Program-made: the position numbers and the translations under genes
NCBI RefSeq assembly: GCF_900009135.1
Contig: NZ_LT797710.1
Span: forward strand, 289,559 to 353,558
Length of the DNA stretch: 64,000 nt
Reading direction: 5' to 3'
From: Planktothrix sp. PCC 11201
Lineage (GTDB): Bacteria; Cyanobacteriota; Cyanobacteriia; Cyanobacteriales; Microcoleaceae
Shown here: piece by piece, positions 1-64,000 of the stretch
Position numbering within the stretch: the first letter of the stretch is position 1
Layout: the number at the start of each line of letters is the position of its first letter
Notes under the pieces: generated by a model
The model's database searches: none
Told to the model about the DNA's origin: nothing
What the model saw: the letters and a program-made list of their open reading frames with translations, nothing else

Positions 1-53
1 CTGATAACATCTTTTATGATGATTTAGGTGAACGGGTTTTCTGTTTTTATTGA
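1..53 (+). CDS. 3' end of an unidentified protein
   Basis: An open frame enters from the left edge, encodes 16 residues from base 3 (DNIFYDDLGERVFCFY) and stops at TGA 51-53. It reads like a real protein C-terminus and lies 23 bases before the mltG start on the same strand, so the two may be co-transcribed. Too little is present to name a family. Confidence 0.5.
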   Translation, partial: DNIFYDDLGERVFCFY

Positions 54-76
54 AATTTTAATTAGGGGGAAGTAGC

Positions 77-1198
77 TTGGGAATTGCAAACACAAAGCAG
101 AAAAAACCTCAAGATAAACAAACCATGAAACGGTTTTCTAAGGGATTTTTTTACCTTCTAATTCTGCCGATTATTTGGGGATTCTTTGGATGGCAGGGTT
201 GGGCTTGGTGGAGTTGGGCCAGCGCCGCTCCCCAGGGTCAGGAACAGGTTAACTCCTCTGGTAGCAAAGGGAACAGCGTCAAAATCCTGATTCCACCGGG
301 AACTTCCAGTCAGCAAATTGGAGAAGATTTGAAGGCGGCGGGATTAATTCGTTCTGATTTGGCTTGGAGACTGTGGGCGAGGTGGTTAATCTTCCAAAAT
401 CCTCAAGGGGATTTTAAGGCGGGAAGCTATTCCCTGGCTCCTACCCAGTCACTGAGTCAGGTAGCTGCTACCATCTGGAATGGAGAAGTGATGACTCTAA
501 GTTTCACCATTCCTGAAGGATGGTCAATTCAACAGATGGCCGAATATTTTGAGCAACAGGGATTTTTTTCGGCGGAGAAATTTCTGGCGGCGAGTCGTCA
601 AATTCCCCATCAGGATTATCCTTGGCTTCCGCCCAATTTGCCTTTATTAGAAGGCTTTCTATTTCCCGACACCTATCAACTCGAAGCAACGGAAGTTACG
701 CCCCAGGCGGTTATTCGTCAGATGTTAAATCGGTTTAAAGAACAGGCGTTACCCGTTTATCAACAGGCCCAATCTCAACATAATTTGAGTTTAAATGAAT
801 GGGTAATCCTAGCGAGTATTGTGGAAAAAGAAGCGGTTGTTCCTGAAGAAAGAAATCGCATTTCTGGGGTATTTCATAACCGTTTACAAAAAGGAATTCA
901 ACTAGCATCTGATCCAACAGTAGAATATGCTTTGGGGATTCGTCAAACTGTTGAACAACCCCTAACCTTTAAACAAGTTGAAACGCCTTCTCCCTATAAT
1001 ACCTATATTAATGTGGGTTTACCCCCAACGGCGATCGCTAGTCCGGGTTTAGCCAGTTTAAAAGCTACTTTAACCCCGGAAAAAACCGATTATCTGTATT
1101 TTATGGCGCGATACGATGGAACCCATATTTTTAGTCGCACAGAAGCGGAACATCAAGCTGCGATTGCGGAAGTTGAACGCAATCTTTCTTCTCAATAG
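77..1198 (+). CDS. mltG: Endolytic transglycosylase MltG (YceG-like)
   Basis: Membrane-anchored lytic transglycosylase that cuts nascent peptidoglycan glycan strands in the periplasm and so sets their length. A basic N-terminus is followed by one hydrophobic segment at about residues 24-48, then a YceG domain from about 68 to 365. The SIVEKEA motif near residue 250 carries the catalytic Glu, and the following 'ERNRISGVFHNRL' and 'SDPTVEYALG' blocks are typical of the family. The TTG start at 77 is preceded by AGGGGGA at a good distance; the ATG at 125 (MKRFSKGF) has no comparable site, though it would leave the domain intact. A YqeG-type phosphatase gene follows one gene later. Confidence 0.93.
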   Translation: MGIANTKQKKPQDKQTMKRFSKGFFYLLILPIIWGFFGWQGWAWWSWASAAPQGQEQVNSSGSKGNSVKILIPPGTSSQQIGEDLKAAGLIRSDLAWRLWARWLIFQNPQGDFKAGSYSLAPTQSLSQVAATIWNGEVMTLSFTIPEGWSIQQMAEYFEQQGFFSAEKFLAASRQIPHQDYPWLPPNLPLLEGFLFPDTYQLEATEVTPQAVIRQMLNRFKEQALPVYQQAQSQHNLSLNEWVILASIVEKEAVVPEERNRISGVFHNRLQKGIQLASDPTVEYALGIRQTVEQPLTFKQVETPSPYNTYINVGLPPTAIASPGLASLKATLTPEKTDYLYFMARYDGTHIFSRTEAEHQAAIAEVERNLSSQ

Positions 1199-1212
1199 AA
1201 AATAATTGCTTT

Positions 1213-2460
1213 TTGAACCTATATCTACATCTACAACCAGAGAACGTGCGCTTTAGTGATTATTTTTATAGTCTAAAACCCAGTTTTTTAGCAAAAACAA
1301 AAGCTGTGTATTTAGCTATTTTGTTCGGACTATCGAGTCCTTCATCAATGGCTCCTAATTCTCCAATTTTGTTGCCTTATTCGGGGAATTCGGGGATTGA
1401 TTCTCAGGGGACAACTTCCCCAACTTCTCTGATCCCTTGGGGTTGGGACGCAGGGCTAAAAATTCGCCGAGTGGCTGGCTATTATCCAGGTAGTCCTGTG
1501 TACTTCGAGAGTTGTCCCGACGGAGTTGGGGGAAAATGTTACGGGTCAATTCCGAATCGTTCTGGGTTTTATACCCTAGCCTATGGCTCCTTTAGTTACA
1601 AGGATAAAGTGGGGCCAACGGGAAAATTAAGTTGTATTCCCAACGAGGCTGAAAACCCCAACGCCCCGAATGATCGAATTTTAATGGAACCTCACCCTTC
1701 TGAACCTGTCGGTACTCCCCCGGTCAAGGGTCGCTGTCCTTACTTTTTTTACTGGAGAAACAACGGAGGGAGTCCCTCAGCTTATTTGATCAATGACAGT
1801 TCCAGCTTGCCCCAAATTCCCTTTGGTTATGGTAGTTTTTATATTGGACTGCAAGAAAACCTCAAAACCTATGCCGGGACTTATGGCGGGTTAGATCACC
1901 GAAATCGAGTGATGACACCTTTATATGCTTGGGTGCAAGGTGTCCGTTTGAAATTGCGGGCTAAGGTGTGTTTTGCAGATAAAACTCAAGATTTATACCG
2001 GAAAATTAGGGTACACACGGATATGACTTTTTATAGTTTAAAAAGCCGTCGAGGGTTTGGAGTATCTGTTAATTTAATGGATTATGTAATTAATCAAGGC
2101 AAAATATCCACCTTACCTGAGTTATTTCATGAACCGAAAGTAGCCGAATATTCTTTGGCTCAACTTCATGTTAATGGCAAATTATGGAACGTGACACCCC
2201 AGGATTTGAAATTTACTGTTGATCAGTCCTCGAATTGTAATTTGCCTTTAAAAGATTTACCATTTCAGGATGTTTATATTCCCTTTAAAGCAATTTTTGA
2301 ACGGTTAATTGCCGAAGGCAAAATTGATCGCCGTCTGACTGAGGATGCAATTCTTTCTAGTACAATTGTGGTGGGATTGGAACAGTGGGGAAGAAATCGC
2401 TCGGAAGTGGAAATTTCTGATCGCAGTATTCTGATTTCTTTGCCCCCTATTGCTTGGTGA
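1213..2460 (+). CDS. Unknown, probably exported protein
   Basis: 415 codons from a TTG at 1213, 14 bases after mltG. A basic stretch and a hydrophobic run (about residues 28-48, AVYLAILFGLSS) suggest a signal peptide or anchor. The rest is rich in Gly, Pro, Tyr and Ser, with scattered Cys (SCPDGVGGKCYGS, KGRCPYFFYW, SSNCNLP) as in oxidised extracytoplasmic proteins. No catalytic motif is recognised. The start is uncertain because no Shine-Dalgarno sequence precedes the TTG. The reading frame has no obvious defect, so the gene looks intact, but its function is unknown. Confidence 0.65.
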   Translation: MNLYLHLQPENVRFSDYFYSLKPSFLAKTKAVYLAILFGLSSPSSMAPNSPILLPYSGNSGIDSQGTTSPTSLIPWGWDAGLKIRRVAGYYPGSPVYFESCPDGVGGKCYGSIPNRSGFYTLAYGSFSYKDKVGPTGKLSCIPNEAENPNAPNDRILMEPHPSEPVGTPPVKGRCPYFFYWRNNGGSPSAYLINDSSSLPQIPFGYGSFYIGLQENLKTYAGTYGGLDHRNRVMTPLYAWVQGVRLKLRAKVCFADKTQDLYRKIRVHTDMTFYSLKSRRGFGVSVNLMDYVINQGKISTLPELFHEPKVAEYSLAQLHVNGKLWNVTPQDLKFTVDQSSNCNLPLKDLPFQDVYIPFKAIFERLIAEGKIDRRLTEDAILSSTIVVGLEQWGRNRSEVEISDRSILISLPPIAW

Positions 2461-2539
2461 TCCAACAATTTCAGGAAAAAGTTTCTCTATATTGCTCCCT
2501 TTTCCGCTAAAATTAAAGAGCTAAAATTCTACGGTTATT

Positions 2540-3052
2540 ATGTCTTGGGGGAAACTCTTACAGCCTGATTTAGTCCTTGGGGATTGCATTTTGCACTTGA
2601 CACCGGAGTTATTGCAACGGCATCAGATTCAGGGAATGGTACTGGATGTGGATGAAACCTTAGTTCCGATTACAGAAAAGTCGGTTTCTGAGGATCTCAA
2701 AGGTTGGATCGATACCTTCAAACCTGATTTGAGTCTATGGTTGGTGAGTAACAACATTAGTCAAACTCGCATTGGTAGTATTGCTGAAACCTTGAACTTG
2801 CCTTATATTAGCGGCGCGGGTAAACCCTCCCGGCGGAAACTTAAGCGGGCGGTGGAAGCCATGAATTTACCGATAGAACAGGTGGCAATGGTGGGCGATC
2901 GCTTATTTACCGATGTGTTGGCGGGAAACCGTTTGGGAATGTTTACGATTTTGGTGGAACCGATGGTTGATCCAGAAATCATGCCCTCGGTTAATTCTGT
3001 GCGTAATTTTGAGGTATTGATATCTAAGATGTTAGGGGCATCTCTGCACTAA
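2540..3052 (+). CDS. YqeG-family HAD IIIA-type phosphatase
   Basis: 170-residue cytoplasmic phosphatase of the haloacid dehalogenase superfamily. Motif I is VLDVDETLVP at residues 34-43, with D36 as the expected nucleophile and D38 as the general acid. Motif II is the VSNN stretch near residue 69, motif III the Lys in GAGKPSRRK near 94, and motif IV is MVGDRLFTDVLAGN. The length matches YqeG proteins, whose substrate in cyanobacteria is not settled. It starts at ATG 2540 about 80 bases after the preceding gene and is probably transcribed with or just after mltG. Confidence 0.9.
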   Translation: MSWGKLLQPDLVLGDCILHLTPELLQRHQIQGMVLDVDETLVPITEKSVSEDLKGWIDTFKPDLSLWLVSNNISQTRIGSIAETLNLPYISGAGKPSRRKLKRAVEAMNLPIEQVAMVGDRLFTDVLAGNRLGMFTILVEPMVDPEIMPSVNSVRNFEVLISKMLGASLH

Positions 3053-3100
3053 TTGGCACTAATGATTATATAGCAAGCACATAATGTTAAAGAATAACGA

Positions 3101-3307
3101 ATGAAAGAGACAACCCCGGCAGCTATTCTCTGACATAGTTTAACCGAAGGATTAAGACGTCGATGGGCGAACAAACCCTTAAACACATTTGCTGATGCCC
3201 TTGAAGCCTTTCGCACAGCGATTTCCTTTCGATTTGTGGGGTGGCTCCAGGATAATAGGGATGTATTTGCAGCCTACAAAGCAAGTTTAGGCTTGATTTG
3301 GGCTTAA
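3101..3307 (+). pseudogene. C-terminal remnant of a transposase
   Basis: The frame from ATG 3101 reads MKETTPAAIL, hits an in-frame TGA at 3131, then continues HSLTEGLRRRWANKP and later AFRTAISFRFVGWL to a TAA at 3305-3307, ending ASLGLIWA. This ending resembles the C-terminus of large cyanobacterial IS4/IS701-type transposases, where Arg/Trp-rich tails with 'KASLGF/YIWA' recur; that match is from memory. No N-terminal or catalytic DDE part remains and no terminal inverted repeats were seen, so it is a dead fragment filling most of the 3053-3404 gap. Confidence 0.5.
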
Positions 3308-3404
3308 TTTTTGTTTAAGTCCCTGGGAAAAAATAGCCTCGGTCGTTTACGAAATTCTAGGAGGAGGTTGTGTAGTAGGCTGACATAGAATTGATTTAGA
3401 CTTT

Positions 3405-5033
3405 ATGATCAACAACCAGTCGCAATTTTCTGTGGAACATTTTGCAGTCCTGAAATCCAAGTATCAAGCAACTGATTATGAAAACTCATCCATCTCTAGT
3501 CTTTTGTATTTGATCTTGAGAAAAGCAGATTTAGGGATGGATATTAATGAAATAGAATGGAATTGGTTACTAGATAATCAACTATTAGAAACAAAAGAAT
3601 TTAAACATCTAAAAAGCCAGTATAAAGCCGATCAATTTCAAGGTTATTTCCCTGAAAAATCACCATTGTATTCGATTCTCAAAAAATTAGAATCTGAAAC
3701 GGACTTTACCCAGAAAGATATTGATTTTATCAAACAACAAGACTTGTTGGAAACCTTAGCAATTATTGAGGAAAAACAAGCGATAAAACAAGCTGAATTT
3801 TCACAACTTAAATCAAAGTATAAAGCAACAACATACTTAGACTCATCGATTTATAGTCCCCTATATCAAATTCTAAAAACTCTTGATAAAAACGATACTT
3901 TAACCTCTGTAGATAAAAAGTTTTTAGAAGATAATAAACTCAATGAAACCTTAAATATTGTTTTAGAAAAGGAACAAGAAGAACAGTTTAATCAACTAAA
4001 AATCAAATATGAAGCAATCAGTTTTCAGGATAATTCACCCTCTAGTCATTTGTATAAGGTTCTTAAAAAAATTGATGGTAATATGAAGCTAGTTGACCAG
4101 GATATTAACTTTCTCAAAAAACGTAAACTCATTGATACAATTGCGATCGCTGTTGAAAAATATAGTGATCATTTAAAATCTACTATTACCATAGGCGACG
4201 AGTTAAGTCAGGCTGATATTGATTGGCTGAAACAAAATGGGCGTGAAAATATTATTGTTTTGGCTCAAGAAAAACACTTTGCAACTCTCAAGTCTAAATA
4301 TGACGTTTCAGACTATCAAAATCAAGTAGTTTCTGGTGGCTTGTACCCAATTTTACAAAAACTAGAAATAGGAAATCGACTGGAGGAAATCGAGGTAGCT
4401 TGGTTGATAGAAAATAAGCTTTTCTATAATTCATATTATAGTAATTATCTTTTTTATAATACCTATAATATCTATAATAGGAATTATAGCAATAAAATTT
4501 TTATTGCTTACCATACAATTGAAGCAACTTTCTATGAACAAGAGTACCAACGAACAGGAAATCAATGGAAATTGCCTAATGCGAGTAGTCATTGGCGCAA
4601 AGCAAAAGAACCACAAAGAGCACTAGAACTAACAAAAAACCTAGATTTTAATGCTATTAAAGAAAATAAGCTAAAATCAGCTTTATTAACCACAAGAGGT
4701 GGTGCTTTCCGCGATATTCATAAACTAGATCAGGCGGAAACTTGTGCGCGAAAAGCAATTGATTATCAACCCAAGAGTCATCATCCTTATACTTTAATGG
4801 GTGCAATTTGTTATGAGCGAGGTGAATTTCCCGAAGGTGATCATTGGTTTGAAGAAGCCATTAAACGGGGTGCTTTACCTAAAGATCAGGATGCGGAAAT
4901 CAAGCAAATTGTCAAAAATGCCAAGGATGAAAATAAGCGCCTACAAGTTGTAGAGTATCTACTGAAAAAAGATCCTAATCGTTATGCTTGGGCTAAATCT
5001 TATTTGAAAAAACCTAAAAATTTAGGGAAGTAA
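3405..5033 (+). CDS. Tandem-repeat protein with TPR-like C-terminus
   Basis: 542-residue protein of unknown function, apparently cytoplasmic. The N-terminal two thirds hold about five copies and one partial copy of a 55-65-residue unit built on 'F..LKSKY.A..Y...S..S.LY.IL.KL', followed by a predicted 'DI.FL...L.ET.' helix (about residues 10-65, 66-130, 131-194, 195-252, a partial 253-293, and 294-342). Residues 343-370 are a Tyr/Asn-rich stretch translated from an AT-rich 9-base repeat that breaks the last unit. The C-terminal 150 residues contain TPR-like helices (LDQAETCARKAIDYQP, FPEGDHWFEEAIKRGA). The likely role is a protein-interaction scaffold; this is inference from the repeats. A strong hairpin follows the stop. 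Confidence 0.7.
   Translation: MINNQSQFSVEHFAVLKSKYQATDYENSSISSLLYLILRKADLGMDINEIEWNWLLDNQLLETKEFKHLKSQYKADQFQGYFPEKSPLYSILKKLESETDFTQKDIDFIKQQDLLETLAIIEEKQAIKQAEFSQLKSKYKATTYLDSSIYSPLYQILKTLDKNDTLTSVDKKFLEDNKLNETLNIVLEKEQEEQFNQLKIKYEAISFQDNSPSSHLYKVLKKIDGNMKLVDQDINFLKKRKLIDTIAIAVEKYSDHLKSTITIGDELSQADIDWLKQNGRENIIVLAQEKHFATLKSKYDVSDYQNQVVSGGLYPILQKLEIGNRLEEIEVAWLIENKLFYNSYYSNYLFYNTYNIYNRNYSNKIFIAYHTIEATFYEQEYQRTGNQWKLPNASSHWRKAKEPQRALELTKNLDFNAIKENKLKSALLTTRGGAFRDIHKLDQAETCARKAIDYQPKSHHPYTLMGAICYERGEFPEGDHWFEEAIKRGALPKDQDAEIKQIVKNAKDENKRLQVVEYLLKKDPNRYAWAKSYLKKPKNLGK
4423..4500 (+). repeat. In-frame AT-rich 9-base tandem repeat inside a CDS
   Basis: Units of TATAAT plus three bases follow each other in the coding frame (TATAATACC, TATAATATC, TATAATAGG), flanked by inverted versions such as TATTATA and ATTATA. 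They encode Tyr-Asn-X triplets. Because the unit is a multiple of three, copy-number changes keep the frame. Confidence 0.75.
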
Positions 5034-5041
5034 TTGGATCA

Positions 5042-5074
5042 CCCTCATTTCTAGGTATAACCTAGAAATGAGGG
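5042..5074. terminator. Perfect 15-bp hairpin between convergent genes
   Basis: Arms 5042-5056 (CCCTCATTTCTAGGT) and 5060-5074 are exact reverse complements with a 3-base ATA loop. It lies 9 bases after the stop of the repeat-protein gene and 45 bases beyond the end of the opposing Uma2 gene, so it may serve both. No long U-run follows on either strand. Confidence 0.7.
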
Positions 5075-5119
5075 ACAAAATCATATTTTTTGGTGTTGAG
5101 TTCATCGGTGATCCCGTTT

Positions 5120-5662
5120 TTAACTCACCAGTCTTTCAACAGATATCTCAATATCAGGAAAAGCTAAAGGGTTAATATTACCTTGATCAATAATTTGTTG
5201 ACTCAAATAGATGTTATTTTCAGGATCTCTAAATACTATTAATTGCTTTTGGGCTAAATCTAAAACCCAATATTCCTCAATTCTAGCTTGAGCGTAAATT
5301 GATAATTTTAATTCTAAATCTTTTTTTAAACTGCTTTTAGCTACTTCAATAATCCAAAAAATATTCTCAGCATAGGGATGATGATCTTTATAAATTGACT
5401 TAGGTAGTCGGACGATAGCAATATCGGGTTCAGGTTCAGAGTCAGAAAGGGTAATCGGCCCATTAAAACGAACATGAGCCTTACTTGCTAACAAGGTTTG
5501 TAAGTATTGTGTACCTTCCTCAACCGTATAATAATGAGAGGGACTTTCGGGACTCATTTTAATAATTTCACCTGCTAAAAGTTCGACGTTGCGATCGCAC
5601 AAAATCCCAGCATCAATCATGTTATGATAATCTTCCACAGACCATTTTAATAATGTCTTCAT
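5120..5662 (-). CDS. Uma2-family (DUF820) restriction-endonuclease-like protein
   Basis: 180-residue protein of the Uma2 family, which is greatly expanded in cyanobacteria and has a PD-(D/E)XK nuclease fold; its biological role is unknown. Visible family blocks are the N-terminal VEDYHNMIDAGIL, the 'NVELLAGEIIKMSPESPSHY' block, EPEPDIAIVR, and IIEVAKSSLKKDLELK(L)SIYA, which supplies the acidic/Lys active-site-like residues. I place the start at ATG 5662 because AGGAGA lies about 10 bases upstream; an upstream in-frame start at 5698 would add 12 residues without a ribosome site. Confidence 0.88.
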   Translation of the reverse strand: MKTLLKWSVEDYHNMIDAGILCDRNVELLAGEIIKMSPESPSHYYTVEEGTQYLQTLLASKAHVRFNGPITLSDSEPEPDIAIVRLPKSIYKDHHPYAENIFWIIEVAKSSLKKDLELKLSIYAQARIEEYWVLDLAQKQLIVFRDPENNIYLSQQIIDQGNINPLAFPDIEISVERLVS

Positions 5663-5728
5663 TGTCAAATCATCTCCTAATCTTGGGGAGTTGAACAACT
5701 TCTATCCTAGTATAATCAAAAAAAATAA

Positions 5729-5800
<72 letters not shown>

Positions 5801-5868
5801 AAAAAAAATCAAGAACAAAAAACTAACAAATGATAGCTTCCAGTCTTTAATTTTTTGAGTTTTAGAGG

Positions 5869-5950
5869 TGGGCCGAGCTGGATTTGAACCAGCGTAGGCG
5901 TAGCCAGCGGATTTACAGTCCGCCCCCATTAACCGCTCGGGCATCGACCC
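5869..5950 (-). tRNA. tRNA-Tyr(GTA)
   Basis: On the minus strand GGGTCGA pairs with TCGGCCC, the anticodon arm GCGGACTGTAAATCCGC shows anticodon GTA, a long variable arm (GGC...GCC stem) follows, and the T arm is CTGG-TTCAAAT-CCAG. The long variable arm is normal for bacterial tRNA-Tyr. CCA is not encoded: the gene is followed by CCT. Confidence 0.95.
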
Positions 5951-6019
5951 ATTTATTCAACAATTTTATATAGTAGCACAATCTCAGAAAATGTCTAGGG
6001 GTTTGGCAAAAAATTTTTT

Positions 6020-6584
<565 letters not shown>

Positions 6585-6589
6585 TGCTA

Positions 6590-6621
6590 CACAATAAAAG
6601 ACTTCCTGATAGCAGGAAGTC
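6590..6621 (-). terminator. Rho-independent terminator of glgC
   Basis: Read on the minus strand, GACTTCCTG and CAGGAAGTC form a perfect 9-bp stem with a CTAT loop, followed by TTTTATTGT. It begins about 40 bases after the glgC stop codon, where an intrinsic terminator is expected. Confidence 0.9.
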
Positions 6622-6660
6622 CTCTAAATAAATGGATTGGGTTTTGTTTTCACACCAACA

Positions 6661-7950
6661 TTAAATAACGGTATAGTCAGTAATGACCGCATTTTTCAGG
6701 ATCACAATAATACCACTGCGGATATAAAATCCCAAGTCTTCCCGTTCCGCTTCTTGGATATCCTCTTTGTTGATAATTTTGACATGGCGACCAATACGAG
6801 CATTTTTATCAACAATCGCCTTACGAATCACGGTATCAGAACCGATTCCTAGAGGAATTTCACCTTCTTGTAAACCTGAAGAACGTTCTGAGAAGGGTTG
6901 ATAAAAGTCTGAACCCATCAGTAGGGTATCTTCAATTACACAGCCCGCTTCCACCCGGGAACGTAACCCTAAAACCGAATGGTCAATCCGACATTCTTTC
7001 AGGATACAACCCTCAGCAATAATGGATTCAGTAATCCGGCAATCTAGGATTTTCGTGGGGGGTAAGTGACGAGAACGGCTATAAATGGGAGCTTTTTCGT
7101 CATAGAAGCTAAAGTTGGGGTGGGGTTGTTGGGTTAAACCCAAATTGGCATGATAAAACGCTTCAATGGTTCCAATATCTTCCCAATAGTCTTTAAACAA
7201 AAAGGCTTGAACGTTTAAATTCCCCGATGCGTTGGGAATTACTTCTTTCCCGAAATCAGTTTCCTGGGGATTTTCATCTAATAACTTAATCAAGGTGTCT
7301 TTGTTAAAGACATAAATCCCCATGGAAGCAATATAAGGATTTTCTTTAGCTTGTTCAGTAGATAAACCTAACCTGGAGGTATCCACCCGCATTTGTTGGA
7401 GGGCGTCTCCCTTGGGTTTCTCACTGAAACTAATCACCCGTCCAGAGTCATCGAGTTTCATTAGCCCAAAATCCGAGGCCCGTTTTTCGTCAATGGGCAA
7501 TACGGAAAGGGTAATATCCGCCTTGGTGTCTAAATGACGTTGGACAAATTCCCGATAGTCCATGCGGTAGAGATGGTCACCGGATAAAATCAGAAATTGG
7601 TCAACGTCCCATTCCTTCAGCAGCCACAAATACTGACGCACCGCATCCGCCGTACCCTGGAACCAATTCGGGTTTTGGGTGGTCTGTTGGGCGGCTAGGA
7701 CTTCTGCAAAGCTATCATCAAAACCAGAGAAGTTGTAGGCGCGGGCAATATGACGGTTTAAGGATGCTGAGTTAAACTGGGTTAAAACGTAGATTTTGAG
7801 AATTTCTGAGTTAATACAGTTACTAATGGGGATGTCGATTAACCGATATTTCCCGGCGATGGGCACCGCAGGTTTGGCCCGCATTTTGGTTAAAGGATAC
7901 AGGCGGCTTCCCGCACCGCCACCGAGAATGATTGCTAAAACTCGTTTCAC
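6661..7950 (-). CDS. glgC: Glucose-1-phosphate adenylyltransferase
   Basis: ADP-glucose pyrophosphorylase, the regulated first step of glycogen synthesis (glucose-1-phosphate plus ATP gives ADP-glucose). The 429-residue length is normal for cyanobacteria. The N-terminal nucleotidyltransferase domain opens with [20 protein letters not shown] (the pyrophosphorylase signature), followed by the [17 protein letters not shown] block and [11 protein letters not shown]. The C-terminal left-handed beta-helix carries the activator-site Lys near the end. The start is GTG 7950 with GAGAGGT 9 bases upstream. It is transcribed alone, with its own terminator, divergently from the NACHT gene. Confidence 0.98.
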
Positions 7951-8250
7951 AAAAAATTACCTCTCAACTGCCAATAGTCTTCCCAAGTCCAGTGTCCGAC
8001 TGTACGGTACTCTTGACAAGGGGGGAGAGCCAAAACCAACCTTAAGTTTGGGTTTGGGTTAAGTTAAGAGGAAGGGAAATGGCCAAAGAATTGTTAAACG
8101 GTTATTGAATTTTAAGGGTTGAAAATTTTCTAGCGGTTTAGAAGTTGATAATTCTTTATATTTTTTTACCGGATTTATCGGGGATTGTTTTGTTAACTTC
8201 AGGTTATACGAGAATAAACACGATCAATTTTGATTAAAGATAGAGGATTT
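7951..8250. other. Intergenic region between divergent glgC and NACHT gene
   Basis: 300 bases without a supported gene. It must contain promoters for both flanking genes. A TTGACA hexamer occurs near 8014, but no well-spaced -10 partner stands out on the plus strand. G/T-rich direct repeats (TTTGGGTTTGGG) sit around 8047-8058. Nothing else is recognised. Confidence 0.4.
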
Positions 8251-10749
8251 ATGATGCACCTATATTGGCATAAGGTTTCTCAGGCGATTAAAGTGGCTGT
8301 GGTCGGGGTTTCTTTACCTTTATTGTTGTCGAGTGCAGGGTTAGCGCAACAGAATGTTAAGCAAGAAGCTATTCGGGTTGATCCGAGAATTCAAAGGCTG
8401 AGTGACAACTTGATGAATAAAAATCCCGATGATGATCTAGATGCAGTTCAGCAGTTAATGACAATTATCGAAAATCAAGAAGAAAATGATGATACTCGTC
8501 TTTCTGCGGCTGAAAAATTAGTTGAAAAGGTAAAACTAGATCAAAAAACTATTGGTCGATTAATTAAGCAATTAGTAAATCCTCAAAGTACACCCTACTT
8601 CAGAAAATGGTTGTTACCTTATTTGGGTGATGAGATTAGCACCGAAAATTTAAGTCTAAATGATGAACAAATAAAAGAAATAATTAATCTCTTGAATGAT
8701 AAAGAATATCGCATTTATGAGAAAGCAACCTATCCTTTAAGAGAAGCTATAAAAAATCGTAAAAATTTTGAAAATGATAAGATTAAAACTGAGCTTGAAA
8801 CAATCGCTAACGATGAAAATCAACCTTGGAAAACTCGAATAGGTGTCGCACAAGCACTTGGATTCAGTGGTCACGATGTTGAATTATCAATGAAAGTTTT
8901 AACGAAGTTTATAAAAGATAAAAATCAAAGCGATCAAACACAAGAATCTGCTCTTAATTCTTTAAAAATAGTAGCTGATGAACTATTAAAAACAGTTCAT
9001 AAAAATGCTAAAAATGATAACATTAAAAAAGATTGGATTAAGGGTTTAGAATCAGCCATCAATCAACTCCCCAAAGAGAAAGAAGGTAATGATAATAATA
9101 TTTCCCAAGTTTTACACTCTTTAAACAATGCAAAAGAAGCAATTAATAAAGAACTTCAAGAGTCTGAAAAGTCTTTCTGGAAGAAGCTGACTGACAACAA
9201 AAACCTGCTTATCCCTATATTTTTATTCAGCTTTTGGCTTTTTCTGCTTTTTTTATTACTTCGTGTCAAACCATTATCTCTGTTATGGCTGAATAGCTTT
9301 TTACAAAAAACTGATTTATCCTTGGAAGTTTTTGGTATAAATTTTAAGACCGCCACATTAAGAACATTATTGTTTGACTTACAATATCATCCCAGGGTAC
9401 TAGATGATTGGGTGAAAACTAATCTGGAAACAGCGCGCCGTCAGTTTGAAAATAAGCAGACGGTTAAACAGAGAAACATTTATGTCCCTACTATTCCTGT
9501 AATTTTGAATGGTGATTCAATTCCTGAACTTACCCCCAAAGATTTACAACATAAGTTTAGTGAATCGAGAGAAACTTTACTGATTTGGGGAGAAGGCGGT
9601 TCAGGAAAAACAACTTTAGCTTGTCAGTTAGCAAAGTGGGCAATGGCAGATGATCCAGAGCAACGTCTTTGTCCCAACCATCGAATATTACCGATTTTCA
9701 TTGATCAAGAACTCAGTGATGAGGCGGGGAATCAACAACAGGTTTTAATGGAAGCGATTCATGGGCAACTGAGAGATTTAATTGAGGCAGTCAAACCGAT
9801 TTCTGAAGAATTACTGGTAAATTTATTGAGGGAAAGACGGCTGCTGGTGATTGTTGATGGGTATTCAGAAATGCGTCCAGCAACTCGCAATAAAATCAAA
9901 CCCGAATTACCCAGTTTTTTGGCGAATGCTTTGATTGTTACTTCACGAAGTGACGAATCTTTAGGAGGTGTGAATAGAACTATTATTCAAATGATGCGGG
10001 TTCACAGTAGTAAACTGGCAGAATTTTTACAAGATTATGTCAACAAGAAAGGAAAACAAGATTTATTTAAAACGGATCAAGAACTTTTTCAAGCCTGTAT
10101 CCAACTTTCAAAGCTTGTCGGTGAACGAGATATTACCGTGTTATTGGCTAAACTCTATGCGGATCAATTGATTGCGAATGAATCTAATCAGACCACTAAA
10201 AATTTACCTGATAATATTCCTGATTTGATGTTATCTTACTTAAATCAAATCAATTGTCAACTGATTGAAAAGGGACTAGAAAATCATTTAGATAATCTGA
10301 CTGTTCATCAGGTTGCTAAAGTCATAGCATGGCAATGTCTAAAACAGACTTATCGACCGATTACTGTTCCACTTGATACCCTATTAAAAGTATTAGGTGA
10401 ACACTGGAGCGAGGAGCAAGCAAAAACTTACCTGAAGTATTTAGAAAACTCTCTCCATATTGTTGAAACCATCAAACCCAGTGAAGATCAAATTCGTTTT
10501 TCTCTTGATCCCTTAGCAGAATTTTTAGCAGGTTTGTATTTAGTTGATCTTTATAAGGATAATGAGAAATTATGGACTGAATTTCTGGCACAAGCGGATG
10601 CTCAACCGGGTGCGCCAGAAAGTATTAAAGGATTCTTACAAGCTGTACAGGATTGTTGCCAAAAGAAACAGGATATAGTACCTAAGATAATATTAGAAGA
10701 ATTCTCTCAAAGAATCCTAGTCTGCGATCCTATCAATTACCAGAATTAG
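8251..10749 (+). CDS. Membrane-anchored NACHT-type NTPase with extracytoplasmic helical repeats
   Basis: About 832 residues. An N-terminal signal-type segment (VAVVGVSLPLLLSSAGLAQQ, about residues 14-33) is followed by roughly 280 charged, helical residues resembling HEAT/Armadillo repeats. A strong transmembrane segment follows at about 318-340 (PIFLFSFWLFLLFLLL). The cytoplasmic half has a STAND/NACHT-type P-loop NTPase: Walker A GEGGSGKTT near 447, Walker B RRLLVIVDGYSE near 531, and VTSRS as a sensor-like element near 568. The C-terminal 200 residues are helical. This topology suggests an outside sensor coupled to an inside NTPase switch; that is inference. The start is ATG 8251 or 8254, chosen because AGAGGA lies just upstream; a TTG at 8230 also opens the frame. 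Confidence 0.82.
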   Translation: MMHLYWHKVSQAIKVAVVGVSLPLLLSSAGLAQQNVKQEAIRVDPRIQRLSDNLMNKNPDDDLDAVQQLMTIIENQEENDDTRLSAAEKLVEKVKLDQKTIGRLIKQLVNPQSTPYFRKWLLPYLGDEISTENLSLNDEQIKEIINLLNDKEYRIYEKATYPLREAIKNRKNFENDKIKTELETIANDENQPWKTRIGVAQALGFSGHDVELSMKVLTKFIKDKNQSDQTQESALNSLKIVADELLKTVHKNAKNDNIKKDWIKGLESAINQLPKEKEGNDNNISQVLHSLNNAKEAINKELQESEKSFWKKLTDNKNLLIPIFLFSFWLFLLFLLLRVKPLSLLWLNSFLQKTDLSLEVFGINFKTATLRTLLFDLQYHPRVLDDWVKTNLETARRQFENKQTVKQRNIYVPTIPVILNGDSIPELTPKDLQHKFSESRETLLIWGEGGSGKTTLACQLAKWAMADDPEQRLCPNHRILPIFIDQELSDEAGNQQQVLMEAIHGQLRDLIEAVKPISEELLVNLLRERRLLVIVDGYSEMRPATRNKIKPELPSFLANALIVTSRSDESLGGVNRTIIQMMRVHSSKLAEFLQDYVNKKGKQDLFKTDQELFQACIQLSKLVGERDITVLLAKLYADQLIANESNQTTKNLPDNIPDLMLSYLNQINCQLIEKGLENHLDNLTVHQVAKVIAWQCLKQTYRPITVPLDTLLKVLGEHWSEEQAKTYLKYLENSLHIVETIKPSEDQIRFSLDPLAEFLAGLYLVDLYKDNEKLWTEFLAQADAQPGAPESIKGFLQAVQDCCQKKQDIVPKIILEEFSQRILVCDPINYQN

Positions 10750-10757
10750 AAGGTTAA

Positions 10758-12731
10758 CTAACAACAATTCTTTTTACACTCAGAACAATCAAATGGAGCA
10801 TCATCTAATAAATTACTATTTTCCTGCGCGTGTGAACTTGCTTCTCCTAACGCTTCCATAGCATTAGCTAACAACTCTGAGCGATCTTTAATATCCACGA
10901 TAGCTGGTATATTGGATTCATCAGTGATTGCTAGTGCAAGAAATGCAATCGCTTCTTCTTGATAACGACCTAGCTTTAATAATCCTTGTGCAGCAAAAAT
11001 TTTAGCTTTGAGATCAGCATTTTCACTATTCAGGGTCGTCATCAACTGATAAGCTGCTTTTGAAATGGGCGATCGCGGGACAAAATTGGCAGCACTAATC
11101 ACTAACTCATACTCACCCTTAATTTCTGGATCTACATTTTGCAGAGCATTATCTAAGGCACACAAAATTTTCTCATAGTGCTTTCGGAGTTTAGAATCCA
11201 TAGTAACCTCTGTTAAAGTAATGGGTGTTTTTTGAGATGAAAAATTACGTTGCTTGTTTGGTTGTTGTTTAGGTGAATGGGAATGTTTGGCTAAACGTTG
11301 GGCTGTTTTTACCGCCTCAAACCCATTAACTAAACCGCTTCCCGTTGCCCAATCAAATCCGGGTTTAGCTAAATGTCCTCCCGTCGCAGAATTGCAATTT
11401 CCTGCAATTACATCAATGGCGGTTTGTTGCAGAATTTCCTTAGCTTGTTGGGGGGATAATTGCGGGTTAACTTGCTTCATCAACGCACATATTCCTGCGA
11501 GTTGGGGTGCGGCGGCGGATGTTCCACTAAAGGCTGCCCAACCATCTTCTGAGGACGTTTCATCCGCATCAGGATGTTTAACTCCGGGTAAACCAAAAAC
11601 GGCATCTAACGTGCTTCCAGGGGGAACTGGTAAGACAATATAAGCCGCCCTGGGTTTTTTTCCCACTAACCCACAAATATCAGGAACAATTCGCTCCGAA
11701 TAGATATTGCTGCTAAAACCACTGGCATAATTACTCGCTTCTAAGTTGCCATTAGAACCCAAATAAACGCCCCCAGCTGCAATCACATCCGGGTGTTGAG
11801 AGGGAAATCCCCAATGTCCATTTCCAGCGGAAAAAACAACAATAATTCCCTGATAAACTGCATCGGCAATATTAGCAGTTAAGGCAATATCATAGGCGGC
11901 TAAAGGCAGATATTGTTTGCTACTTCCCCAACTACAAGAAACCACATCAGGACGCAAGGAAACCGCTTTTTTAAAGGCAGCAATTGAATTTTTGAAGTTC
12001 CATTTTATCATCGTAAAATTGATTTCAGGAGCCACAGAAAATAGATTGGCAGATTCTCCGGTGCCATGTCCATTTTCATCGACTTCGGGGTTAATACATC
12101 CTGCCCCTAAAATGACTTTACCTTGATATCCATTCCGGGCAAAAAAAGGATGACGATACCATCCTGAATCTACCATGACAACGTTAATGTCTTGACCTTT
12201 AATTCCCTGTTTATGAGCCGTTACTGCATTCAGTTTCTGGGCAATATCCTGGGGAATTAAATGCCAATAGGAAGGATTTGGAGGAGATTCTGAAGGTAAG
12301 CCAACATCGGCATAATAAACAGGTTCACTTAAGGCAATTCCTTCAATTAAATCCGATAAAGGACTAGAAGACGGATCAATAAAACCGACAATATCAGTAT
12401 CGGGAGTATCTAAAAATGTGCCGATACTTTCTAATCCTCCTCCTTTTATAACCGTTTTTTCTTTAGCAATAATTTTCGTGTTGAAAACACGCTCATACAA
12501 ATCAGCAGAACCTGCAATACTAAGAGTGACTCGTCCCGTTTCTAAAACTTCAAACCCTTCAGCTTTTAGACGTTGAATTGCTAAATTAACCTGTTGAGGA
12601 TGAGAATAAAATTGAGTAATATTCTCGCGGGTAATTAGTTCTGAAGATCGGAATAGGGAAACCCCCCCTTGTGAATGAACTGAGGCTTCCGCGTAAACAA
12701 TGGGTGGTACATTACTATTTGGGTCATTCAT
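10758..12731 (-). CDS. S8 (subtilisin-type) serine peptidase with C-terminal helical domain
   Basis: 657 residues. The N-terminal 165 residues resemble a propeptide. The catalytic domain has the full triad: Asp in VVMVDSGWY near 187, His in DENGHGTGES near 221 and Ser in AAFSGTSAAAPQLAG near 401, plus the oxyanion Asn in VFSAGNG. After a Gln/Lys-rich linker, residues 515-640 form a HEAT-like helical region. The last residues are FDCSECKKNCC, an unusual four-Cys tail. There is no clear signal peptide, so it may act inside the cell. It converges on the NACHT gene with only 8 bases between stop codons, so both genes depend on a shared, very short 3' region. Its substrate is unknown. Confidence 0.88.
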   Translation of the reverse strand: MNDPNSNVPPIVYAEASVHSQGGVSLFRSSELITRENITQFYSHPQQVNLAIQRLKAEGFEVLETGRVTLSIAGSADLYERVFNTKIIAKEKTVIKGGGLESIGTFLDTPDTDIVGFIDPSSSPLSDLIEGIALSEPVYYADVGLPSESPPNPSYWHLIPQDIAQKLNAVTAHKQGIKGQDINVVMVDSGWYRHPFFARNGYQGKVILGAGCINPEVDENGHGTGESANLFSVAPEINFTMIKWNFKNSIAAFKKAVSLRPDVVSCSWGSSKQYLPLAAYDIALTANIADAVYQGIIVVFSAGNGHWGFPSQHPDVIAAGGVYLGSNGNLEASNYASGFSSNIYSERIVPDICGLVGKKPRAAYIVLPVPPGSTLDAVFGLPGVKHPDADETSSEDGWAAFSGTSAAAPQLAGICALMKQVNPQLSPQQAKEILQQTAIDVIAGNCNSATGGHLAKPGFDWATGSGLVNGFEAVKTAQRLAKHSHSPKQQPNKQRNFSSQKTPITLTEVTMDSKLRKHYEKILCALDNALQNVDPEIKGEYELVISAANFVPRSPISKAAYQLMTTLNSENADLKAKIFAAQGLLKLGRYQEEAIAFLALAITDESNIPAIVDIKDRSELLANAMEALGEASSHAQENSNLLDDAPFDCSECKKNCC

Positions 12732-12973
12732 TCCTCTGGGTGTACATCCAATAAGTTGTTTCTAATTTATCATTGGTAAATAAGATATTCATGGCTACTT
12801 AATAAAACTTTAATATCTGATTAGAGTGATTGACTTGCTGGAGAGGTTAGCGATCGCCTAAAATTAAAGAGCTAATTTCTAAGCTCACTGTGGTTCAGCT
12901 AAATCGAATAACTTTGTAAAATTTTGCTTAATCTTAGCAGTTATACTTAACTATATGTGATTAAAATTTATCT

Positions 12974-14437
12974 ATGCAAATACAAACTCCAGATTGGGTT
13001 AAACACTCGGTATTTTATCAAATTTTTCCCGATCGCTTTGCTCAAGCCGCCATTCCGCGCAAAAAATTGTTAAAATCTGATCGCTGGGAACCATGGGATT
13101 TACCACCGAGTTTACAGGGATATAAAGGAGGCAATTTATGGGGCGTGATTGAACAATTAGATTATTTACAGGATTTAGGAATTAATGCGATTTATTTTAC
13201 CCCCATTTTTCAATCGGCTTCTAATCATCGTTACCATACCCATGATTATTACCAAATTGACCCCATACTCGGGGGAAATACGGCTTTTCAAGAGTTATTA
13301 GATGCAGCCCATCAACGCCAAATTAAAATTGTTTTAGATGGGGTATTTAACCATGCAAGTCGCGGCTTTTTCCAGTTCCATGATATTTTAGAAAATGGCC
13401 CCCATTCTCCTTGGTTAGATTGGTTTAAAATTGAAGGCTGGCCCTTATCTGCTTATGATGGCAGTAAACCTGCTAATTATGTCGGTTGGATTGGAAATCG
13501 GGCTTTACCTCAATTTAATCATGACAACCCTCAAGTCAGGGAATATATCATGGAAATTGCTGAATATTGGATTGATTTTGGCATTGATGGTTGGCGTTTA
13601 GATGTGCCTTTTGAAGTCAAAACTCCTGGTTTTTGGCAGGAATTTCGAGATAGAGTTAAGGCTGTTAATCCAGAGGCTTATATTGTTGGGGAAGTGTGGG
13701 AAGATTCCCGAGAATGGTTAGATGGGACGCAATTTGATGGGGTGATGAATTATTTATTTACGGCTCCGACCATTGCTTTTACCGCAGGCGATCGCGTTCA
13801 AATGGAGTTAGTCGAAAGTCCTTCCTATTTTCCTTATCCGGCTCTATCTGCTAAGGAATATGGGCAAAAAATACAAGATTTATTAGAGTTATATCCTTGG
13901 GAAATTCAACTAACACAATTGAATTTACTCGATAGTCATGATACAGCCCGATTAATTACTATTGCTGGCGGAGATAAAGCCAGTGTTGAGTTGGCAACCT
14001 TATTGTTATTTACCTTTCCAGGTGCGCCTAGTATTTATTATGGGGATGAAGTCGGGTTGGAAGGACACCTTGATCCTGACTCTCGCCGCAGTTTTCCGAT
14101 GCAAGATTTTTGGCATCAAGATATTTTAGACTATCACAAAAAACTGATTGCTATTCGTCACCAATATCCGGCTTTAAGAACGGGTTCTTATCAGGTATTA
14201 TATGCTGAGGATATGATTTATGGATTTGCTCGATGTTTGGAGAATGAGGAATTAATTGTGATGGTGAATTCGGGAACAGAATCAGCCGAAATTAATGTTA
14301 CGGTTACTAACTTAAAGACTTGTCCTAATCAGTTAATTTATGGAGAAGGGAAATTCAGTTGGAAAACAGAAAATCACACCACAGAATTAGTGGTCTATCT
14401 TCCTCCCCGTCAAGGAATAATTTTAGCAAATTGTTAG
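12974..14437 (+). CDS. GH13 alpha-glucan hydrolase (neopullulanase/cyclomaltodextrinase-like)
   Basis: 487-residue glycoside hydrolase of family 13 acting on alpha-glucans, probably maltodextrins or glycogen fragments. The four conserved regions are visible: LDGVFNH near 121, GWRLDVPFE near 205 (catalytic Asp), VGEVWED near 238 (catalytic Glu) and LLDSHD near 319. It starts directly at the barrel (VKHSVFYQIFPDRFA), so the N-terminal domain of classical neopullulanases is absent. There is no signal peptide, so it is cytoplasmic. It stands alone between divergent and co-directional neighbours and could act on the product of the GlgC pathway. Confidence 0.9.
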   Translation: MQIQTPDWVKHSVFYQIFPDRFAQAAIPRKKLLKSDRWEPWDLPPSLQGYKGGNLWGVIEQLDYLQDLGINAIYFTPIFQSASNHRYHTHDYYQIDPILGGNTAFQELLDAAHQRQIKIVLDGVFNHASRGFFQFHDILENGPHSPWLDWFKIEGWPLSAYDGSKPANYVGWIGNRALPQFNHDNPQVREYIMEIAEYWIDFGIDGWRLDVPFEVKTPGFWQEFRDRVKAVNPEAYIVGEVWEDSREWLDGTQFDGVMNYLFTAPTIAFTAGDRVQMELVESPSYFPYPALSAKEYGQKIQDLLELYPWEIQLTQLNLLDSHDTARLITIAGGDKASVELATLLLFTFPGAPSIYYGDEVGLEGHLDPDSRRSFPMQDFWHQDILDYHKKLIAIRHQYPALRTGSYQVLYAEDMIYGFARCLENEELIVMVNSGTESAEINVTVTNLKTCPNQLIYGEGKFSWKTENHTTELVVYLPPRQGIILANC

Positions 14438-14573
14438 TTTTCTAGGCAAAGATAAAGAGATAATGGGCAATTAGGAAATCAGCAATAAACAATGGTGATT
14501 GATTTTTCTAATAAGATCAATAATCATTCTAATTTCCGATGGGAACTTCATTTATTCAAGATTCTATATCTTC

Positions 14574-14608
14574 ACTATTGCCCATTGCCCATTCCCTATT
14601 CCCTATTT
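14574..14608 (+). repeat. Short degenerate heptamer array
   Basis: Five consecutive 7-base units of the type CCCATTG/CCCATTC/CCTATTC precede a T-run in the 14438-14664 gap. They resemble the large ATTCCCC array at 19504 and look like a decayed member of the same short tandem repeat class. Confidence 0.6.
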
Positions 14609-14664
14609 TTTACTCTATAATAAAGAATCTAACTTAATCTAATTATTAATAGTTTCATCAGATT

Positions 14665-15861
14665 ATGACCCAGAAGTCGCCCTCTATGCTAGAAAAAATC
14701 AAAGATATTGCTACAACGTTATCACCTCGTTTAATTGAGATTCGTCGCCATATTCATGCCCATCCAGAACTGAGTGGTCAAGAATATCAAACCTCTGCCT
14801 ATGTTGCCGGGGTGTTGTCCTCCTGTGGGATTAAGGTGCAAGAAGGCGTGGGGACAACGGGAGTCGTGGGAGAATTCAAGGGAAATACCACCAACCCCCG
14901 TTGGTTTGCCATTCGCACCGATATGGATGCCCTGCCGATGACCGAATTAACCGGGTTAGAGTATGCTTCTCGACAGATGGGGGTCATGCACGCTTGCGGA
15001 CACGACCTGCACACCACCCTAGGGTTAGGCACAGCGATGGTGTTATCTCAGTTGGGCCAGGAGTTTCCCGGGAAAGTGAGGTTTCTTTTCCAACCTGCGG
15101 AAGAAATTGCTAAAGGGGCAACCTGGATGGTGCATGATAACGTCATGGAGGACGTGGCGGCGATTTTGGGCGTTCATGTTTTCCCTAGTATTCCCGCCGG
15201 ATGTGTGGGACTGCGATCGGGTGCGTTAACGGCGGCGGCGGATGATTTGGAATTAACGATTATCGGAGAGTCGGGTCACGGGGCGCGACCCCATGAAGCT
15301 AAGGATGCGATTTGGATCGCGGCTCAGGTCATTACCATGTTACAACAGGCGATTAGTCGCACCCAAAACCCTTTAAGACCTGTGGTTTTATCCATTGGTC
15401 AAATTATGGGTGGACGGGCTCCTAATATTATTGCGGATCAGGTTAAACTATTAGGAACGGTGCGATCACTTCATCCCGAAACCTACGAAGCTTTACCCAA
15501 TTGGATAGAACAAATTGTTGCTAATATCTGCCAAATGTATGGGGCAAATTATGAGTTAAATTATCGTCGGGGTGTTCCCTCGGTGCAGAATGATCCGATG
15601 TTAACTCAAATTGTCGAAGAAAGTGTTAGAGATGCTTTTGGGTCTGGTGCGGTGGTAAATTTACCCGAACCCTCTTTAGGAGCAGAGGATTTTTCTGTCT
15701 ATTTAGATTATGCACCCGGAATGATGTTTCGGTTGGGTGTCGGACACAAAAATAAACATAATTATCCCTTACATCATCCTAAGTTTGAAATTGATGAATC
15801 GGCAATTATTACGGGGGTGGTAACTCTAGCCTATTCTGCCTATAAATTTTGTCAGAAATAA
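14665..15861 (+). CDS. M20-family amidohydrolase
   Basis: 398-residue cytoplasmic metallo-amidohydrolase of peptidase family M20D (N-acyl amino acid/hippurate/IAA-conjugate hydrolase type). The metal-binding blocks are visible: MHACGHDLHTT near 110, FQPAEEIAKGA near 145, the VGVHVFPSIPAG-like stretch near 170, and HHPKFEIDE at the C-terminus with the last metal His. A dimerisation insert occupies about 190-310. These enzymes remove acyl groups from amino acids; the physiological substrate cannot be read from sequence. It begins at ATG 14665 with TTATGACC context and no neighbouring pathway genes. Confidence 0.92.
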   Translation: MTQKSPSMLEKIKDIATTLSPRLIEIRRHIHAHPELSGQEYQTSAYVAGVLSSCGIKVQEGVGTTGVVGEFKGNTTNPRWFAIRTDMDALPMTELTGLEYASRQMGVMHACGHDLHTTLGLGTAMVLSQLGQEFPGKVRFLFQPAEEIAKGATWMVHDNVMEDVAAILGVHVFPSIPAGCVGLRSGALTAAADDLELTIIGESGHGARPHEAKDAIWIAAQVITMLQQAISRTQNPLRPVVLSIGQIMGGRAPNIIADQVKLLGTVRSLHPETYEALPNWIEQIVANICQMYGANYELNYRRGVPSVQNDPMLTQIVEESVRDAFGSGAVVNLPEPSLGAEDFSVYLDYAPGMMFRLGVGHKNKHNYPLHHPKFEIDESAIITGVVTLAYSAYKFCQK

Positions 15862-15958
15862 TTAGCAACACCAGAAGAATTAATCAATACTAAAAATACC
15901 TGTTAATCCCGTAAAAAATTAGCTAAAATAGAATTAGAAAAATTAGGAAGTCAGCAAT

Positions 15959-16243
15959 ATGGAAACAACTGTCACCCTAACTGTTACTGTGAACGCCGAA
16001 GGCAACTTAGACATTCCCGCAGAATTACAAACCCAACTGACACCAGGGGATCAATATAAAGTAGCAATTACGGAAGAAGGCTTACTTTTTAAAAAAGTTA
16101 AACCCGGATTTGATTGGGAAGAATTCAGACGGCGTAGAGACGAATCTGAACCCGATCCCAATCCAATGACAATGGAAGAAATTTGTGCAATCGTCAAAGA
16201 AGTGAGACATCAAATGAATTTAGAAGGAAAATCAGAATTATGA
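15959..16243 (+). CDS. Antitoxin of a PIN-toxin module (AbrB-like)
   Basis: 94 residues. The N-terminal 50 residues (TVTVNAEGNLDIPAELQ) look like a SpoVT/AbrB swapped-hairpin DNA-binding domain, with a charged helical tail (DWEEFRRRRDESEPDPN, then EICAIVKEVRHQM) that would bind the toxin. It overlaps the PIN gene start by 4 bases (ATGA), the classic translational coupling of type II toxin-antitoxin pairs. It probably represses its own promoter; that is known for the class and not shown here. Confidence 0.8.
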   Translation: METTVTLTVTVNAEGNLDIPAELQTQLTPGDQYKVAITEEGLLFKKVKPGFDWEEFRRRRDESEPDPNPMTMEEICAIVKEVRHQMNLEGKSEL

Positions 16244-16662
16244 AAGTTGTATTAGATACCAATATTTTTATCTCCGGTTGGTTATGGGATGGCAGACCTG
16301 ATCAAATTTTGAAATTAGGCGAGATTGGAGAGATTAATGTATGCGCTTCTGAAGAATTATTAACGGAGTTAGCAATAACATTAAGTCAAAAGAAATTTAA
16401 ACTTAAACTCCAATCTTGGGGGTTTGAAGTTCATAATTTAATGGATGGAATCCGAAATTCGGTAGAAATTTATTCTATTCCAAAACGATATTTTCCTGAA
16501 TTAAGAGATCCGAATGATGGGATTATTTTAGCAACTGCGATCGCATCTCAAGCAGATTATATTATTACAGGAGATCGGGATTTATTAACCTTAGAAAACT
16601 ATGAAAATATCCCTATTTTAACAGCTATAGATTTTTTAAATATTTACTTTCCAGGGATTTAG
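16240..16662 (+). CDS. PIN-domain toxin (COG1569-type)
   Basis: 140-residue PIN-fold ribonuclease, toxin of a type II pair. Acidic residues of the active site are visible: VLDTNIFISG at the N-terminus, the central EELLTE, and RDPNDGIILATA followed by YIITGDRDLL near the C-terminus. It starts at ATG 16240, overlapping the antitoxin stop, with AAGGAAA upstream; the longer frame from 16183 is not the gene start. The domain is full length, so it is probably active when free of antitoxin. Confidence 0.87.
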   Translation: MKVVLDTNIFISGWLWDGRPDQILKLGEIGEINVCASEELLTELAITLSQKKFKLKLQSWGFEVHNLMDGIRNSVEIYSIPKRYFPELRDPNDGIILATAIASQADYIITGDRDLLTLENYENIPILTAIDFLNIYFPGI

Positions 16663-16751
16663 AGAAAAACTTTCGCAACTTTTCAGATGATTATAGCAGA
16701 TAAAAAAGTTTAAATTGATATAACGAATTTTGTTAATATAAACTTCACACC

Positions 16752-18977
16752 CTAATTTTCCGTTTTAGGAGTAGAACCAAAATAGGGGTCTGGAGTTCCA
16801 ATCCAGTTAAAATCACTAATTCTGAGATTGATACTTCCTATCCGACGCACCGGATTAATCCTGAGAATCACCCCATAGGTACGGCGACTATATTCTAAGG
16901 TTAATTCATTATTTAATGATAAACCATTATCTAAATTAACCGCCGATTCAATCCCAGCCCTTAACCCCCCATAAAGTTGCTGCACTAATCCCATACTTAA
17001 TACCCGTTGATCGACTAAACGATCAAACAAAAAGGGCGATTGTCCATCCAATATCACTTGGGTATAAAAAAGACTAAACCCCGTATAGTCTAAAAAGTCT
17101 TTAGAAAAATGACCCAATTGTCCCTGCACCCCTACCGAAGTGCTGAGATAGGATTGGGAATAATCTTGACTATATTGGGTGGTGACTCCTCTGGTAATTA
17201 ATGCTAATTGTACGAAGGGAATCACGGGTCGAGGGGTATACCGTAAACCTTCCGTAGCCGTTGCTGGTAAGCCTTCTCCCCGCCATAATAAAACTGGATA
17301 AATTAAAGTTCCTAACGCCTCATAACGATCTAAAGTGACTCGATTATTGAGACGATTGGGTTTGAGTAATTCCGGGCGATCACTATCGGCATTTACCGAT
17401 TGATAGGAGGTTTGAAAGCTAAAGGTAGCCCCCTGGTCGTTTAAAGCAATCTTAGGAGAAGTCAGCACCGCCCCCAAACTACTCCAAACCGTACGATACC
17501 CCAAAGTTCCATTAAACAAACGGTTACGATAACTATATTCTCCATTGAGTGCAAACCCAGACCCCAATTGTTGGCGGACTCGGATACTACCTCGGAGGGC
17601 TTTTTCATTCAGATCGGGGAAATTTTCCAAGGTATTTATGGATAAAAACCCCCTCAATTCCGTAGTGGGGGTAATTGATCCCGAAATCTTTGCTTCCAAC
17701 CCCAAGGTTTTAGGATCGAAGGGGGTGACATTCTCTTGAAAAGCCCGTTGGAGTAACAATCGAGGTGCCACTTGCAGGCTCAACGGGCCAAGGGGAACAG
17801 AGGGCAGATTTCCCTGAATATAATATCCTCCAAAATCCTTGAGATCATAACCAAAGGAAAAGGGCAGGGGTTCTTTTTGGCTTCGATCAATGACGGTACG
17901 TTCTCGAAAGAGAGGGACGTTAAAGGATTGATCCAGCACCAGTCGGGATTTGGTGGTAATCAGTTCATCGCGTAGGGGTGAAACTCGAGTAAATCGGGCG
18001 GTATCGGCCCTTAATTCTAGTTCCGGGGGGGAAAAGGGATCGTTGGTAAGTCGCACCTGTTGGGCTTCCCATCCCCCATCCCCAAACAGATCAATTCGTT
18101 CGGCGGCAAATCTCAGGCGATTTACACTGCCTTGTACCCCAAAGGTTTCCCCCCCTCCGACAGAGACTCCGGCGTTTAATCCCCCATCGGCTTTGACTTT
18201 TGCTAGGGGTTGGGCGGCGGTAATTCGGTCGCTGATCGGGGCATTTAGTAGGGGGGTAACACCTGGATTTAGGGGATCAACCACGGTTAAATCGGTGTCG
18301 GTGGAGGGGGTATAAACAACGCCGTTGGCTTGGTAAACTGACCCGGTACTTTGCACGAAGTTATAGTCCATGCGATCGCCCCGAATCACCTGATTTCCTC
18401 GGGTCAGGGCCACATTCCCTTGAGCCACCACTTGACGGGTACTCAGGTTGACTTGGGCTTGATCCGCATCTATTAAGGACTGGCGAAACCGCACTATCAC
18501 GTTCCCTTGGGCGGTGACGATTTGCCGCTGTTGATCATATTCTTGCCGATCAGCAGTGATTTCGACAATATCTGCGGGGGTGGGTACTGGAATAACTGTG
18601 GATTCTTGGGTTGGAGTTTTAGGGGGGGTGACAACTATTGTGTTACAGGGTGTATGACAGAAGTTATCGCTATTGGTAAAGGAAAAGGCGGCATCAAACC
18701 GATACTGATTCTCGGTTAAGGGTTGGGCGGTTTCTCTGGTGACGGTCGATCCCAGTAGTTCTGCGGATAGGGAGCCACTGGGTGCCTGAATCTGATATTC
18801 AGGTAAAGGATAGGTGATGGTGCTTTGGGTTTTTGCCCTGGAAGATATTTTTGGTTCTAATCCAATTATCCCCGTTTCAGTGGTCTGTGGCTGGGGAAGA
18901 TGACGAATAATTGGGGGTGGTTCAGGTGGTGGCGGGTAAGGCATACTTGCTGTAACGGAATTCCACAGAATAGCCAA
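16752..18977 (-). CDS. DUF3769 / OstA-like outer-membrane protein (cyanobacterial LptD-like)
   Basis: 741 residues. A Pro-rich N-terminus leads to an OstA/LptA-type beta-jellyroll at about residues 130-240 (DIVEITADRQEYDQQRQ, VVAQGNVALTRG, IRGDRMDYNF), then about 450 residues of alternating amphipathic strands typical of a beta-barrel, ending in ISDFNWIGTPDPYFG. Cyanobacterial proteins of this type are taken to insert lipopolysaccharide into the outer membrane. The start chosen is TTG 18977 with AAAGGGG upstream; ATG 18944 is an alternative. No classical signal peptide is visible from either start, which is odd for an outer-membrane protein and leaves the true start open. Confidence 0.85.
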   Translation of the reverse strand: MAILWNSVTASMPYPPPPEPPPIIRHLPQPQTTETGIIGLEPKISSRAKTQSTITYPLPEYQIQAPSGSLSAELLGSTVTRETAQPLTENQYRFDAAFSFTNSDNFCHTPCNTIVVTPPKTPTQESTVIPVPTPADIVEITADRQEYDQQRQIVTAQGNVIVRFRQSLIDADQAQVNLSTRQVVAQGNVALTRGNQVIRGDRMDYNFVQSTGSVYQANGVVYTPSTDTDLTVVDPLNPGVTPLLNAPISDRITAAQPLAKVKADGGLNAGVSVGGGETFGVQGSVNRLRFAAERIDLFGDGGWEAQQVRLTNDPFSPPELELRADTARFTRVSPLRDELITTKSRLVLDQSFNVPLFRERTVIDRSQKEPLPFSFGYDLKDFGGYYIQGNLPSVPLGPLSLQVAPRLLLQRAFQENVTPFDPKTLGLEAKISGSITPTTELRGFLSINTLENFPDLNEKALRGSIRVRQQLGSGFALNGEYSYRNRLFNGTLGYRTVWSSLGAVLTSPKIALNDQGATFSFQTSYQSVNADSDRPELLKPNRLNNRVTLDRYEALGTLIYPVLLWRGEGLPATATEGLRYTPRPVIPFVQLALITRGVTTQYSQDYSQSYLSTSVGVQGQLGHFSKDFLDYTGFSLFYTQVILDGQSPFLFDRLVDQRVLSMGLVQQLYGGLRAGIESAVNLDNGLSLNNELTLEYSRRTYGVILRINPVRRIGSINLRISDFNWIGTPDPYFGSTPKTEN

Positions 18978-19503
18978 AACTCAACCCCTTTAGGGAACGG
19001 GCTAAAACAATGTCATTAGCTATCAGCCTGTAGGGATGATTACTAATGACACTCCCATCTTCTATTATATCAGGGATTTTGTTCACAGAGGTTGTTGGCA
19101 TCTGGTTCTGATTTTCAAGCCCTAACTTCTGTTTGGACAATTTCCATGTTTCTCTACTCTAAGTCTCTGCGTTTGGGGTTCCGCGCTGGGTCATTGGACA
19201 GGAAACCAAACACGAATAAGCTAAAGAAGAACAGAACTACGATATTAACAACGATTTTTAGGGTCAGCATTTGTGAATTTCTCCGAGGCTGCAAGAGTTT
19301 ATTTATAGCTGTTATGCCGGAGGCACAACTTTACCATCATATCCCAAAATATCCTTTGCTTTAAGGATTCTTTTTCTACCCCCTTGACAGGGATTGATTT
19401 TGTGTTATTATTATAATGGATAGTCTGTGCGCGCCTATAAAGTATTTTTTGGTTCTAGGACTAGCTAGAACGGTTGGAACAATTACGGTACAGTGTTCTT
19501 ACT
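18978..19503. other. Gene-free stretch before the heptamer array
   Basis: About 525 bases without a supported gene. A minus-strand frame (about 18922-19140) overlaps the 5' end of the OstA-like gene and could hold a mis-called N-terminus, but it lacks support. A TTGACA at 19384 and TATAAT at 19412 lie 22 bases apart, too far for a standard promoter. The remainder shows no family I recognise. Confidence 0.4.
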
Positions 19504-19930
19504 ATTCCCCATTCCCCATTCCCCATTCCCCATTCCCCATTCCCCATTCCCCATTCCCCATTCCCCATTCCCCATTCCCCATTCCCCATTCCCCATTCCC
19601 CATTCCCCATTCCCCATTCCCCATTCCCCATTCCCCATTCCCCATTCCCCATTCCCCATTCCCCATTCCCCATTCCCCATTCCCCATTCCCCATTCCCCA
19701 TTCCCCATTCCCCATTCCCCATTCCCCATTCCCCATTCCCCATTCCCCATTCCCCATTCCCCATTCCCCATTCCCCATTCCCCATTCCCCATTCCCCATT
19801 CCCCATTCCCCATTCCCCATTCCCCATTCCCCATTCCCCATTCCCCATTCCCCATTCCCCATTCCCCATTCCCCATTCCCCATTCCCCATTCCCCATTCC
19901 CCATTCCCCATTCCCCATTCCCCATTCCCC
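19504..19930 (+). repeat. 61 perfect copies of the heptamer ATTCCCC
   Basis: 427 bases equal exactly 61 units of ATTCCCC; checking the phase at every 60-base line shows no substitution or slip. Because 7 is not a multiple of 3 and the unit contains no stop triplet in any phase or on either strand, all six frames stay open, giving artificial frames reading IPHSPFP or GMGNGEW. The array ends one base before the stop codon of the adjoining minus-strand gene. It belongs to the class of short tandemly repeated sequences (STRR) known from filamentous cyanobacteria. Confidence 0.98.
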
Positions 19931-19931
19931 A

Positions 19932-21338
19932 TTACTCATAATGAGTTAACCAATACCAAGTTTTAGCGATCGCCTCCTCAACTTTAACCATAATTTGATC
20001 TAACCATCCTAAAATCTTCTCTAGGGGATGTTTAATATATCCGGTTGATGTCACCTGGGCTTCTAGCCAGTCGGGGGAAGATGGAGCAGTCGCGTTTTTT
20101 TTGGGGTTGTTAACACGGTTGGGCGTTTTTGTCAAGGTATTTTGGGGAACTTCAGAAATTAAACCGATCTTTTCGGGGGTTGTTTGTGTTGAAAAGGGGT
20201 TTAAGGAAGATTGAACTTTTTGAAAAATCCTATGGTTTTCGATAGGGTTATTCTGGGTTTTAGGTTTCTTGAGTTTGGATAAGATATTATTTGTTCGAGT
20301 ATCAATAGTTAACCAGGGGTCTTCTGGGGAGGAAGATTTTGAAGCGGAAATTACCCCGGAATATTCTTCGGAGATAGGCTCAGAATTAATAGTATGCTGA
20401 TGGTCTTGGAAAAAATAATCAATTGCTGCCAGAATTAGGGACTGAACCTTATAGAAATATTGATCAAAACCCGGTTCTAAGGAAGATGCTGATTTGACAG
20501 ATAAATGGGGATATTGCCAAGTTTGAATTACGGTTTTTCCTAGGGTTTGACTTTGTTTGACTAAGCTATGGGTCGCTTGGGAGAGGGGAATAATCGAATA
20601 ATCCTCGACTTGCGCGATCGCCGAATCTAGGGTATGAATAAAAGTAGGGGAAGGCTGGGGGAAAGAAACCGACTCAACAAAATTAGATTCTCCAAAACAA
20701 TTAATTTTAACGGCGACGGGACTGGTTTGTACCCAACATAATACTTGCCAAAACCCCCGAATCGGAGATACAACATGAATAGGATGACTAAAAGGTTGTA
20801 ACTGGGGTTGAAAGGGTTTGGGATGTTGTGATGAATTTCGATAACAATAGTGATAGTTTGCGACTTCTAAACTAATTCGTTGTTGAAGTTGATGTTGTTG
20901 TTCAACGGTGAGACTATCTAAAATTTGATTATCTTTTTGAACTAAGACTAAGGTTTGGGAATCAATTTGACTAGCTACGCCTTGAATTTCTCCTGCTGCG
21001 GGTTGGGAGGCTATCGAATTTTCCAATAGAGATGCGGTTTCGGTGGTAACGGTATTTAGAATATGAATAATAGGAGCATCAACATTAGGAGGTTGGGACT
21101 TGACCTCAGAATTGAGTTGGGGTAAATGCTGTTTAATCGCCGTGCCTAATTTTTGGGTAGTGACTCGAACGGTTTGCAGGATAAAATAAACTGGATATAG
21201 TGCTGTTTGCAGGGCGATCTCAGTGGCGAACTTAAAATAGCGCCAAGTGCGACTGCTCTGGTCGGTAAATTTCTGCGTCGCCTCAGAGATAAAATTAAAG
21301 AATCGACTTTTATATGGCACGGAGTCAGCAACAGACAT
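19932..21338 (-). CDS. Conserved-looking protein of unknown function
   Basis: 468 residues, no family recognised. The N-terminal 70 residues contain a basic amphipathic stretch and a weakly hydrophobic segment (ATEIALQTALYPVYFILQTV) that could associate with a membrane. The middle has the block HPIHVVSPIRGFWQVLCWVQ and a helical region near 330-345. The C-terminal 130 residues are low-complexity (Pro/Asn/Lys) and end with an amphipathic helix EKILGWLDQIMVKVEEAIAK. Its stop codon directly abuts the heptamer array. It is divergent from the GH38 gene, with 49 bases between starts. The function cannot be inferred. Confidence 0.6.
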   Translation of the reverse strand: MSVADSVPYKSRFFNFISEATQKFTDQSSRTWRYFKFATEIALQTALYPVYFILQTVRVTTQKLGTAIKQHLPQLNSEVKSQPPNVDAPIIHILNTVTTETASLLENSIASQPAAGEIQGVASQIDSQTLVLVQKDNQILDSLTVEQQHQLQQRISLEVANYHYCYRNSSQHPKPFQPQLQPFSHPIHVVSPIRGFWQVLCWVQTSPVAVKINCFGESNFVESVSFPQPSPTFIHTLDSAIAQVEDYSIIPLSQATHSLVKQSQTLGKTVIQTWQYPHLSVKSASSLEPGFDQYFYKVQSLILAAIDYFFQDHQHTINSEPISEEYSGVISASKSSSPEDPWLTIDTRTNNILSKLKKPKTQNNPIENHRIFQKVQSSLNPFSTQTTPEKIGLISEVPQNTLTKTPNRVNNPKKNATAPSSPDWLEAQVTSTGYIKHPLEKILGWLDQIMVKVEEAIAKTWYWLTHYE

Positions 21339-21387
21339 GGTTATATTAAGTATGAGCGATATTCTCCCCTATTCACTATAACAGTAA

Positions 21388-24300
21388 ATGTCTTTTTCTA
21401 CCCCTACCCTCCAATTACAGATTTCAGAAGTTGCTCAACGGTTACGTCTGTTGACTCAAATTAATATCCAACCCCATTGGCAAGTTATCAACCCTGGGGA
21501 GTCTTCCAACCCAGTTGAAATCAATGAAAAAGGACATATTCCTTGGGTGGCGGGAAAACAGGTTTTGAAATTAAGACAAAAAATTATAGTTCCCTTACAA
21601 GGTTATCCGTTAACGGGTTTAACTTTAAGATTAGTCTTAAGTTGGTGGGCTCAGGATGCTCAAATCTATATTAATCATCAATTTGTACAAGCTGGAGATT
21701 TGTTTGATAGTTATACCAGAATTTTATTAAGTTCGGCGGTACAGCCAGGAGATGAATTTGAAATAGAGTTATTTTTAATTAGTCCGGGTCACGACGCCGG
21801 AGCAGTGGTTAGTTCTTTCTGTTGGTATGAAGTTTCGGACACCTCGAAAATTGATCCGAGTTTCTTAGCTGACGAGTTAGAAATTTTAGGACTATTTTTA
21901 GCCGGGGAAAATCAGCAAACCGACCTAGAAACCGACTTAATTTCCCTAGGGAAAACTTTAGATATCATTTCTGGCTATATCCTCCCCGAATATCTTAGTG
22001 AATTTGAAAATAGCCTCATCCAAGTTCGTCGGATATTAAAATCAGTTATTCCTAAATTAGACTCCTATCAAATTTCCTTACTCGGTCACGCCCATTTAGA
22101 TTTGGCTTGGCTATGGCCGATAACAGAAACTTGGATAGTCGCGCAGAAAACCTTTGAGTCAGTTTTGCAATTACAAACAGACTTTCCTGAATTAATCTTC
22201 TGTCATTCCTCCCCTATTCTCTATGAATGGATAGAAAAACATCGTCCCGATTTATTTAGTCAAATTCAAGATAATATTCAAAAAGGCATCTGGGAAATTG
22301 CCGCCGGACTCTGGGTAGAACCGGAATTGAATATTATTAATGGAGAATCTATCGTCCGTCAGGTCTTATACGGACAGCGATATGTTTTAGAAAAAATTGG
22401 TCAACTTTCCACCGTCGCTTGGCTACCCGATACCTTTGGTTTCTGTTGGCAATTACCCCAAATATTCCAACAGGGCGGTATTGATTATTTTATTACCCAA
22501 AAACTACGCTGGAATGATACAACTAAATTTCCCTACGGGTTGTTTGAATGGCAAGGGTTAGATGGCACAAAAATTGTTAGTTTCATGACCGCTTTAATTG
22601 GAGAGCGGGTTGACCCGGTGAAAATATTTAAATATGCTCGGGAATGGAAAACCCAAACGGGATTAAATCACAGTTTATGGTTGCCCGGAGTGGGTGATCA
22701 TGGAGGCGGGCCGACCCGTGATATGTTAGAAATAACTCGACGCTGGAATCAATCTGCTATTTTTCCAGAGTTTAGGTTTCAAAAGGTGACAGAATATTTA
22801 ACAGAAGTCCTAAATAATGCCCCCTCAAAACTTCCGATCTGGCAGGATGAATTATACTTAGAATTCCATCGGGGTTGCTATACGACCCACGCCGATCAAA
22901 AACGGTTTAATCGTCGGGGGGAAACCTTATTATATGAAGCAGAACTATTTGCCACCATCGCCACCCTTTACTCCGGTTCTATTTATCCCCAAGGGGAAAT
23001 AGAAACCGCTTGGAAGCAGATTTTATTAAACCAATTTCACGATATCCTGCCCGGATCTGCCATTGCTGCGGTCTACGAACAGGCAAATCAAGACTGGGAA
23101 ACCGCCATCAAAACCGCCCAGGAAATTCTCCACCAGTCCTTCGATGCCCTTGTTGCTTCTATTCCTGTTAACTTCCCCTCCCAACTCGACGCCCAACCCA
23201 TTTTTATCTTTAATTCCCTGAACTGGTCGCGCTCAGAAGTCGTGGCTGTGCCTATTCCTAATTCCGATAGCCCTTGGCAAATTTATGATCACCAGGGAAT
23301 GCCCCAAACCGCCCAACTACGGGGGTCAGGGTCGGAAAACCCGCAACTGCTATTCCTGGCAAAAAATGTTCCGGGTCTGGGATATCAGGTGTATTGGTTG
23401 GGGCGCAAACAGGCTGAAACCCTTGAAATCTCGCAGAAATACCCTTATATTGGCACACCTATTCCCAATTCTACTGAAAGTATAGCAGAAAAAAACGAGG
23501 TTGTCAAATATTATCAGTTAGAACCTAAAAATATTAGCTTTGAAAACGATATTTTGCGGGTAATTGTAGATAGGGAAACTGGAAATTTAGAACAGGTTTT
23601 CGACTTAATTCATCAAAGAAACATCCTCAAACCAGGACAGGGAAATCAACTACAAGCCTTTGAAGATTCGGGACAATATTGGGATGGGTGGAATATTAAC
23701 CCCAATTATCAACAATATCCTTTAGATTTACCGCAATTACAATCAATTGAATGGATAGAATCGGGGCCGATAGTTTGGCGATTGAGAATTGTTAAACGGT
23801 TAAATCAATCAGAGTTTTGCCAAGATTATATTTTAGAACAAGATTCACCCCTGTTAAAAATAGAAACCACTGTTAATTGGCAAGAACGTCATACTTTAAT
23901 TAAGGTCGCTTTTCCCCTAACAATTACGGCGGATTTTGCCAGTTATGAAATACCCTGTGGAGTGATTCAACGACCTACTAACCCCCAAACCGATCAAGAA
24001 AAAGCGAAATGGGAAGTTCCGGCAATTCATTGGGCAGATATTAGTACACCTGATTATGGAATTAGCCTATTAAATGATAGCAAATATGGTTATGATGCTC
24101 AACCCGATCAACTGCGATTAACATTATTAAGAGGTTCAACCTGGCCTGACCCAGAAGCGGATTTAGGATGGCATCAATTTAGTTATACCATTTATCCCCA
24201 TGGAGGAGATTGGAAACAAGCAAAAACCGTCCAAAAAGGTTACGAATTCAATCGTCCTTTACAGGTTAAAGTCTATCCCCCCCGACCTTCAACCACTAAT

Positions 24301-24567
24301 TTAGAATCATTCGGTGGCCAGAGTTTCCTAGAGTTAGGGTCTGATCATTTAATTTTAATGGCATTTAAACAGTCAGAAACTAACTCCCAACACTGGATTT
24401 TAAGATGTTATGAATGTGAGGGAGAATCAACTATGTTAGAATTACAGAATAATCTGGGATTAACTATAGATTATTCGGTCAATCTATTAGAACAACCCCA
24501 GGAAACAACTGCTTTTATCTCTCCTTGGAAAATAGTTAGTTTTGCTCTAGCTTCTAGGAAGAATTAG
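21388..24567 (+). CDS. GH38 alpha-mannosidase
   Basis: 1059-residue glycoside hydrolase of family 38, cleaving terminal alpha-mannose from glycans. The metal-binding motif LGHAHLDLAWLWPI lies near residue 230, and TVAWLPDTFGFCWQLPQ near 345 contains the nucleophile Asp. The GVGDHGGGPTRD block near 435 and the helical linker with QILLNQFHDILPGSAI near 550 are family hallmarks, followed by the C-terminal beta-sandwich domains. There is no signal peptide, so it is cytosolic. An N-terminal beta-rich domain of about 180 residues (LVLSWWAQDAQIYINHQF) resembles the accessory domain of bacterial and yeast-type GH38 enzymes. It could recycle mannose from storage or surface glycans; that is inference. 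Confidence 0.93.
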   Translation: MSFSTPTLQLQISEVAQRLRLLTQINIQPHWQVINPGESSNPVEINEKGHIPWVAGKQVLKLRQKIIVPLQGYPLTGLTLRLVLSWWAQDAQIYINHQFVQAGDLFDSYTRILLSSAVQPGDEFEIELFLISPGHDAGAVVSSFCWYEVSDTSKIDPSFLADELEILGLFLAGENQQTDLETDLISLGKTLDIISGYILPEYLSEFENSLIQVRRILKSVIPKLDSYQISLLGHAHLDLAWLWPITETWIVAQKTFESVLQLQTDFPELIFCHSSPILYEWIEKHRPDLFSQIQDNIQKGIWEIAAGLWVEPELNIINGESIVRQVLYGQRYVLEKIGQLSTVAWLPDTFGFCWQLPQIFQQGGIDYFITQKLRWNDTTKFPYGLFEWQGLDGTKIVSFMTALIGERVDPVKIFKYAREWKTQTGLNHSLWLPGVGDHGGGPTRDMLEITRRWNQSAIFPEFRFQKVTEYLTEVLNNAPSKLPIWQDELYLEFHRGCYTTHADQKRFNRRGETLLYEAELFATIATLYSGSIYPQGEIETAWKQILLNQFHDILPGSAIAAVYEQANQDWETAIKTAQEILHQSFDALVASIPVNFPSQLDAQPIFIFNSLNWSRSEVVAVPIPNSDSPWQIYDHQGMPQTAQLRGSGSENPQLLFLAKNVPGLGYQVYWLGRKQAETLEISQKYPYIGTPIPNSTESIAEKNEVVKYYQLEPKNISFENDILRVIVDRETGNLEQVFDLIHQRNILKPGQGNQLQAFEDSGQYWDGWNINPNYQQYPLDLPQLQSIEWIESGPIVWRLRIVKRLNQSEFCQDYILEQDSPLLKIETTVNWQERHTLIKVAFPLTITADFASYEIPCGVIQRPTNPQTDQEKAKWEVPAIHWADISTPDYGISLLNDSKYGYDAQPDQLRLTLLRGSTWPDPEADLGWHQFSYTIYPHGGDWKQAKTVQKGYEFNRPLQVKVYPPRPSTTNLESFGGQSFLELGSDHLILMAFKQSETNSQHWILRCYECEGESTMLELQNNLGLTIDYSVNLLEQPQETTAFISPWKIVSFALASRKN

Positions 24568-24611
24568 AAATAATAGTTGGTGTTGTTATCTTGATCGGGG
24601 TTAAGATTAGT

Positions 24612-24634
24612 TTAACCACAAAGACACGAAGAAG
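24612..24634 (+). repeat. Left copy of a 23-bp inverted repeat flanking the lyase gene
   Basis: The sequence beginning TTAACCACAAAGACACGAAG recurs in inverted orientation at 25435-25457 with 22 of 23 positions identical. The pair encloses about 800 bases holding only the phycobilin lyase gene and a palindromic element. Confidence 0.7.
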
Positions 24635-24702
24635 TTGTAAACACCTTTGTTGTTGAGTGGGGCGAGTTTACGAATTTTAGGTTAAACGAACTCGCCTTAA
24701 TA

Positions 24703-25224
24703 TTATTTGACTCCCATGCGAATTTCTGAACAAAAAGAAGCCTGAGTTAACCCCATATTATTTTTAACAATGCTGGTTCTTAATCTCAGATTGGGCATTA
24801 AATACCATAACCGTTCTTCTACATACAAGTTAGGAGTTTCTGTGATTACGGTTAACACTTCATCCTCTCCCAGATTATAGCGTCCCGATAGAGATTGATT
24901 GGGGTTAGTGCCTTGGGCTTGGAGTAATTGACCGGTTTGGGGATGGTCAGGATTAATAATTGGAACTAAAATAGCCGAGCCTTTTTGTTGATTGGAGTTG
25001 CCTTCTGTTGTGCCATCCCAAGTGGAGCGAAACCCCCCAGAAATAGTCGTTGGATCAATATCATGTTGTTGACAAAGCTGAACAACTTTAGCATCGGTTT
25101 GGGGTAAACTCTCAATAATCAGATTAGACTTACCCGCCTGTAATTGTCCTGATTTTAAATTGTGTAAAGTGCGTTGAGAAAACCATTTCCCAGCACTTAA
25201 TTCAAAAAATTCAATAATATTCAT
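24703..25224 (-). CDS. CpcS/CpeS-family phycobiliprotein lyase
   Basis: 173-residue lipocalin-fold chromophore lyase that attaches phycobilins to cysteines of phycobiliproteins. The N-terminus MNIIEFFELSAGKWFSQRT is diagnostic. The central STWDG-type strand (GGFRSTWDGTTEGN), the GRYNLGEDEVLTV strand and the ERLWYLMPNLRLRTSIV block match the family to its usual length. It lies alone, away from phycobilisome structural genes, and is enclosed by a 23-bp inverted repeat. Which subunit and which Cys it serves cannot be decided from this sequence. Confidence 0.93.
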   Translation of the reverse strand: MNIIEFFELSAGKWFSQRTLHNLKSGQLQAGKSNLIIESLPQTDAKVVQLCQQHDIDPTTISGGFRSTWDGTTEGNSNQQKGSAILVPIINPDHPQTGQLLQAQGTNPNQSLSGRYNLGEDEVLTVITETPNLYVEERLWYLMPNLRLRTSIVKNNMGLTQASFCSEIRMGVK

Positions 25225-25353
25225 CTTTAATCAACCAAAAGAAGGGAAACACTGATTTCACTGAGTTTTAGTGAATACAGAAATTTGATTCAAGTCGTTT
25301 TTATTTTAGCACAGTCTATTAAAAATTATCAGGAGAGTTTGTAACATTTTATC

Positions 25354-25410
25354 GTAGGAGTTGGGTCTTTCAACCCAGGTGCAAAGAGGGTTGGAAGACC
25401 CAACCCCTAC
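25354..25410. repeat. Dispersed imperfect palindrome, GTAGG...CCCCTAC type
   Basis: Arms 25354-25376 and 25388-25410 are reverse complements at 21 of 23 positions, around an 11-base loop. The ends GTAGGAG and CCCCTAC, and the AGGGATTTA downstream, recur in the element at 30694, which suggests a dispersed palindromic family. Confidence 0.75.
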
Positions 25411-25434
25411 AGGGATTTATAATGTTTACAATAA

Positions 25435-25457
25435 CTTCTTTGTGTCTTTGTGGTTAA
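25435..25457 (-). repeat. Right copy of the 23-bp inverted repeat
   Basis: Reverse complement of 24612-24634 with one mismatch. It lies 13 bases before the end of the LD-carboxypeptidase gene. Confidence 0.7.
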
Positions 25458-25470
25458 ATTAGACTTAGCT

Positions 25471-26370
25471 CTAACTCCAACTCAATGTTCCTTTTTCTCC
25501 ATCCAGATTAACCACCCTACCAACGGGTAAAATAGGATTAGATCCTTGATGACCAAAAGGTAAATTAGAGACAATGGGAATACCTAAATCTCCTAAGCGA
25601 TCGCGGAATACTTCTTCTAGGGTAAAACTATGATTATTCCCTTTAACATCACAATTACTAAATCGTCCCAAGGCAATTCCTTTAACGCCTTTAAACCCTC
25701 CGACCATGCGCCAATAGGTTAACATTCGATCCAAACGATAGGGTTCTTCATTCACATCTTCAAAAGCAAGAATAGTATCGGTTAAATCCGGTTGGTAGGT
25801 TGTTCCTAATAAATGGGTTGCTACGGTTAAATTCGCGGGAAATAATCGACCAGAAACCTTGTTTTTTCCCCAACCTTCTCCTTGTAAAGTATCAAAAAAT
25901 CCCGTTTCTATTCCTTTAAATAAACGTTGAATTGACCAGTCGGGTTCAGTGGCTAAGGTGGTAATAACGGGGCCATGAATCCCGATAATTTGGGGGTGAT
26001 TGGCAAACGCCCATAATAGTCCGGTGATATCAGAAAATCCGATTAAAAATTTAGGATTTGGGGAAATTGGGGTGATATTTTCCCATTTCCAACCTTCTAA
26101 TAATCGAGTTGATCCAAACCCGCCCCTAGCGCATAAAATACCGCGACAATTGGGGTCGTTTAAGGCTTCTATTAGCTGTTGTCGGCGGTTTTCATCGGTT
26201 CCAGCTAAATAACCTGTAACTTGATCAAAACCCGATGTTAATTGAATATTATAACCGTGCGATCGCCAAATTTCAACCCCAGCTTCAAACCTTTCCCATT
26301 CTCTTAGTGCCCCACTGGGGGTAATTACTCTTAATTTATCTCCGGGTTTTAATCCTTGAAAATTGCTCAT
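25471..26370 (-). CDS. S66-family LD-carboxypeptidase
   Basis: 299-residue peptidase of family S66 (LdcA/MccF group), which trims the terminal D-amino acid from murein tetrapeptides during peptidoglycan recycling. The N-terminal LRVITPSGAL block and the ILCARGGFGSTRLL motif near residue 83, followed by LIGFSDITGLLWAF near 110, place the nucleophile Ser. The C-terminal part has VNEEPYRLDRMLTYW and the His-bearing GHQGSNPILPVG end. It starts at ATG 26370. A GH108 gene two positions away on the same strand also concerns peptidoglycan. MccF-like immunity to a peptide antibiotic is a possible alternative. Confidence 0.92.
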   Translation of the reverse strand: MSNFQGLKPGDKLRVITPSGALREWERFEAGVEIWRSHGYNIQLTSGFDQVTGYLAGTDENRRQQLIEALNDPNCRGILCARGGFGSTRLLEGWKWENITPISPNPKFLIGFSDITGLLWAFANHPQIIGIHGPVITTLATEPDWSIQRLFKGIETGFFDTLQGEGWGKNKVSGRLFPANLTVATHLLGTTYQPDLTDTILAFEDVNEEPYRLDRMLTYWRMVGGFKGVKGIALGRFSNCDVKGNNHSFTLEEVFRDRLGDLGIPIVSNLPFGHQGSNPILPVGRVVNLDGEKGTLSWS

Positions 26371-26419
26371 AATTGATTGTTTTTTGATATAAAATAATAT
26401 GAAAGCCCTGAAGGGCTTA

Positions 26420-27487
26420 CTACGAAAGAATTTGCAACAACCATTGTTCTATGCGATCGCCTAACCTATTTAAAGAATATTCGGTTTCCGCCTGTTGACG
26501 ACACACAGAACGGTCAATTTTATCTATATTTTGGATAGCATGAACTAACTGATTAATATTATCCGGTTCCACTAACCAACCTGTAACTCCATCTCGAATA
26601 ATTTCTGTTGGCCCCCCTCGACGATAGGAGATCACCGGAACACCACAGGCTAAGGCTTCAATAGCCACATTTCCAAAGGCTTCTATCCAGCGATGGGTCA
26701 TGAGTAAAGCCCGACATTGACCCAGTTTCTCTTGAAGTTTTTCGGTTGATAAAAAGCCTAAATATTCTATGGGAGCATCGATATAATTATTCAGAATAGT
26801 TTGCCAATAAACGGGGTCTTGAATTTTACCCATAATCATTAAGGGAATTCCGGTTTTAACTGAAGCAGCCACCGCATCTTCTAAACCTTTTTCTGGGGAA
26901 ATTCTACCGACCCAAGCCAATTGATTTTGGGGTTGACTGCAAAAACAATATTGAGATAATTCAATAGCACTACTTAAACAAAAATAACCCGCTTTTAAAC
27001 CAAAGGTTTCGGCTTGACTATGGCTATAAAATGCGATAGAATTAGGACATTGTTGGATCACGTCTTGAACAGCCCTATCCATGATATCGGTTAAAGATCC
27101 CATAGTAATTAAATGGATTAATTTACCTGGAAAAAAAGGAGTCAGAAATAAAGGCAACCAATCATAAGCAAAATTCATAATTATATCATACTGATCCGCT
27201 ACTTTTATGGTATAATTCCACATATTAGCTAATACGGAATTATTGGATAAAATTACCGGATCTTGACGACTTTGGGTTTGGGCTGAGGTTTGTAATTCTC
27301 CTGAAATTTCTACTATTGAAAATGATTCTAATTTAGAGGTTTCCGGGGCAACAATTGTAATTTTATGACCCCGTTTTCGCAAAATCTTTGCCAGATTTAA
27401 TATCGTTAATTCCACACCTCCTGCCAACCCCGACCCTAATGGCCAAACGGAAGTTGATACGAATAATAATTTTAAAGGTTTGTTCAT
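26420..27487 (-). CDS. GT4 glycosyltransferase, probable UDP-glucose:tetrahydrobiopterin glucosyltransferase
   Basis: 355-residue GT-B enzyme. The N-terminal LLFVSTSVWPLGSGLAGGVE, the NFAYDWLPLFLTPFFPGK block near 105, and the C-terminal EAFGNVAIEALACGVPVISY with RGGPTEIIRDG closely resemble, from memory, the biopterin alpha-glucosyltransferase (BGluT) of Synechococcus, which glucosylates tetrahydrobiopterin in the cytoplasm. The nucleotide-sugar-binding EX7E motif is present (EAFGNVAIE). It is separated by 6 bases from the GH108 gene upstream on the same strand, so the two probably share a transcript. If not a pterin enzyme it would be a general GT4. Confidence 0.85.
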   Translation of the reverse strand: MNKPLKLLFVSTSVWPLGSGLAGGVELTILNLAKILRKRGHKITIVAPETSKLESFSIVEISGELQTSAQTQSRQDPVILSNNSVLANMWNYTIKVADQYDIIMNFAYDWLPLFLTPFFPGKLIHLITMGSLTDIMDRAVQDVIQQCPNSIAFYSHSQAETFGLKAGYFCLSSAIELSQYCFCSQPQNQLAWVGRISPEKGLEDAVAASVKTGIPLMIMGKIQDPVYWQTILNNYIDAPIEYLGFLSTEKLQEKLGQCRALLMTHRWIEAFGNVAIEALACGVPVISYRRGGPTEIIRDGVTGWLVEPDNINQLVHAIQNIDKIDRSVCRQQAETEYSLNRLGDRIEQWLLQILS

Positions 27488-27493
27488 ATATAG

Positions 27494-28141
27494 TTATTGT
27501 TTTTTGAGTAAATCCACAGCTTCTTGTAATAACTGAATAGCCTGTTCTACTTTACTCAATATTTCCGTTTGACTGACGGGTTTTGCGGTTGGTTGGGGTG
27601 TTGTTAATCCGCCTAATTCATTTACATAGCGCAATAAATCCTGATCTCGTCGTAACCATCCAGCCAAGAAAACTTCTTGACTGGGGTTAGCTTTTACCCG
27701 TTGATACCGATAGTCAATTCGATTTTGACAATAGCGTTGGGCGGTTTGTAAATTATTGGCTTTTTCTAATGCGGTTTTTGATTTAGCCCCAAAATTTCCA
27801 TCAATTGTTAACCCGCCAATGGCTTCTTGGAGAAATTCTAAACTGCCTTTGACACTAAAATTAACGGCGGTATCAAAATGGGCTACGGCTAAGGGTAACA
27901 CCATGAAATCTGCTAAACAGGGTTTCCAATATTGTTCATAATAAACCTGTTCTACTTCGGTTGGGGTAATTTGTAATACCGACTTAGAGGGTAAGTTTTT
28001 TACCCGTAAATAGGTATCATAGGTGGGTTGAGAAATCCCATAATTAACTGTACCTGCTAAATCTCTAGTATCGCCGACACCAGCTTCCCATTTTAAGGTG
28101 AATTTTAAAGCAGTTTTAAAGGCTTCAGGATATTCAGACAT
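27494..28141 (-). CDS. GH108-type muramidase-like protein
   Basis: 215 residues. The N-terminal 180 match the GH108/peptidoglycan-binding-3 (ZliS, COG3926) lysozyme-like fold: the expected catalytic Glu lies in LKWEAGVGDTRD near residue 19, followed by TVNYGISQPTY, VYYEQYWKP and AVAHFDTAVNFSVKGS, then the binding half with IDGNFGAKSKTALEKAN. The tail is a Pro/Thr linker and a short amphipathic helix (LSKVEQAIQLLQEAVDLL). No signal peptide is seen. Homologues are often phage- or secretion-associated; no phage genes are near here. Confidence 0.85.
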   Translation of the reverse strand: MSEYPEAFKTALKFTLKWEAGVGDTRDLAGTVNYGISQPTYDTYLRVKNLPSKSVLQITPTEVEQVYYEQYWKPCLADFMVLPLAVAHFDTAVNFSVKGSLEFLQEAIGGLTIDGNFGAKSKTALEKANNLQTAQRYCQNRIDYRYQRVKANPSQEVFLAGWLRRDQDLLRYVNELGGLTTPQPTAKPVSQTEILSKVEQAIQLLQEAVDLLKKQ

Positions 28142-28177
28142 AATTTTATTTAGGGTTAGGTAATGGGATCACGGATT

Positions 28178-28236
28178 TAAGAGGATTTCACGGATTTCAC
28201 AGATTTTCATCTGTGTTAATCTGCTTAATCCTCTTA
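28178..28236. repeat. Nested palindromic element, possible hemC terminator
   Basis: An outer 10-bp inverted repeat (TAAGAGGATT at 28178, its complement at 28227) encloses an inner perfect 7-bp hairpin (CACAGAT at 28198, ATCTGTG at 28209, loop TTTC). It sits between the stop of hemC and the start of the GH108 gene. Confidence 0.6.
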
Positions 28237-28265
28237 GAACTATTAACACCCAAAAAGGAGAATAA

Positions 28266-29228
28266 TTAACTACGCTGAATTTCAGCAAAGATTTCGTTTA
28301 AAATTTCTTGGGCGCCTTGTTCTTTGAGTTTATGGGCGAGTTGAATTCCTAAATCTTCCGCATCGGTGGTATTTCCAATTACGGTATCTTTAATTAACCG
28401 CTTGCCATCAAGACTAGCCACCATTCCCACTAAGGTGAGTTGGTCGCCCTCAATAGCAGTATTTACCCCAATGGGAACTTGACAACCCCCTTCTAACTCG
28501 CGCAAAAATGCCCGTTCAGCATAGCATCTTTGGGCGGTGGGCGTGTGTTCAAGGACTTTAATAATATCCAGAATATCGCTATCTCCTTCTCGACATTCTA
28601 TTCCTAATGCGCCTTGTCCGACGGCGTGGAGAGAAATTTCTGGGGCGATGACTTGATGAATGCGATCACTCATATCCAAACGAATTAACCCAGCAACGGC
28701 CAGAATAATCGCATCATATTCTCCATTATCCAATTTTTGCAGCCGGGTATTCAGGTTGCCGCGAATATCTTTGAATTCTAAATGGGGATAATGATATCTA
28801 AGTTGGGCGAGGCGTCGCAGGGAAGAAGTCCCAATAATAGCACCCGGTGGCAGGGTTTCGAGTTGTTTATCTTTGTGGTTTTCATGAACCACTAAAGCAT
28901 CGGCGGGATCTTCGCGTTCGCTCACACAGCCTAACATTAATCCTTCAGGAAGTCGAGTCGGTAAGTCCTTGAGGGAGTGCACTGCAATATCGCTGCTGCG
29001 CTCAAGCATTCCTACTTCTAATTCTTTGGTAAATAGTCCCTTATCGCCAATTTTAGCCAGGGCGACATCCAGGATGTTATCCCCTTGGGTGGACATGGTT
29101 TGCACTTCAAAGGTGATGTCGGGGAAGTGTTTCTGAAGTTCTCCCTGTACCCAATGGGTTTGGACTAGGGCGAGTTGGCTTTTGCGCGATGCAATGCGGA
29201 CGGTACGAGTCGGGGCAGATACAGACAT
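28266..29228 (-). CDS. hemC: Porphobilinogen deaminase (hydroxymethylbilane synthase)
   Basis: Cytoplasmic enzyme that joins four porphobilinogens into hydroxymethylbilane for heme, chlorophyll and phycobilin synthesis. It has the N-terminal [17 protein letters not shown], the TQGD and FTKELE blocks, [20 protein letters not shown], and the cofactor-binding Cys in [12 protein letters not shown] near residue 250. I place the start at ATG 29228 (MSVSAPTRT); an upstream TTG at 29246 adds six residues with no better ribosome site. About 320 residues is normal. Confidence 0.97.
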
Positions 29229-29971
29229 ACTAAGGAGATAATACAAGCTAATAAAGTCACTGGATCTAGCCTACCGCAAGGAGGGACGTCAAGGTTGTTA
29301 AGGTGTGTGACGGGGGGGGTATCAGTTTTATTATTTTATATTATTGTCAAGTGACATTACACTACAATGCGTGTTACACAATGTGGAAATTTGGCATCAG
29401 GTGTCTTGTAAACTCCCAATAATTCAGAATTTGATTAATTGCGTAATTTTTATTCGTTCATATTGTTTGTCAAGTTAACTTGCCACCTAATATTTTTCAG
29501 GTTATATCTTCAACATCTCGTAAATGTTAAACCAACTTGACACTGGACACTTGACAGAGTTAAACGCCCTAAACCAAGGCTATTCACGCAAATTCAAAAG
29601 ACAATTACGCAAGAACAAAATCGCATAGAAAAAACACTAGCGAAAATTAAAGACTTAAGCTATAGTGAACAACGATGACAAAAAAACAGCCAACATCCTA
29701 TATTTCGTGCAGATTCTAGGATGTTGTTGGATAGTTATCAAAAAACAGAACAGATAATAACGTATCTGAATTTTAGGCAAATGTCAAGCGGTTTGCTTGT
29801 TCATTCCCAAATTCTATTTTTGAATTGTTACAGGGATGAAAAAGCAAATCGCAATATTCGGCTAACTCCAACCTGTTTAAAGGTTTCAGCCTGTAGCCTG
29901 AAATTAATTTCAACGTTCATGATTCATGTTGCAAAAAAAAATTAATCCAACAATGTTGGACGGGAGCTTCT
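29229..29971. other. Long gene-free, apparently eroded stretch
   Basis: About 740 bases. A short open piece near 29585-29678 (plus strand) reads QIQKTITQEQNRIEK and ends in LSYSEQR at a TGA, coiled-coil-like and possibly a decayed gene end. Arms 29691-29700 (CAACATCCTA) and 29717-29726 form a perfect 10-bp inverted repeat. The plus-strand frame at 29721-29945 has atypical composition and no ribosome site and was not called. AT-rich patches around 29330-29400 may include promoters for hemC. Confidence 0.45.
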
Positions 29972-30505
29972 ATGTCTCAATTAGACCAATTTTCTCAAAA
30001 TCTTGCAATCGGTAAACAAGGAGAATGGCAAATGATTATATTTTTTATTTGCTTAGGTTTTACTCAAGTTAAATCAGAAGATGTCTATCAGTACCAACTC
30101 AAAAGACAAGATTATCCGTTAATCGTTGATGTTTCTAATCGTCCAGATTATCAAAAACAAGAAATTGATATACTATTATATTATGATCCTGATCAATGTT
30201 CGATTTCAGTTGAAGTTAAAAAACAGCCTTCAGCACTAAAATACGGGAATTTATTCTTTCAAATTACAAACCATCGAGGTGATCCAGGTTGGGGTGATAA
30301 ATCGAATGCTGATTATTTTGCATTTATTGTTCCTGATTCAGAAATTCTATTAGTCAAACGTTCAAAACTTTTAGCATTAACACGAAAACATCAATTTCAA
30401 TTGAAAACAATGAATAATGGAGAGGAAGGATTATTGATTCCTGTTTCTGAAGTTCGGAATATTTGCGATCCCGATAAAAGAATCCCTATTCCTAAATTAG
30501 CCTAA
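29972..30505 (+). CDS. Orphan PD-(D/E)XK nuclease-like protein
   Basis: 177 residues with no close family recognised. The pattern QEIDILLYYD (near residue 63-72) followed by SISVEVKKQPSALKYGN (near 78) matches the core D...(D/E)-X-K of PD-(D/E)XK nucleases, and an N-terminal GKQGEWQMIIFF helix could supply the early Glu. The GWGDKSNADYFAFIV strand-helix after it resembles the same fold in restriction-type and DUF4365-type proteins. It stands alone with no methyltransferase or other restriction partner next to it. The start ATG 29972 is preceded by GGGAGC. The function is inferred from motif spacing only. Confidence 0.6.
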   Translation: MSQLDQFSQNLAIGKQGEWQMIIFFICLGFTQVKSEDVYQYQLKRQDYPLIVDVSNRPDYQKQEIDILLYYDPDQCSISVEVKKQPSALKYGNLFFQITNHRGDPGWGDKSNADYFAFIVPDSEILLVKRSKLLALTRKHQFQLKTMNNGEEGLLIPVSEVRNICDPDKRIPIPKLA

Positions 30506-30517
30506 TAGATTTCCCCT

Positions 30518-30626
30518 TGTCATGCTGAACAAAGCGCAGCGTAGTGAAGCATCTCATAGAGATTTCTGCTATCAGCAAATAACCCTTGAGATCCCTGGCT
30601 TCACTTCGTTATCCTCAGGATGACAT
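30518..30626. repeat. Imperfect palindromic dispersed repeat
   Basis: TGTCATGCTGAACAAAGCG near 30518 and the complementary GTTATCCTCAGGATGACA near 30608 bracket the pieces GTAGTGAAGCATCTC and CTGGCTTCACTTCG, forming a long imperfect palindrome. Such 'TGTCATGCTGA...GGATGACA' elements occur as intergenic repeats in many genomes. Confidence 0.6.
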
Positions 30627-30693
30627 TGAAGATTTAATGGTTTAAATTTGGGAGATGCGATCACATTCATCCCTGTAAAATTTTACCGTCAAC

Positions 30694-30721
30694 GTAGGGG
30701 CGAGGCGCGCCTCGCCCCTAC
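30694..30721. repeat. 28-bp perfect palindrome GTAGGGGCGAGGCG...
   Basis: The 14-base arm GTAGGGGCGAGGCG at 30694 is followed at once by its exact reverse complement to 30721, with no loop. Outer flanks (CTGTAAAATTTT at about 30673 and GAAAATTTACAG at about 30740) are also inverted with one mismatch, so the element extends to roughly 75 bases. Confidence 0.8.
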
Positions 30722-30790
30722 AGGGTTTAGATTGTTAGCGAAAATTTACAGTAATAAAAAATTAGGAGCTTAAAATTAATGCAAAAAGAG

Positions 30791-31147
30791 TTATAAAATA
30801 GTGAGAATAAAACTAATAATTAATAACCCTAAAACAACGACCCAAATAATATTCCGTTGAAGCCAACTTCTGAACGCAACAGATATACTTCGCTGAGATT
30901 TAATCGGATCAGAAATTAACAGTTCAGAACGATTTTGATAAAGGGTACATTCCTTTGCCAAAGGACGTTGGGGAAAGTTACAGGTATCATCTTCATGATA
31001 GAGACAGGTTTCACAGAGATATTCCTTCCCCGTCGAATGATAGAGGGGAATACCGGGGTGTCCAAAGGCTTTAAGCTGATATTGACAATGGGGACAACTC
31101 AGCGCCTGGGGGTCAATAAGTTGGTGACAACGGGGACAATGGGACAT
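30791..31147 (-). CDS. Small zinc-ribbon membrane protein
   Basis: 118 residues. An N-terminal zinc ribbon (CPRCHQLIDPQALSCPHC) is followed by a second Cys cluster (CETCLYHEDDTCNFPQRP, then KECTLY) and one C-terminal transmembrane helix (IIWVVVLGLLIISFILTIL), so the Cys domains face the cytoplasm if the tail is the anchor. The role is unknown; double zinc-binding proteins of this layout occur widely in cyanobacteria, as far as I recall. Its start codon lies just 9 bases beyond the tnpB frame end, so the insertion sequence has replaced its upstream region. Confidence 0.82.
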   Translation of the reverse strand: MSHCPRCHQLIDPQALSCPHCQYQLKAFGHPGIPLYHSTGKEYLCETCLYHEDDTCNFPQRPLAKECTLYQNRSELLISDPIKSQRSISVAFRSWLQRNIIWVVVLGLLIISFILTIL

Positions 31148-31156
31148 TTTGAAGAT

Positions 31157-32428
31157 TTAAACCCAGAAAAATCGAATCGGCGAATTGGGGAAAAATACCA
31201 CAAATTGACACTCCCCCGTCAAGCTCACGCGCTCGACGGGGGATTCTTGTTTCACAGAAGAATGCTTTTTAGTGCAAGCACCAACGAGTCTTACATCCTC
31301 TCCACAAGCTTCGATTCCTGTGTGTCCCACAGTATTTGTTGACAGTATTCTCATGCCTTCTTCCCTGATGTTTTTTGCTGCATTTTCATCTCTATCGTGG
31401 TAGATTTGGCAATTCGGACAAACCCATTCACGAATACTCAAATTTAATGAATTGTTTTTAAACTTGCAGCAATTACAGAGTTTTGTGCTCGGGAAAAATC
31501 TGTCAACTTCAATTAACTTTCCACCTTCTCTTTCGAGTTTGTAGCCCAGGAAATTTACCAACATCCCAAATCCAGCATCCAACACGGATTTTGCCAATTT
31601 GGTACGAGCCAATCCTTTAATACAAAGGTTTTCCACTACAATGACTTGGTTCTCGTCAACTAACTCTCTGGAGATTTTATGGAGAAAGTCTTGTCTAGTA
31701 TTTGCTATTTTTTCATGAACCTTAGCAACCCTTTTAACTTGCTTTTTACGGTTATTAGAACCTTTGGTCTTTCGAGATAATAATTGTTGCCTCCTTTTTA
31801 ATCGCTTGGCGTATTTTCTAGTGGGTTTAATTGGATCAACTTTTCTGTAAGTTTCACCATTAAACACTGTTACTAAACTCGTTAACCCTAAATCAATCCC
31901 TGAGATTTTCCCGTTTTTATCAAGGGTTAAATCATCGGTTTTAAACAGAATAGCAGCAAAATATTTATCTGTACTTGTTTTGGAAACGGTAACAGATTTT
32001 ATTTTACTGCTAATTGTTTTTGGGATTCTAGCTTTAATAATCCCTAACTTGGGAAGTTTTACGCCGTTTCCTTTGATTGAACAACTTTCTGGGTAACGAA
32101 TTGATTGTTTTTTATGCTTACTTTTGAATTTAGGAAATTTGGCTCTTTTCTGAAAGAAGTTCTTGAAAGCCGATTCTAAATTCTTTAACGATTGCTGTAA
32201 TGTAGCAGCAGTAGCTTCTTGTAGGAATAAGTAATCAGGCAGCTTTTTAAGTTGGGTTAAATCTTTGGCCATCTCGCAATAATTCAACCCTTTTCCTGTT
32301 TCCTGATACTGATTGTTAGTCTTCTCAAGGTAATAATTCCAAACAAAACGACAGCAGCCAAAGTTTTTAGCTAAGGCTACTTCTTGTTCTTTATTTGGAT
32401 ATAATCTTACCTTGAGAACGTTTAGCAT
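31157..32428 (-). CDS. tnpB: TnpB, RNA-guided nuclease of an IS605-type element
   Basis: 423-residue TnpB (OrfB), the RuvC-type nuclease ancestral to Cas12, guided by an RNA from the element's right end. RuvC residues are intact: Asp in SGIDLGLTSLV near 177, Glu in VIVVENLCIKGL near 264 and Asp in YHDRDENAAKN near 345. The zinc finger has CNCCKFKN and WVCPNCQIYHD. The N-terminal helix-turn-helix part is complete (RLYPNKEQEVALAKNFGCCR). The frame runs through the right-end hairpin and past the element end, so the last 15 or so residues come from flanking DNA. No intact tnpA is present. Confidence 0.93.
   Translation of the reverse strand: MLNVLKVRLYPNKEQEVALAKNFGCCRFVWNYYLEKTNNQYQETGKGLNYCEMAKDLTQLKKLPDYLFLQEATAATLQQSLKNLESAFKNFFQKRAKFPKFKSKHKKQSIRYPESCSIKGNGVKLPKLGIIKARIPKTISSKIKSVTVSKTSTDKYFAAILFKTDDLTLDKNGKISGIDLGLTSLVTVFNGETYRKVDPIKPTRKYAKRLKRRQQLLSRKTKGSNNRKKQVKRVAKVHEKIANTRQDFLHKISRELVDENQVIVVENLCIKGLARTKLAKSVLDAGFGMLVNFLGYKLEREGGKLIEVDRFFPSTKLCNCCKFKNNSLNLSIREWVCPNCQIYHDRDENAAKNIREEGMRILSTNTVGHTGIEACGEDVRLVGACTKKHSSVKQESPVERVSLTGECQFVVFFPNSPIRFFWV
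31185..31340 (-). ncRNA. Predicted guide (omega/re) RNA of TnpB
   Basis: By analogy with characterised TnpB systems, the 3' part of tnpB and the right end are transcribed as a guide RNA. The right-end hairpin has arms CCCCCGTC (31213-31220) and GACGGGGG (31235-31242) on the plus strand, and the element ends at TCAA (31208-31205 on the minus strand). The roughly 20 bases beyond (31204-31185) would be the guide. The 5' end is not visible and the coordinate is a guess. Confidence 0.4.
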
Positions 32429-32479
32429 TGTTGCTACATTTTAATCATCTTCTGATAAGATAACACTTAACGCTCAAAT

Positions 32480-32611
32480 TTGTTGGCATCAAGGTATTTC
32501 TACAATAAACCTTGTTTTTGGACAGGCTCTTATTTTGTTGCTAGTTGTGGTGGTATTACAGTTGAACAGTTAAAAAAATATGTTGAGCAACAATCAACTC
32601 CAGAAAATTAA
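32480..32611 (+). pseudogene. C-terminal remnant of IS200/IS605 tnpA
   Basis: The plus-strand frame ending at TAA 32609-32611 reads FWTGSYFVASCGG then ITVEQLKKYVEQQ, the recognisable C-terminus of the Y1 single-strand transposase, which normally ends SYFVA(S/T)(C/V)GG...QYIE.Q. The HUH motif and catalytic Tyr lie in the missing 5' part, so it is inactive. Confidence 0.8.
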
Positions 32612-32642
32612 ATCGGATTCGCTATCGCTCATGTTTTCTTTG

Positions 32643-32696
32643 GTCGTGATTCATCTCACCGCCAAGCTAACGCTGTGGCGGGAGTCCTCTCACGAC
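32643..32696. repeat. Terminal hairpin of the IS605-type element
   Basis: Nested inverted repeats: GTCGTGA (32643-32649) with TCACGAC (32690-32696), CCGCCA (32659-32664) with TGGCGG (32676-32681), and inner AGC with GCT. Subterminal imperfect hairpins of this kind are the sites bound by TnpA in IS200/IS605 elements. Confidence 0.7.
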
Positions 32697-32779
32697 GTTA
32701 AGATAGAAAATGTGAGTCAGTTTAAACATAAAGCTTAGCTTTATATTTGCACTTTAGCAGCCTAATCAGGTTAGAAACA

Positions 32780-33106
32780 ATGGATAATCAAAATAATTTA
32801 CTCCGACAACTGTTGATGATTGGGATCGGGACAACTTCCTTAGTCGCGGAAAAATTACAGGAAGCCACCGATCAGTGGGTCAAAGACGGGACGATGAATA
32901 CAGACCAAGCCAAAAAGTTTGTCGATGACATGATGCAGGGTCTCAAACTCGATCAAACTAGCTTAGAAGACCTGATGCAGCGCCAATTCCGCAATTTAAT
33001 GCAGGATGTGGGGGTTCCCCGTCAGTCGGAACTTGATGAGTTACGCGGACGCCTCGACCGCCTGGAACGTCAGGTCAGAGACTTGGAAAATCGTCTTTGG
33101 CGTTAA
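32780..33106 (+). CDS. Phasin-like coiled-coil protein
   Basis: 108 residues, nearly all helical. It opens with a short hydrophobic stretch (LLRQLLMIGIGTTSLVAEKLQ), then a charged helix (TDQAKKFVDDMMQGLKLD) and a C-terminal leucine-heptad coiled coil (LDELRGRLDRLERQVRDLEN). This is the organisation of phasin-family proteins that coat polyhydroxyalkanoate or other granules; conserved small cyanobacterial proteins of this type are commonly annotated so. No PHA genes are next to it. ATG 32780 is used; a TTG or ATG at 32747 gives an unlikely leader. Confidence 0.75.
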   Translation: MDNQNNLLRQLLMIGIGTTSLVAEKLQEATDQWVKDGTMNTDQAKKFVDDMMQGLKLDQTSLEDLMQRQFRNLMQDVGVPRQSELDELRGRLDRLERQVRDLENRLWR

Positions 33107-33196
33107 AAAGTTCCCAAATAATGTCAAACTTGAATCTTGGGTTTTCCCTAAAACAACAATCCTAAAGGTACATCATTAGATGCAGGAGGATGAATT

Positions 33197-33760
33197 TTGC
33201 GAGAAATTCTAATTAGCTTAGGGGTGATTATTGTTTGTACGGTCGTGTTAGTTGTAGCTCAAATTACAACATCAATACAACAGGCACAAGCGGTTAATCA
33301 AAATACTCCGATTGCAGTGCAACAAACGGTAGCAACTTCTAGTAGTCCTTTATTCGCACCCGATCTTGTTACCAATGCTCAAACTATTATTGCTCAAAAC
33401 ATGACAAATTCAGAAGAAACAGTAATTACAACGGACTCCGGTTTACAGTATGTGGATTTAACTGTAGGTAGCGGTGACTCTCCTACCAAGGGTCAAAAAG
33501 TTACGGTTCACTATACGGGAACTTTAACCGATGGGGCAAAATTTGATAGTTCTCGCGATCGCGGACAACCCTTTCAATTCAATATTGGTATGGGTCAAGT
33601 AATTAAAGGTTGGGATGAAGGCGTTATGAGTATGAAAGTGGGCGGACGTCGCAAGTTAATTATCCCACCGGAATTAGGGTATGGTTCTCGCGGTGCCGGG
33701 GGTGTCATTCCTCCGAATGCAACATTAATTTTTGATGTGGAACTGTTAAAAGCAGGTTGA
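33197..33760 (+). CDS. FKBP-type peptidyl-prolyl cis-trans isomerase, exported or anchored
   Basis: 187 residues. An N-terminal hydrophobic segment ([18 protein letters not shown]) is a signal or membrane anchor, then a Thr/Gln-rich linker to about 75, then a full FKBP domain: [34 protein letters not shown], and [18 protein letters not shown] with the aromatic pocket residues (Tyr, Asp, Phe, Trp, Tyr) in place. It probably folds proteins on the outer side of the plasma or thylakoid membrane. The start is TTG 33197 because AGGAGGA lies 6 bases upstream; the ATG overlapping that site runs into a stop at once. Confidence 0.92.
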
Positions 33761-33796
33761 TTATTTCATCCTTAAAAGTTATAGACAAGCTCCAAT

Positions 33797-33839
33797 AAAC
33801 CGGGTTTCTAGTTATTATATATATGAAGAAACCCGGTTT
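33797..33839. terminator. Hairpin between convergent FKBP and dnaB genes
   Basis: AAACCGGGTTTCT at 33797-33809 and its exact reverse complement at 33827-33839 form a 13-bp stem with an AT-rich 17-base loop. Each arm is nearly self-complementary. It is placed to terminate both converging genes, and the same sequence type occurs as a dispersed repeat in cyanobacteria. Confidence 0.65.
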
Positions 33840-33851
33840 CTGTGTATGAAT

Positions 33852-36746
33852 TTAGCCCGAACGAGGATTGGCTAGATTTCTGAATTTAGTAAATTGAGGA
33901 TCAAATAATAGTTTAATGGTTCCTGTGGGGCCGTTCCGATGTTTAGCCATAATAATTTCGGTAATTCCTCGGTCTGGGGTATCGGGATTATAATAGTCAT
34001 CTCGATAGATCATCATCACTAAATCCGCATCTTGTTCAATTGAATTGTGAACAATAATATTATTTGCTACAAAATTATGCAAGCCAGGAACTGTTAAATC
34101 AAATACTTCTTCTTCTCCATCAGGTATAATTGAAACTATTTCATCCCAGTTAATATCACTATTTTCTATCGTAGAACCAGGTAAGGCAATAGGATAGTCT
34201 CCATTGAACTCATCCAGTCTTTTCCAACCCTGAATTGTTAGGAATTTATGGTTAGCTGTGGCTCTAATTTTTCTTCCTAGTCGAGTTGTTAAGCTAAATA
34301 CAGGTTTTATACCCGTAGAAAAGGCATTACTCACAATTCCTATTTCTAGCTTCATTGTTTTTTCATTTAATGCCCAAACTGGAAAACCAGATTTACCGAT
34401 TAATTCTTTAATAGGTACTTGTAATCCAGTATCTGCTAATGTGACTAGACTATCACCTGTTAAACAACCAGATTCTCTTAAATCCGATAACATCGGCCGT
34501 TTATTGGTTCGAGATTCAACGCTACGACTTAACTGGGATAGGGCAATTACAGGTACACTTAATTCTCTGGCTAATCCTTTTAATGACCGGGTAATTCTCG
34601 ATAATTCCTGCACTCGATTATCACTAGCACCTTCCATTAATTGTAAATAATCGATTAAGATTAAGCCTAATACCCCCCCATTTTCGGCTTGCAATCTTCG
34701 GGCTTTAGAACGCATTTCGGTGACGGTAATATTGGGGGTATCATCAATAAAAATAGGTAATTCTGCTAAGGAACTAATTGCCATGGTTAAAGGTTCCCAT
34801 TCCGATTGACTAATTCTACCGGAACGAATACGGTTACTTTCTATTTTTGCTTCACTGGATAATAGTCTTTGGACTAATTGCCCTTTCGACATTTCTAAAC
34901 TAAACACGGCAATGGGGAGTTTTTGACCCTTCGCAATATTATGTCCTAAACCGACCGCAAAACTGGTATTATGAACACAGATATCATTTGCAACAAAATT
35001 ATGGGTTTCAGGAATAGTTAAGTCATAAACCTGTTTTTCCCCCATAAATTCAATTGAGACAATTTCATCCCAATAAATCTCACTGGTTGCTAACTGTTGT
35101 AAGGGTAAATGATCTAAAGTAGTAGCTAAAGTCCAGAGCCTTTCCCGTGATAATTGCCGTTTACCAACATGAATATTACTATAGCCCGGAATCCCGGCTC
35201 TTTTTGCTAAATTTTGCCAAGATTCATCGCCTTTAACCGTGGCGATTTCTTGCCAAATTTCTATGGGAATCAAATCTCGATTGGTTTGATAGCGTTTATT
35301 CATTAACGCTTTTTCTATTTTTATAAGGGTTTCTTCTTTACTAAAAATCCCAATTTCTGAGATAAAGGTTTTAATAGATAAAGCATCAGTAATATCCAGT
35401 TGCCAAGCTGTTCGTCTGGTTTGTTTATATTTAATAGAACGCTTTTTCAAAGTTGCAATAACACCAAATCGTAATAATAAGTGTTGAACTTGTCGGGCTA
35501 ATTCTTCACTAACACTGGCATAACCCAATTGACATTGACCACTGGCTAATATTGTTGCCCAACCATCTGTTGCAAATAGACGATTTAGAAATAAGGCGAT
35601 TTGCGATCGCTCTAATTTAAAGATAATTTCAGGAATGGTTTTTTGATGAGATTCTGGTGCTGATAGTCCAAATTGTTCTAACCATTGGTAATGATTATGG
35701 GTTAAAACAATATTTTTATTTTTCAACCCTCCATCTCCTAGTAAATAACCTAAAATTTTAACTTGATATTCAGGTAATTTTTCATTTCCAAAACTATTAA
35801 ATTGACGAGGAACAGCAATTTTATCTCCAGGTTGAAGTTCTGCTAACGGTCGCCATCCTTGAATGGTTAAAAAGGGATGGGTGAGGGTTGATTCTACAAA
35901 ACGCCCTAGTTTTGTGGTGACTCTAAATACGGGTTTAATTCCATCATCAATAAAGTCAGAAGGTTCAGTAATTTGAAATTTCCAATTATTTCCTAATGTT
36001 AAAACTTGAGCCTTTTGACGATTATAAATATCTTCAATTGTGACAACACTCCCATCCGATAAAACAATTTTACTATCAAAACTTAAACATTTACCCATGG
36101 ACGGCCGACCCGCAATAATAATTAAATCAGACCGTTGAAAACCTCCCGTCATCGCATCTAAATCATAAAATCCGCAGGGAATACCAGGTAAAGAAATCCC
36201 TTCATTGCGGTCTTCAATTTCTTGGAAGGTATCAATTAAAGTTTCTCCAATCGATACTAAATCCTGTTGGGGTCGAACTTGGGAAATATTAAAGACTTGT
36301 TGTTCGGCTTTATCGAGAACGGTTTCTAAATCTTGGCTGGTATCATAAGCTAATTCAATAATATTATGTCCCCCGGTAATCAGACTACGACGGATTTTTT
36401 TATCTAAAATTAATAAGCCATATTGATCAATATTAACCGCCGAAACAGTCCGATCTACCAGTTGAGTTAATTTTAATTGTCCCCCCACTTGTTCGAGTAA
36501 ATTTTGATCCGCTAACCAAGTAGCCACAGTCATTAAATCCGTGGGTTTTCCTTGAAAATGTAGGGTTAAAGTTGCCCGATAAATAATTTGATGGGATTTG
36601 AGGACAAAGGATTCTGGTTGTAATAATTCTGCTACCCGACTAATGGCTTCTGGATCAAGGAGAATGCCCCCTAAAATGGCTTCCTCTGCTTCTATATTTT
36701 GCGGGGGAAGGCGATCGCTAATATTGGAAAATTGAGGTTCATTCAT
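33852..36746 (-). CDS. dnaB: Replicative DNA helicase DnaB with two inteins
   Basis: 964-residue precursor of the hexameric 5'-3' replicative helicase. Extein parts are residues 1-219, 594-760 and 902-964, together 449 residues, the normal DnaB length. The N-terminal primase-interacting domain begins LPPQNIEAEEAILGG. Intein A (220-593) interrupts the Walker A loop between GRPSMGK and TSFAVG. Intein B (761-901) lies between LSDLRESG and SIEQDADLVMM. Each intein begins with Cys and ends His-Asn before Thr or Ser, as needed for splicing, so both should splice to give a working helicase. The gene is monocistronic, convergent with the FKBP gene. Start ATG 36746. Confidence 0.97.
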   Translation of the reverse strand: MNEPQFSNISDRLPPQNIEAEEAILGGILLDPEAISRVAELLQPESFVLKSHQIIYRATLTLHFQGKPTDLMTVATWLADQNLLEQVGGQLKLTQLVDRTVSAVNIDQYGLLILDKKIRRSLITGGHNIIELAYDTSQDLETVLDKAEQQVFNISQVRPQQDLVSIGETLIDTFQEIEDRNEGISLPGIPCGFYDLDAMTGGFQRSDLIIIAGRPSMGKCLSFDSKIVLSDGSVVTIEDIYNRQKAQVLTLGNNWKFQITEPSDFIDDGIKPVFRVTTKLGRFVESTLTHPFLTIQGWRPLAELQPGDKIAVPRQFNSFGNEKLPEYQVKILGYLLGDGGLKNKNIVLTHNHYQWLEQFGLSAPESHQKTIPEIIFKLERSQIALFLNRLFATDGWATILASGQCQLGYASVSEELARQVQHLLLRFGVIATLKKRSIKYKQTRRTAWQLDITDALSIKTFISEIGIFSKEETLIKIEKALMNKRYQTNRDLIPIEIWQEIATVKGDESWQNLAKRAGIPGYSNIHVGKRQLSRERLWTLATTLDHLPLQQLATSEIYWDEIVSIEFMGEKQVYDLTIPETHNFVANDICVHNTSFAVGLGHNIAKGQKLPIAVFSLEMSKGQLVQRLLSSEAKIESNRIRSGRISQSEWEPLTMAISSLAELPIFIDDTPNITVTEMRSKARRLQAENGGVLGLILIDYLQLMEGASDNRVQELSRITRSLKGLARELSVPVIALSQLSRSVESRTNKRPMLSDLRESGCLTGDSLVTLADTGLQVPIKELIGKSGFPVWALNEKTMKLEIGIVSNAFSTGIKPVFSLTTRLGRKIRATANHKFLTIQGWKRLDEFNGDYPIALPGSTIENSDINWDEIVSIIPDGEEEVFDLTVPGLHNFVANNIIVHNSIEQDADLVMMIYRDDYYNPDTPDRGITEIIMAKHRNGPTGTIKLLFDPQFTKFRNLANPRSG
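34044..34466 (-). other. DnaB intein B, natural mini-intein (141 aa)
   Basis: Begins CLTGDSLVTLADTG and ends NFVANNIIVHN before Ser. Splicing block B is the TANH motif (residues 830-833 of the precursor), block F VFDLTVPGLHNF, block G IIVHN. There is no LAGLIDADG domain, so it is a mini-intein, at the same site as the well-known Synechocystis DnaB intein, which by contrast carries an endonuclease domain. Confidence 0.92.
34968..36089 (-). other. DnaB intein A, with LAGLIDADG endonuclease (374 aa)
   Basis: Begins CLSFDSKIVLSDGS and ends NFVANDICVHN before Thr. Block B is STLTH (TxxH). The homing-endonuclease blocks are ILGYLLGDGGLKNKN near precursor residue 330 and LNRLFATDGWATIL near 388, each with the expected acidic residue (GDGG and TDGW). 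It sits exactly in the P-loop lysine codon, the most conserved DnaB site. Confidence 0.92.
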
Positions 36747-36822
36747 CGCATGAGTTAGTTAATAAGCCGATTAGACCATTTTATGTTAAACTCTATTATA
36801 GAATAGTTATTGATCTTACACA

Positions 36823-37092
36823 ATGCTTATGCAATCTATTAAAGGAATTGTCAGAAATGGGGTAATTTATCCCATTCAACCAATATCTTATCCTGACAAC
36901 TATCCTGTGATTATTACTTTTTTGGAATCAGAAAAACAGGAGCAATTAGTTGATATTTCTTCGGAGGAGTATGAAACGGGTTGGGATACGTTAGAGTTGG
37001 CGTTAAATGAAAATGCTGTAGATACGGGTATCAGAGATTTAGCTCATCAGCATGATCACTATTTGTATGGAAAACAAAAACAAGATGAGTAG
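36823..37092 (+). CDS. Antitoxin of second PIN module
   Basis: 89 residues. The N-terminus MQSIKGIVRNGVIYPIQP resembles DUF104/AbrB-type antitoxins seen in cyanobacteria and archaea, where a two-strand DNA-binding region precedes a toxin-binding tail. The tail has acidic SSEEYETGWDTLELALNE and a His-rich end. It overlaps the PIN gene by 8 bases. Start at ATG 36823 or 36829. Confidence 0.75.
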   Translation: MLMQSIKGIVRNGVIYPIQPISYPDNYPVIITFLESEKQEQLVDISSEEYETGWDTLELALNENAVDTGIRDLAHQHDHYLYGKQKQDE

Positions 37093-37513
37093 TAAATTTA
37101 ATCAAGTTTTTGTGGATAGTGCAGCTTGGATCGCATTAATTAATACTACGGATGATCTTCATGAACAAGCACAAGAAGTAATGGCTAGGCTCCGTCAAAA
37201 TAAAACTTTTTTAGTGACAACAGAATTTATTTTATTAGAGGTAGCTGATGCTTTATCTAGCATTAATATTCGTCAAAAAACTTATGCAACACTCAAAGCA
37301 ATTAGACAATCTCAAGCCATCAAAGTTATTCCTGTTAATCAAAGTTTATTCGATGCAGGTTTAGCAATTTATAACCAACATTCTGATAAAGATTGGGGGT
37401 TAACTGACTGCATTAGTTTTGCCGTGATGCAGCAAGAAAAAATCACAACAGCTTTTACATCAGATCGTCATTTTATACAAGCTGGATTTATCAGATTAAT
37501 GCAGCCTAACTAA
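37085..37513 (+). CDS. PIN-domain toxin (VapC-type)
   Basis: 142-residue PIN ribonuclease. Acidic residues: Asp in VFVDSAAWIALI, Glu in TEFILLEVADAL, Asp in WGLTDCISFAVM and Asp in FTSDRHF, giving a complete active site. The start is ATG 37085 inside the antitoxin stop region (8-base overlap); longer frames from 37052 add an unlikely leader. It forms a pair with the preceding antitoxin. Confidence 0.87.
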   Translation: MSSKFNQVFVDSAAWIALINTTDDLHEQAQEVMARLRQNKTFLVTTEFILLEVADALSSINIRQKTYATLKAIRQSQAIKVIPVNQSLFDAGLAIYNQHSDKDWGLTDCISFAVMQQEKITTAFTSDRHFIQAGFIRLMQPN

Positions 37514-37605
37514 TCCATAATTTCGTAATCAATAAACCAAATATCGACAGAGCCACAATCCACGATATGACCCTAAACTCATTTTCAACATTTAGGAATT
37601 ATCGG

Positions 37606-38721
37606 TTATTTTTCACTTGTAGAAATAGAATTTAAAATCGTATCAATTTCTGTCTGAACTTTATCAATTTGTGAACGAAGTTGATCTAAAGATTGTTTTT
37701 CAGCTTGCCATTTTTGAGGCATTTCTTGCTCATATCTATTTTGTTTTTCTAATAAATCATCATAAAATGTAAAATGAAACATTAAAGTTGATATAGCTAA
37801 ATCGAAACACTCGTCTAACCGTGGCAAAAAGCTACTTTCTATAAATAAAAGAACTGTATTTGAAAAGTCATCTAATCGATCTCTTTTAATAACTAAAAAA
37901 CTATCTTTGTAAAAAGAATCCCAACTTGGTTTTATTAAATTCGCCAAAGAATTAGAAATAGACACTTTAGAATTAAAAAATAAATTTAATCTATAATGAT
38001 TGCAGTTTATTTGAAACAATAAACTATTCTTGTATTTGCTTGGTAAACAACTAACATGAGAGTCTAACTTATTAATTTTAAATATAGAAAATTCTTGACC
38101 CAGTAGTTCTAAATTATGATGAATTGCCAGAATAATTTGACGGTTTTGATCAACTAATTCTCGTTCTAAATCCTTAATTAAACCATCTTTATCTGATAAG
38201 CCTGCCTCTTGTTTGGGTTTACCAGTATTTTTTTCAGTAAACCACTGTCTTTTGAGTTCTGTAACTCGATTCGTCCATGACTCTTTAAGTTCTTTAATCA
38301 CTTCTGTTTTGCATTTTTTTCTTAAATTACGAATGCGTATATCTACATTACTAATTTGTGCGATCTGTTCCCAAATTTCATCTTTAGGGATAGATAAAAT
38401 TCCAGCTTTACTATTCCAGACTTCCTCAGCTTGATCTAAATCCCGATAACAATTTTTTAGTAATTGTTCTAATTTAACAGCAGACCGTCTCATTTCATCC
38501 GTACAGAGTTGAATTGATTGGCTTAAATCGGTTGCTGACTGTTTTAACTCTAAGGATTGATTGTCATTAGAATGGATTAGTGTAACCGCTTGATTCAGAG
38601 CAAGAAAGGCTTTGAGAGATTCATTCATCACATTTAATTCCTGGATCAATATTTTTTTTCCCATCAGAGACAGCTTTGAACAGATATCACTGATATAATT
38701 AATTATACTAACTTCTGACAC
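37606..38721 (-). CDS. Unknown coiled-coil protein, divergent partner A
   Basis: Up to 371 residues, mostly alpha-helical and charged, with coiled-coil-like stretches at about 30-150 (LELKQSATDLSQSIQLC, LEQLLKNCYRDLDQAEE), 180-200 and a final one at 335-365 (QSLDQLRSQIDKVQTEID). The middle (about 225-300) is more globular. No family recognised. The start is uncertain: GTG 38721 opens the frame but lies 16 bases from the divergent gene, while ATG 38628 (MNESLKAFLALNQ) has AGGA upstream and would leave a 109-base promoter region. It should be considered together with the next gene. Confidence 0.6.
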   Translation of the reverse strand: MSEVSIINYISDICSKLSLMGKKILIQELNVMNESLKAFLALNQAVTLIHSNDNQSLELKQSATDLSQSIQLCTDEMRRSAVKLEQLLKNCYRDLDQAEEVWNSKAGILSIPKDEIWEQIAQISNVDIRIRNLRKKCKTEVIKELKESWTNRVTELKRQWFTEKNTGKPKQEAGLSDKDGLIKDLERELVDQNRQIILAIHHNLELLGQEFSIFKINKLDSHVSCLPSKYKNSLLFQINCNHYRLNLFFNSKVSISNSLANLIKPSWDSFYKDSFLVIKRDRLDDFSNTVLLFIESSFLPRLDECFDLAISTLMFHFTFYDDLLEKQNRYEQEMPQKWQAEKQSLDQLRSQIDKVQTEIDTILNSISTSEK

Positions 38722-38737
38722 TCAGGTTAACTTAGTT

Positions 38738-39949
38738 ATGGAATCTCAAGATTTAGCGCCTTTGTTAAAGTCTGTCGGTTTTGCCTTAGATGTAGCAACT
38801 CCTTTTGCATCTGCTGTTCCTTATCTCGGAACGGTATTAATTATCGCAAAAATTGGGGTCAGAACCTATCAAGGTAAGGTAGAATCTGACAATCTTAATC
38901 GAGACTTAGATTATCTGAAAAAGGGCGTAGATAGCTTACAGGAAAAAGCTAGTATATTAGAGTCGGCAACAGCAACCCTAGGAGTTGGTGTTGCTTTACT
39001 GGGAATACTGTCCGCACAAAATTTGCAGCAAACTCGCAAATTAGATCAAAAATTAGATCGAGTTCAGTTAGAACTTGAAAAAGGGATCACAGATTTAAAA
39101 TTAATTATTAATAGTCAAGGCGATGAAATTTTAAAAACGATCAATCAAGTGGGTCAAGAAATCCAACAAGAAATACACCGCGTTCAGTTTGTAAATGCTT
39201 ATGGCATCTTTCAATCCGTGCATAATAATCGACTGCCATCGGCTTTAATAATAAAAAATCCTACAGATAGAAATGATAAATTAAACTTTATTTGGAATGA
39301 TTTACAAAATTGTTTAGCTATTTATAACAATAAAGAACTGATTTCTTGTCCTTCGATTTCGGGAAAATTAAAGCGATTAGAATGTGCTTGGGCGATTGAA
39401 CAAACCTTGGCTTTAATTGATATTTTACAAAATAATTTTGAGGCTTGTATTTTTCAGTTAAATCACCTCAGAGAAAAAATTATCAAAGATTGTCTATACT
39501 TAACAGAATCCTGTCAATCGGAAGCAGAAATTGACTTTATATTCCCCAGAATTAACTCTATTATCAATCATGATATGCTTTTAATTGATTTCTGGAAGAA
39601 TAATCTAAAAGTTATACAAAATTTATCGGTTGAGGATCAAGAAAAACTAGCCAATTTAGATGTAACTGATATTGTTAGTTTAAATCAATCGCAAGAATCT
39701 AACGCTTTACAAAAACGATCGCCATTTGAACTTTATCAAGAGTTAAAAGCTCAATCCCATTTTGTGGCTTTGAAAGATCAACTCAAATTTTTAATTAAAC
39801 CGGAATTACGCTTTGAGTATGAATCCTATATTTCTCAAAGAGCGATCGCCATAAATTTTCAAGGAATTGCCCTGACTAACTGGCAAGAAGTCCCTGATTT
39901 AACGGTTGCTAATCTTTATTATTATTTCAAAGCCCAAGAACAAAAATAA
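38738..39949 (+). CDS. Unknown helical protein with hydrophobic hairpin, divergent partner B
   Basis: 403 residues. The N-terminal 110 residues contain two hydrophobic Ala/Gly-rich segments (VATPFASAVPYLGTVLIIAK near 20-38 and ATLGVGVALLGILSA near 80-95) linked by a helical hairpin, then a long amphipathic helix (LDQKLDRVQLELEKGITDLK). The remaining 280 residues are helical with an EFELYQELKAQ-type region and an aromatic C-terminal tail (NLYYYFKAQEQK). The layout resembles pore-forming or membrane-deforming helical proteins, but that is only a shape comparison. It ends at a terminator shared with the converging rplI gene. Confidence 0.6.
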   Translation: MESQDLAPLLKSVGFALDVATPFASAVPYLGTVLIIAKIGVRTYQGKVESDNLNRDLDYLKKGVDSLQEKASILESATATLGVGVALLGILSAQNLQQTRKLDQKLDRVQLELEKGITDLKLIINSQGDEILKTINQVGQEIQQEIHRVQFVNAYGIFQSVHNNRLPSALIIKNPTDRNDKLNFIWNDLQNCLAIYNNKELISCPSISGKLKRLECAWAIEQTLALIDILQNNFEACIFQLNHLREKIIKDCLYLTESCQSEAEIDFIFPRINSIINHDMLLIDFWKNNLKVIQNLSVEDQEKLANLDVTDIVSLNQSQESNALQKRSPFELYQELKAQSHFVALKDQLKFLIKPELRFEYESYISQRAIAINFQGIALTNWQEVPDLTVANLYYYFKAQEQK

Positions 39950-39972
39950 GCCCTGAACTCAAGTTCGGGCTT
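39941..39972 (-). terminator. Rho-independent terminator of rplI
   Basis: On the minus strand AAGCCC-GAAC and GTTC-GGGCTT (one bulged base) form a stem with a 4-base loop, followed by TTATTTTTG. It lies about 30 bases after the rplI stop and overlaps the end of the converging gene. Confidence 0.85.
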
Positions 39973-40001
39973 AGGGAAAAAACCTTTGAAATTGATGAAA
40001 T

Positions 40002-40460
40002 TTACAAAGAAACCACTTCAACTTCTACATCAGCCGTCACGTCAGAATGTAACTTAATATTGGCTTTATAGGTTCCTAATTTACTGATACTGGGGAGAGT
40101 AATTTCCCGACGATCAACTTCTTGACCCGTTGCTTGTTGAATCAATTCTGCTAATTCTTTTTCGGTAACGGTTCCAAAAATTGCGTTTTCTTCCCCAACT
40201 TGTTTGGCAATTTTGAACACACCCACCGCTTCCAGGGCTTTTTTCTGAGCTTCCGCTTGCTGTTTCAGTTCTAGTTGCCGTTGACGTTCTTCTTCCCGAC
40301 GTCGTTCTACCTGTCTGAGAATGCCGGGGGTAGCCCGAACTGCTATACTCTGAGGGAGCAAATAGTTACGGGCATAACCCGGGGCGACTTCTACGAGATC
40401 CCCATTTTTTCCCAGTTTAATCACATCTTTGGTCAGAACAACTTGAGTACGCTTCGCCAT
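40002..40460 (-). CDS. rplI: 50S ribosomal protein L9
   Basis: 152-residue ribosomal protein L9, which binds 23S rRNA at the base of the L1 stalk. The N-terminal [20 protein letters not shown] and [17 protein letters not shown] blocks, the long connecting helix rich in Arg/Glu, and the C-terminal [20 protein letters not shown] are all present. The start ATG 40460 has AGGAA 6 bases upstream. It is transcribed alone with its own terminator. Confidence 0.98.
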
Positions 40461-40616
40461 GATCAGTTCCTATATTTTTTTTAACCCAAACACTCTATAT
40501 TAACAAGATTAGGGTGCGATCGCAAGTCCATAATCAACTTGTCCCTATTGAGGGTATTCGTAATCGCGTAGTACAATACAGACTAAGTTGGGTCATGATT
40601 CACCCCGGAGGCTGCA

Positions 40617-40856
40617 ATGCAGAGTATTCAGTTCAAAGGACACATTGGTGAGGATGGAATATTACGGGTACAAATGCCAGCAGAATTTAAAGATAGAGAT
40701 TTAGAAGCTATTGTGATCTTTCAAGCTAAGAGTGAAACCCCGAAACATGGAAATTGGCAACCTGGGTTTTTTGAGGAGGTAATTGGTGGCTGGGTGGGTG
40801 AACCATTAGTCCGAGAAAATCAAGGACAATATGAAATTAGGGAGAATTTGTTTTGA
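40617..40856 (+). CDS. Antitoxin of third PIN module
   Basis: 79 residues: a beta-strand N-terminus MQSIQFKGHIGEDGILRVQM like the AbrB/DUF104-type antitoxins, then EFKDRDLEAIVIFQAK, a Gly/Trp-rich linker and an acidic tail PLVRENQGQYEIRENLF. It overlaps the next gene (TTGA at 40853-40856), so the two are translationally coupled. Confidence 0.75.
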   Translation: MQSIQFKGHIGEDGILRVQMPAEFKDRDLEAIVIFQAKSETPKHGNWQPGFFEEVIGGWVGEPLVRENQGQYEIRENLF

Positions 40857-41254
40857 GTTACTTACTCGATACTAATGTTTGTATTAAACTCCTGAATAAT
40901 AGTAATCTAGCCGTAACTCACCGATTAGCTTTGCAACAGCCAGGGGAGATTTATTTGTGTACTGTTGTACAGTTTGAACTTTATTATGGTGCATATCGAA
41001 GTAGCCAAATAGAGAGCAATTTAGCAATATTAAAACGTTTTTTTCAACAATTTGCTATTTTACATTTCAGTGAAAAATCCGCCGCAATCGCTGGACAAAT
41101 TCGCGCCCAATTGTCAGCTTTAGGAACACCGATTGGCCCCTATGATCTGCAAATTGCAGCGATCGCTTTAGCTAACAATTTAGTTCTAGTGACCCACAAT
41201 ACCACAGAATTTAGCCGAGTTCCCAACTTGCAAATCGAAGATTGGGAACTTTAA
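40853..41254 (+). CDS. PIN-domain toxin (VapC/FitB-type)
   Basis: 133 residues. MSYLLDTNVCIKLL carries the first Asp, VQFELYYGAYRS the Glu, GPYDLQIAAIAL an Asp, and LVTHNTTEFSRVPNL the conserved C-terminal Asn/Thr block of VapC toxins. Translation starts at TTG 40853 inside the antitoxin stop. It is a typical full-length tRNA- or rRNA-cleaving PIN nuclease; the target is unknown. Confidence 0.9.
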   Translation: MSYLLDTNVCIKLLNNSNLAVTHRLALQQPGEIYLCTVVQFELYYGAYRSSQIESNLAILKRFFQQFAILHFSEKSAAIAGQIRAQLSALGTPIGPYDLQIAAIALANNLVLVTHNTTEFSRVPNLQIEDWEL

Positions 41255-41261
41255 TTTACGC

Positions 41262-42035
41262 TTAAAATTGATCCTTCATTCCCCGCAAACGGGCAAAGGT
41301 TTGGATCGGATCATCGCTATTGGTCGCCGTTTGCAGAGTGGGAATATCCCAACGCAAAAAAGGATTAGTGCGTTTTTCTAAGCCAATATTTGAGGGAATT
41401 GTGGCTTGATTTTGACTGCGGGCTACGGTAACTTCTTGAAAACGATCCTGTAAATCTTGATTATCAGCATCAACCGTTAAGGCAAATTTTAAGTTATTAA
41501 GAGTATATTCATGAGCACACCAAACCCGAGTAGTTTCGGGGAGGTTGCGAAATTGATTTAAAGATGTCAACATTTGTTGGGGAGTCCCTTCAAATAAACG
41601 GCCACACCCCCCGGCAAATAGGGTATCCCCACAGAATAAATCCCCGGGTTGATCGGGATTTATGGGTGGGAAATAATAGGCAATATGGGCTTTTGTATGA
41701 CCGGGAACAAATAAAACCTGCCCGATTTGATCGCCGAATTCAACTTGATCACCCGGTTTTAAAAATACCATTTGACCGGGGATTCTACCTCGATCGCCCT
41801 CACCTCCATAAACCGTAAGATCGGGATATTCTTTAATCAGTTGAGTATTTCCCCCAACATGATCGCTATGATGGTGAGTGTTAAAAATTGCAACTAATTC
41901 GGCATCTAATGTCTGTAAATGTTGTAAAACAGGATAGGCTTCTGCGGGGTCAACAACGGCGGCAATTTTCCGATCAGGATCATGCAGTAAAAAGATATAG
42001 TTATCAGAGAGGACTGGAATTAGTTGAATTTGCAT
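41262..42035 (-). CDS. gloB: Hydroxyacylglutathione hydrolase (glyoxalase II)
   Basis: About 257-residue metallo-beta-lactamase-fold enzyme hydrolysing S-lactoylglutathione, the second step of methylglyoxal removal. The metal-binding HHHSDHVGG block, the [11 protein letters not shown] region, the [17 protein letters not shown] motif and the late CAHEYTLNN and substrate-binding KRTNPFLRW segments are present. The start is ATG 42035, since AGGAGA lies 10 bases upstream; the TTG at 42044 directly follows that site and cannot be right. Confidence 0.96.
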
Positions 42036-42165
42036 TAAAAGCAATCTCCTGGGATTAGTTGATCAGGGTTTATAATAGTTGAGACTTTGGTGGGTGCAAT
42101 TCGCTAGTTTAGCAAATTTTATCGCAAAATTAGTCAATAATTAAATTAGAGAGGTTACGGTTAAA

Positions 42166-42375
42166 ATGCTGTGGACACTTCCCACTCGCTCTAAAATCTC
42201 AATTAGTCAAGTGACGGATCGGATTGTCAATTCGGGTCAACTAGGTCATGCTGATTATTTGAGATTAATGTCTGCTATTTTATCTGATAAAGATATTACC
42301 GAATCTGAACGCAACCAGATTAATCGAGTCTTTGATTATGTTCAGACAGGTCGTGTTAAATTTAATGATATGTGA
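42166..42375 (+). CDS. Small conserved-looking protein
   Basis: 69 residues, compact and helical (QVTDRIVNSGQLGHADYLRL, SDKDITESERNQINRVFDYV). Small cyanobacterial proteins of this form occur as short hypothetical genes. It overlaps the next gene by 4 bases (GTGA), so it is translationally coupled to the glycosyltransferase and may assist it. GAGAGG lies 10 bases upstream of ATG 42166. Confidence 0.7.
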   Translation: MLWTLPTRSKISISQVTDRIVNSGQLGHADYLRLMSAILSDKDITESERNQINRVFDYVQTGRVKFNDM

Positions 42376-43610
42376 ACAGTAAAAATAATGAGGTCAAACC
42401 CGATATGAATTTTCCCGAAGTCAATCATTTAATTCCGGTTCCAACCGGGATATTACAGATTCCTACCCAAGCCACTATTCCCACGGAAATTAGCGAGTTT
42501 GCTGTTAGATTATCCTTGATCATTCCCACTTATAAAGAAAGTGAAAATGTTAGACCCATCGTCCAACAATTAACTCAGTTATTAGAGGAAGCAATTCCCA
42601 ATGAATATGAGTTAATTATTGTTGATGACGATAGCCCCGATTTGACTTGGAAAGTCGCGGCGGAGTTAATCCCAGAATTTCCCCAATTGCGGGTGATGCG
42701 ACGTCAGGAAGAACGGGGATTATCAACGGCGGTGATTAGGGGTTGGCAAGCGGCGAGAGGGGAAATTTTAGGGGTAATTGATGCGGATTTACAACATCCT
42801 CCAGAGAGTTTATTGCAACTTTTAGGAGAAATAGAACGGGGTGCAGATTTAGCCGTTGGCAGTCGCCATGTTGAGGGCGGTGGCGTTAGTGATTGGAGTG
42901 TGATTCGGCGCTTTTTATCGAGAGGGGCGCAGGTTTTAGGATTAATTATTTTACCCGGTGTTATTGGTAGAGTGTCTGATCCAATGAGTGGCTATTTTAT
43001 GGTTAAAAGGGAAGCAATTGCTGGAAGAACTCTTGATCCCATTGGTTATAAAATTTTAATTGAAGTGTTAGGTCGGGGTCAAATTCGTTGGGTAGGAGAA
43101 GTGGGTTATGTATTCCAAGAACGCTTAGAAGGGGAAAGCAAAGTGACTTGGAAACAATATATTGAATATTTACAACATTTAGTTAAATTGCGTTTAGCTC
43201 GATGGCCGGTAACGCGGTTTTTGCGGTTTGGAGTTGTGGGTTTTAGTGGGGTTTTTGTGGATATGGGAGTGTTTTATCTCCTCTATACCGTTGTTGGTTT
43301 GGCTTTAACCCGTAGTGCTATATTCTCGGCAGAAGTAGCGATTATTAATAATTTTATCTGGAATGATCTTTGGACATTTGGAGATATTTCTAGCCATCAA
43401 AAAGGCACAGGAAAACGATTTAAACGATTTTTGAAGTTTAACTTAATTTGTTTATCGGGGTTAATTTTAAATGTGCTATTGGTGAATCTCCTATTTAATG
43501 TGTTTGGAATGAATGCCTATTTAGCAAAAATAATTGCGATCGCTATTGTCACTTTTTGGAATTTCTGGCTAAATTTAAAATTGAGTTGGCGAGTAACGGA
43601 AGTTAAGTAA
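42372..43610 (+). CDS. Polyprenol-phosphate glycosyltransferase (GT2) fused to a GtrA-like membrane domain
   Basis: 412 residues. The N-terminal GT-A domain (about 50-270) has LSLIIPTYKESENVRPIV, the VDDDSPD nucleotide-binding block, IDADLQHPPE (DxD), and the SRHVEGGGVSDWS region typical of polyprenyl-phosphate mannose/glucose synthases (DPM1-like). The C-terminal third (about 285-405) is a GtrA-like domain with four transmembrane helices that would flip or house the lipid-linked sugar. Fusions of this sort occur in bacteria and archaea. It opens the surface-glycan island. GTG 42372 is used; ATG 42405 is an alternative. Confidence 0.88.
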   Translation: MNSKNNEVKPDMNFPEVNHLIPVPTGILQIPTQATIPTEISEFAVRLSLIIPTYKESENVRPIVQQLTQLLEEAIPNEYELIIVDDDSPDLTWKVAAELIPEFPQLRVMRRQEERGLSTAVIRGWQAARGEILGVIDADLQHPPESLLQLLGEIERGADLAVGSRHVEGGGVSDWSVIRRFLSRGAQVLGLIILPGVIGRVSDPMSGYFMVKREAIAGRTLDPIGYKILIEVLGRGQIRWVGEVGYVFQERLEGESKVTWKQYIEYLQHLVKLRLARWPVTRFLRFGVVGFSGVFVDMGVFYLLYTVVGLALTRSAIFSAEVAIINNFIWNDLWTFGDISSHQKGTGKRFKRFLKFNLICLSGLILNVLLVNLLFNVFGMNAYLAKIIAIAIVTFWNFWLNLKLSWRVTEVK

Positions 43611-43625
43611 TTATTGGTTTTGGGG

Positions 43626-44858
43626 TTATTTAGGAGAAGAAAAAGAATTATTTTTTAACCCCTGTTTAATGATCCAATTCCCAGCAAGATCAAATAGTCC
43701 TCCTAAGAAACAGGCGATCGCGACTACCACAAATAAACGCAACCAATAAAAGGAAATAAAACCCATTCCGATCCATAAACCTGTTTCTAAGTTCATGTGA
43801 ATTAGATAAATACCATAGGATGTGTCGCCAACAGGATTTAACCAAGGTTTCAGACTAGGTAAATAATTGATAATTTGAAATAGGGCAAAAAATTCTCCAA
43901 TTCCTAGGAATAAATCAGCCGGAATTCTCCAAGCCATTAATCCTGATTCCGATCCCCAATCACAGGCTAATCCTAAAGCCCAAAATATTATTAAAAACCC
44001 CAGCCATCGCCGTTGAAATAGTAAGTTTTGACTCCAGTTTAATAATTTATCTGATCCAGAATTTTGTTCTAATAATGCGATCGCTAAAACAATACCTAAG
44101 ACAAATTCAAATAAACGAGAGGGAAAAAATGCCCCCCGCAATAATCGATCTGTGATCGTATCACTAACTGGAAGCAGCACAATCAATCCTCGATATAATA
44201 AAGAAATAACCACAGAATTAATTAATAGATTTTGCCATCCCCAGCGTTTCCCCCAACGAATTAAAAAGGGAAAAATTAAATAAAGTTGAACGATTAATCC
44301 CACATACCACCAAGCCCCATTTAAGAAGGTATAAAAGGGCATCATAAAATTTCTCAAAGTAGTTAAACTAGAGAAAAAAGCTGCCACAATTGTTAACCCG
44401 CCTTGACTCCAAATTTCTTGACCAAAAGGAACCCATTGGGGATTAATTAAGTATATTAATAAGGCAAAAATATGAGCCATCCAATATAGGGGAAAAATCC
44501 GTAATAATCGCCGTTTCCAAAAGGGAATTAATGCTATAATGTTATTATTACCGGGTGTTTTTTGATAACTTTTCCACCAAGATGTTGCGAGTCCAAACCC
44601 ACTAGCAATTAAGAAAATATGGACTCCGTGTTCTCCCATGGAACAGAATAAATTAAGAAATCCTTCCACCAACCCTTTAACACCATTTCCAGTCAAAATA
44701 TCCGTGATTTCTGAAAATTTTAGATATCCTTTTGTATAAGCCCAAATGTGATAGACTACGATCCAGAGAATTGCGATCGCTTTTAGGCTAGGTAACAATT
44801 CACTCATGCGAGTATAGGGTTTTGGGAGAGCAGTTGTTGTCATAAAAATGTCTGACAA
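43626..44858 (-). CDS. Acyltransferase-3 family membrane protein
   Basis: 410 residues with about ten transmembrane helices and the Acyl_transf_3 signature: an early His (LWIVVYHIWAY near 38), EHGVHIFLIASGFG near 85, and KRRLLRIFPLYWM near 118. These proteins move acetyl or other acyl groups from the cytoplasm onto cell-surface sugars. It is convergent with the preceding GT2 gene and precedes the GT39 gene on the same strand, suggesting a decoration step of the same glycan. Start ATG 44858. Confidence 0.88.
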   Translation of the reverse strand: MSDIFMTTTALPKPYTRMSELLPSLKAIAILWIVVYHIWAYTKGYLKFSEITDILTGNGVKGLVEGFLNLFCSMGEHGVHIFLIASGFGLATSWWKSYQKTPGNNNIIALIPFWKRRLLRIFPLYWMAHIFALLIYLINPQWVPFGQEIWSQGGLTIVAAFFSSLTTLRNFMMPFYTFLNGAWWYVGLIVQLYLIFPFLIRWGKRWGWQNLLINSVVISLLYRGLIVLLPVSDTITDRLLRGAFFPSRLFEFVLGIVLAIALLEQNSGSDKLLNWSQNLLFQRRWLGFLIIFWALGLACDWGSESGLMAWRIPADLFLGIGEFFALFQIINYLPSLKPWLNPVGDTSYGIYLIHMNLETGLWIGMGFISFYWLRLFVVVAIACFLGGLFDLAGNWIIKQGLKNNSFSSPK

Positions 44859-44903
44859 AAGTTAATTTACTTATTTTACACGATTAATAATTAATCCCCA
44901 AAA

Positions 44904-46601
44904 TTAATACCGTTGATAAACATTAACAGTAAATTCATCTAAATCCATTGTCCCTTGCAGCAACTGATTTTTTTTAAGTTGATATTCAGGTTTTAAAATT
45001 TCTTGAATTTTCTCTCGTTCTGCTTCTGTTGTGGGTTCAGACCAAACAGGTTCAGCCGCTTCTAACAATATAATTCTACCATAGGTTGAAGGTTTAGCGG
45101 TTAAAGATTTTTGTAAAGCTGGAGCCAGTTTATTTGATTCTTGCGCGAGTAAAAATACAGGATATTCAGGGGATATATAATAGGCTAAACGGTTAACATG
45201 ACCCCAGGCTTTAGAATTCATGACAATTAATGTGGGAGTGGTCGGTTGAGTGGAAATAATATCAGAAATTTGATGAAACATTTGTCGATTTCTTAAACTA
45301 TAGTCGGCGATACCAATACTTAAATAGATGAAAATTAAACCCGTTGCGGTTAGACGATATAATTGTCCTTTTGTTAGGCGTTGAATGAATAGGGTAATCA
45401 ACAATAGACAACCCGGAAGAATAATCATTAAACTTCTGCCCCAGCCAAACCCAATGGTAAATTTTTTACCGATAATATCTGCTATTAAAGCCAATAACAG
45501 GGGGAATATTCCTAAAATTAATCCGACTCCTAACCGTTGATGTTCTCCCAATTTCCAAAGCCGAATACTGCCAACTATAAAAACAATAATCCAGAAAATA
45601 CCAGCCAGAACTGCAATAAAAACTGGAATACTGGTAATCCAATCTCCTACTAATAATTGTACACCTAAAAGATAGGCAAAATCTTGTAAATGCTGAAGCA
45701 TTGTCGCAAAAAAACCGGGGGGAGTGCTAAACCTTCCTAAGTCAGCATTTTTTAATTGTTGACGAGTTCCCCATAACACCCAAGGAACAGTAATTAATAC
45801 CCCAGTTCCGATGCGTAAGGCTTGTTGCCACCAGTGACGCCGATCTAAATATAATACCAAAACGGCTAAAGTAATTAACCAATAAATAAATAAATAAAAC
45901 GTTAAACATCCCGCCGCTACCGACAGAATTAATACTCCTGTCCAAAACAGTTTTTGTTTAAAACTTAGAGAAGATTTTATTTCAATTTGAGAGCTTTGAG
46001 GTTGAATTTTATCAACACCGATTAACTGAATTAAAGCCCAAGCACTTAAAATTGTCCAGAGAACTAGAGGGGCATACATTCGTACATTTAAGGAGTGAAA
46101 TAAAAAGAAGGGATTGGTTGCTAATAAGGCGGCGAATAATAAACCGCCTCGATATCCTAATAATCTGCGTCCTAAACCATAGCTACAAAAAATACTGAAT
46201 AGACTCAGTAAAGTATTGAGACTCCGTTGCGCCATTTCGCTATTGCCAAACAATCGTAACCAGAAATGCTGACTGAGGTAAAATAGAGGAGGATGAGGTT
46301 CTCCACCAACAATTCCCCGCAGCAGACTTACTAGGGTTTTCAGAATATCACTGGGATGAGACTCTGTGGGCAAATTGAGAAGTTGAGTATAATGGGCTAA
46401 AACTACCGGAATATCTTGGGGAGTAACATAGGCACTTTTTTGTCCTGTCGATAATAGGAGGGATAATACCTCGTCATACCAAAATTCACGGGTTCCTAAA
46501 TTAAGAATTCGTAAGAAAATCCCTAGAAAAATTGCACTCAGGAGGAGAAATTCTAATGATAAAAATTTAGGTAAACTGGAAATTGATAACTTTTGAGTCA
46601 T
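44904..46601 (-). CDS. GT39-family membrane glycosyltransferase
   Basis: 565 residues with about 12 transmembrane helices. The luminal loop 1 motif FWYDEVLSLLL near 34 supplies the catalytic Asp-Glu of the PMT/ArnT (GT39, GT-C) superfamily, which uses lipid-linked sugars. The segment HPPLFYLSQHFWLRLFG near 113 is the second family signature. The C-terminal 120 residues are a soluble domain. A likely role is the transfer of a polyprenyl-linked sugar made by the GT2/GtrA-type enzyme nearby; that is inference. Confidence 0.87.
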   Translation of the reverse strand: MTQKLSISSLPKFLSLEFLLLSAIFLGIFLRILNLGTREFWYDEVLSLLLSTGQKSAYVTPQDIPVVLAHYTQLLNLPTESHPSDILKTLVSLLRGIVGGEPHPPLFYLSQHFWLRLFGNSEMAQRSLNTLLSLFSIFCSYGLGRRLLGYRGGLLFAALLATNPFFLFHSLNVRMYAPLVLWTILSAWALIQLIGVDKIQPQSSQIEIKSSLSFKQKLFWTGVLILSVAAGCLTFYLFIYWLITLAVLVLYLDRRHWWQQALRIGTGVLITVPWVLWGTRQQLKNADLGRFSTPPGFFATMLQHLQDFAYLLGVQLLVGDWITSIPVFIAVLAGIFWIIVFIVGSIRLWKLGEHQRLGVGLILGIFPLLLALIADIIGKKFTIGFGWGRSLMIILPGCLLLITLFIQRLTKGQLYRLTATGLIFIYLSIGIADYSLRNRQMFHQISDIISTQPTTPTLIVMNSKAWGHVNRLAYYISPEYPVFLLAQESNKLAPALQKSLTAKPSTYGRIILLEAAEPVWSEPTTEAEREKIQEILKPEYQLKKNQLLQGTMDLDEFTVNVYQRY

Positions 46602-46677
46602 AAATAATTCTGAAATCGAAAATAGAGAGTCGTTATTGTATTAAGAGTTTTGAGCAGCTATGAACCAGTTATAGAAT

Positions 46678-48060
46678 ATGAAACTAATTTCCACAACAAG
46701 TTGGTATTTTCCTGATTCCTCTGGAGGAGTTGAAGTTTACCTTGATGGCTTAATTCAAGGGCTACAACCCCATGGTATTGAAACTCAGGTGGCTGTGTCC
46801 GATCTTTTGCAGACCCAGGAAAGAAACTATCAGTATAAAGGAGTTAATGTTTATCGCTATCCCGTAGCTCCTTGTCCTAACCTTTCTCAAGAAAAACAAC
46901 AACTTCCACCTTTGGGTTTTTCTCAGTTCGCTGATTGGTTATCTAGCCAAAGCGTAGATATTTATCATCAACATTCCTGGCGATATGGCTGTGGTTTGCA
47001 TCATCTTCGTCTGGCTCGTCAATTGGGACTACCTACCATCGTCACCATTCATATGCCAGAAGCAGTGTGTCTCAGAGGAACCATGATGCACCAAGAACAA
47101 TATCCTTGTGATGGTTATATTGATCCTGTGCGTTGTGGACGCTGTTATGGTGTTCCTAAACGAGTCCCCGCTCCCATCATCCAAGGAATCAGTCAACTCC
47201 CCGCCTCAATAGGTCTGCCCCTTGCCGCCAAACTCACTTCTGCCCCCGATGTCAGAATCCGACAGTTAGGCAGAACAATAGCCATTCCTCTGAGCGTTAA
47301 AATTCATCGACAGTCTCTCCTAGAAATGGCTAATTTAGCAGATAGAATCGTGGCGGTATGTCAATGGCTTTATGATGCCTTTTTGCTCAATGGTGTTCCT
47401 CCCGAAAAATTAGTATTATGTCGTCAGGGTGTGAGCTATTCCAGTGCAGAAAAAAAACAATTTCAGCAGCAATCTCCGCTCAAAATTGGATTTTTAGGAC
47501 GATGGCAAGAAACGAAAGGTATCCAAATTCTAGTAGAAGCCATCCACCGCTTAGATCCAGATATTCCCGTGGAACTGACCATTCATGGAATGTTGCATGG
47601 GGAGGCTGGTAAAAACAATCGGGAACGAGTCTTAGCTATAGCTGAACAAGATTCTCGAATTCGAGTTGCTCAAAAGCTTTCCAGGGAAGAAGTTCCTCAA
47701 CATTTAGCTGGGTTTGATATACTAGCTGTACCTTCCCAATGGTTAGAAACAGGCCCACTGGTGGTTCTCGAAGCCTATGCGGTAGGTACACCCGTTATCG
47801 GTTCCCATTTGGGGGGCATTGCAGAATTGGTTCGTCACGGTGTTGATGGATGGCTTGTCTCTACACCCACGGAAGTCTCGGCTTGGACAGAAGCCATTGC
47901 CTATTTAGCGACTCATCGCGATTTAATTCGTCAATTCCATCAGAATATCTTACCAGTGAGAACCATGCAAAATGTTGCCGATGAAATGGCTGGTTTGTAT
48001 CAAGAGATTCTGAATCAGCTAAGTGTTGATCCCCTATCATTCAGGAAAGCAACTTTGTAA
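46678..48060 (+). CDS. GT4 glycosyltransferase
   Basis: 460-residue cytoplasmic retaining GT-B enzyme. The N-terminal half begins ISTTSWYFPDSSGGVEVYLDG and includes a Cys-rich insert (PCDGYIDPVRCGRCYGVP, about 140-160) uncommon in generic GT4 enzymes but seen in some cell-surface ones. The C-terminal half has KIGFLGRWQETKGIQILVEA and ETGPLVVLEAYAVGTPVIGS with the donor-binding Glu. The acceptor is unknown. It starts 76 bases from the divergent GT39 gene. Confidence 0.9.
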   Translation: MKLISTTSWYFPDSSGGVEVYLDGLIQGLQPHGIETQVAVSDLLQTQERNYQYKGVNVYRYPVAPCPNLSQEKQQLPPLGFSQFADWLSSQSVDIYHQHSWRYGCGLHHLRLARQLGLPTIVTIHMPEAVCLRGTMMHQEQYPCDGYIDPVRCGRCYGVPKRVPAPIIQGISQLPASIGLPLAAKLTSAPDVRIRQLGRTIAIPLSVKIHRQSLLEMANLADRIVAVCQWLYDAFLLNGVPPEKLVLCRQGVSYSSAEKKQFQQQSPLKIGFLGRWQETKGIQILVEAIHRLDPDIPVELTIHGMLHGEAGKNNRERVLAIAEQDSRIRVAQKLSREEVPQHLAGFDILAVPSQWLETGPLVVLEAYAVGTPVIGSHLGGIAELVRHGVDGWLVSTPTEVSAWTEAIAYLATHRDLIRQFHQNILPVRTMQNVADEMAGLYQEILNQLSVDPLSFRKATL

Positions 48061-48201
48061 AGTCTATTCCCGAGTGTGGGCATATCGTTTAATGATATAT
48101 GGCAGTCGCAGCGACAATTCAATTAATTGAATTGTGTCACCGGGATATTAGTGTCTTTAAACCTGAAAGTGTCAACTATTGCTCTTAACCTCGAAGCCAA
48201 A

Positions 48202-49368
48202 ATGCCAAGAATTTCTATCTTATCGCCAACCCTATCCAAAGGTGGTCTTGATCGTGCCTATGTCATTGCTCAAGCTCTACAAACATTAAATTATGATGTA
48301 GAAATTCTCGGATTTTTATTTCCAGGTGATCAAATTTACCCCGCCCCTCCTCCCAAATTGCACGTTGAGTCAGTACCAGGGGGAATTTATCCTCAATTAT
48401 TTGGCAATGTCAAACAGCTTTTAGACAAAATTAATGGGGATATTATCTATGCCGTTAAACTCAAACCTACCAGTTTTGGCATAGCCCTGTTGAAAAGGTT
48501 TTTTCACCAAAAACCTGTGATCCTGGATATTGATGACTGGGAACTCAGTTGGCATGGGGGTGACCAGTGGCAGTATCGTCCCTCCCTTAAACAGTTTTAC
48601 CGAGATTTATTTAAACCCAACGGTCAGTTAAGATATTCCGATCACCCCCAGTATCTTAAATGGATGGAGCCTTTGGTGACCCGAGCAAATGCTGTTACGG
48701 TTGACACTCAGTTTTTGCAACAAAGATTCGGTGGAGTTTATCTTCCCAATGGCAAAGACACCCAACTATTTGACCCTCAACGATATGATCCGCAAACTAG
48801 TCGGGAACGTTATGGCTTAGATGGATATCGGATTTTAATGTTTCCTGGTGCGCCCCGACCCCATAAAGGTGTAGAAGATGTACTCGTCGCCCTTGAACAG
48901 TTGAATACCCCTGATTTACGGCTTGTTCTGGTGGGAGATAGTCCCTATGATGATTATGACCAAAAACTGATGCAAAAATGGGGTCGCTGGATTATTCAAC
49001 TCCCTCGCTCTCCTGTCGAAGCCATGCCAGAAATTGTGGCGGCGGCTCATGTGGTGATAGTTCCTCAACGAAATACACTGACAGCCCAAGCTCAATTTCC
49101 TTTGAAGTTAACCGATGGTATGGCAATGGCTAAACCCATTTTATCTACCCGGGTCGGAGATATTCCAGAAATTTTGGGTGAAGCGGGTTATTTAGTCGAT
49201 CCGGGTTCTCCTGAACAAATTGCCCAAATTTTACCTGTTATATTTGATGATTTAGAAAGGGCTAATCAGAAAGGTCAGGAAGCTAGAAAGCGATGTATTG
49301 AACACTATAGTGTCAAGACCATGGCAGCGATTCTGACTGAGGTAATGGAGCCTTTACTGTTATCCTAA
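48202..49368 (+). CDS. GT4 glycosyltransferase
   Basis: About 389 residues from ATG 48202 (MPRISILSPTLSKGG); a longer frame from 48127 adds 25 unlikely residues. The acceptor domain contains ILSPTLSKGGLDRAYVIAQ, the donor domain YRILMFPGAPRPHKGVEDV, VIVPQRNTLTAQAQFPLKLT and DIPEILGEAGYLV. The lack of the usual EX7E first Glu next to 'PxxxAEA' suggests a divergent subfamily. It is co-directional with the preceding GT4 and the ABC exporter. Confidence 0.85.
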   Translation: MPRISILSPTLSKGGLDRAYVIAQALQTLNYDVEILGFLFPGDQIYPAPPPKLHVESVPGGIYPQLFGNVKQLLDKINGDIIYAVKLKPTSFGIALLKRFFHQKPVILDIDDWELSWHGGDQWQYRPSLKQFYRDLFKPNGQLRYSDHPQYLKWMEPLVTRANAVTVDTQFLQQRFGGVYLPNGKDTQLFDPQRYDPQTSRERYGLDGYRILMFPGAPRPHKGVEDVLVALEQLNTPDLRLVLVGDSPYDDYDQKLMQKWGRWIIQLPRSPVEAMPEIVAAAHVVIVPQRNTLTAQAQFPLKLTDGMAMAKPILSTRVGDIPEILGEAGYLVDPGSPEQIAQILPVIFDDLERANQKGQEARKRCIEHYSVKTMAAILTEVMEPLLLS

Positions 49369-49454
49369 ACAGTAAGGTGAACCAACGGACTTTGAGCGAT
49401 TGCCTCTGATCGGGCTCACAATATTATTCTGATATTCATTATACAAGTTCCAAA

Positions 49455-51461
49455 ATGTCTGCAACTCGATTTCTCTTTCAGTATGCCAAACGGTATCCTG
49501 TAAAAATGATTCTGACCGTTGTTTTAGGATTTTCCGGCGCGATCTTTAGTGGGGTGGGTACAACTTTAATTGTACCCGTTATTTTAAATTTATTGGGACA
49601 ATCCATTGAACTCCAAAGCGCACCTCCAATTATTCAAAAACTGCTTTCTCCCTTTGGCAATATTCCTGAATCTTACCGCTTAGGATTAATGACAGGTGCT
49701 ATTATTTTCACCCTGGTTTTAAAAAATCTTACCACCTATCTTAATACCCTGATTGCAGCATCTTTGAGCCGAAGATTAACCTGTGATATTCGAGAAGCCG
49801 GGATTCAGTTATTATTAGACATTGATATAGATTTTTACTCTAAAACGAAAGTTGGAGATTTAATTAACCGTTTAGGAGAAGAAACACGCCGAACTTCAAG
49901 CGCGATTAGTTTGTATATAGGACTGTTTACAACGGGAATCACGGTTTTTACATTCTTAACCTTATTAGTATCTATTTCTTGGCAACTGACTTTAGCAACA
50001 ACTTTAGTTTTAGCTGTAGTGACTGGAATCAATCAGTCCATTATTAGTAGATCTAAAAAATATGGTTCGGCATTATCAAAATCTTCGAGAAATTATTCTG
50101 TTCAATTAATGGAAATCTTGAATGGAATGCGCCAGGTTAAAGCGATGGGGCATGAACAAGCAGAATATGAAAGCCTTAAAATATTAAGTCAAAAAAGAGA
50201 AAAGGCGGAATTTCAATCTCTCATGAATTCATCGGCGATCGCCCCGATCAATGAAGTAGTTAATATGATAGTGATTTTATTGCTGGTAGTTTTGGGTCGA
50301 AGATTTTTAGCCTCTGAAGAAATTCAATCTTTAACAACTATTTTGCTAACATATCTATTTTTATTATTCCGCACCCTGCCCTTAATTTCTACCTTAAATA
50401 ACTTACGGAGTAATTTAGCTCAAAATATGCCATCGGTACTAATAATCCAGGAATTCTTGCGCCGAGACAATAAACCTTTCATGAATAATGGTTCCCTCCC
50501 TTATCCGGGGTTACAACAAGAAATTCATTTTGATCATCTTTCTTTTGGTTATCCGGGTAATGATAAATTAGTGTTAAAAGATATTGATCTGCACCTTCCT
50601 CGTGGAACGACTTTAGCCTTGGTTGGGGGTTCAGGAGCCGGAAAATCAACCTTAGCTGATTTATTAACCCGATTTTTTGATCCCGTGGCTGGAGCCATTA
50701 AAATTGATGATCATGATTTACGAGAATTTGATTTTAAAAGTCTCCGACGAGCAATGGGAATTGTCAGTCAAGACACCTTTTTATTTAATACCTCGGTTCG
50801 AAATAATATCGCTTATGCCAAACCTAATGCAACGGATGAAGAAATTTTTAATGCCGCTAAACGTGCTAATGCTTATGAATTTATTATTACATTACCTCAA
50901 GGCTTTGATACTCAAATTGGTGATCGCGGTGTTTTATTATCAGGAGGTCAGCGTCAGCGACTTTCGATTGCTAGAGCATTATTACAAAACCCAGAAATTT
51001 TAATTTTAGATGAGGCTACCAGTGCCTTGGACACCGTATCAGAACGGTTAGTTCAAGAGGCTATTGATCAACTTAGCCACAACCGCACCACTTTAGTCAT
51101 TGCTCACCGCCTTTCTACGATTCAAAAAGCACATCAAATTGCTGTATTAGACCAAGGACAAGTGGTAGAAGTGGGAACCCACAATGAATTATTAGCAAAA
51201 GGCGGTCAGTATGCAAAACTTTATTCCTTGCAGTTTGCCGATGAAGTGAGTCGCGATGCAGCTTTAATTAAAAGTTCCTATGAAGTCCGATCTCGTCTCA
51301 ATCCGATGATTGGATTTTTACGATTATTACTTGATGAAATGGTCGATACTCCAGAGGAAAAAGAGGAACTAATTATGGAGTCTTACAAATCAGCAACGAG
51401 TATCCTAGAAAATTTGGAATTTATTGAAAAATGCGTTAAGCTAAGACTGAAAAACTATTAA
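49455..51461 (+). CDS. ABC exporter with C-terminal degenerate histidine-kinase-like helical tail
   Basis: 668 residues: a six-helix type I exporter domain (about 1-320), an ABC ATPase (Walker A VGGSGAGKSTLADLL near 397, signature LLSGGQRQRLSIARAL near 503, Walker B ILILDEATSALD, and the H-loop AHRLST), then about 65 extra residues. The tail, YEVRSRLNPMIGFLRLL and DEMVDTPEEKEELIMESY, closely resembles the HisKA dimerisation helices of cyanobacterial kinases (normally HELRTPLN..IIGFL), but the phospho-acceptor His is replaced by Tyr. It sits among glycosyltransferases and probably exports a lipid-linked glycan. Start ATG 49455. Confidence 0.9.
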   Translation: MSATRFLFQYAKRYPVKMILTVVLGFSGAIFSGVGTTLIVPVILNLLGQSIELQSAPPIIQKLLSPFGNIPESYRLGLMTGAIIFTLVLKNLTTYLNTLIAASLSRRLTCDIREAGIQLLLDIDIDFYSKTKVGDLINRLGEETRRTSSAISLYIGLFTTGITVFTFLTLLVSISWQLTLATTLVLAVVTGINQSIISRSKKYGSALSKSSRNYSVQLMEILNGMRQVKAMGHEQAEYESLKILSQKREKAEFQSLMNSSAIAPINEVVNMIVILLLVVLGRRFLASEEIQSLTTILLTYLFLLFRTLPLISTLNNLRSNLAQNMPSVLIIQEFLRRDNKPFMNNGSLPYPGLQQEIHFDHLSFGYPGNDKLVLKDIDLHLPRGTTLALVGGSGAGKSTLADLLTRFFDPVAGAIKIDDHDLREFDFKSLRRAMGIVSQDTFLFNTSVRNNIAYAKPNATDEEIFNAAKRANAYEFIITLPQGFDTQIGDRGVLLSGGQRQRLSIARALLQNPEILILDEATSALDTVSERLVQEAIDQLSHNRTTLVIAHRLSTIQKAHQIAVLDQGQVVEVGTHNELLAKGGQYAKLYSLQFADEVSRDAALIKSSYEVRSRLNPMIGFLRLLLDEMVDTPEEKEELIMESYKSATSILENLEFIEKCVKLRLKNY

Positions 51462-51489
51462 GTCATAAATTAAATTGGAGAATCAAAAG

Positions 51490-52455
51490 ATGGCTCGAAA
51501 AATTATTGGGATGATCACGTCCTATCCAGGCGTTGAACAATGCGATTGGAGTTGGCATCAAAGCCCTAATAGTTTTGGAGTTTGGAATAATATTCAAGTC
51601 ATGGCTAAACACCCTGATCCTGACTTTCTCCTTCTCTATAACTTTGCTCAACTTCCACCTCGTAAACATAATAAATTGATATTTAAAAATATTAACTACT
51701 CTGAAAAATTAGAAGAATACCAACAAAATTTAGAGCAAAAATTTAGAGGAGTTCCCAAGGAACGTCGCATTTTTATCTGGCGTGAACCTCCCTTAGAGTA
51801 TCTGAATAATTATAATCGTACTTGTTATCAATGGGCGCAAGAATATTGTGGATATGTTTCGGCAGCCGATGACGTGGCTCCGATTTCTGAATATATGCCC
51901 GCAATTTGGTATCATCTAAATACATTTCGTGATTTTAATGAGTTACCCCCCCCTGAAAAAATCAAACTTTGTAGTTGGATTACATCTGGGGTATCTCGTT
52001 CAGAAAATCATCTCAAACGATTAGAATTTTTGCGTTTAATTCAATCGAGTGGGTCAGAGATTGATTACTATGGTCGTAATATGCCAGATTGGTCTAAGTC
52101 ATCCGGTTATTTAGCTAATAAATGGTATGGTATGGCCCCCTATTATTATAATTTAACAATTGAAAACTTCGCTGATAATGATTGGTATTTAAGCGAAAAA
52201 ATGTGGGATGCTTTATTAGCTTGGTGTCTTCCCATTTACTACGGTGGAACGGCAGCCGATAAAGTTTTACCTCCAGGCAGTTTCCTAAGAATACCCAGTT
52301 TAGATGAAAAAGGGATTGCTTATATTAAGGAAATTATTGCTACACCAGATGCTTGGCATCAAGCTAAAGAGGCGATCGCAGAAGCTCGACAGCTTGTTTT
52401 ACATAAACTGAATTTGGTGAATTGGTTATCTGAATATGTGGAAAAGTGCAGCTAA
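51490..52455 (+). CDS. GT10 fucosyltransferase-type enzyme
   Basis: 321 residues. The C-terminal catalytic block is diagnostic of family GT10 (alpha-1,3/1,4-fucosyltransferases, GDP-sugar donors): DYYGRNMPDW near 197, then YYYNLTIENFADNDWYLSEK and LLAWCLPIYYGG near 254. Fucosyl caps on cyanobacterial surface glycans are plausible. The start is ATG 51490, with GGAG 9 bases upstream; the TTG at 51475 gives five extra residues. It directly follows the ABC exporter gene (28 bases), so export and addition of the terminal sugar may be coupled. Confidence 0.87.
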   Translation: MARKIIGMITSYPGVEQCDWSWHQSPNSFGVWNNIQVMAKHPDPDFLLLYNFAQLPPRKHNKLIFKNINYSEKLEEYQQNLEQKFRGVPKERRIFIWREPPLEYLNNYNRTCYQWAQEYCGYVSAADDVAPISEYMPAIWYHLNTFRDFNELPPPEKIKLCSWITSGVSRSENHLKRLEFLRLIQSSGSEIDYYGRNMPDWSKSSGYLANKWYGMAPYYYNLTIENFADNDWYLSEKMWDALLAWCLPIYYGGTAADKVLPPGSFLRIPSLDEKGIAYIKEIIATPDAWHQAKEAIAEARQLVLHKLNLVNWLSEYVEKCS

Positions 52456-52623
52456 CTGAGTAAAAAATCTTCTCCACGCATTGCTTAATTTTAAAATCAG
52501 GGTTTACCTTTAAAATTACTGAGGTTCAAAGCCTAGAAATAATTGAATTTCCTGCAAAATTTTGCCTAAAACATTCTCTAAGCTTTGATCAGTATATTTT
52601 ATTTTATCGGAAGGCTAAAAAAA

Positions 52624-53082
52624 TTAGCGATCACGACGAGGGCTTTGATGGCGTTCTTGCATCAAATTAGCCAGTTGAGTGCGTTGTTCTGCGGTTAAAA
52701 TTTCTCGGGTTTTTAACATTATATTAAACTGAATGTCTCCCATCTGTTGTTTTAATGCCATAAACTGATTATGTTTTAGGCGAAGTTCGCTTTCCGGTGC
52801 ATTTTTAGCCATTAACTCATTTAATTCTTGCTGAAGTTGACGCATTTGTTGTTGTTGTTGGCGGATTTGTCCCTGATATTCCTGGCGAATTCCTTGAATT
52901 TTCTGTTGTTGTTCCGGGGTTAAATTCAGTGAACTGAACATTTTATCTGAACGGTCATTCATTTGGGGTTGATTCGGTGCAGCTTGGGCAATTGATTCCG
53001 CCATAACTGGAGTTGAACTCGTGAACAGAGCCGCCATAGACAGTCCAAATATTGCTACAATAGCCCGGTAAGTTAGCCGCAT
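52624..53082 (-). CDS. Spy/CpxP-like periplasmic protein
   Basis: 152 residues. An N-terminal signal peptide (AIVAIFGLSMAALFTSSTPV, cleavage near AESIAQA) is followed by a helical domain with LNLTPEQQQKIQGIRQEY and ILTAEQRTQLANLM, the LTxxQ motifs of Spy/CpxP proteins. The middle is very rich in Gln (QIRQQQQQMRQLQQELN). Such proteins act as ATP-independent chaperones or stress sensors in the periplasm. A transporter or sensor partner is not adjacent. Confidence 0.87.
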   Translation of the reverse strand: MRLTYRAIVAIFGLSMAALFTSSTPVMAESIAQAAPNQPQMNDRSDKMFSSLNLTPEQQQKIQGIRQEYQGQIRQQQQQMRQLQQELNELMAKNAPESELRLKHNQFMALKQQMGDIQFNIMLKTREILTAEQRTQLANLMQERHQSPRRDR

Positions 53083-53188
53083 AAATTTACCTCAGAAACA
53101 GTTATCTTTGATTGTAATAGGTTCTTTCGGTATTGACCAACTTCCGGCAAAAAAGTTCAATCTCCAGCTAGAGATTACTAACTAAACC

Positions 53189-54538
53189 TTAGCCAATAGT
53201 TAAAAGATAAGCTTCATGCAGTTGGATATTAGGAATAGTTAACCGGACTAACTGTTGATTATTTACGGTAATATTCTCCTGTCGGACTGTAGCTAATTCC
53301 TTGATCACTTGTTCTCCAGAATCAGGAATCTTTTGGACTTTGACGGTGGAATTTCCCGTGGAATTCGGTAAATTTTTCAGAATTAAGGTGACTCCCGCCG
53401 TTGGTGTAGAAAAGGCTTGTTCAAAATAACCGAATAGAATTTGAGCCTTTCCTTCCCGATTGGCACGACTGGCTAAGGCAACAATTTTAGGGTTACTAGA
53501 CTGACTGGCAACCCGGGAATTAAACCCATCTGTGTAGGCTTTATAAACCCACCACACGGCTCTGGGTAAGGATTGATCGGGGGTAACTAAACCATCTAAA
53601 CTATTATTAAAGCAATTATTAGTTCCACTTCCTTTATTAATTGGATCCCAACAGGCTCTAACCGCACCATCGGGCCGTCCTAATTCGGTGTAATACAAAA
53701 AGCCTAAATTTTCCGCCGGACGATATTGAGCCGTAGGGCCGATAATTTCGTTGACATAAATTTTCTGAATTTTTAAACTTTGGTAGTTGGGATTTTGTTG
53801 GAAACTCCGACGGGCATTATTAATCCTAGCCGTAATTGAGGTAATATCTTGATCATTGAGTTCATGCCAAGATAAAAAATTAACTTCTAAATTATTAGCT
53901 TTAGAATAATTTAAAAATGCGGTGAAAAAGTTTTGATCATATTGGGCAAGACTCGGGCCACCAATTATCACATTTGGGCCTAATTCTTGACGTAATACTT
54001 GATAGGCTCGTTTATAGGTTTCAAAAAACTGTTCTCGGGTGCCTTTCCAAAAGGGATCTTTTAAGTCGGGTTCGTTCCAAATATCCCATAATATGACTTT
54101 ATCTTTATGCTGGCGGGCGATTTGTCGGACGTGTTCTTCCCATTTGGCATAATTATCATAGGGCCATCCCCTGGGGGAGCCATAGCCCCAGGTATCACTT
54201 AAAATCAGTTGAAATTGAGCCCCAAGTCCAATCACTCGCGGATACAAGTCCAGTTGGGATGTCCGCCACAGTTTAGGTTCTAGGGGTTTAATCATAGTAT
54301 CGGGAGGTTGCGTGGCATTTTTCCCATACAAAAAGCCACTGACGGAACTCAAGCCAGTTCTTTGAGCGGCAAAATCAATCGTAATATCGTTTTGTTGTTG
54401 TCCTAAAACTTGAAATTGTCCGACCCCTAAAATACTGAATAAGGTAATTAAACCGACAAAAATAGGGATAAATTTTTTCAGTTTGAATTGAGATTCTTTG
54501 AATCTTAGATGCACCGAATTTAATAGATTTAATGTCAT
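53189..54538 (-). CDS. GH39-like clan GH-A glycosidase, membrane-anchored
   Basis: 449 residues. One N-terminal hydrophobic segment (FIPIFVGLITLFSILGVGQF) anchors or exports it. The TIM-barrel has WDIWNEPDLKDPFWKG near 150, the acid/base Glu of clan GH-A, and KIYVNEIIGPTAQY near 262, which would hold the nucleophile Glu. LSWHELNDQD near 225 is another typical strand. A C-terminal beta-sandwich follows. The best resemblance is family GH39 (xylosidase/iduronidase-like, also the PslG glycosidase of biofilm systems), so it may trim the exported glycan. Substrate unknown. Confidence 0.8.
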   Translation of the reverse strand: MTLNLLNSVHLRFKESQFKLKKFIPIFVGLITLFSILGVGQFQVLGQQQNDITIDFAAQRTGLSSVSGFLYGKNATQPPDTMIKPLEPKLWRTSQLDLYPRVIGLGAQFQLILSDTWGYGSPRGWPYDNYAKWEEHVRQIARQHKDKVILWDIWNEPDLKDPFWKGTREQFFETYKRAYQVLRQELGPNVIIGGPSLAQYDQNFFTAFLNYSKANNLEVNFLSWHELNDQDITSITARINNARRSFQQNPNYQSLKIQKIYVNEIIGPTAQYRPAENLGFLYYTELGRPDGAVRACWDPINKGSGTNNCFNNSLDGLVTPDQSLPRAVWWVYKAYTDGFNSRVASQSSNPKIVALASRANREGKAQILFGYFEQAFSTPTAGVTLILKNLPNSTGNSTVKVQKIPDSGEQVIKELATVRQENITVNNQQLVRLTIPNIQLHEAYLLTIG

Positions 54539-54567
54539 AATATCATAATAAATTTGTTAACGATAAT

Positions 54568-54630
54568 GTACGGGCGGGTTCACCCAGATTTAAGTAATTA
54601 CCAAATATCTAACAGAACCCGCCCCTACAA
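54568..54630. repeat. Inverted repeat of the GTAGGGG...CCCCTAC class
   Basis: Arms TGTACGGGCGGGTTC (54568-54582) and its complement at 54616-54630 match at 14 of 15 positions around a 33-base centre, between the GH39-like gene start and the clpX stop. The end CCCCTACA matches the elements at 25354 and 30694. Confidence 0.65.
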
Positions 54631-54634
54631 ATGA

Positions 54635-55984
54635 TTATGCTGATTCGGGTTTGGGTAAGGAAGATGGATGTAATAGTAATTCTGCTGTGGAGCGTTTTTC
54701 TACCATTTCTCGCGTGACCCGACAGCGTTTGACATCCTTACGCGAGGGAATTTCATACATGACATCTAACATTAATTCCTCTACAATTCCCCGTAATGCT
54801 CGGGCTCCGGTTTTGCGACGATAGGCTTCTTGAGCGATCGCTTGAATCGCATCTTCATCAAATTCTAACTGAACATTATCCATCCGCAATAGTTTTTGAT
54901 ATTGTTTGACCAAAGCATTGCGAGGTTCCGTTAAAATAGCCACTAAGGTCGCTTCATCTAAGGGTTCTAAGACCGCTATCATCGGAATCCGACCGATCAA
55001 TTCAGGAATTAGACCAAATTTGACCAAATCATCGGGTTCCATGTGTTTGAGGGCATCAACGGTGCGTTTATCTTTCGGTTGACTGTCTCCCTGTTGGACA
55101 AATCCCATGGACTTTTTGCCCGTCCTCTGCTCCACCAATTTATCTAAGCCCACAAAGGCCCCCCCACAGACAAACAGAATATTACTAGTATCAATTTGAA
55201 TACAATCTTGATAGGGATGTTTGCGTCCGCCCTGGGGGGGAACATTAGCAACGGTTCCCTCTAACATTTTTAATAAAGCCTGTTGTACCCCTTCCCCCGA
55301 TACATCCCGGGTAATGGAGGGATTTTCACTTTTGCGGGCAATTTTATCAATTTCATCAATATAAACAATGCCCCGTTGGGCTTCTTCCACATCAAAATCA
55401 GCAACCTGTAATAACCGCAGCAGAATATTTTCCACATCCTCCCCGACATAACCGGCTTCCGTGAGGGTCGTGGCGTCAGCCACCGCAAAGGGAACCTCTA
55501 ACATTTTAGCTAAGGTTTCCGCCAAGAGGGTTTTCCCGCATCCAGTCGGGCCAATCAACAGAATATTAGATTTTTGTAACTCAACATTACTATCTTCGGC
55601 GGGTCGTCCGGTGGTTTTTGTTTGGAGAAACCCTAACCGTTTGTAATGGTTATAAACTGCGACCGAGAGCACCTTTTTCGCCTCATCTTGGCCAATAACG
55701 TGCAAGTCCAGATAGGATTTAATTTCTCTAGGTTTAGGAATTTGATTTAAACCCACTCGTCCAGTCCGTTGTCGCCGTTGTGGGGGTTGGGGAAGCTGGG
55801 GACGAGGGGAAGTGGGGGGAGTCGTGGCCGAACTACTGTCGAATAACTCCTCATCTAAAATTTCATTACACAGTTCCACACATTCATCACAGATATAGAC
55901 ACCTGGGCCTGCAATCAATTTGCGAACTTGCTCCTGGGACTTACCACAGAAAGAACATTTCAGATGGGAGTCGTACTTGGACAT
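54635..55984 (-). CDS. clpX: ATP-dependent Clp protease ATP-binding subunit ClpX
   Basis: 449-residue AAA+ unfoldase that feeds substrates to ClpP. The N-terminal C4 zinc finger ([21 protein letters not shown]), Walker [15 protein letters not shown], Walker [13 protein letters not shown], the pore loop region ([17 protein letters not shown]) and the IGF-type loop are all present. The Pro-rich linker after the zinc domain ([15 protein letters not shown]) is longer than in E. coli. It starts 12 bases after the clpP stop, in an operon. Confidence 0.98.
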
Positions 55985-55996
55985 ATTTACCTCATC

Positions 55997-56704
55997 TTAA
56001 GTTACGGGAACGGACTCTCCGGGAATCGGAAGATTTTGGGTGCGGTCGATCACCTTATCTATTAGACCATATTCTTTGGCGTCTTCTGCGGACATATAGA
56101 AGTCGCGTTCGGTATCTTCCTCAATTCGTTCGATGGGTTGACCAGTGTGTTCCGCCAATAACTCATTCAGTACCCGTTTATGATAGAGGATTTCTTTGGC
56201 TTGGATTTCAATATCAACGGCCTGTCCCTGGGCGCCGCCGAGGGGTTGGTGAATCATAATTCGGGAACTGGGTAAAGACATCCGTTTTCCCGGGGTGCCG
56301 GCGGCCAATAAAAAAGCCCCCATACTAGCGGCCATTCCATAACAGATGGTGACAACATCCGGGCGAATTTGCTGCATGGTGTCCAGAATCGCCATGCCTG
56401 CGGTCACAGACCCCCCCGGAGAATTAATGTAGATTTGGATATCCTTTTCCGGGTCTTCGGCTTCTAGGAACAACAGTTGGGCACTCAGGGCATTAGCCAC
56501 ATCATCATCAATCGGAGTTCCCAGGAAAATAATCCGTTCTCTCAACAGACGGGAGTAGAGGTCAAAGGCCCGTTCCCCCATGCCTGACTGCTCAATCACA
56601 ATCGGTACAATATTACTCGGAGACCAGGTTTCAATCCGGCTATCGCTTGTGACCTCAAAATGGGAATAGTTATCGATTCGGTATCCGAAAGACTGGGAAA
56701 ACAT
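55997..56704 (-). CDS. clpP: ATP-dependent Clp protease proteolytic subunit ClpP
   Basis: About 235-residue serine peptidase. The catalytic Ser is in [15 protein letters not shown] and the His in [14 protein letters not shown]; the Asp lies in the [15 protein letters not shown] region. The N-terminus before the core ([18 protein letters not shown]) is longer than usual. I use ATG 56704 (a second ATG sits at 56707) because GAGGTG precedes it; upstream frames to 56791 lack a ribosome site. The gene forms an operon with clpX; tig is not next to it. Confidence 0.95.
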
Positions 56705-57046
56705 CATAAACACCTCATAGAACAGTGGAATCAGAACCGGGGAGGAAACGTAACGATAGGACAGTTCAAAACCCCAAACTCCCAACCCCAACCCAAGATT
56801 ATAAAAGAATTCGAGAGGAACGGCAAATTGATGTGATCAAAAATACATTAGTCCCTATTCTCAATTCGTAATTCGTAATTCGTAATTCGTAATTCCCTAT
56901 TCCCTCTAACCTATTCCCACCAATCTTGAGAAACCTATATCTAACTTCAAAAATTCTTCAAATTTGTTTGCTAGGTTATAAGAATACTAGATATAAACCC
57001 AGGGCTTTATGTCCAACTTTTAAGCTAACTCAAGCAAAATTAAGCT
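56705..57046. other. Intergenic region upstream of clpP and hsp20
   Basis: 342 bases. It holds the divergent promoters of clpP and the Hsp20-type gene and a short tandem repeat (56863-56895). No CIRCE inverted repeat was found. Nothing else is recognised. Confidence 0.5.
56863..56895 (+). repeat. AATTCGT heptamer array, 4.7 copies
   Basis: Four perfect units of AATTCGT plus a partial copy, followed by CCTATTCCCTC. It is a small STRR of the same 7-base period as the large array, with a different unit. Confidence 0.9.
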
Positions 57047-57553
57047 ATGATTTTCGAGAATTTGAACCCTTGGAAATTTCTGAACAATTTGTATCAACGG
57101 ATGCAAGTTATTAAAGATCAATCCATCTCTAATGATCCCCCCTTAACCCTATGGGTGGCTCAGGAGGGGATCACACCGATTCGGGATGTGCAAATGCAAG
57201 AAACCTCGAATCATATTGTTTTAAAAGTCTCCATTCCTAGTCTAAAACCAGAGAATCTGGAAATTCGTGTGACCTCAGAAACCGTGTTTTTATCTGGGGA
57301 AAAAATTGAACAGGTACAGGTGCTAGGGTACTGTGATTTTACCTATCCCTCCCAACAATTTCAATGTTTGATTCCCCTACCCCATTGTGTCCATCCTGAA
57401 ACCGTAACGGCAGAATTAGATCAAAATCTATTACTGCTGAAATTGCCTAAAGAAAAAACCATTTCCCCTCGAACCCAGGGAATTATTGTCCGGTGTGCGT
57501 CCGATTTGCAGCCTCTATCCGAAGCCTGGGAAGTTAACTCTAAAAATTCGTAA
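57047..57553 (+). CDS. Hsp20/alpha-crystallin small heat-shock protein
   Basis: 168 residues. The alpha-crystallin domain runs from about 55 to 145, with VQMQETSNHIVLKVSIPSL, the ENLEIRVTSETVFLSGEK strand pair and the LIPLPHCVHPETVTAELDQN segment, ending LLLLKLPK. The IXI motif at the C-terminus is weak (RTQGIIVR). ATP-independent chaperone; presumably heat-responsive, though no regulatory element was identified. The start is ATG 57047. Confidence 0.87.
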   Translation: MIFENLNPWKFLNNLYQRMQVIKDQSISNDPPLTLWVAQEGITPIRDVQMQETSNHIVLKVSIPSLKPENLEIRVTSETVFLSGEKIEQVQVLGYCDFTYPSQQFQCLIPLPHCVHPETVTAELDQNLLLLKLPKEKTISPRTQGIIVRCASDLQPLSEAWEVNSKNS

Positions 57554-57704
57554 ATTTTTGTATTTAAAGGGTTACCAGTTAGTGACCAAGGGGGTAACCT
57601 ATCCACATAAACCTCTGCTACTGCCATTTGCTCTTACTACCGTTAGTCAAAAGTTATCTTTTTGTTAAAGTTAATGTCTTGAACCCAGAAAAGTTGCCAC
57701 GACC

Positions 57705-58031
57705 ATGGATAATCAAAAGGACTTGAAACCCGGTGAACCTAAACTTTGGGAATTGCGTTTGTATGTTGCTGGACAAACCCCTAAAGCTATCACAGCATTT
57801 ATAAACTTGAAAAAAGTTTGTGAACAGTATCTTCAGGGTCAATATCAGATTGAAGTCATTGATTTGTTAAATGACCCCCGACTCGCCGAGCAAGATCACA
57901 TTTTCGCCCTTCCCACCTTGGTTCGTAAAATTCCCCGCCCCCTAAAACAAATTATTGGGGACTTGTCCAATCCCGAAAGAATTCTGGTGGGGCTAGAATT
58001 GTGGAAAGGAGAGGGTTGGAAAAATCCCTGA
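57705..58031 (+). CDS. KaiB-family protein, first of a tandem pair
   Basis: 108 residues, thioredoxin-like KaiB fold. It has [16 protein letters not shown], the cis-Pro-type [14 protein letters not shown] and the [17 protein letters not shown] block, which match the clock protein KaiB closely; the GDLS loop is the part that governs its fold switching. About 30 extra N-terminal residues are absent from or different to canonical KaiB. No kaiA or kaiC is in the window, so it is a paralogue or an orphan. It lies 26 bases before the second copy and is in one operon with a diguanylate cyclase. Confidence 0.92.
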
Positions 58032-58057
58032 TTTAAAACAAGAGGAGAAGTTGTTTT

Positions 58058-58381
58058 ATGAAATCTTATTTCCCGGCCCCCAAAGAGGACTTGCAGTCGA
58101 CGGCGAAGGAAGGTTATTATTGTTTCCGTCTGTACATCGCTGGAACCAATCTTAAATCAATTCTAGCGTTGAAAACCATCAAGTACATTTGTGAAACCTA
58201 CTTAAAAGGCAATTACAATTTAGAAGTAATTGACGTGTACCAACAACCCGAACTCACGGAAGGACAAAAAATCGTCGCTGTCCCCACCTTAATTCGGATT
58301 CTCCCCTTACCGTTACAGAGAATTATCGGGGATTTATCTCAAACTGATAAAATCCTGATGGCTTTGAATTTATCTTTTTGA
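58058..58381 (+). CDS. KaiB-family protein, second of a tandem pair
   Basis: 107 residues. It has FRLYIAGTNLKSILALKTIK, VPTLIRILPLPLQRIIGDL and LSQTDKILMALNL, again KaiB-type but clearly diverged from the first copy (different N-terminus with AKEGYYC, shorter C-terminus), so it is an old duplication rather than a recent one. AGAGGAGAAG precedes ATG 58058. Its stop overlaps the start region of the diguanylate cyclase, which argues for coupled expression. Confidence 0.92.
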   Translation: MKSYFPAPKEDLQSTAKEGYYCFRLYIAGTNLKSILALKTIKYICETYLKGNYNLEVIDVYQQPELTEGQKIVAVPTLIRILPLPLQRIIGDLSQTDKILMALNLSF

Positions 58382-58413
58382 AAAAATGTTATTTTGTCAA
58401 CGAACGGTTAACC

Positions 58414-61400
58414 ATGGTTAACTTAGAGCAATCAGAAGAACAATTAGAACAGGAAGTTGAAGATCTTCGTTACCAATTAGAAATTGCCAAAGAAACACTA
58501 CGAGCGATTGGCAATGGGGAAGTTGATGCTTTAGTAATTGCCGGGTTAGAGGGAGAACAGGTTTATACCCTGCAAGGGGCTGATTCTTCCTATCGAATGT
58601 TGGTGGAAGAAATGAAAGAGGGTGCCGCCACCATTACCACCGATAGTACATTACTGCTCTATTGTAATAAACGATTAGCGTCTCTAGTTAAAACCCCATT
58701 AAAAAATTTAATTGGGACGGATTTTAAGGAATTTATTTCTCCCTCGGATTTAACCTTATTTCAAGCCCTCTGTCAGAAGGCAAGTTTGGGTTCGGGAAAG
58801 GCTGAATTAACCTTAATTGCTCGGGATGGAACGGAAGTTCCGGTTTATCTTTCTATTAATATCCTGAACCAAAAAGGAGTGGAGGTCGGATGTTTAATTA
58901 TCACCGATTTATCAGAACAAAAACGAGATGAAGATATTGTTGCTCAAGAACGGTTAACTCGATTACTCTTAGAACAAGCAGCCGAGTCTATTATTGTTTG
59001 TGACTATCAGGGAAAAATTATTCGCGCCAGTCAGGAAGCTCAGAGAATTTTAGGGGCAAATTTACTGCTTTCCGATTTCGATGACCTAATTAAACTTGAA
59101 CTTTTACCGCCACAAAATGGTAGTCCCGCCTTGCGAAAAAAGGAGAAAAGTTCTAATTCTATTTTTTCCATTGCATCTGTGATTAATGGTCATCCCTATA
59201 AAGGACGGGAAGTTCTGTTTATTCGCAAAGATGGAGAAAAAATCAACTTTTTATTGAGTGCGAGTCCTTTGTCCACTCCCCATAGTGTTTTTAAAGGCTG
59301 TGTGGTGATTCTCACCAATATTACGGAGCGAAAATGGTCAGAGGAATCCTTAAAAAAAATTAATGAAGAACTAGAAATCAAGGTTTCTGAGCGGACGGCT
59401 GAGTTAGAATCTTTAAATAGTCGGTTAAAACAGGAATTAGCAGAACAAGCCCGAACTCAACAGATTTTACAGGATCAAGCTCAACTTTTAGACTTAGCTA
59501 ATGATGGCATTATTGCTATTGATTTGAATGATCATATCAACTATTGGAATCAGGGTGCAGAAAAACTATATGGCTATTCTAAATCAGAAGTCTTAGGAAA
59601 AAATTTAGTTAAATTGCTCAAAATTCAATCTCCTGAATCCTTAGAAAAAATTAAACAGGAAGTGCTAAAAAAAGGGAACTGGGAAGGGGAATTAATTCAA
59701 ATTGATCGAGAGGGAAATACGGTTATTATTCATAGTAGTTGGTCACTCAAGAAAGATAGCCAAGGAGATCCGATTGCCATTCTAAAAATTAATCGAGATA
59801 TTACCAAAGCTAAACAAGCCGAACAAGCTATTATCGATTCGGGTTTACGCTTGGCTGGGATTTTAGATATGGCTCAGGATGCGATTATTTCGATTAATGA
59901 GCAACAGGAAATTACTCTATTCAATCAAGGGGCAGAAAAAATATTTGGTTATACGGCAAATGAAATTTTGAAACAGCCTTTTAACTTATTAATTTCTGAA
60001 TTTTTATTTCACAACGATTGTCAATATAGTCCAGAATTATTACCTGACCACTGTCTAATTAAACACATTGGAGAATATCAGGAAGTGACGGGTCGCCGTA
60101 AAGATGGAACGGAATTTCCGGCTGAGGTTTCTATCTCTCAATTATCCTTAGAAGCCGGAAAAATTTTAACGGTTTTTATGCGAGATATTAGCGATCGCAA
60201 ACGGGTTGAAATTGCTATTCAAAAAGCCCAAGAAGACCTGGAAATTAAAGTTCAAGAACGGACAATGCAACTGGCAACTTCCAATGATGAATTAATCCGA
60301 GAAATTGCCGAGCGTAAACTTTTAGAAAATCAACTCCATGAAATCAATGAAGAACTTGAACAACGGGTAAAACAACGCACAAATGAATTAGCTAAAGCCA
60401 TTGATGACCTCAAACAAGAAGCCATTGAACGCCAAAAAACCACCCTAGCCCTACAGGAATCAGAAGCCCGATTTCGAGCGGCTATTGATGGTAGTTTAGA
60501 TGCGTTTTTTCTATTACAAAGCTATCGAGATGCCGAGGAAAAATTAACAAATTTTGTTTTGGTAGATATGAATTCTAAAGCCGAAGAACTACTTTCACAA
60601 AACAAAGATAATTTGTTAGGGAAAGGACTAAATGAAGTTTTTCTCAGAGAGGAAAATTTAACCTATTTTGAGCGATGTTTGCGAGCCTTTAGAACCCGTA
60701 AAGGCTTTGAGGAAGAATTAGAAATTTCCCACCCCAATATTAAAGCGAAATGGGTACAAATGCAAGTGGTTCCTCTGTCCGATGGGATTGCCATCACTTG
60801 TCGTGATATTACCGAACGCAAGCAAACTGAAGAAGCCGCCCAACAAGCCAATAAAAACCTCACACGCTGGGTAAATGATTTGGAACAACGCAACCGTGAA
60901 ACCTTGCTATTAGGTCAAATGAGTGAATTTTTACAGGCTTGTAATTCCACCGAAGAAGCCTATCAAGTAATTAATGATTTACTTAAACCCTTCTTCCCCC
61001 ATATTTCGGGGGGGTTATTTGTGGCGAGAAATTCTAAAAATCTAGTAGAAATGGTGGCAATTTGGGGAGATTTAAATGGCATTAGTGAGGCGGTTTTTTC
61101 CCCTCAAGATTGTTGGGCATTACGGCGAGGAAGATCCCATTTTGTTCCGGCTTCTACGAGTAATTTATTATGTAAACATATCCATCAAAAAAATTATCGT
61201 CAATATCAATTAAATTCCAATAGTTCTAGTAAAATCATTCTTAACTCCTCGACAAAAACCGAACCTCCCAGTCCTTATCCCGTGATGGTTGAACATCTTT
61301 GTGTACCCATGATTGCCCAAGGAGATGCCCTAGGATTATTGTGTTTAGCCTCCGAAGAATCGGGACAAATTTCGGGAGACCAACAACGGTTAGCAACGGC

Positions 61401-61980
61401 CGTGGCGGAACATATTGCTTTAGCCTTAGCTAACTTGAAATTACGAGAAGCCTTAGAATATCAAAGTATCCGAGATGGTTTGACCGGGTTATATAATCGT
61501 CGCTATTTAGAAGAATCCCTAGAACGAGAAATTAACCGCGCCCAACGTCAAAAGTTTAGCTTAGGGATTATTATGATTGATATTGATCATTTTAAACAGT
61601 ATAACGATACCTTTGGTCATGATGCCGGAGATATTGTCTTGCAACAACTGGGAAATATATTACAAAAAAATGTCCGGGGGTCAGATATTGCTTGTCGTTA
61701 TGGGGGTGAAGAATTTACCCTGATTTTACCAGAAATTTCTCTGGAACTTGTGAAAGAAAGGGCAGAACAAATTCGAGTTGAAGTGCAACAATTAAAGCCC
61801 AAACACCGGGATCAAGATTTAGGTCAAATTACCCTCTCTTTAGGCATTTCCATGTTCCCCAGTCAAGGTTTAACAGGGGAGTCGGTTGTGCGGGCAGCAG
61901 ACACGGCTTTATACCAAGCTAAAGAAGAAGGCAGAAACCGAGTCTGTGTTTTTGGCACCAATTTTGATCACTCTGCTTAA
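58414..61980 (+). CDS. Multi-PAS, GAF diguanylate cyclase (GGDEF)
   Basis: About 1188 residues, cytoplasmic, no transmembrane segments. Order: N-terminal coiled coil with the RAIGNGEVDALVI motif, five PAS domains (about 70-180, 195-320, 368-480, 490-620, 700-815 in the longer frame) linked by coiled coils (about 320-365 and 620-700), a GAF domain (about 850-1025), then GGDEF (1030-1190). The GGDEF starts SIRDGLTGLYNRRYLEES, has IDIDHFKQYNDTFGHDAG, and the active loop GGEEF at 1109. The I-site RGSD lies exactly five residues before it, so product inhibition is likely. Start at ATG 58414; a TTG at 58378 overlaps the KaiB stop. It should make cyclic di-GMP from signals sensed by PAS/GAF. Confidence 0.93.
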   Translation: MVNLEQSEEQLEQEVEDLRYQLEIAKETLRAIGNGEVDALVIAGLEGEQVYTLQGADSSYRMLVEEMKEGAATITTDSTLLLYCNKRLASLVKTPLKNLIGTDFKEFISPSDLTLFQALCQKASLGSGKAELTLIARDGTEVPVYLSINILNQKGVEVGCLIITDLSEQKRDEDIVAQERLTRLLLEQAAESIIVCDYQGKIIRASQEAQRILGANLLLSDFDDLIKLELLPPQNGSPALRKKEKSSNSIFSIASVINGHPYKGREVLFIRKDGEKINFLLSASPLSTPHSVFKGCVVILTNITERKWSEESLKKINEELEIKVSERTAELESLNSRLKQELAEQARTQQILQDQAQLLDLANDGIIAIDLNDHINYWNQGAEKLYGYSKSEVLGKNLVKLLKIQSPESLEKIKQEVLKKGNWEGELIQIDREGNTVIIHSSWSLKKDSQGDPIAILKINRDITKAKQAEQAIIDSGLRLAGILDMAQDAIISINEQQEITLFNQGAEKIFGYTANEILKQPFNLLISEFLFHNDCQYSPELLPDHCLIKHIGEYQEVTGRRKDGTEFPAEVSISQLSLEAGKILTVFMRDISDRKRVEIAIQKAQEDLEIKVQERTMQLATSNDELIREIAERKLLENQLHEINEELEQRVKQRTNELAKAIDDLKQEAIERQKTTLALQESEARFRAAIDGSLDAFFLLQSYRDAEEKLTNFVLVDMNSKAEELLSQNKDNLLGKGLNEVFLREENLTYFERCLRAFRTRKGFEEELEISHPNIKAKWVQMQVVPLSDGIAITCRDITERKQTEEAAQQANKNLTRWVNDLEQRNRETLLLGQMSEFLQACNSTEEAYQVINDLLKPFFPHISGGLFVARNSKNLVEMVAIWGDLNGISEAVFSPQDCWALRRGRSHFVPASTSNLLCKHIHQKNYRQYQLNSNSSSKIILNSSTKTEPPSPYPVMVEHLCVPMIAQGDALGLLCLASEESGQISGDQQRLATAVAEHIALALANLKLREALEYQSIRDGLTGLYNRRYLEESLEREINRAQRQKFSLGIIMIDIDHFKQYNDTFGHDAGDIVLQQLGNILQKNVRGSDIACRYGGEEFTLILPEISLELVKERAEQIRVEVQQLKPKHRDQDLGQITLSLGISMFPSQGLTGESVVRAADTALYQAKEEGRNRVCVFGTNFDHSA

Positions 61981-62162
61981 GTCCGTTTCCTATTCTTAAT
62001 GTATAGATTTATTACAGTTTTCGGAATTATTTTAATCTTCAAAACTTCTTCAAATTTGTTTTTTATTCTCAAATCATTATCTCAGTGTTACCGATAGAGT
62101 CTGCTCCCTATCCCAGAAGCTCATCGAAAGTTGCTAATTCATACGAGGTTTAATCAACTTAT

Positions 62163-62339
62163 ATGCCTACCTGTCCCTGCTGTGCATCGCCAATGCTCCA
62201 ACACGTTCGTAAAGGTCATCTGGTTTGGAGATGTCGCCACTGTTGGCAAGAAATGCCCGACTTGAGTTCAACCCAATCCTTGAGGCTTAACTATACCGTA
62301 TCCTTAGAAAGAAGAATTAAAGAATTAGCCCTAGCCTAA
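62163..62339 (+). CDS. Small zinc-ribbon protein
   Basis: 58-residue protein too short for many gene callers. MPTCPCCASPMLQHVRKGHL and VWRCRHCWQEMP give a CxxC...CxxC zinc ribbon. The last 20 residues form a basic helix (SLRLNYTVSLERRIKELALA). Similar tiny zinc-ribbon proteins are conserved in cyanobacteria, usually unnamed. It lies alone between the diguanylate cyclase and the phosphorylase gene. Confidence 0.75.
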   Translation: MPTCPCCASPMLQHVRKGHLVWRCRHCWQEMPDLSSTQSLRLNYTVSLERRIKELALA

Positions 62340-62446
62340 AAGGAATGATAGGATAATAGGTTAATTCTTGGCTAGATTTAACAGAATTAATACCCTGGGC
62401 TCTGAGGGTTTTCTGTTCCTAGCTAGTCCGGTGATCGGGGTAGGGG

Positions 62447-63157
62447 ATGGAACCATTTAATTTTATTCTTGTTCCTCAAGGTCAAGAATATCAAGCAGTT
62501 TTAAAAGGATTACAACTCGTAGAATCATCAAATGTTCAGATTTTACCAATTCCGATGGGTTCTCAATATCTGACCGTTTATTTAAAAAAATGGCTCAATT
62601 CGGAAGCTATTAAAAATCGTTCTTTACAGGTTTTAGTTCTGGGATTATGTGGGAGTTTATCTCCCCATCTGAAGGTGGGGGACGTTGTGATTTATCAAAA
62701 TTGTTTACCTTTAATGTCCAGAGATTCCGGTGAAGATACCAAGGATATTGCATTTCCCTGGGATTATGACTTGGCTTTATTCCTACACCAGAAATTAATT
62801 TCCTCCCATTTAGTCAGGGGGTTAACCACTGACCGAGTGATTACCACCGCCACCGAAAAACAAAAACTCAGCCAACTTTATCCCGTGGAAGTAGTGGATA
62901 TGGAAGGATTAATTCTCTTAGAATTCCTAACAAAAGCCGGAATTAAGGCGGCAATGGTCAGGGTTGTAAGTGATGATTTCTCTCAAGACTTACCCGATTT
63001 AACCCCGGCGATTGATAATGGTGGAACATTAAAAATATTTCCCTTAATTAAAGTGTTATTACAACATCCAATTCCGGGATTAAAACTGATGAGAAGTGGT
63101 TTAAAAAGTCTGGCGATTTTGCAACAACTGACCCCAAAATTACAACTCTTGAATTAA
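62447..63157 (+). CDS. Nucleoside-phosphorylase-fold protein (MTA/SAH nucleosidase-like)
   Basis: 236 residues. VLGLCGSLSPHLKVGDVVIY near 64 (family 'G..G' and 'GDVV' motifs), LTTDRVITTATEKQ near 125, EVVDMEGLILLEFLTKAGI near 148 (the ME-G nucleoside ribose-binding motif) and VRVVSDD near 170 place it in the PNP/UDP superfamily, nearest to MTAN-type enzymes or the phosphorylases used in hopanoid or futalosine pathways. No partner gene decides which. Its 3' end overlaps the converging DUF2288 gene by 18 bases. Confidence 0.82.
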   Translation: MEPFNFILVPQGQEYQAVLKGLQLVESSNVQILPIPMGSQYLTVYLKKWLNSEAIKNRSLQVLVLGLCGSLSPHLKVGDVVIYQNCLPLMSRDSGEDTKDIAFPWDYDLALFLHQKLISSHLVRGLTTDRVITTATEKQKLSQLYPVEVVDMEGLILLEFLTKAGIKAAMVRVVSDDFSQDLPDLTPAIDNGGTLKIFPLIKVLLQHPIPGLKLMRSGLKSLAILQQLTPKLQLLN

Positions 63158-63433
63158 AACAAAAGGTTGCACAATTAGGGCTTGAAATCGTTTTTTTGGC
63201 TGATCATTCCATTGGAAAATTTGCTCCGGGGAGGGTTTATGAATTAACGCTTCACTAATCCAATGTTGGACGCAAAGGGCGTTATCCTGGGCGATCGCTT
63301 CTCCTACAGTTAATAAATCCAATTGGGATTCCACAATAATTACAATCTCCCGTTCCAGGTGGGGCGTTAACCAATCCCATTCCGCTTCATCGAGATTTTC
63401 TGTAAGTTGGGATCTTAAAGATTCAGTTTCCAT
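63140..63433 (-). CDS. DUF2288-family protein
   Basis: About 97 residues, METESLRSQLTENLDEAEWD, then WLTPHLEREIVIIVESQLDL and LIVQPFVLIQEL at the end, fitting the short DUF2288 family of unknown function. A longer start at 63457 adds eight residues. It ends within the phosphorylase gene and is 12-50 bases from the plsC-type gene upstream on the same strand, so it may share a transcript with it. Confidence 0.75.
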   Translation of the reverse strand: METESLRSQLTENLDEAEWDWLTPHLEREIVIIVESQLDLLTVGEAIAQDNALCVQHWISEALIHKPSPEQIFQWNDQPKKRFQALIVQPFVLIQEL

Positions 63434-63469
63434 AAAAAATTGAGGGGTAAAATTCATCAGGCTGAAAAC

Positions 63470-64000
63470 TTAACGTCCGAGATCATGCAGGGCATTGATT
63501 TCATCGGCACAGTGTTGGGTTAATTCCAATAATTCATCCCGGTCGGTAGAATCGGGAGGAGGAATTAAATTACCCACTCGTACCGTAACCGGAACCGATC
63601 GAGGCAGATAGGAACCCCGATTCACAATGGCATTTGTTCCCCATAAACACACGGGTAATAAGGGAACTTTTGCCTTGGCCGCAATTAATGCCGCCCCCAA
63701 TTTGGGCTCCGTAATTCGACTATCGGGGGTGCGAGTTCCCTGGAGAAAAACCCCCGTAGCCCAACCATTTTCTAATTGTTGTAACGCCGCCCGGATGGCA
63801 CTGCGATCGGGGGAACCCCGTTTGACCGGATAGGCTCCATACAGGGAAATCGCCTGTTTCAAGATGGGTACTTCAAATAATTCCTCTTTGGCCATATAGG
63901 AAACTGGACGCCCCATACAACTCGCCAGTAGGACAGGATCAAAATCACTTGCATGGTTACTCACAATCACTAATGGCCCCGCCAAGGGAACCCGATCCGC
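63470..64000 (-). CDS. 1-acyl-glycerol-3-phosphate acyltransferase (PlsC-type), 5'-truncated by the window edge
   Basis: The visible 177 residues include the catalytic IVSNHASDFDPVLLAS (NHX4D), the SYMAKEELFEVPILKQAI block, and FLQGTRTPDSRI in place of the usual FPEGTRS. The frame continues past base 64000 (ADRVPLAGPLVIV), so the true start lies outside. It would acylate lysophosphatidic acid at the cytoplasmic membrane for phospholipid and glycolipid synthesis. Confidence 0.9.
   Translation of the reverse strand, partial: ADRVPLAGPLVIVSNHASDFDPVLLASCMGRPVSYMAKEELFEVPILKQAISLYGAYPVKRGSPDRSAIRAALQQLENGWATGVFLQGTRTPDSRITEPKLGAALIAAKAKVPLLPVCLWGTNAIVNRGSYLPRSVPVTVRVGNLIPPPDSTDRDELLELTQHCADEINALHDLGR

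Follow-up and report, generated by a model that had tools for sequence, protein, structure and literature searches.

Locus organization

The window (the whole 64,000-nucleotide stretch of Planktothrix sp. PCC 11201 DNA that we analyzed) carries two tandem KaiB-family genes followed by a gene for a large multidomain protein, with the following features:

57047..57553, + strand: Hsp20/alpha-crystallin family gene (Pfam HSP20, 35.2 bits vs. cut-off 20.8)
57705..58031, + strand: KaiBa, first-position KaiB paralogue, 108 aa (Pfam KaiB, 86.1 bits; tree)
58058..58381, + strand: KaiBb, second-position KaiB paralogue, 107 aa (Pfam KaiB, 91.2 bits; tree)
58414..61980, + strand: PAS(x5)-GAF-GGDEF protein, 1188 aa, predicted diguanylate cyclase (Pfam/NCBIfam; orthologue starts)
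58414..58968, + strand: N-terminal partner module, cyclase aa 1-185, putative helix plus first PAS (common to KaiB-adjacent partners)
58414..60966, + strand: aa 1-851 of the cyclase, sensor half (aligns with a KaiB-adjacent kinase)
60967..61977, + strand: cyclase output half, aa 852-1188, end of GAF plus GGDEF domain (matches other GGDEF proteins)
61675..61716, + strand: RGSD (I-site pattern) and GGEEF (active-site pattern), in 9/9 genus orthologues examined
62392..62409, + strand: weak terminator-like hairpin 3′ of the cyclase (consensus scan, which found 10 such hairpins in the region vs. 5.9 expected in shuffles)

A sequence-only reading of this DNA had described two diverged KaiB-fold genes 26 bases apart and a third gene encoding five PAS, a GAF and a GGDEF domain. 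Both descriptions were borne out, with the two KaiBs (48% identical to each other) well above the curated cut-off of 27 bits for the KaiB domain family (PF07689), and with Pfam matches in the third gene to five PAS stretches, a weakly matching GAF (29.1 bits vs. cut-off 28.6) and a strong GGDEF domain (183 bits). The overlap it had reported between the second KaiB gene and the cyclase frame exists (4 bases) only from TTG 58378. The first start of the cyclase frame matches the position of ATG 58414 in 8 other genus loci, which makes a 32-base gap the most likely arrangement and the TTG an unlikely earlier start. The Hsp20-family gene lies 151 bases upstream of KaiBa on the same strand and may open the transcript; an Hsp20-like frame, recognized by position and first letters, occupies the equivalent place in 7/8 other genus loci. 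The operon in the window holds no KaiC.

The KaiB pair is that of KaiC2/KaiB2-type operons

Both KaiBs fall short of the NCBIfam models for clock KaiB, scoring 90.5 and 90.9 bits against the equivalog cut-off of 145.3 for TIGR02654, and 94.9 and 93.1 bits against 110 for NF006798. We placed them in a tree of 225 KaiBs (93 columns, many forks unresolved), in which a single branch (SH-aLRT 95) sets off the second-position KaiBs of bacteria and archaea and the first-position group needs 2 changes; with 7 KaiBs added, the first-position group needs 3 changes and the second-position group 2. KaiBa groups with first-position KaiBs of KaiC-KaiB-KaiB operons and KaiBb lies inside the second-position group (SH-aLRT 95; 99 for each Planktothrix clade), such that the window pair comprises one of each, in the order found in KaiC2/KaiB2-type operons. 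The same two paralogues recur in this order across many bacteria and archaea, usually between a KaiC2-type KaiC and a downstream sensor protein, in most cases a histidine kinase. We thus rejected the idea that tandem KaiBs are a lineage novelty: judged by sequence, KaiC-KaiB-KaiB-kinase operons ordinarily carry this pair, which is nothing special to the window operon. Changes in KaiBb at the glycine and aspartate positions tied to fold switching were considered as a possible sign of a fixed fold, but alanine at that glycine also occurs in 15/94 other KaiBbs.

A helix-PAS module marks KaiB-adjacent partners

The cyclase begins with a stretch that reads as a helix (consensus ETLRAI-GEVDAL) followed by the first PAS domain, a module common to KaiB-adjacent kinases and other partners, and found in most KaiB-adjacent partners irrespective of output type. 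It is also present on the downstream partner in the KaiC2/KaiB2 plus PAS kinase operons of Rhodobacter sphaeroides and Rhodopseudomonas palustris, so that in this respect too the window operon resembles a KaiC2/KaiB2-type operon. Among the 80 loci most similar by KaiBa, which hold 78 KaiB pairs (one from Planktothrix), the module lies directly downstream in 72, and in another 2 with a late start; 2 pairs sit at a contig edge and 2 have no module (L074, L088).

This count and the profile counts below used A5, a module profile built partly from loci then counted; adjacency in those rows is by construction, and searches with the window's own module serve as the independent checks. Against 61 family genomes, this module gave 17 matches above 90 bits (the next scored 34.9), of which 16 adjoin a KaiB, one of them broken, and 1 lies at a contig edge. 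In a second search with it, scoring 8 candidates per genome, 6 of 17 matches were the same as in the family-genome search. With the profile, across 35 further genomes (97 KaiB rows), 36/41 full modules lay 3′ of KaiB within 1.5 kb and 1/24 PAS-only matches did so, while five full-length profile matches were not KaiB-adjacent; an orphan module kinase with no adjacent KaiB is also found in G425.

On plasmids, the profile found the module after KaiB in 5/5 KaiC-KaiB operons looked at, including kinases in single-KaiB operons of R. sphaeroides, Sinorhizobium, Rhizobium and Falsirhodobacter (90.9-104.9 bits). The window's own module (E <= 1e-15) matched 1 of 72,556 plasmid records, an incomplete count, since it missed plasmid kinases that the profile found. 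These four single-KaiB operons, together with a locus of one KaiB plus module (L106), led us to reject the module as a mark of tandem-KaiB systems only. Within 27 cyanobacterial modules (support 87), the cyclase modules (n = 10) form one clade (support 100).

The cyclase joins a kinase-like sensor half to a GGDEF output half

The third gene's product is a predicted diguanylate cyclase: a GGEEF of the GG(D/E)EF type, the active-site pattern, and an RGSD, the I-site pattern, are both present in 9/9 genus orthologues. Pfam matches include neither a kinase nor a KaiB domain, and GGDEF stands where a histidine kinase output would be. Residues 1-851 align with the KaiB-adjacent kinase of G006 at 39% identity over 925 columns (E 8e-172). 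With the module removed and 19 candidates scored per genome, this kinase remained the top match outside the genus (382 bits, query 2-422; the next scored 179 bits), and the KaiB-adjacent kinases of G008, G013, G033, G047 and G052 were not among the matches listed at E <= 1e-40; outside the module, then, close similarity of the sensor half is confined to the G006 kinase. For the output half (35 candidates scored per genome), the top five matches outside the genus were other GGDEF proteins, at 59-61% identity over about residues 105-329 of this half, suggesting that it is apparently of different origin from the sensor half.

Clusters of KaiB and KaiC followed by GGDEF/EAL proteins have been published (PMC3164672). 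One such cluster, in Rhodocyclaceae (L080), likewise has KaiB genes adjoining a c-di-GMP enzyme that carries the module; it differs from the window operon in having KaiC and in its GGDEF-EAL partner, where the window cyclase has GGDEF alone. The KaiAB1C1-SasA clock shares the KaiB fold with the window operon, although its SasA, which gives output via a KaiB-like domain of its own, differs in this from the cyclase, and its clock-KaiB cut-offs are those that both window KaiBs miss.

KaiC and conservation across the genus

The sequence-only reading had proposed a KaiB module acting without KaiC in this operon, which proved right and stronger than stated, because we found no KaiC2-type KaiC in the whole genome. 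This genome (99.7% complete, 103 contigs) encodes a single full KaiC, namely KaiC1 beside KaiB1, along with KaiA, SasA and an elongated KaiB (L003). The last corresponds to KaiB-4, likewise a KaiB of unassigned role, which belongs to another subfamily and architecture (with an N-terminal extension) than the window KaiBs, and whose KaiB domain adopts a stable fold-switched form in T. elongatus vestitus (PMC10808063). KaiC2 occurs in 2/10 genus genomes; it is missing from 7/9 of the more complete ones and from G050 (73% complete). Elsewhere, locus L062 has KaiC directly upstream, its listing as lacking KaiC being an artefact of ORF extent.

The order KaiBa-KaiBb-cyclase is not unique to this genome: it is present in 7/10 Planktothrix genomes, which places it beyond chance, with KaiBb-cyclase in 2 and the tenth fragmentary. 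Genus loci preserve both the gene order and the short intergenic distances. Median dN/dS (simple Nei-Gojobori, leaving out fragmentary G050 and L058, a duplicate of G047) is 0.12 for KaiBa (7 genomes), 0.11 for KaiBb (9) and 0.17 for the cyclase (9), and all three genes are under purifying selection. The proposed link between a KaiB module and a diguanylate cyclase thus gained support from conserved order, purifying selection and the shared partner module, whereas its clock-like, rhythmic input did not.

KaiBb is intact in 9/10 genomes (broken in G050), and KaiBa has been lost in G046 and G052:C60, so the KaiB pair as such is not essential. These two losses could point to KaiBb as the cyclase's partner, yet distance correlations favor KaiBa-module (partial r 0.44, vs. 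-0.08 for KaiBb) and KaiBb-KaiC pairing, opposite to the retention pattern. They were computed on the 59 of 79 loci (L059-L137) in which the operon has all four genes, and the selection of these loci by KaiBa similarity limits the test.

Proposed origin, mechanism and alternatives

Taken together, the KaiB paralogues, the module and the kinase homology point to a KaiC2/KaiB2-type operon with swapped output and no KaiC. We consider it probable, with appreciable room for error, that the operon is derived from one ordered KaiC2 - KaiBa - KaiBb - multi-PAS sensor kinase with the N-terminal helix-PAS module; that in the Planktothrix lineage one copy would have lost KaiC2; and that the sensor's kinase half would have been replaced by GAF-GGDEF, as the homology supports, leaving KaiBs that regulate the cyclase via the module. 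The KaiBs would most likely dock on this module and, with the PAS/GAF inputs, may turn c-di-GMP synthesis up or down. Signaling could also run from sensor to KaiB; the R. sphaeroides kinase has been suggested to feed into KaiBC instead of acting as its output (PMC5520375). Lacking KaiC2, timing or energy input would either be absent, in which case KaiB abundance or fold state would itself be the signal, or come from KaiC1, the sole remaining KaiC. The Synechocystis KaiC2-KaiB2 system is believed to be clock-independent (PMC11372060). Whether KaiC is dispensed with or KaiC1 takes part, regulation of the cyclase by the KaiBs via the module appears most likely. Weighing against this reading are the two KaiBa losses, the distance correlations that run opposite to them, the closeness of the sensor half outside the module to the G006 kinase alone, the modules with no adjacent KaiB, the two KaiB pairs with no module and the input role proposed for the R. 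sphaeroides kinase. More tentatively, and with doubt prevailing, KaiB and the helix-PAS module may form a general, KaiC-independent adaptor pair across bacteria and archaea, whose outputs include kinases, sigma-54 activators and c-di-GMP enzymes and which would drive the Planktothrix cyclase without a cognate KaiC.

It is rather unlikely that the pair still needs a KaiC, namely canonical KaiC1, with the KaiABC clock reaching c-di-GMP via KaiB2-type proteins. KaiA, KaiB1, KaiC1 and SasA are all encoded, changes in c-di-GMP affect the S. elongatus rhythm (PMC13001216), and the Planktothrix KaiBs keep 53/58 (KaiBa) and 30/35 (KaiBb) positions conserved at >=80% among 94 KaiBas and 94 KaiBbs from elsewhere, as fits a still-used KaiC-binding surface; however, these positions would also be kept if they faced the cyclase module, KaiC1 is only 37-38% identical to KaiC2, and Synechocystis SasA binds only KaiC1 and not KaiC2 or KaiC3, in keeping with Kai-system specificity (PMC8258377). 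We regard it as improbable that the KaiBs are leftovers or unrelated neighbors of a cyclase acting alone: the KaiBa losses and the orphan kinase are consistent with this, whereas the retention of KaiBb, the low dN/dS of both KaiBs, the preserved order and short gaps, and the module-KaiB linkage across bacteria and archaea argue against it. A stress module, with thioredoxin-like KaiBs serving Hsp20 and ClpXP instead of timing or direct cyclase control, is highly improbable: the upstream Hsp20 gene, divergent frames read as clpP-clpX adjoining Hsp20 in several genus loci, and a stress-linked Legionella KaiB (PMC10808063) suggest it, but such neighbors were not noticed, in an unsystematic look, at KaiC-KaiB-KaiB loci outside the genus, where the module partner recurs.

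Implications

In the literature we found, neither a KaiC-less, output-swapped version of the operon nor the shared module is described, nor is it established how KaiC2/KaiB2 systems signal to the neighboring kinase. The module offers a concrete 185-residue candidate contact of KaiB, or KaiB-KaiC, with a partner protein. The operon would in addition connect KaiB-family proteins with c-di-GMP at the molecular level; what couples c-di-GMP to the clock has been described as unidentified (PMC13001216). Planktothrix is in effect a natural deletion experiment, most genomes keeping KaiBs and partner without KaiC2, which makes a KaiC-independent KaiB function directly testable; its operon hints at control of a partner protein by KaiBs in the absence of the KaiC they normally work with.

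The KaiB–cyclase operon is conserved across Planktothrix

The window carries two KaiB paralogues, KaiBa and KaiBb in order of position (48% identical), followed by a PAS/GAF/GGDEF protein, a predicted diguanylate cyclase (below, the cyclase):

57047-57553, + strand: Hsp20-family gene
57705-58031, + strand: KaiBa
58058-58381, + strand: KaiBb
58414-61980, + strand: PAS(x5)-GAF-GGDEF protein, 1188 residues

The 26-base spacing between the KaiB genes proposed in the sequence-only reading was borne out. The overlap that it placed between KaiBb and the cyclase frame was not, as this would need a TTG start at 58378; because the frames in 8 other genus loci begin at the position of ATG 58414, a 32-base gap is likelier. 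Adjoining the four genes in divergent orientation (region 54635-57553, Hsp20 included) are frames that we read as putative clpX and clpP, a neighbourhood also present in genomes G045, G047 and G049 and, minus Hsp20 and KaiBa, in G046.

The possibility, raised with the same reading, that the gene order is unique to this genome was refuted, with KaiBa-KaiBb-cyclase found in 7/10 genus genomes (the window's own, G045, G047, G048, G049, G051 and G053). Two others, G046 and G052, retain KaiBb and the cyclase with KaiBa only in fragments: G046 has a deletion that begins where Hsp20 starts and extends into the KaiBa end, and in G052 both KaiBa ends persist. In the latter genome, a frame resembling a receiver domain (locus L056, 5465-6169, G052:C60) separates Hsp20 from what is left of KaiBa, with KaiBb and the cyclase further downstream. 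In G050, the cyclase is present and KaiBb is broken, at a contig end. Median dN/dS was 0.12 for KaiBa (7 genomes, range 0.07-0.30), 0.11 for KaiBb (9 genomes, range 0.03-0.23) and 0.17 for the cyclase (9 genomes, range 0.10-0.20), so intact copies of all three are under purifying selection; with the GGEEF and RGSD motifs present in 9/9 cyclase orthologues examined, the unit is therefore maintained rather than decaying.

KaiC2 is missing from most Planktothrix genomes

The window's genome (99.7% complete, 103 contigs) encodes KaiC1 and KaiB1 side by side, along with SasA, KaiA and an elongated KaiB. A second full KaiC was not found there; apart from KaiC1, the KaiC family model gave partial matches only, the top one reading as a RadA-like protein. 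KaiC1 occurs in 10/10 genus genomes and is 37-38% identical to the KaiC2-type KaiC, which we found in 2/10 (G047 and G052) and did not find in 7 of the 9 genomes other than G050 (73% complete). Both carriers hold KaiC2 in a second operon, KaiC-KaiB-KaiB-PAS protein, alongside the cyclase operon; in G047 the PAS protein of this second operon is split into separate pieces, and in G052 the cyclase operon lacks KaiBa. The elongated KaiB (L003 1465-2280; G000:C11:557859-558110) has ~271 residues with a C-terminal KaiB domain, a kind known in the literature as KaiB-4, and long frames resembling it occur in many family genomes.

The cyclase shares an N-terminal module with other KaiB partners

Cyclase residues 1-185 comprise a putative helix (consensus ETLRAIRxGEVDALVV) and a PAS domain; in most KaiC-KaiB-KaiB operons, the protein that follows KaiB has an N-terminus matching this module. 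Used as a query against 61 family genomes, it gave 17 matches above 90 bits (next, 34.9 bits), 16 adjoining KaiB (in one case a KaiBb that is broken) and the other at a contig edge. Across the phylum (386 genomes, 8 candidates scored per genome), 17 matches in 16 genomes, six of them in common with the family search, again included 16 adjoining KaiB. The exception is a module kinase with no adjoining KaiB (L161 4932-7874, G425:C195), from a genome in which KaiC2 was not found. Among 72,556 plasmid records (tblastn, E <= 1e-15), the single match, from Pararhizobium, lies directly 3' of KaiC-KaiB-KaiB. A profile, more sensitive than tblastn, also recovered the module after the lone KaiB in R. 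sphaeroides, Sinorhizobium, Rhizobium and Falsirhodobacter; in 35 further genomes, full-length module matches followed KaiB within 1.5 kb in 36/41 cases and PAS-only matches in 1/24, with the profile itself partly built from loci then counted.

We also scanned a KaiBa alignment against 84,980 genomes and took the best 80 loci (more exist), in which the module lies downstream of 72/78 KaiB pairs; 2 others are late-start and 2 at contig edges, and no module was found downstream of the pair in L074 (Synechocystis salina) and L088. The 74 module proteins of L059-L137 comprise 47 kinases (of which 15 also have a receiver), 7 sigma-54 activators, 1 GGDEF-EAL protein, 12 lacking every seed domain and 7 cut by a contig end. 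A Pfam check of six proteins revealed a second GGDEF-EAL protein, behind the kinase in L083. The sigma-54 partners, in the KaiC-KaiB-KaiB operons of L092 (9652-11652) and six other loci, make a direct KaiB-to-transcription output possible. In L107, L112, L114 and L136, the module is a short separate frame of ~230-250 residues after KaiB-KaiB, with a kinase frame following in L107, L112 and L136.

The operon is a variant of a KaiC2-type operon

Nearly all of the best 80 loci have the order KaiC-KaiB-KaiB, and an upstream KaiC was scored for 88/101 KaiB pairs when genus, family and phylum loci were added. The other 13 are 7 genus rows (6 genomes, G047 being entered twice as L044 and L058), L073 and L078 (pair at contig start), L062 (wrongly scored, with KaiC present upstream of an overlong KaiB frame), L107 (KaiC downstream), L119 (KaiC absent from the ~9 kb examined upstream) and L159. 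The last (6054-9592, G087) is a KaiB-KaiB-module kinase locus with KaiC2 ~200 kb off; a co-oriented gene upstream encodes a GGDEF protein that begins with a receiver-like stretch. Elsewhere, a KaiC2-type gene lies in two pieces ~1 kb apart, apparently interrupted (L168 2-2726, G396). In the KaiB tree (225 sequences), a single branch (SH-aLRT 95) sets second-position KaiBs apart on one side, and first-position KaiBs need two changes; Planktothrix KaiBa (99) and KaiBb (99) are each a clade beside cyanobacterial KaiBs, with weak to moderate neighbour support. From this tree and the recurrent gene order, it follows that the pair is old and that a KaiC2-type operon is the ancestor of the window operon.

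In the module tree (101 sequences), the ten from cyclases are a single clade (100), nested within a grouping of 27 cyanobacterial modules (87). The sensor half of the cyclase (residues 1-851) aligns over its full length with residues 1-908 of a KaiB-adjacent kinase in G006 (39% identity, 925 columns). With the module removed, this kinase was still the best match outside the genus (382 bits, query 2-422; runner-up 179); because other KaiB-adjacent kinases of the family fell below the reporting limit of that search, closeness past the module concerns this one kinase. For the output half (residues 852-1188), the five best matches outside the genus are other GGDEF proteins (59-61%, over approximately residues 105-329 of that half). 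The simplest reading of these alignments is that GAF-GGDEF replaced the kinase half of a KaiC2-type operon's kinase. The window operon is thus a variant of the known KaiC2-type operon, with the same KaiB pair and partner sensor, but with KaiC2 missing and the output changed.

Among described systems, published work reports a kaiC-kaiB-PAS kinase order in R. palustris (PMC4794148), a KaiC2-type KaiBC hourglass in R. sphaeroides (PMC11372060) and lethality of kaiB2C2 operon deletion in Synechocystis (PMC8258377); another study, as cited in PMC11372060, found rhythms preserved in the kaiC2 and kaiB2 mutants that it obtained. A literature search, mostly at title and abstract level, found no description of a KaiC-less KaiB-cyclase operon or of the common module, and a term search of the main text of a Kai protein survey (PMC5520375) did not find the word Planktothrix.

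Possible coupling of KaiB to the cyclase

Beyond operon ancestry, conservation, motif integrity and KaiB linkage, which the comparisons establish at the level of sequence, we infer that the KaiBs would bind the module and set cyclase activity; binding is suggested because the module is common to partners of quite different outputs and travels with KaiB. The signal could also run in reverse, from sensor to KaiB, which is conceivable because the R. sphaeroides kinase has been suggested to relay a redox signal to KaiBC (PMC5520375).

Two observations disagree over which of the two KaiBs is the important one. Planktothrix genomes, most of them without KaiC2, have lost KaiBa twice and retained KaiBb. 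Across 59 operons, however, KaiBa distances track those of the module (partial r 0.44; 0/300 permutations as high) and KaiBb distances track those of KaiC (0.37), with -0.08 for KaiBb and module (249/300 permutations as high) and 0.15 for KaiBa and KaiC. Planktothrix KaiBs keep 53/58 (KaiBa) and 30/35 (KaiBb) conserved positions, which would fit either continued binding of KaiC (KaiC1) or a module-facing surface.

The gene arrangement noticed in the sequence-only reading is real, and the link that it draws between KaiB and c-di-GMP is well founded. In S. elongatus, c-di-GMP alters the rhythm by way of factors described as unidentified, and it did not act directly on KaiB-KaiC binding in vitro (PMC13001216). 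The interest of the KaiB-cyclase operon lies in the reading that its KaiBs may act on the cyclase independently of KaiC, which, judged from sequence, we put forward tentatively and consider somewhat less probable than its opposite.
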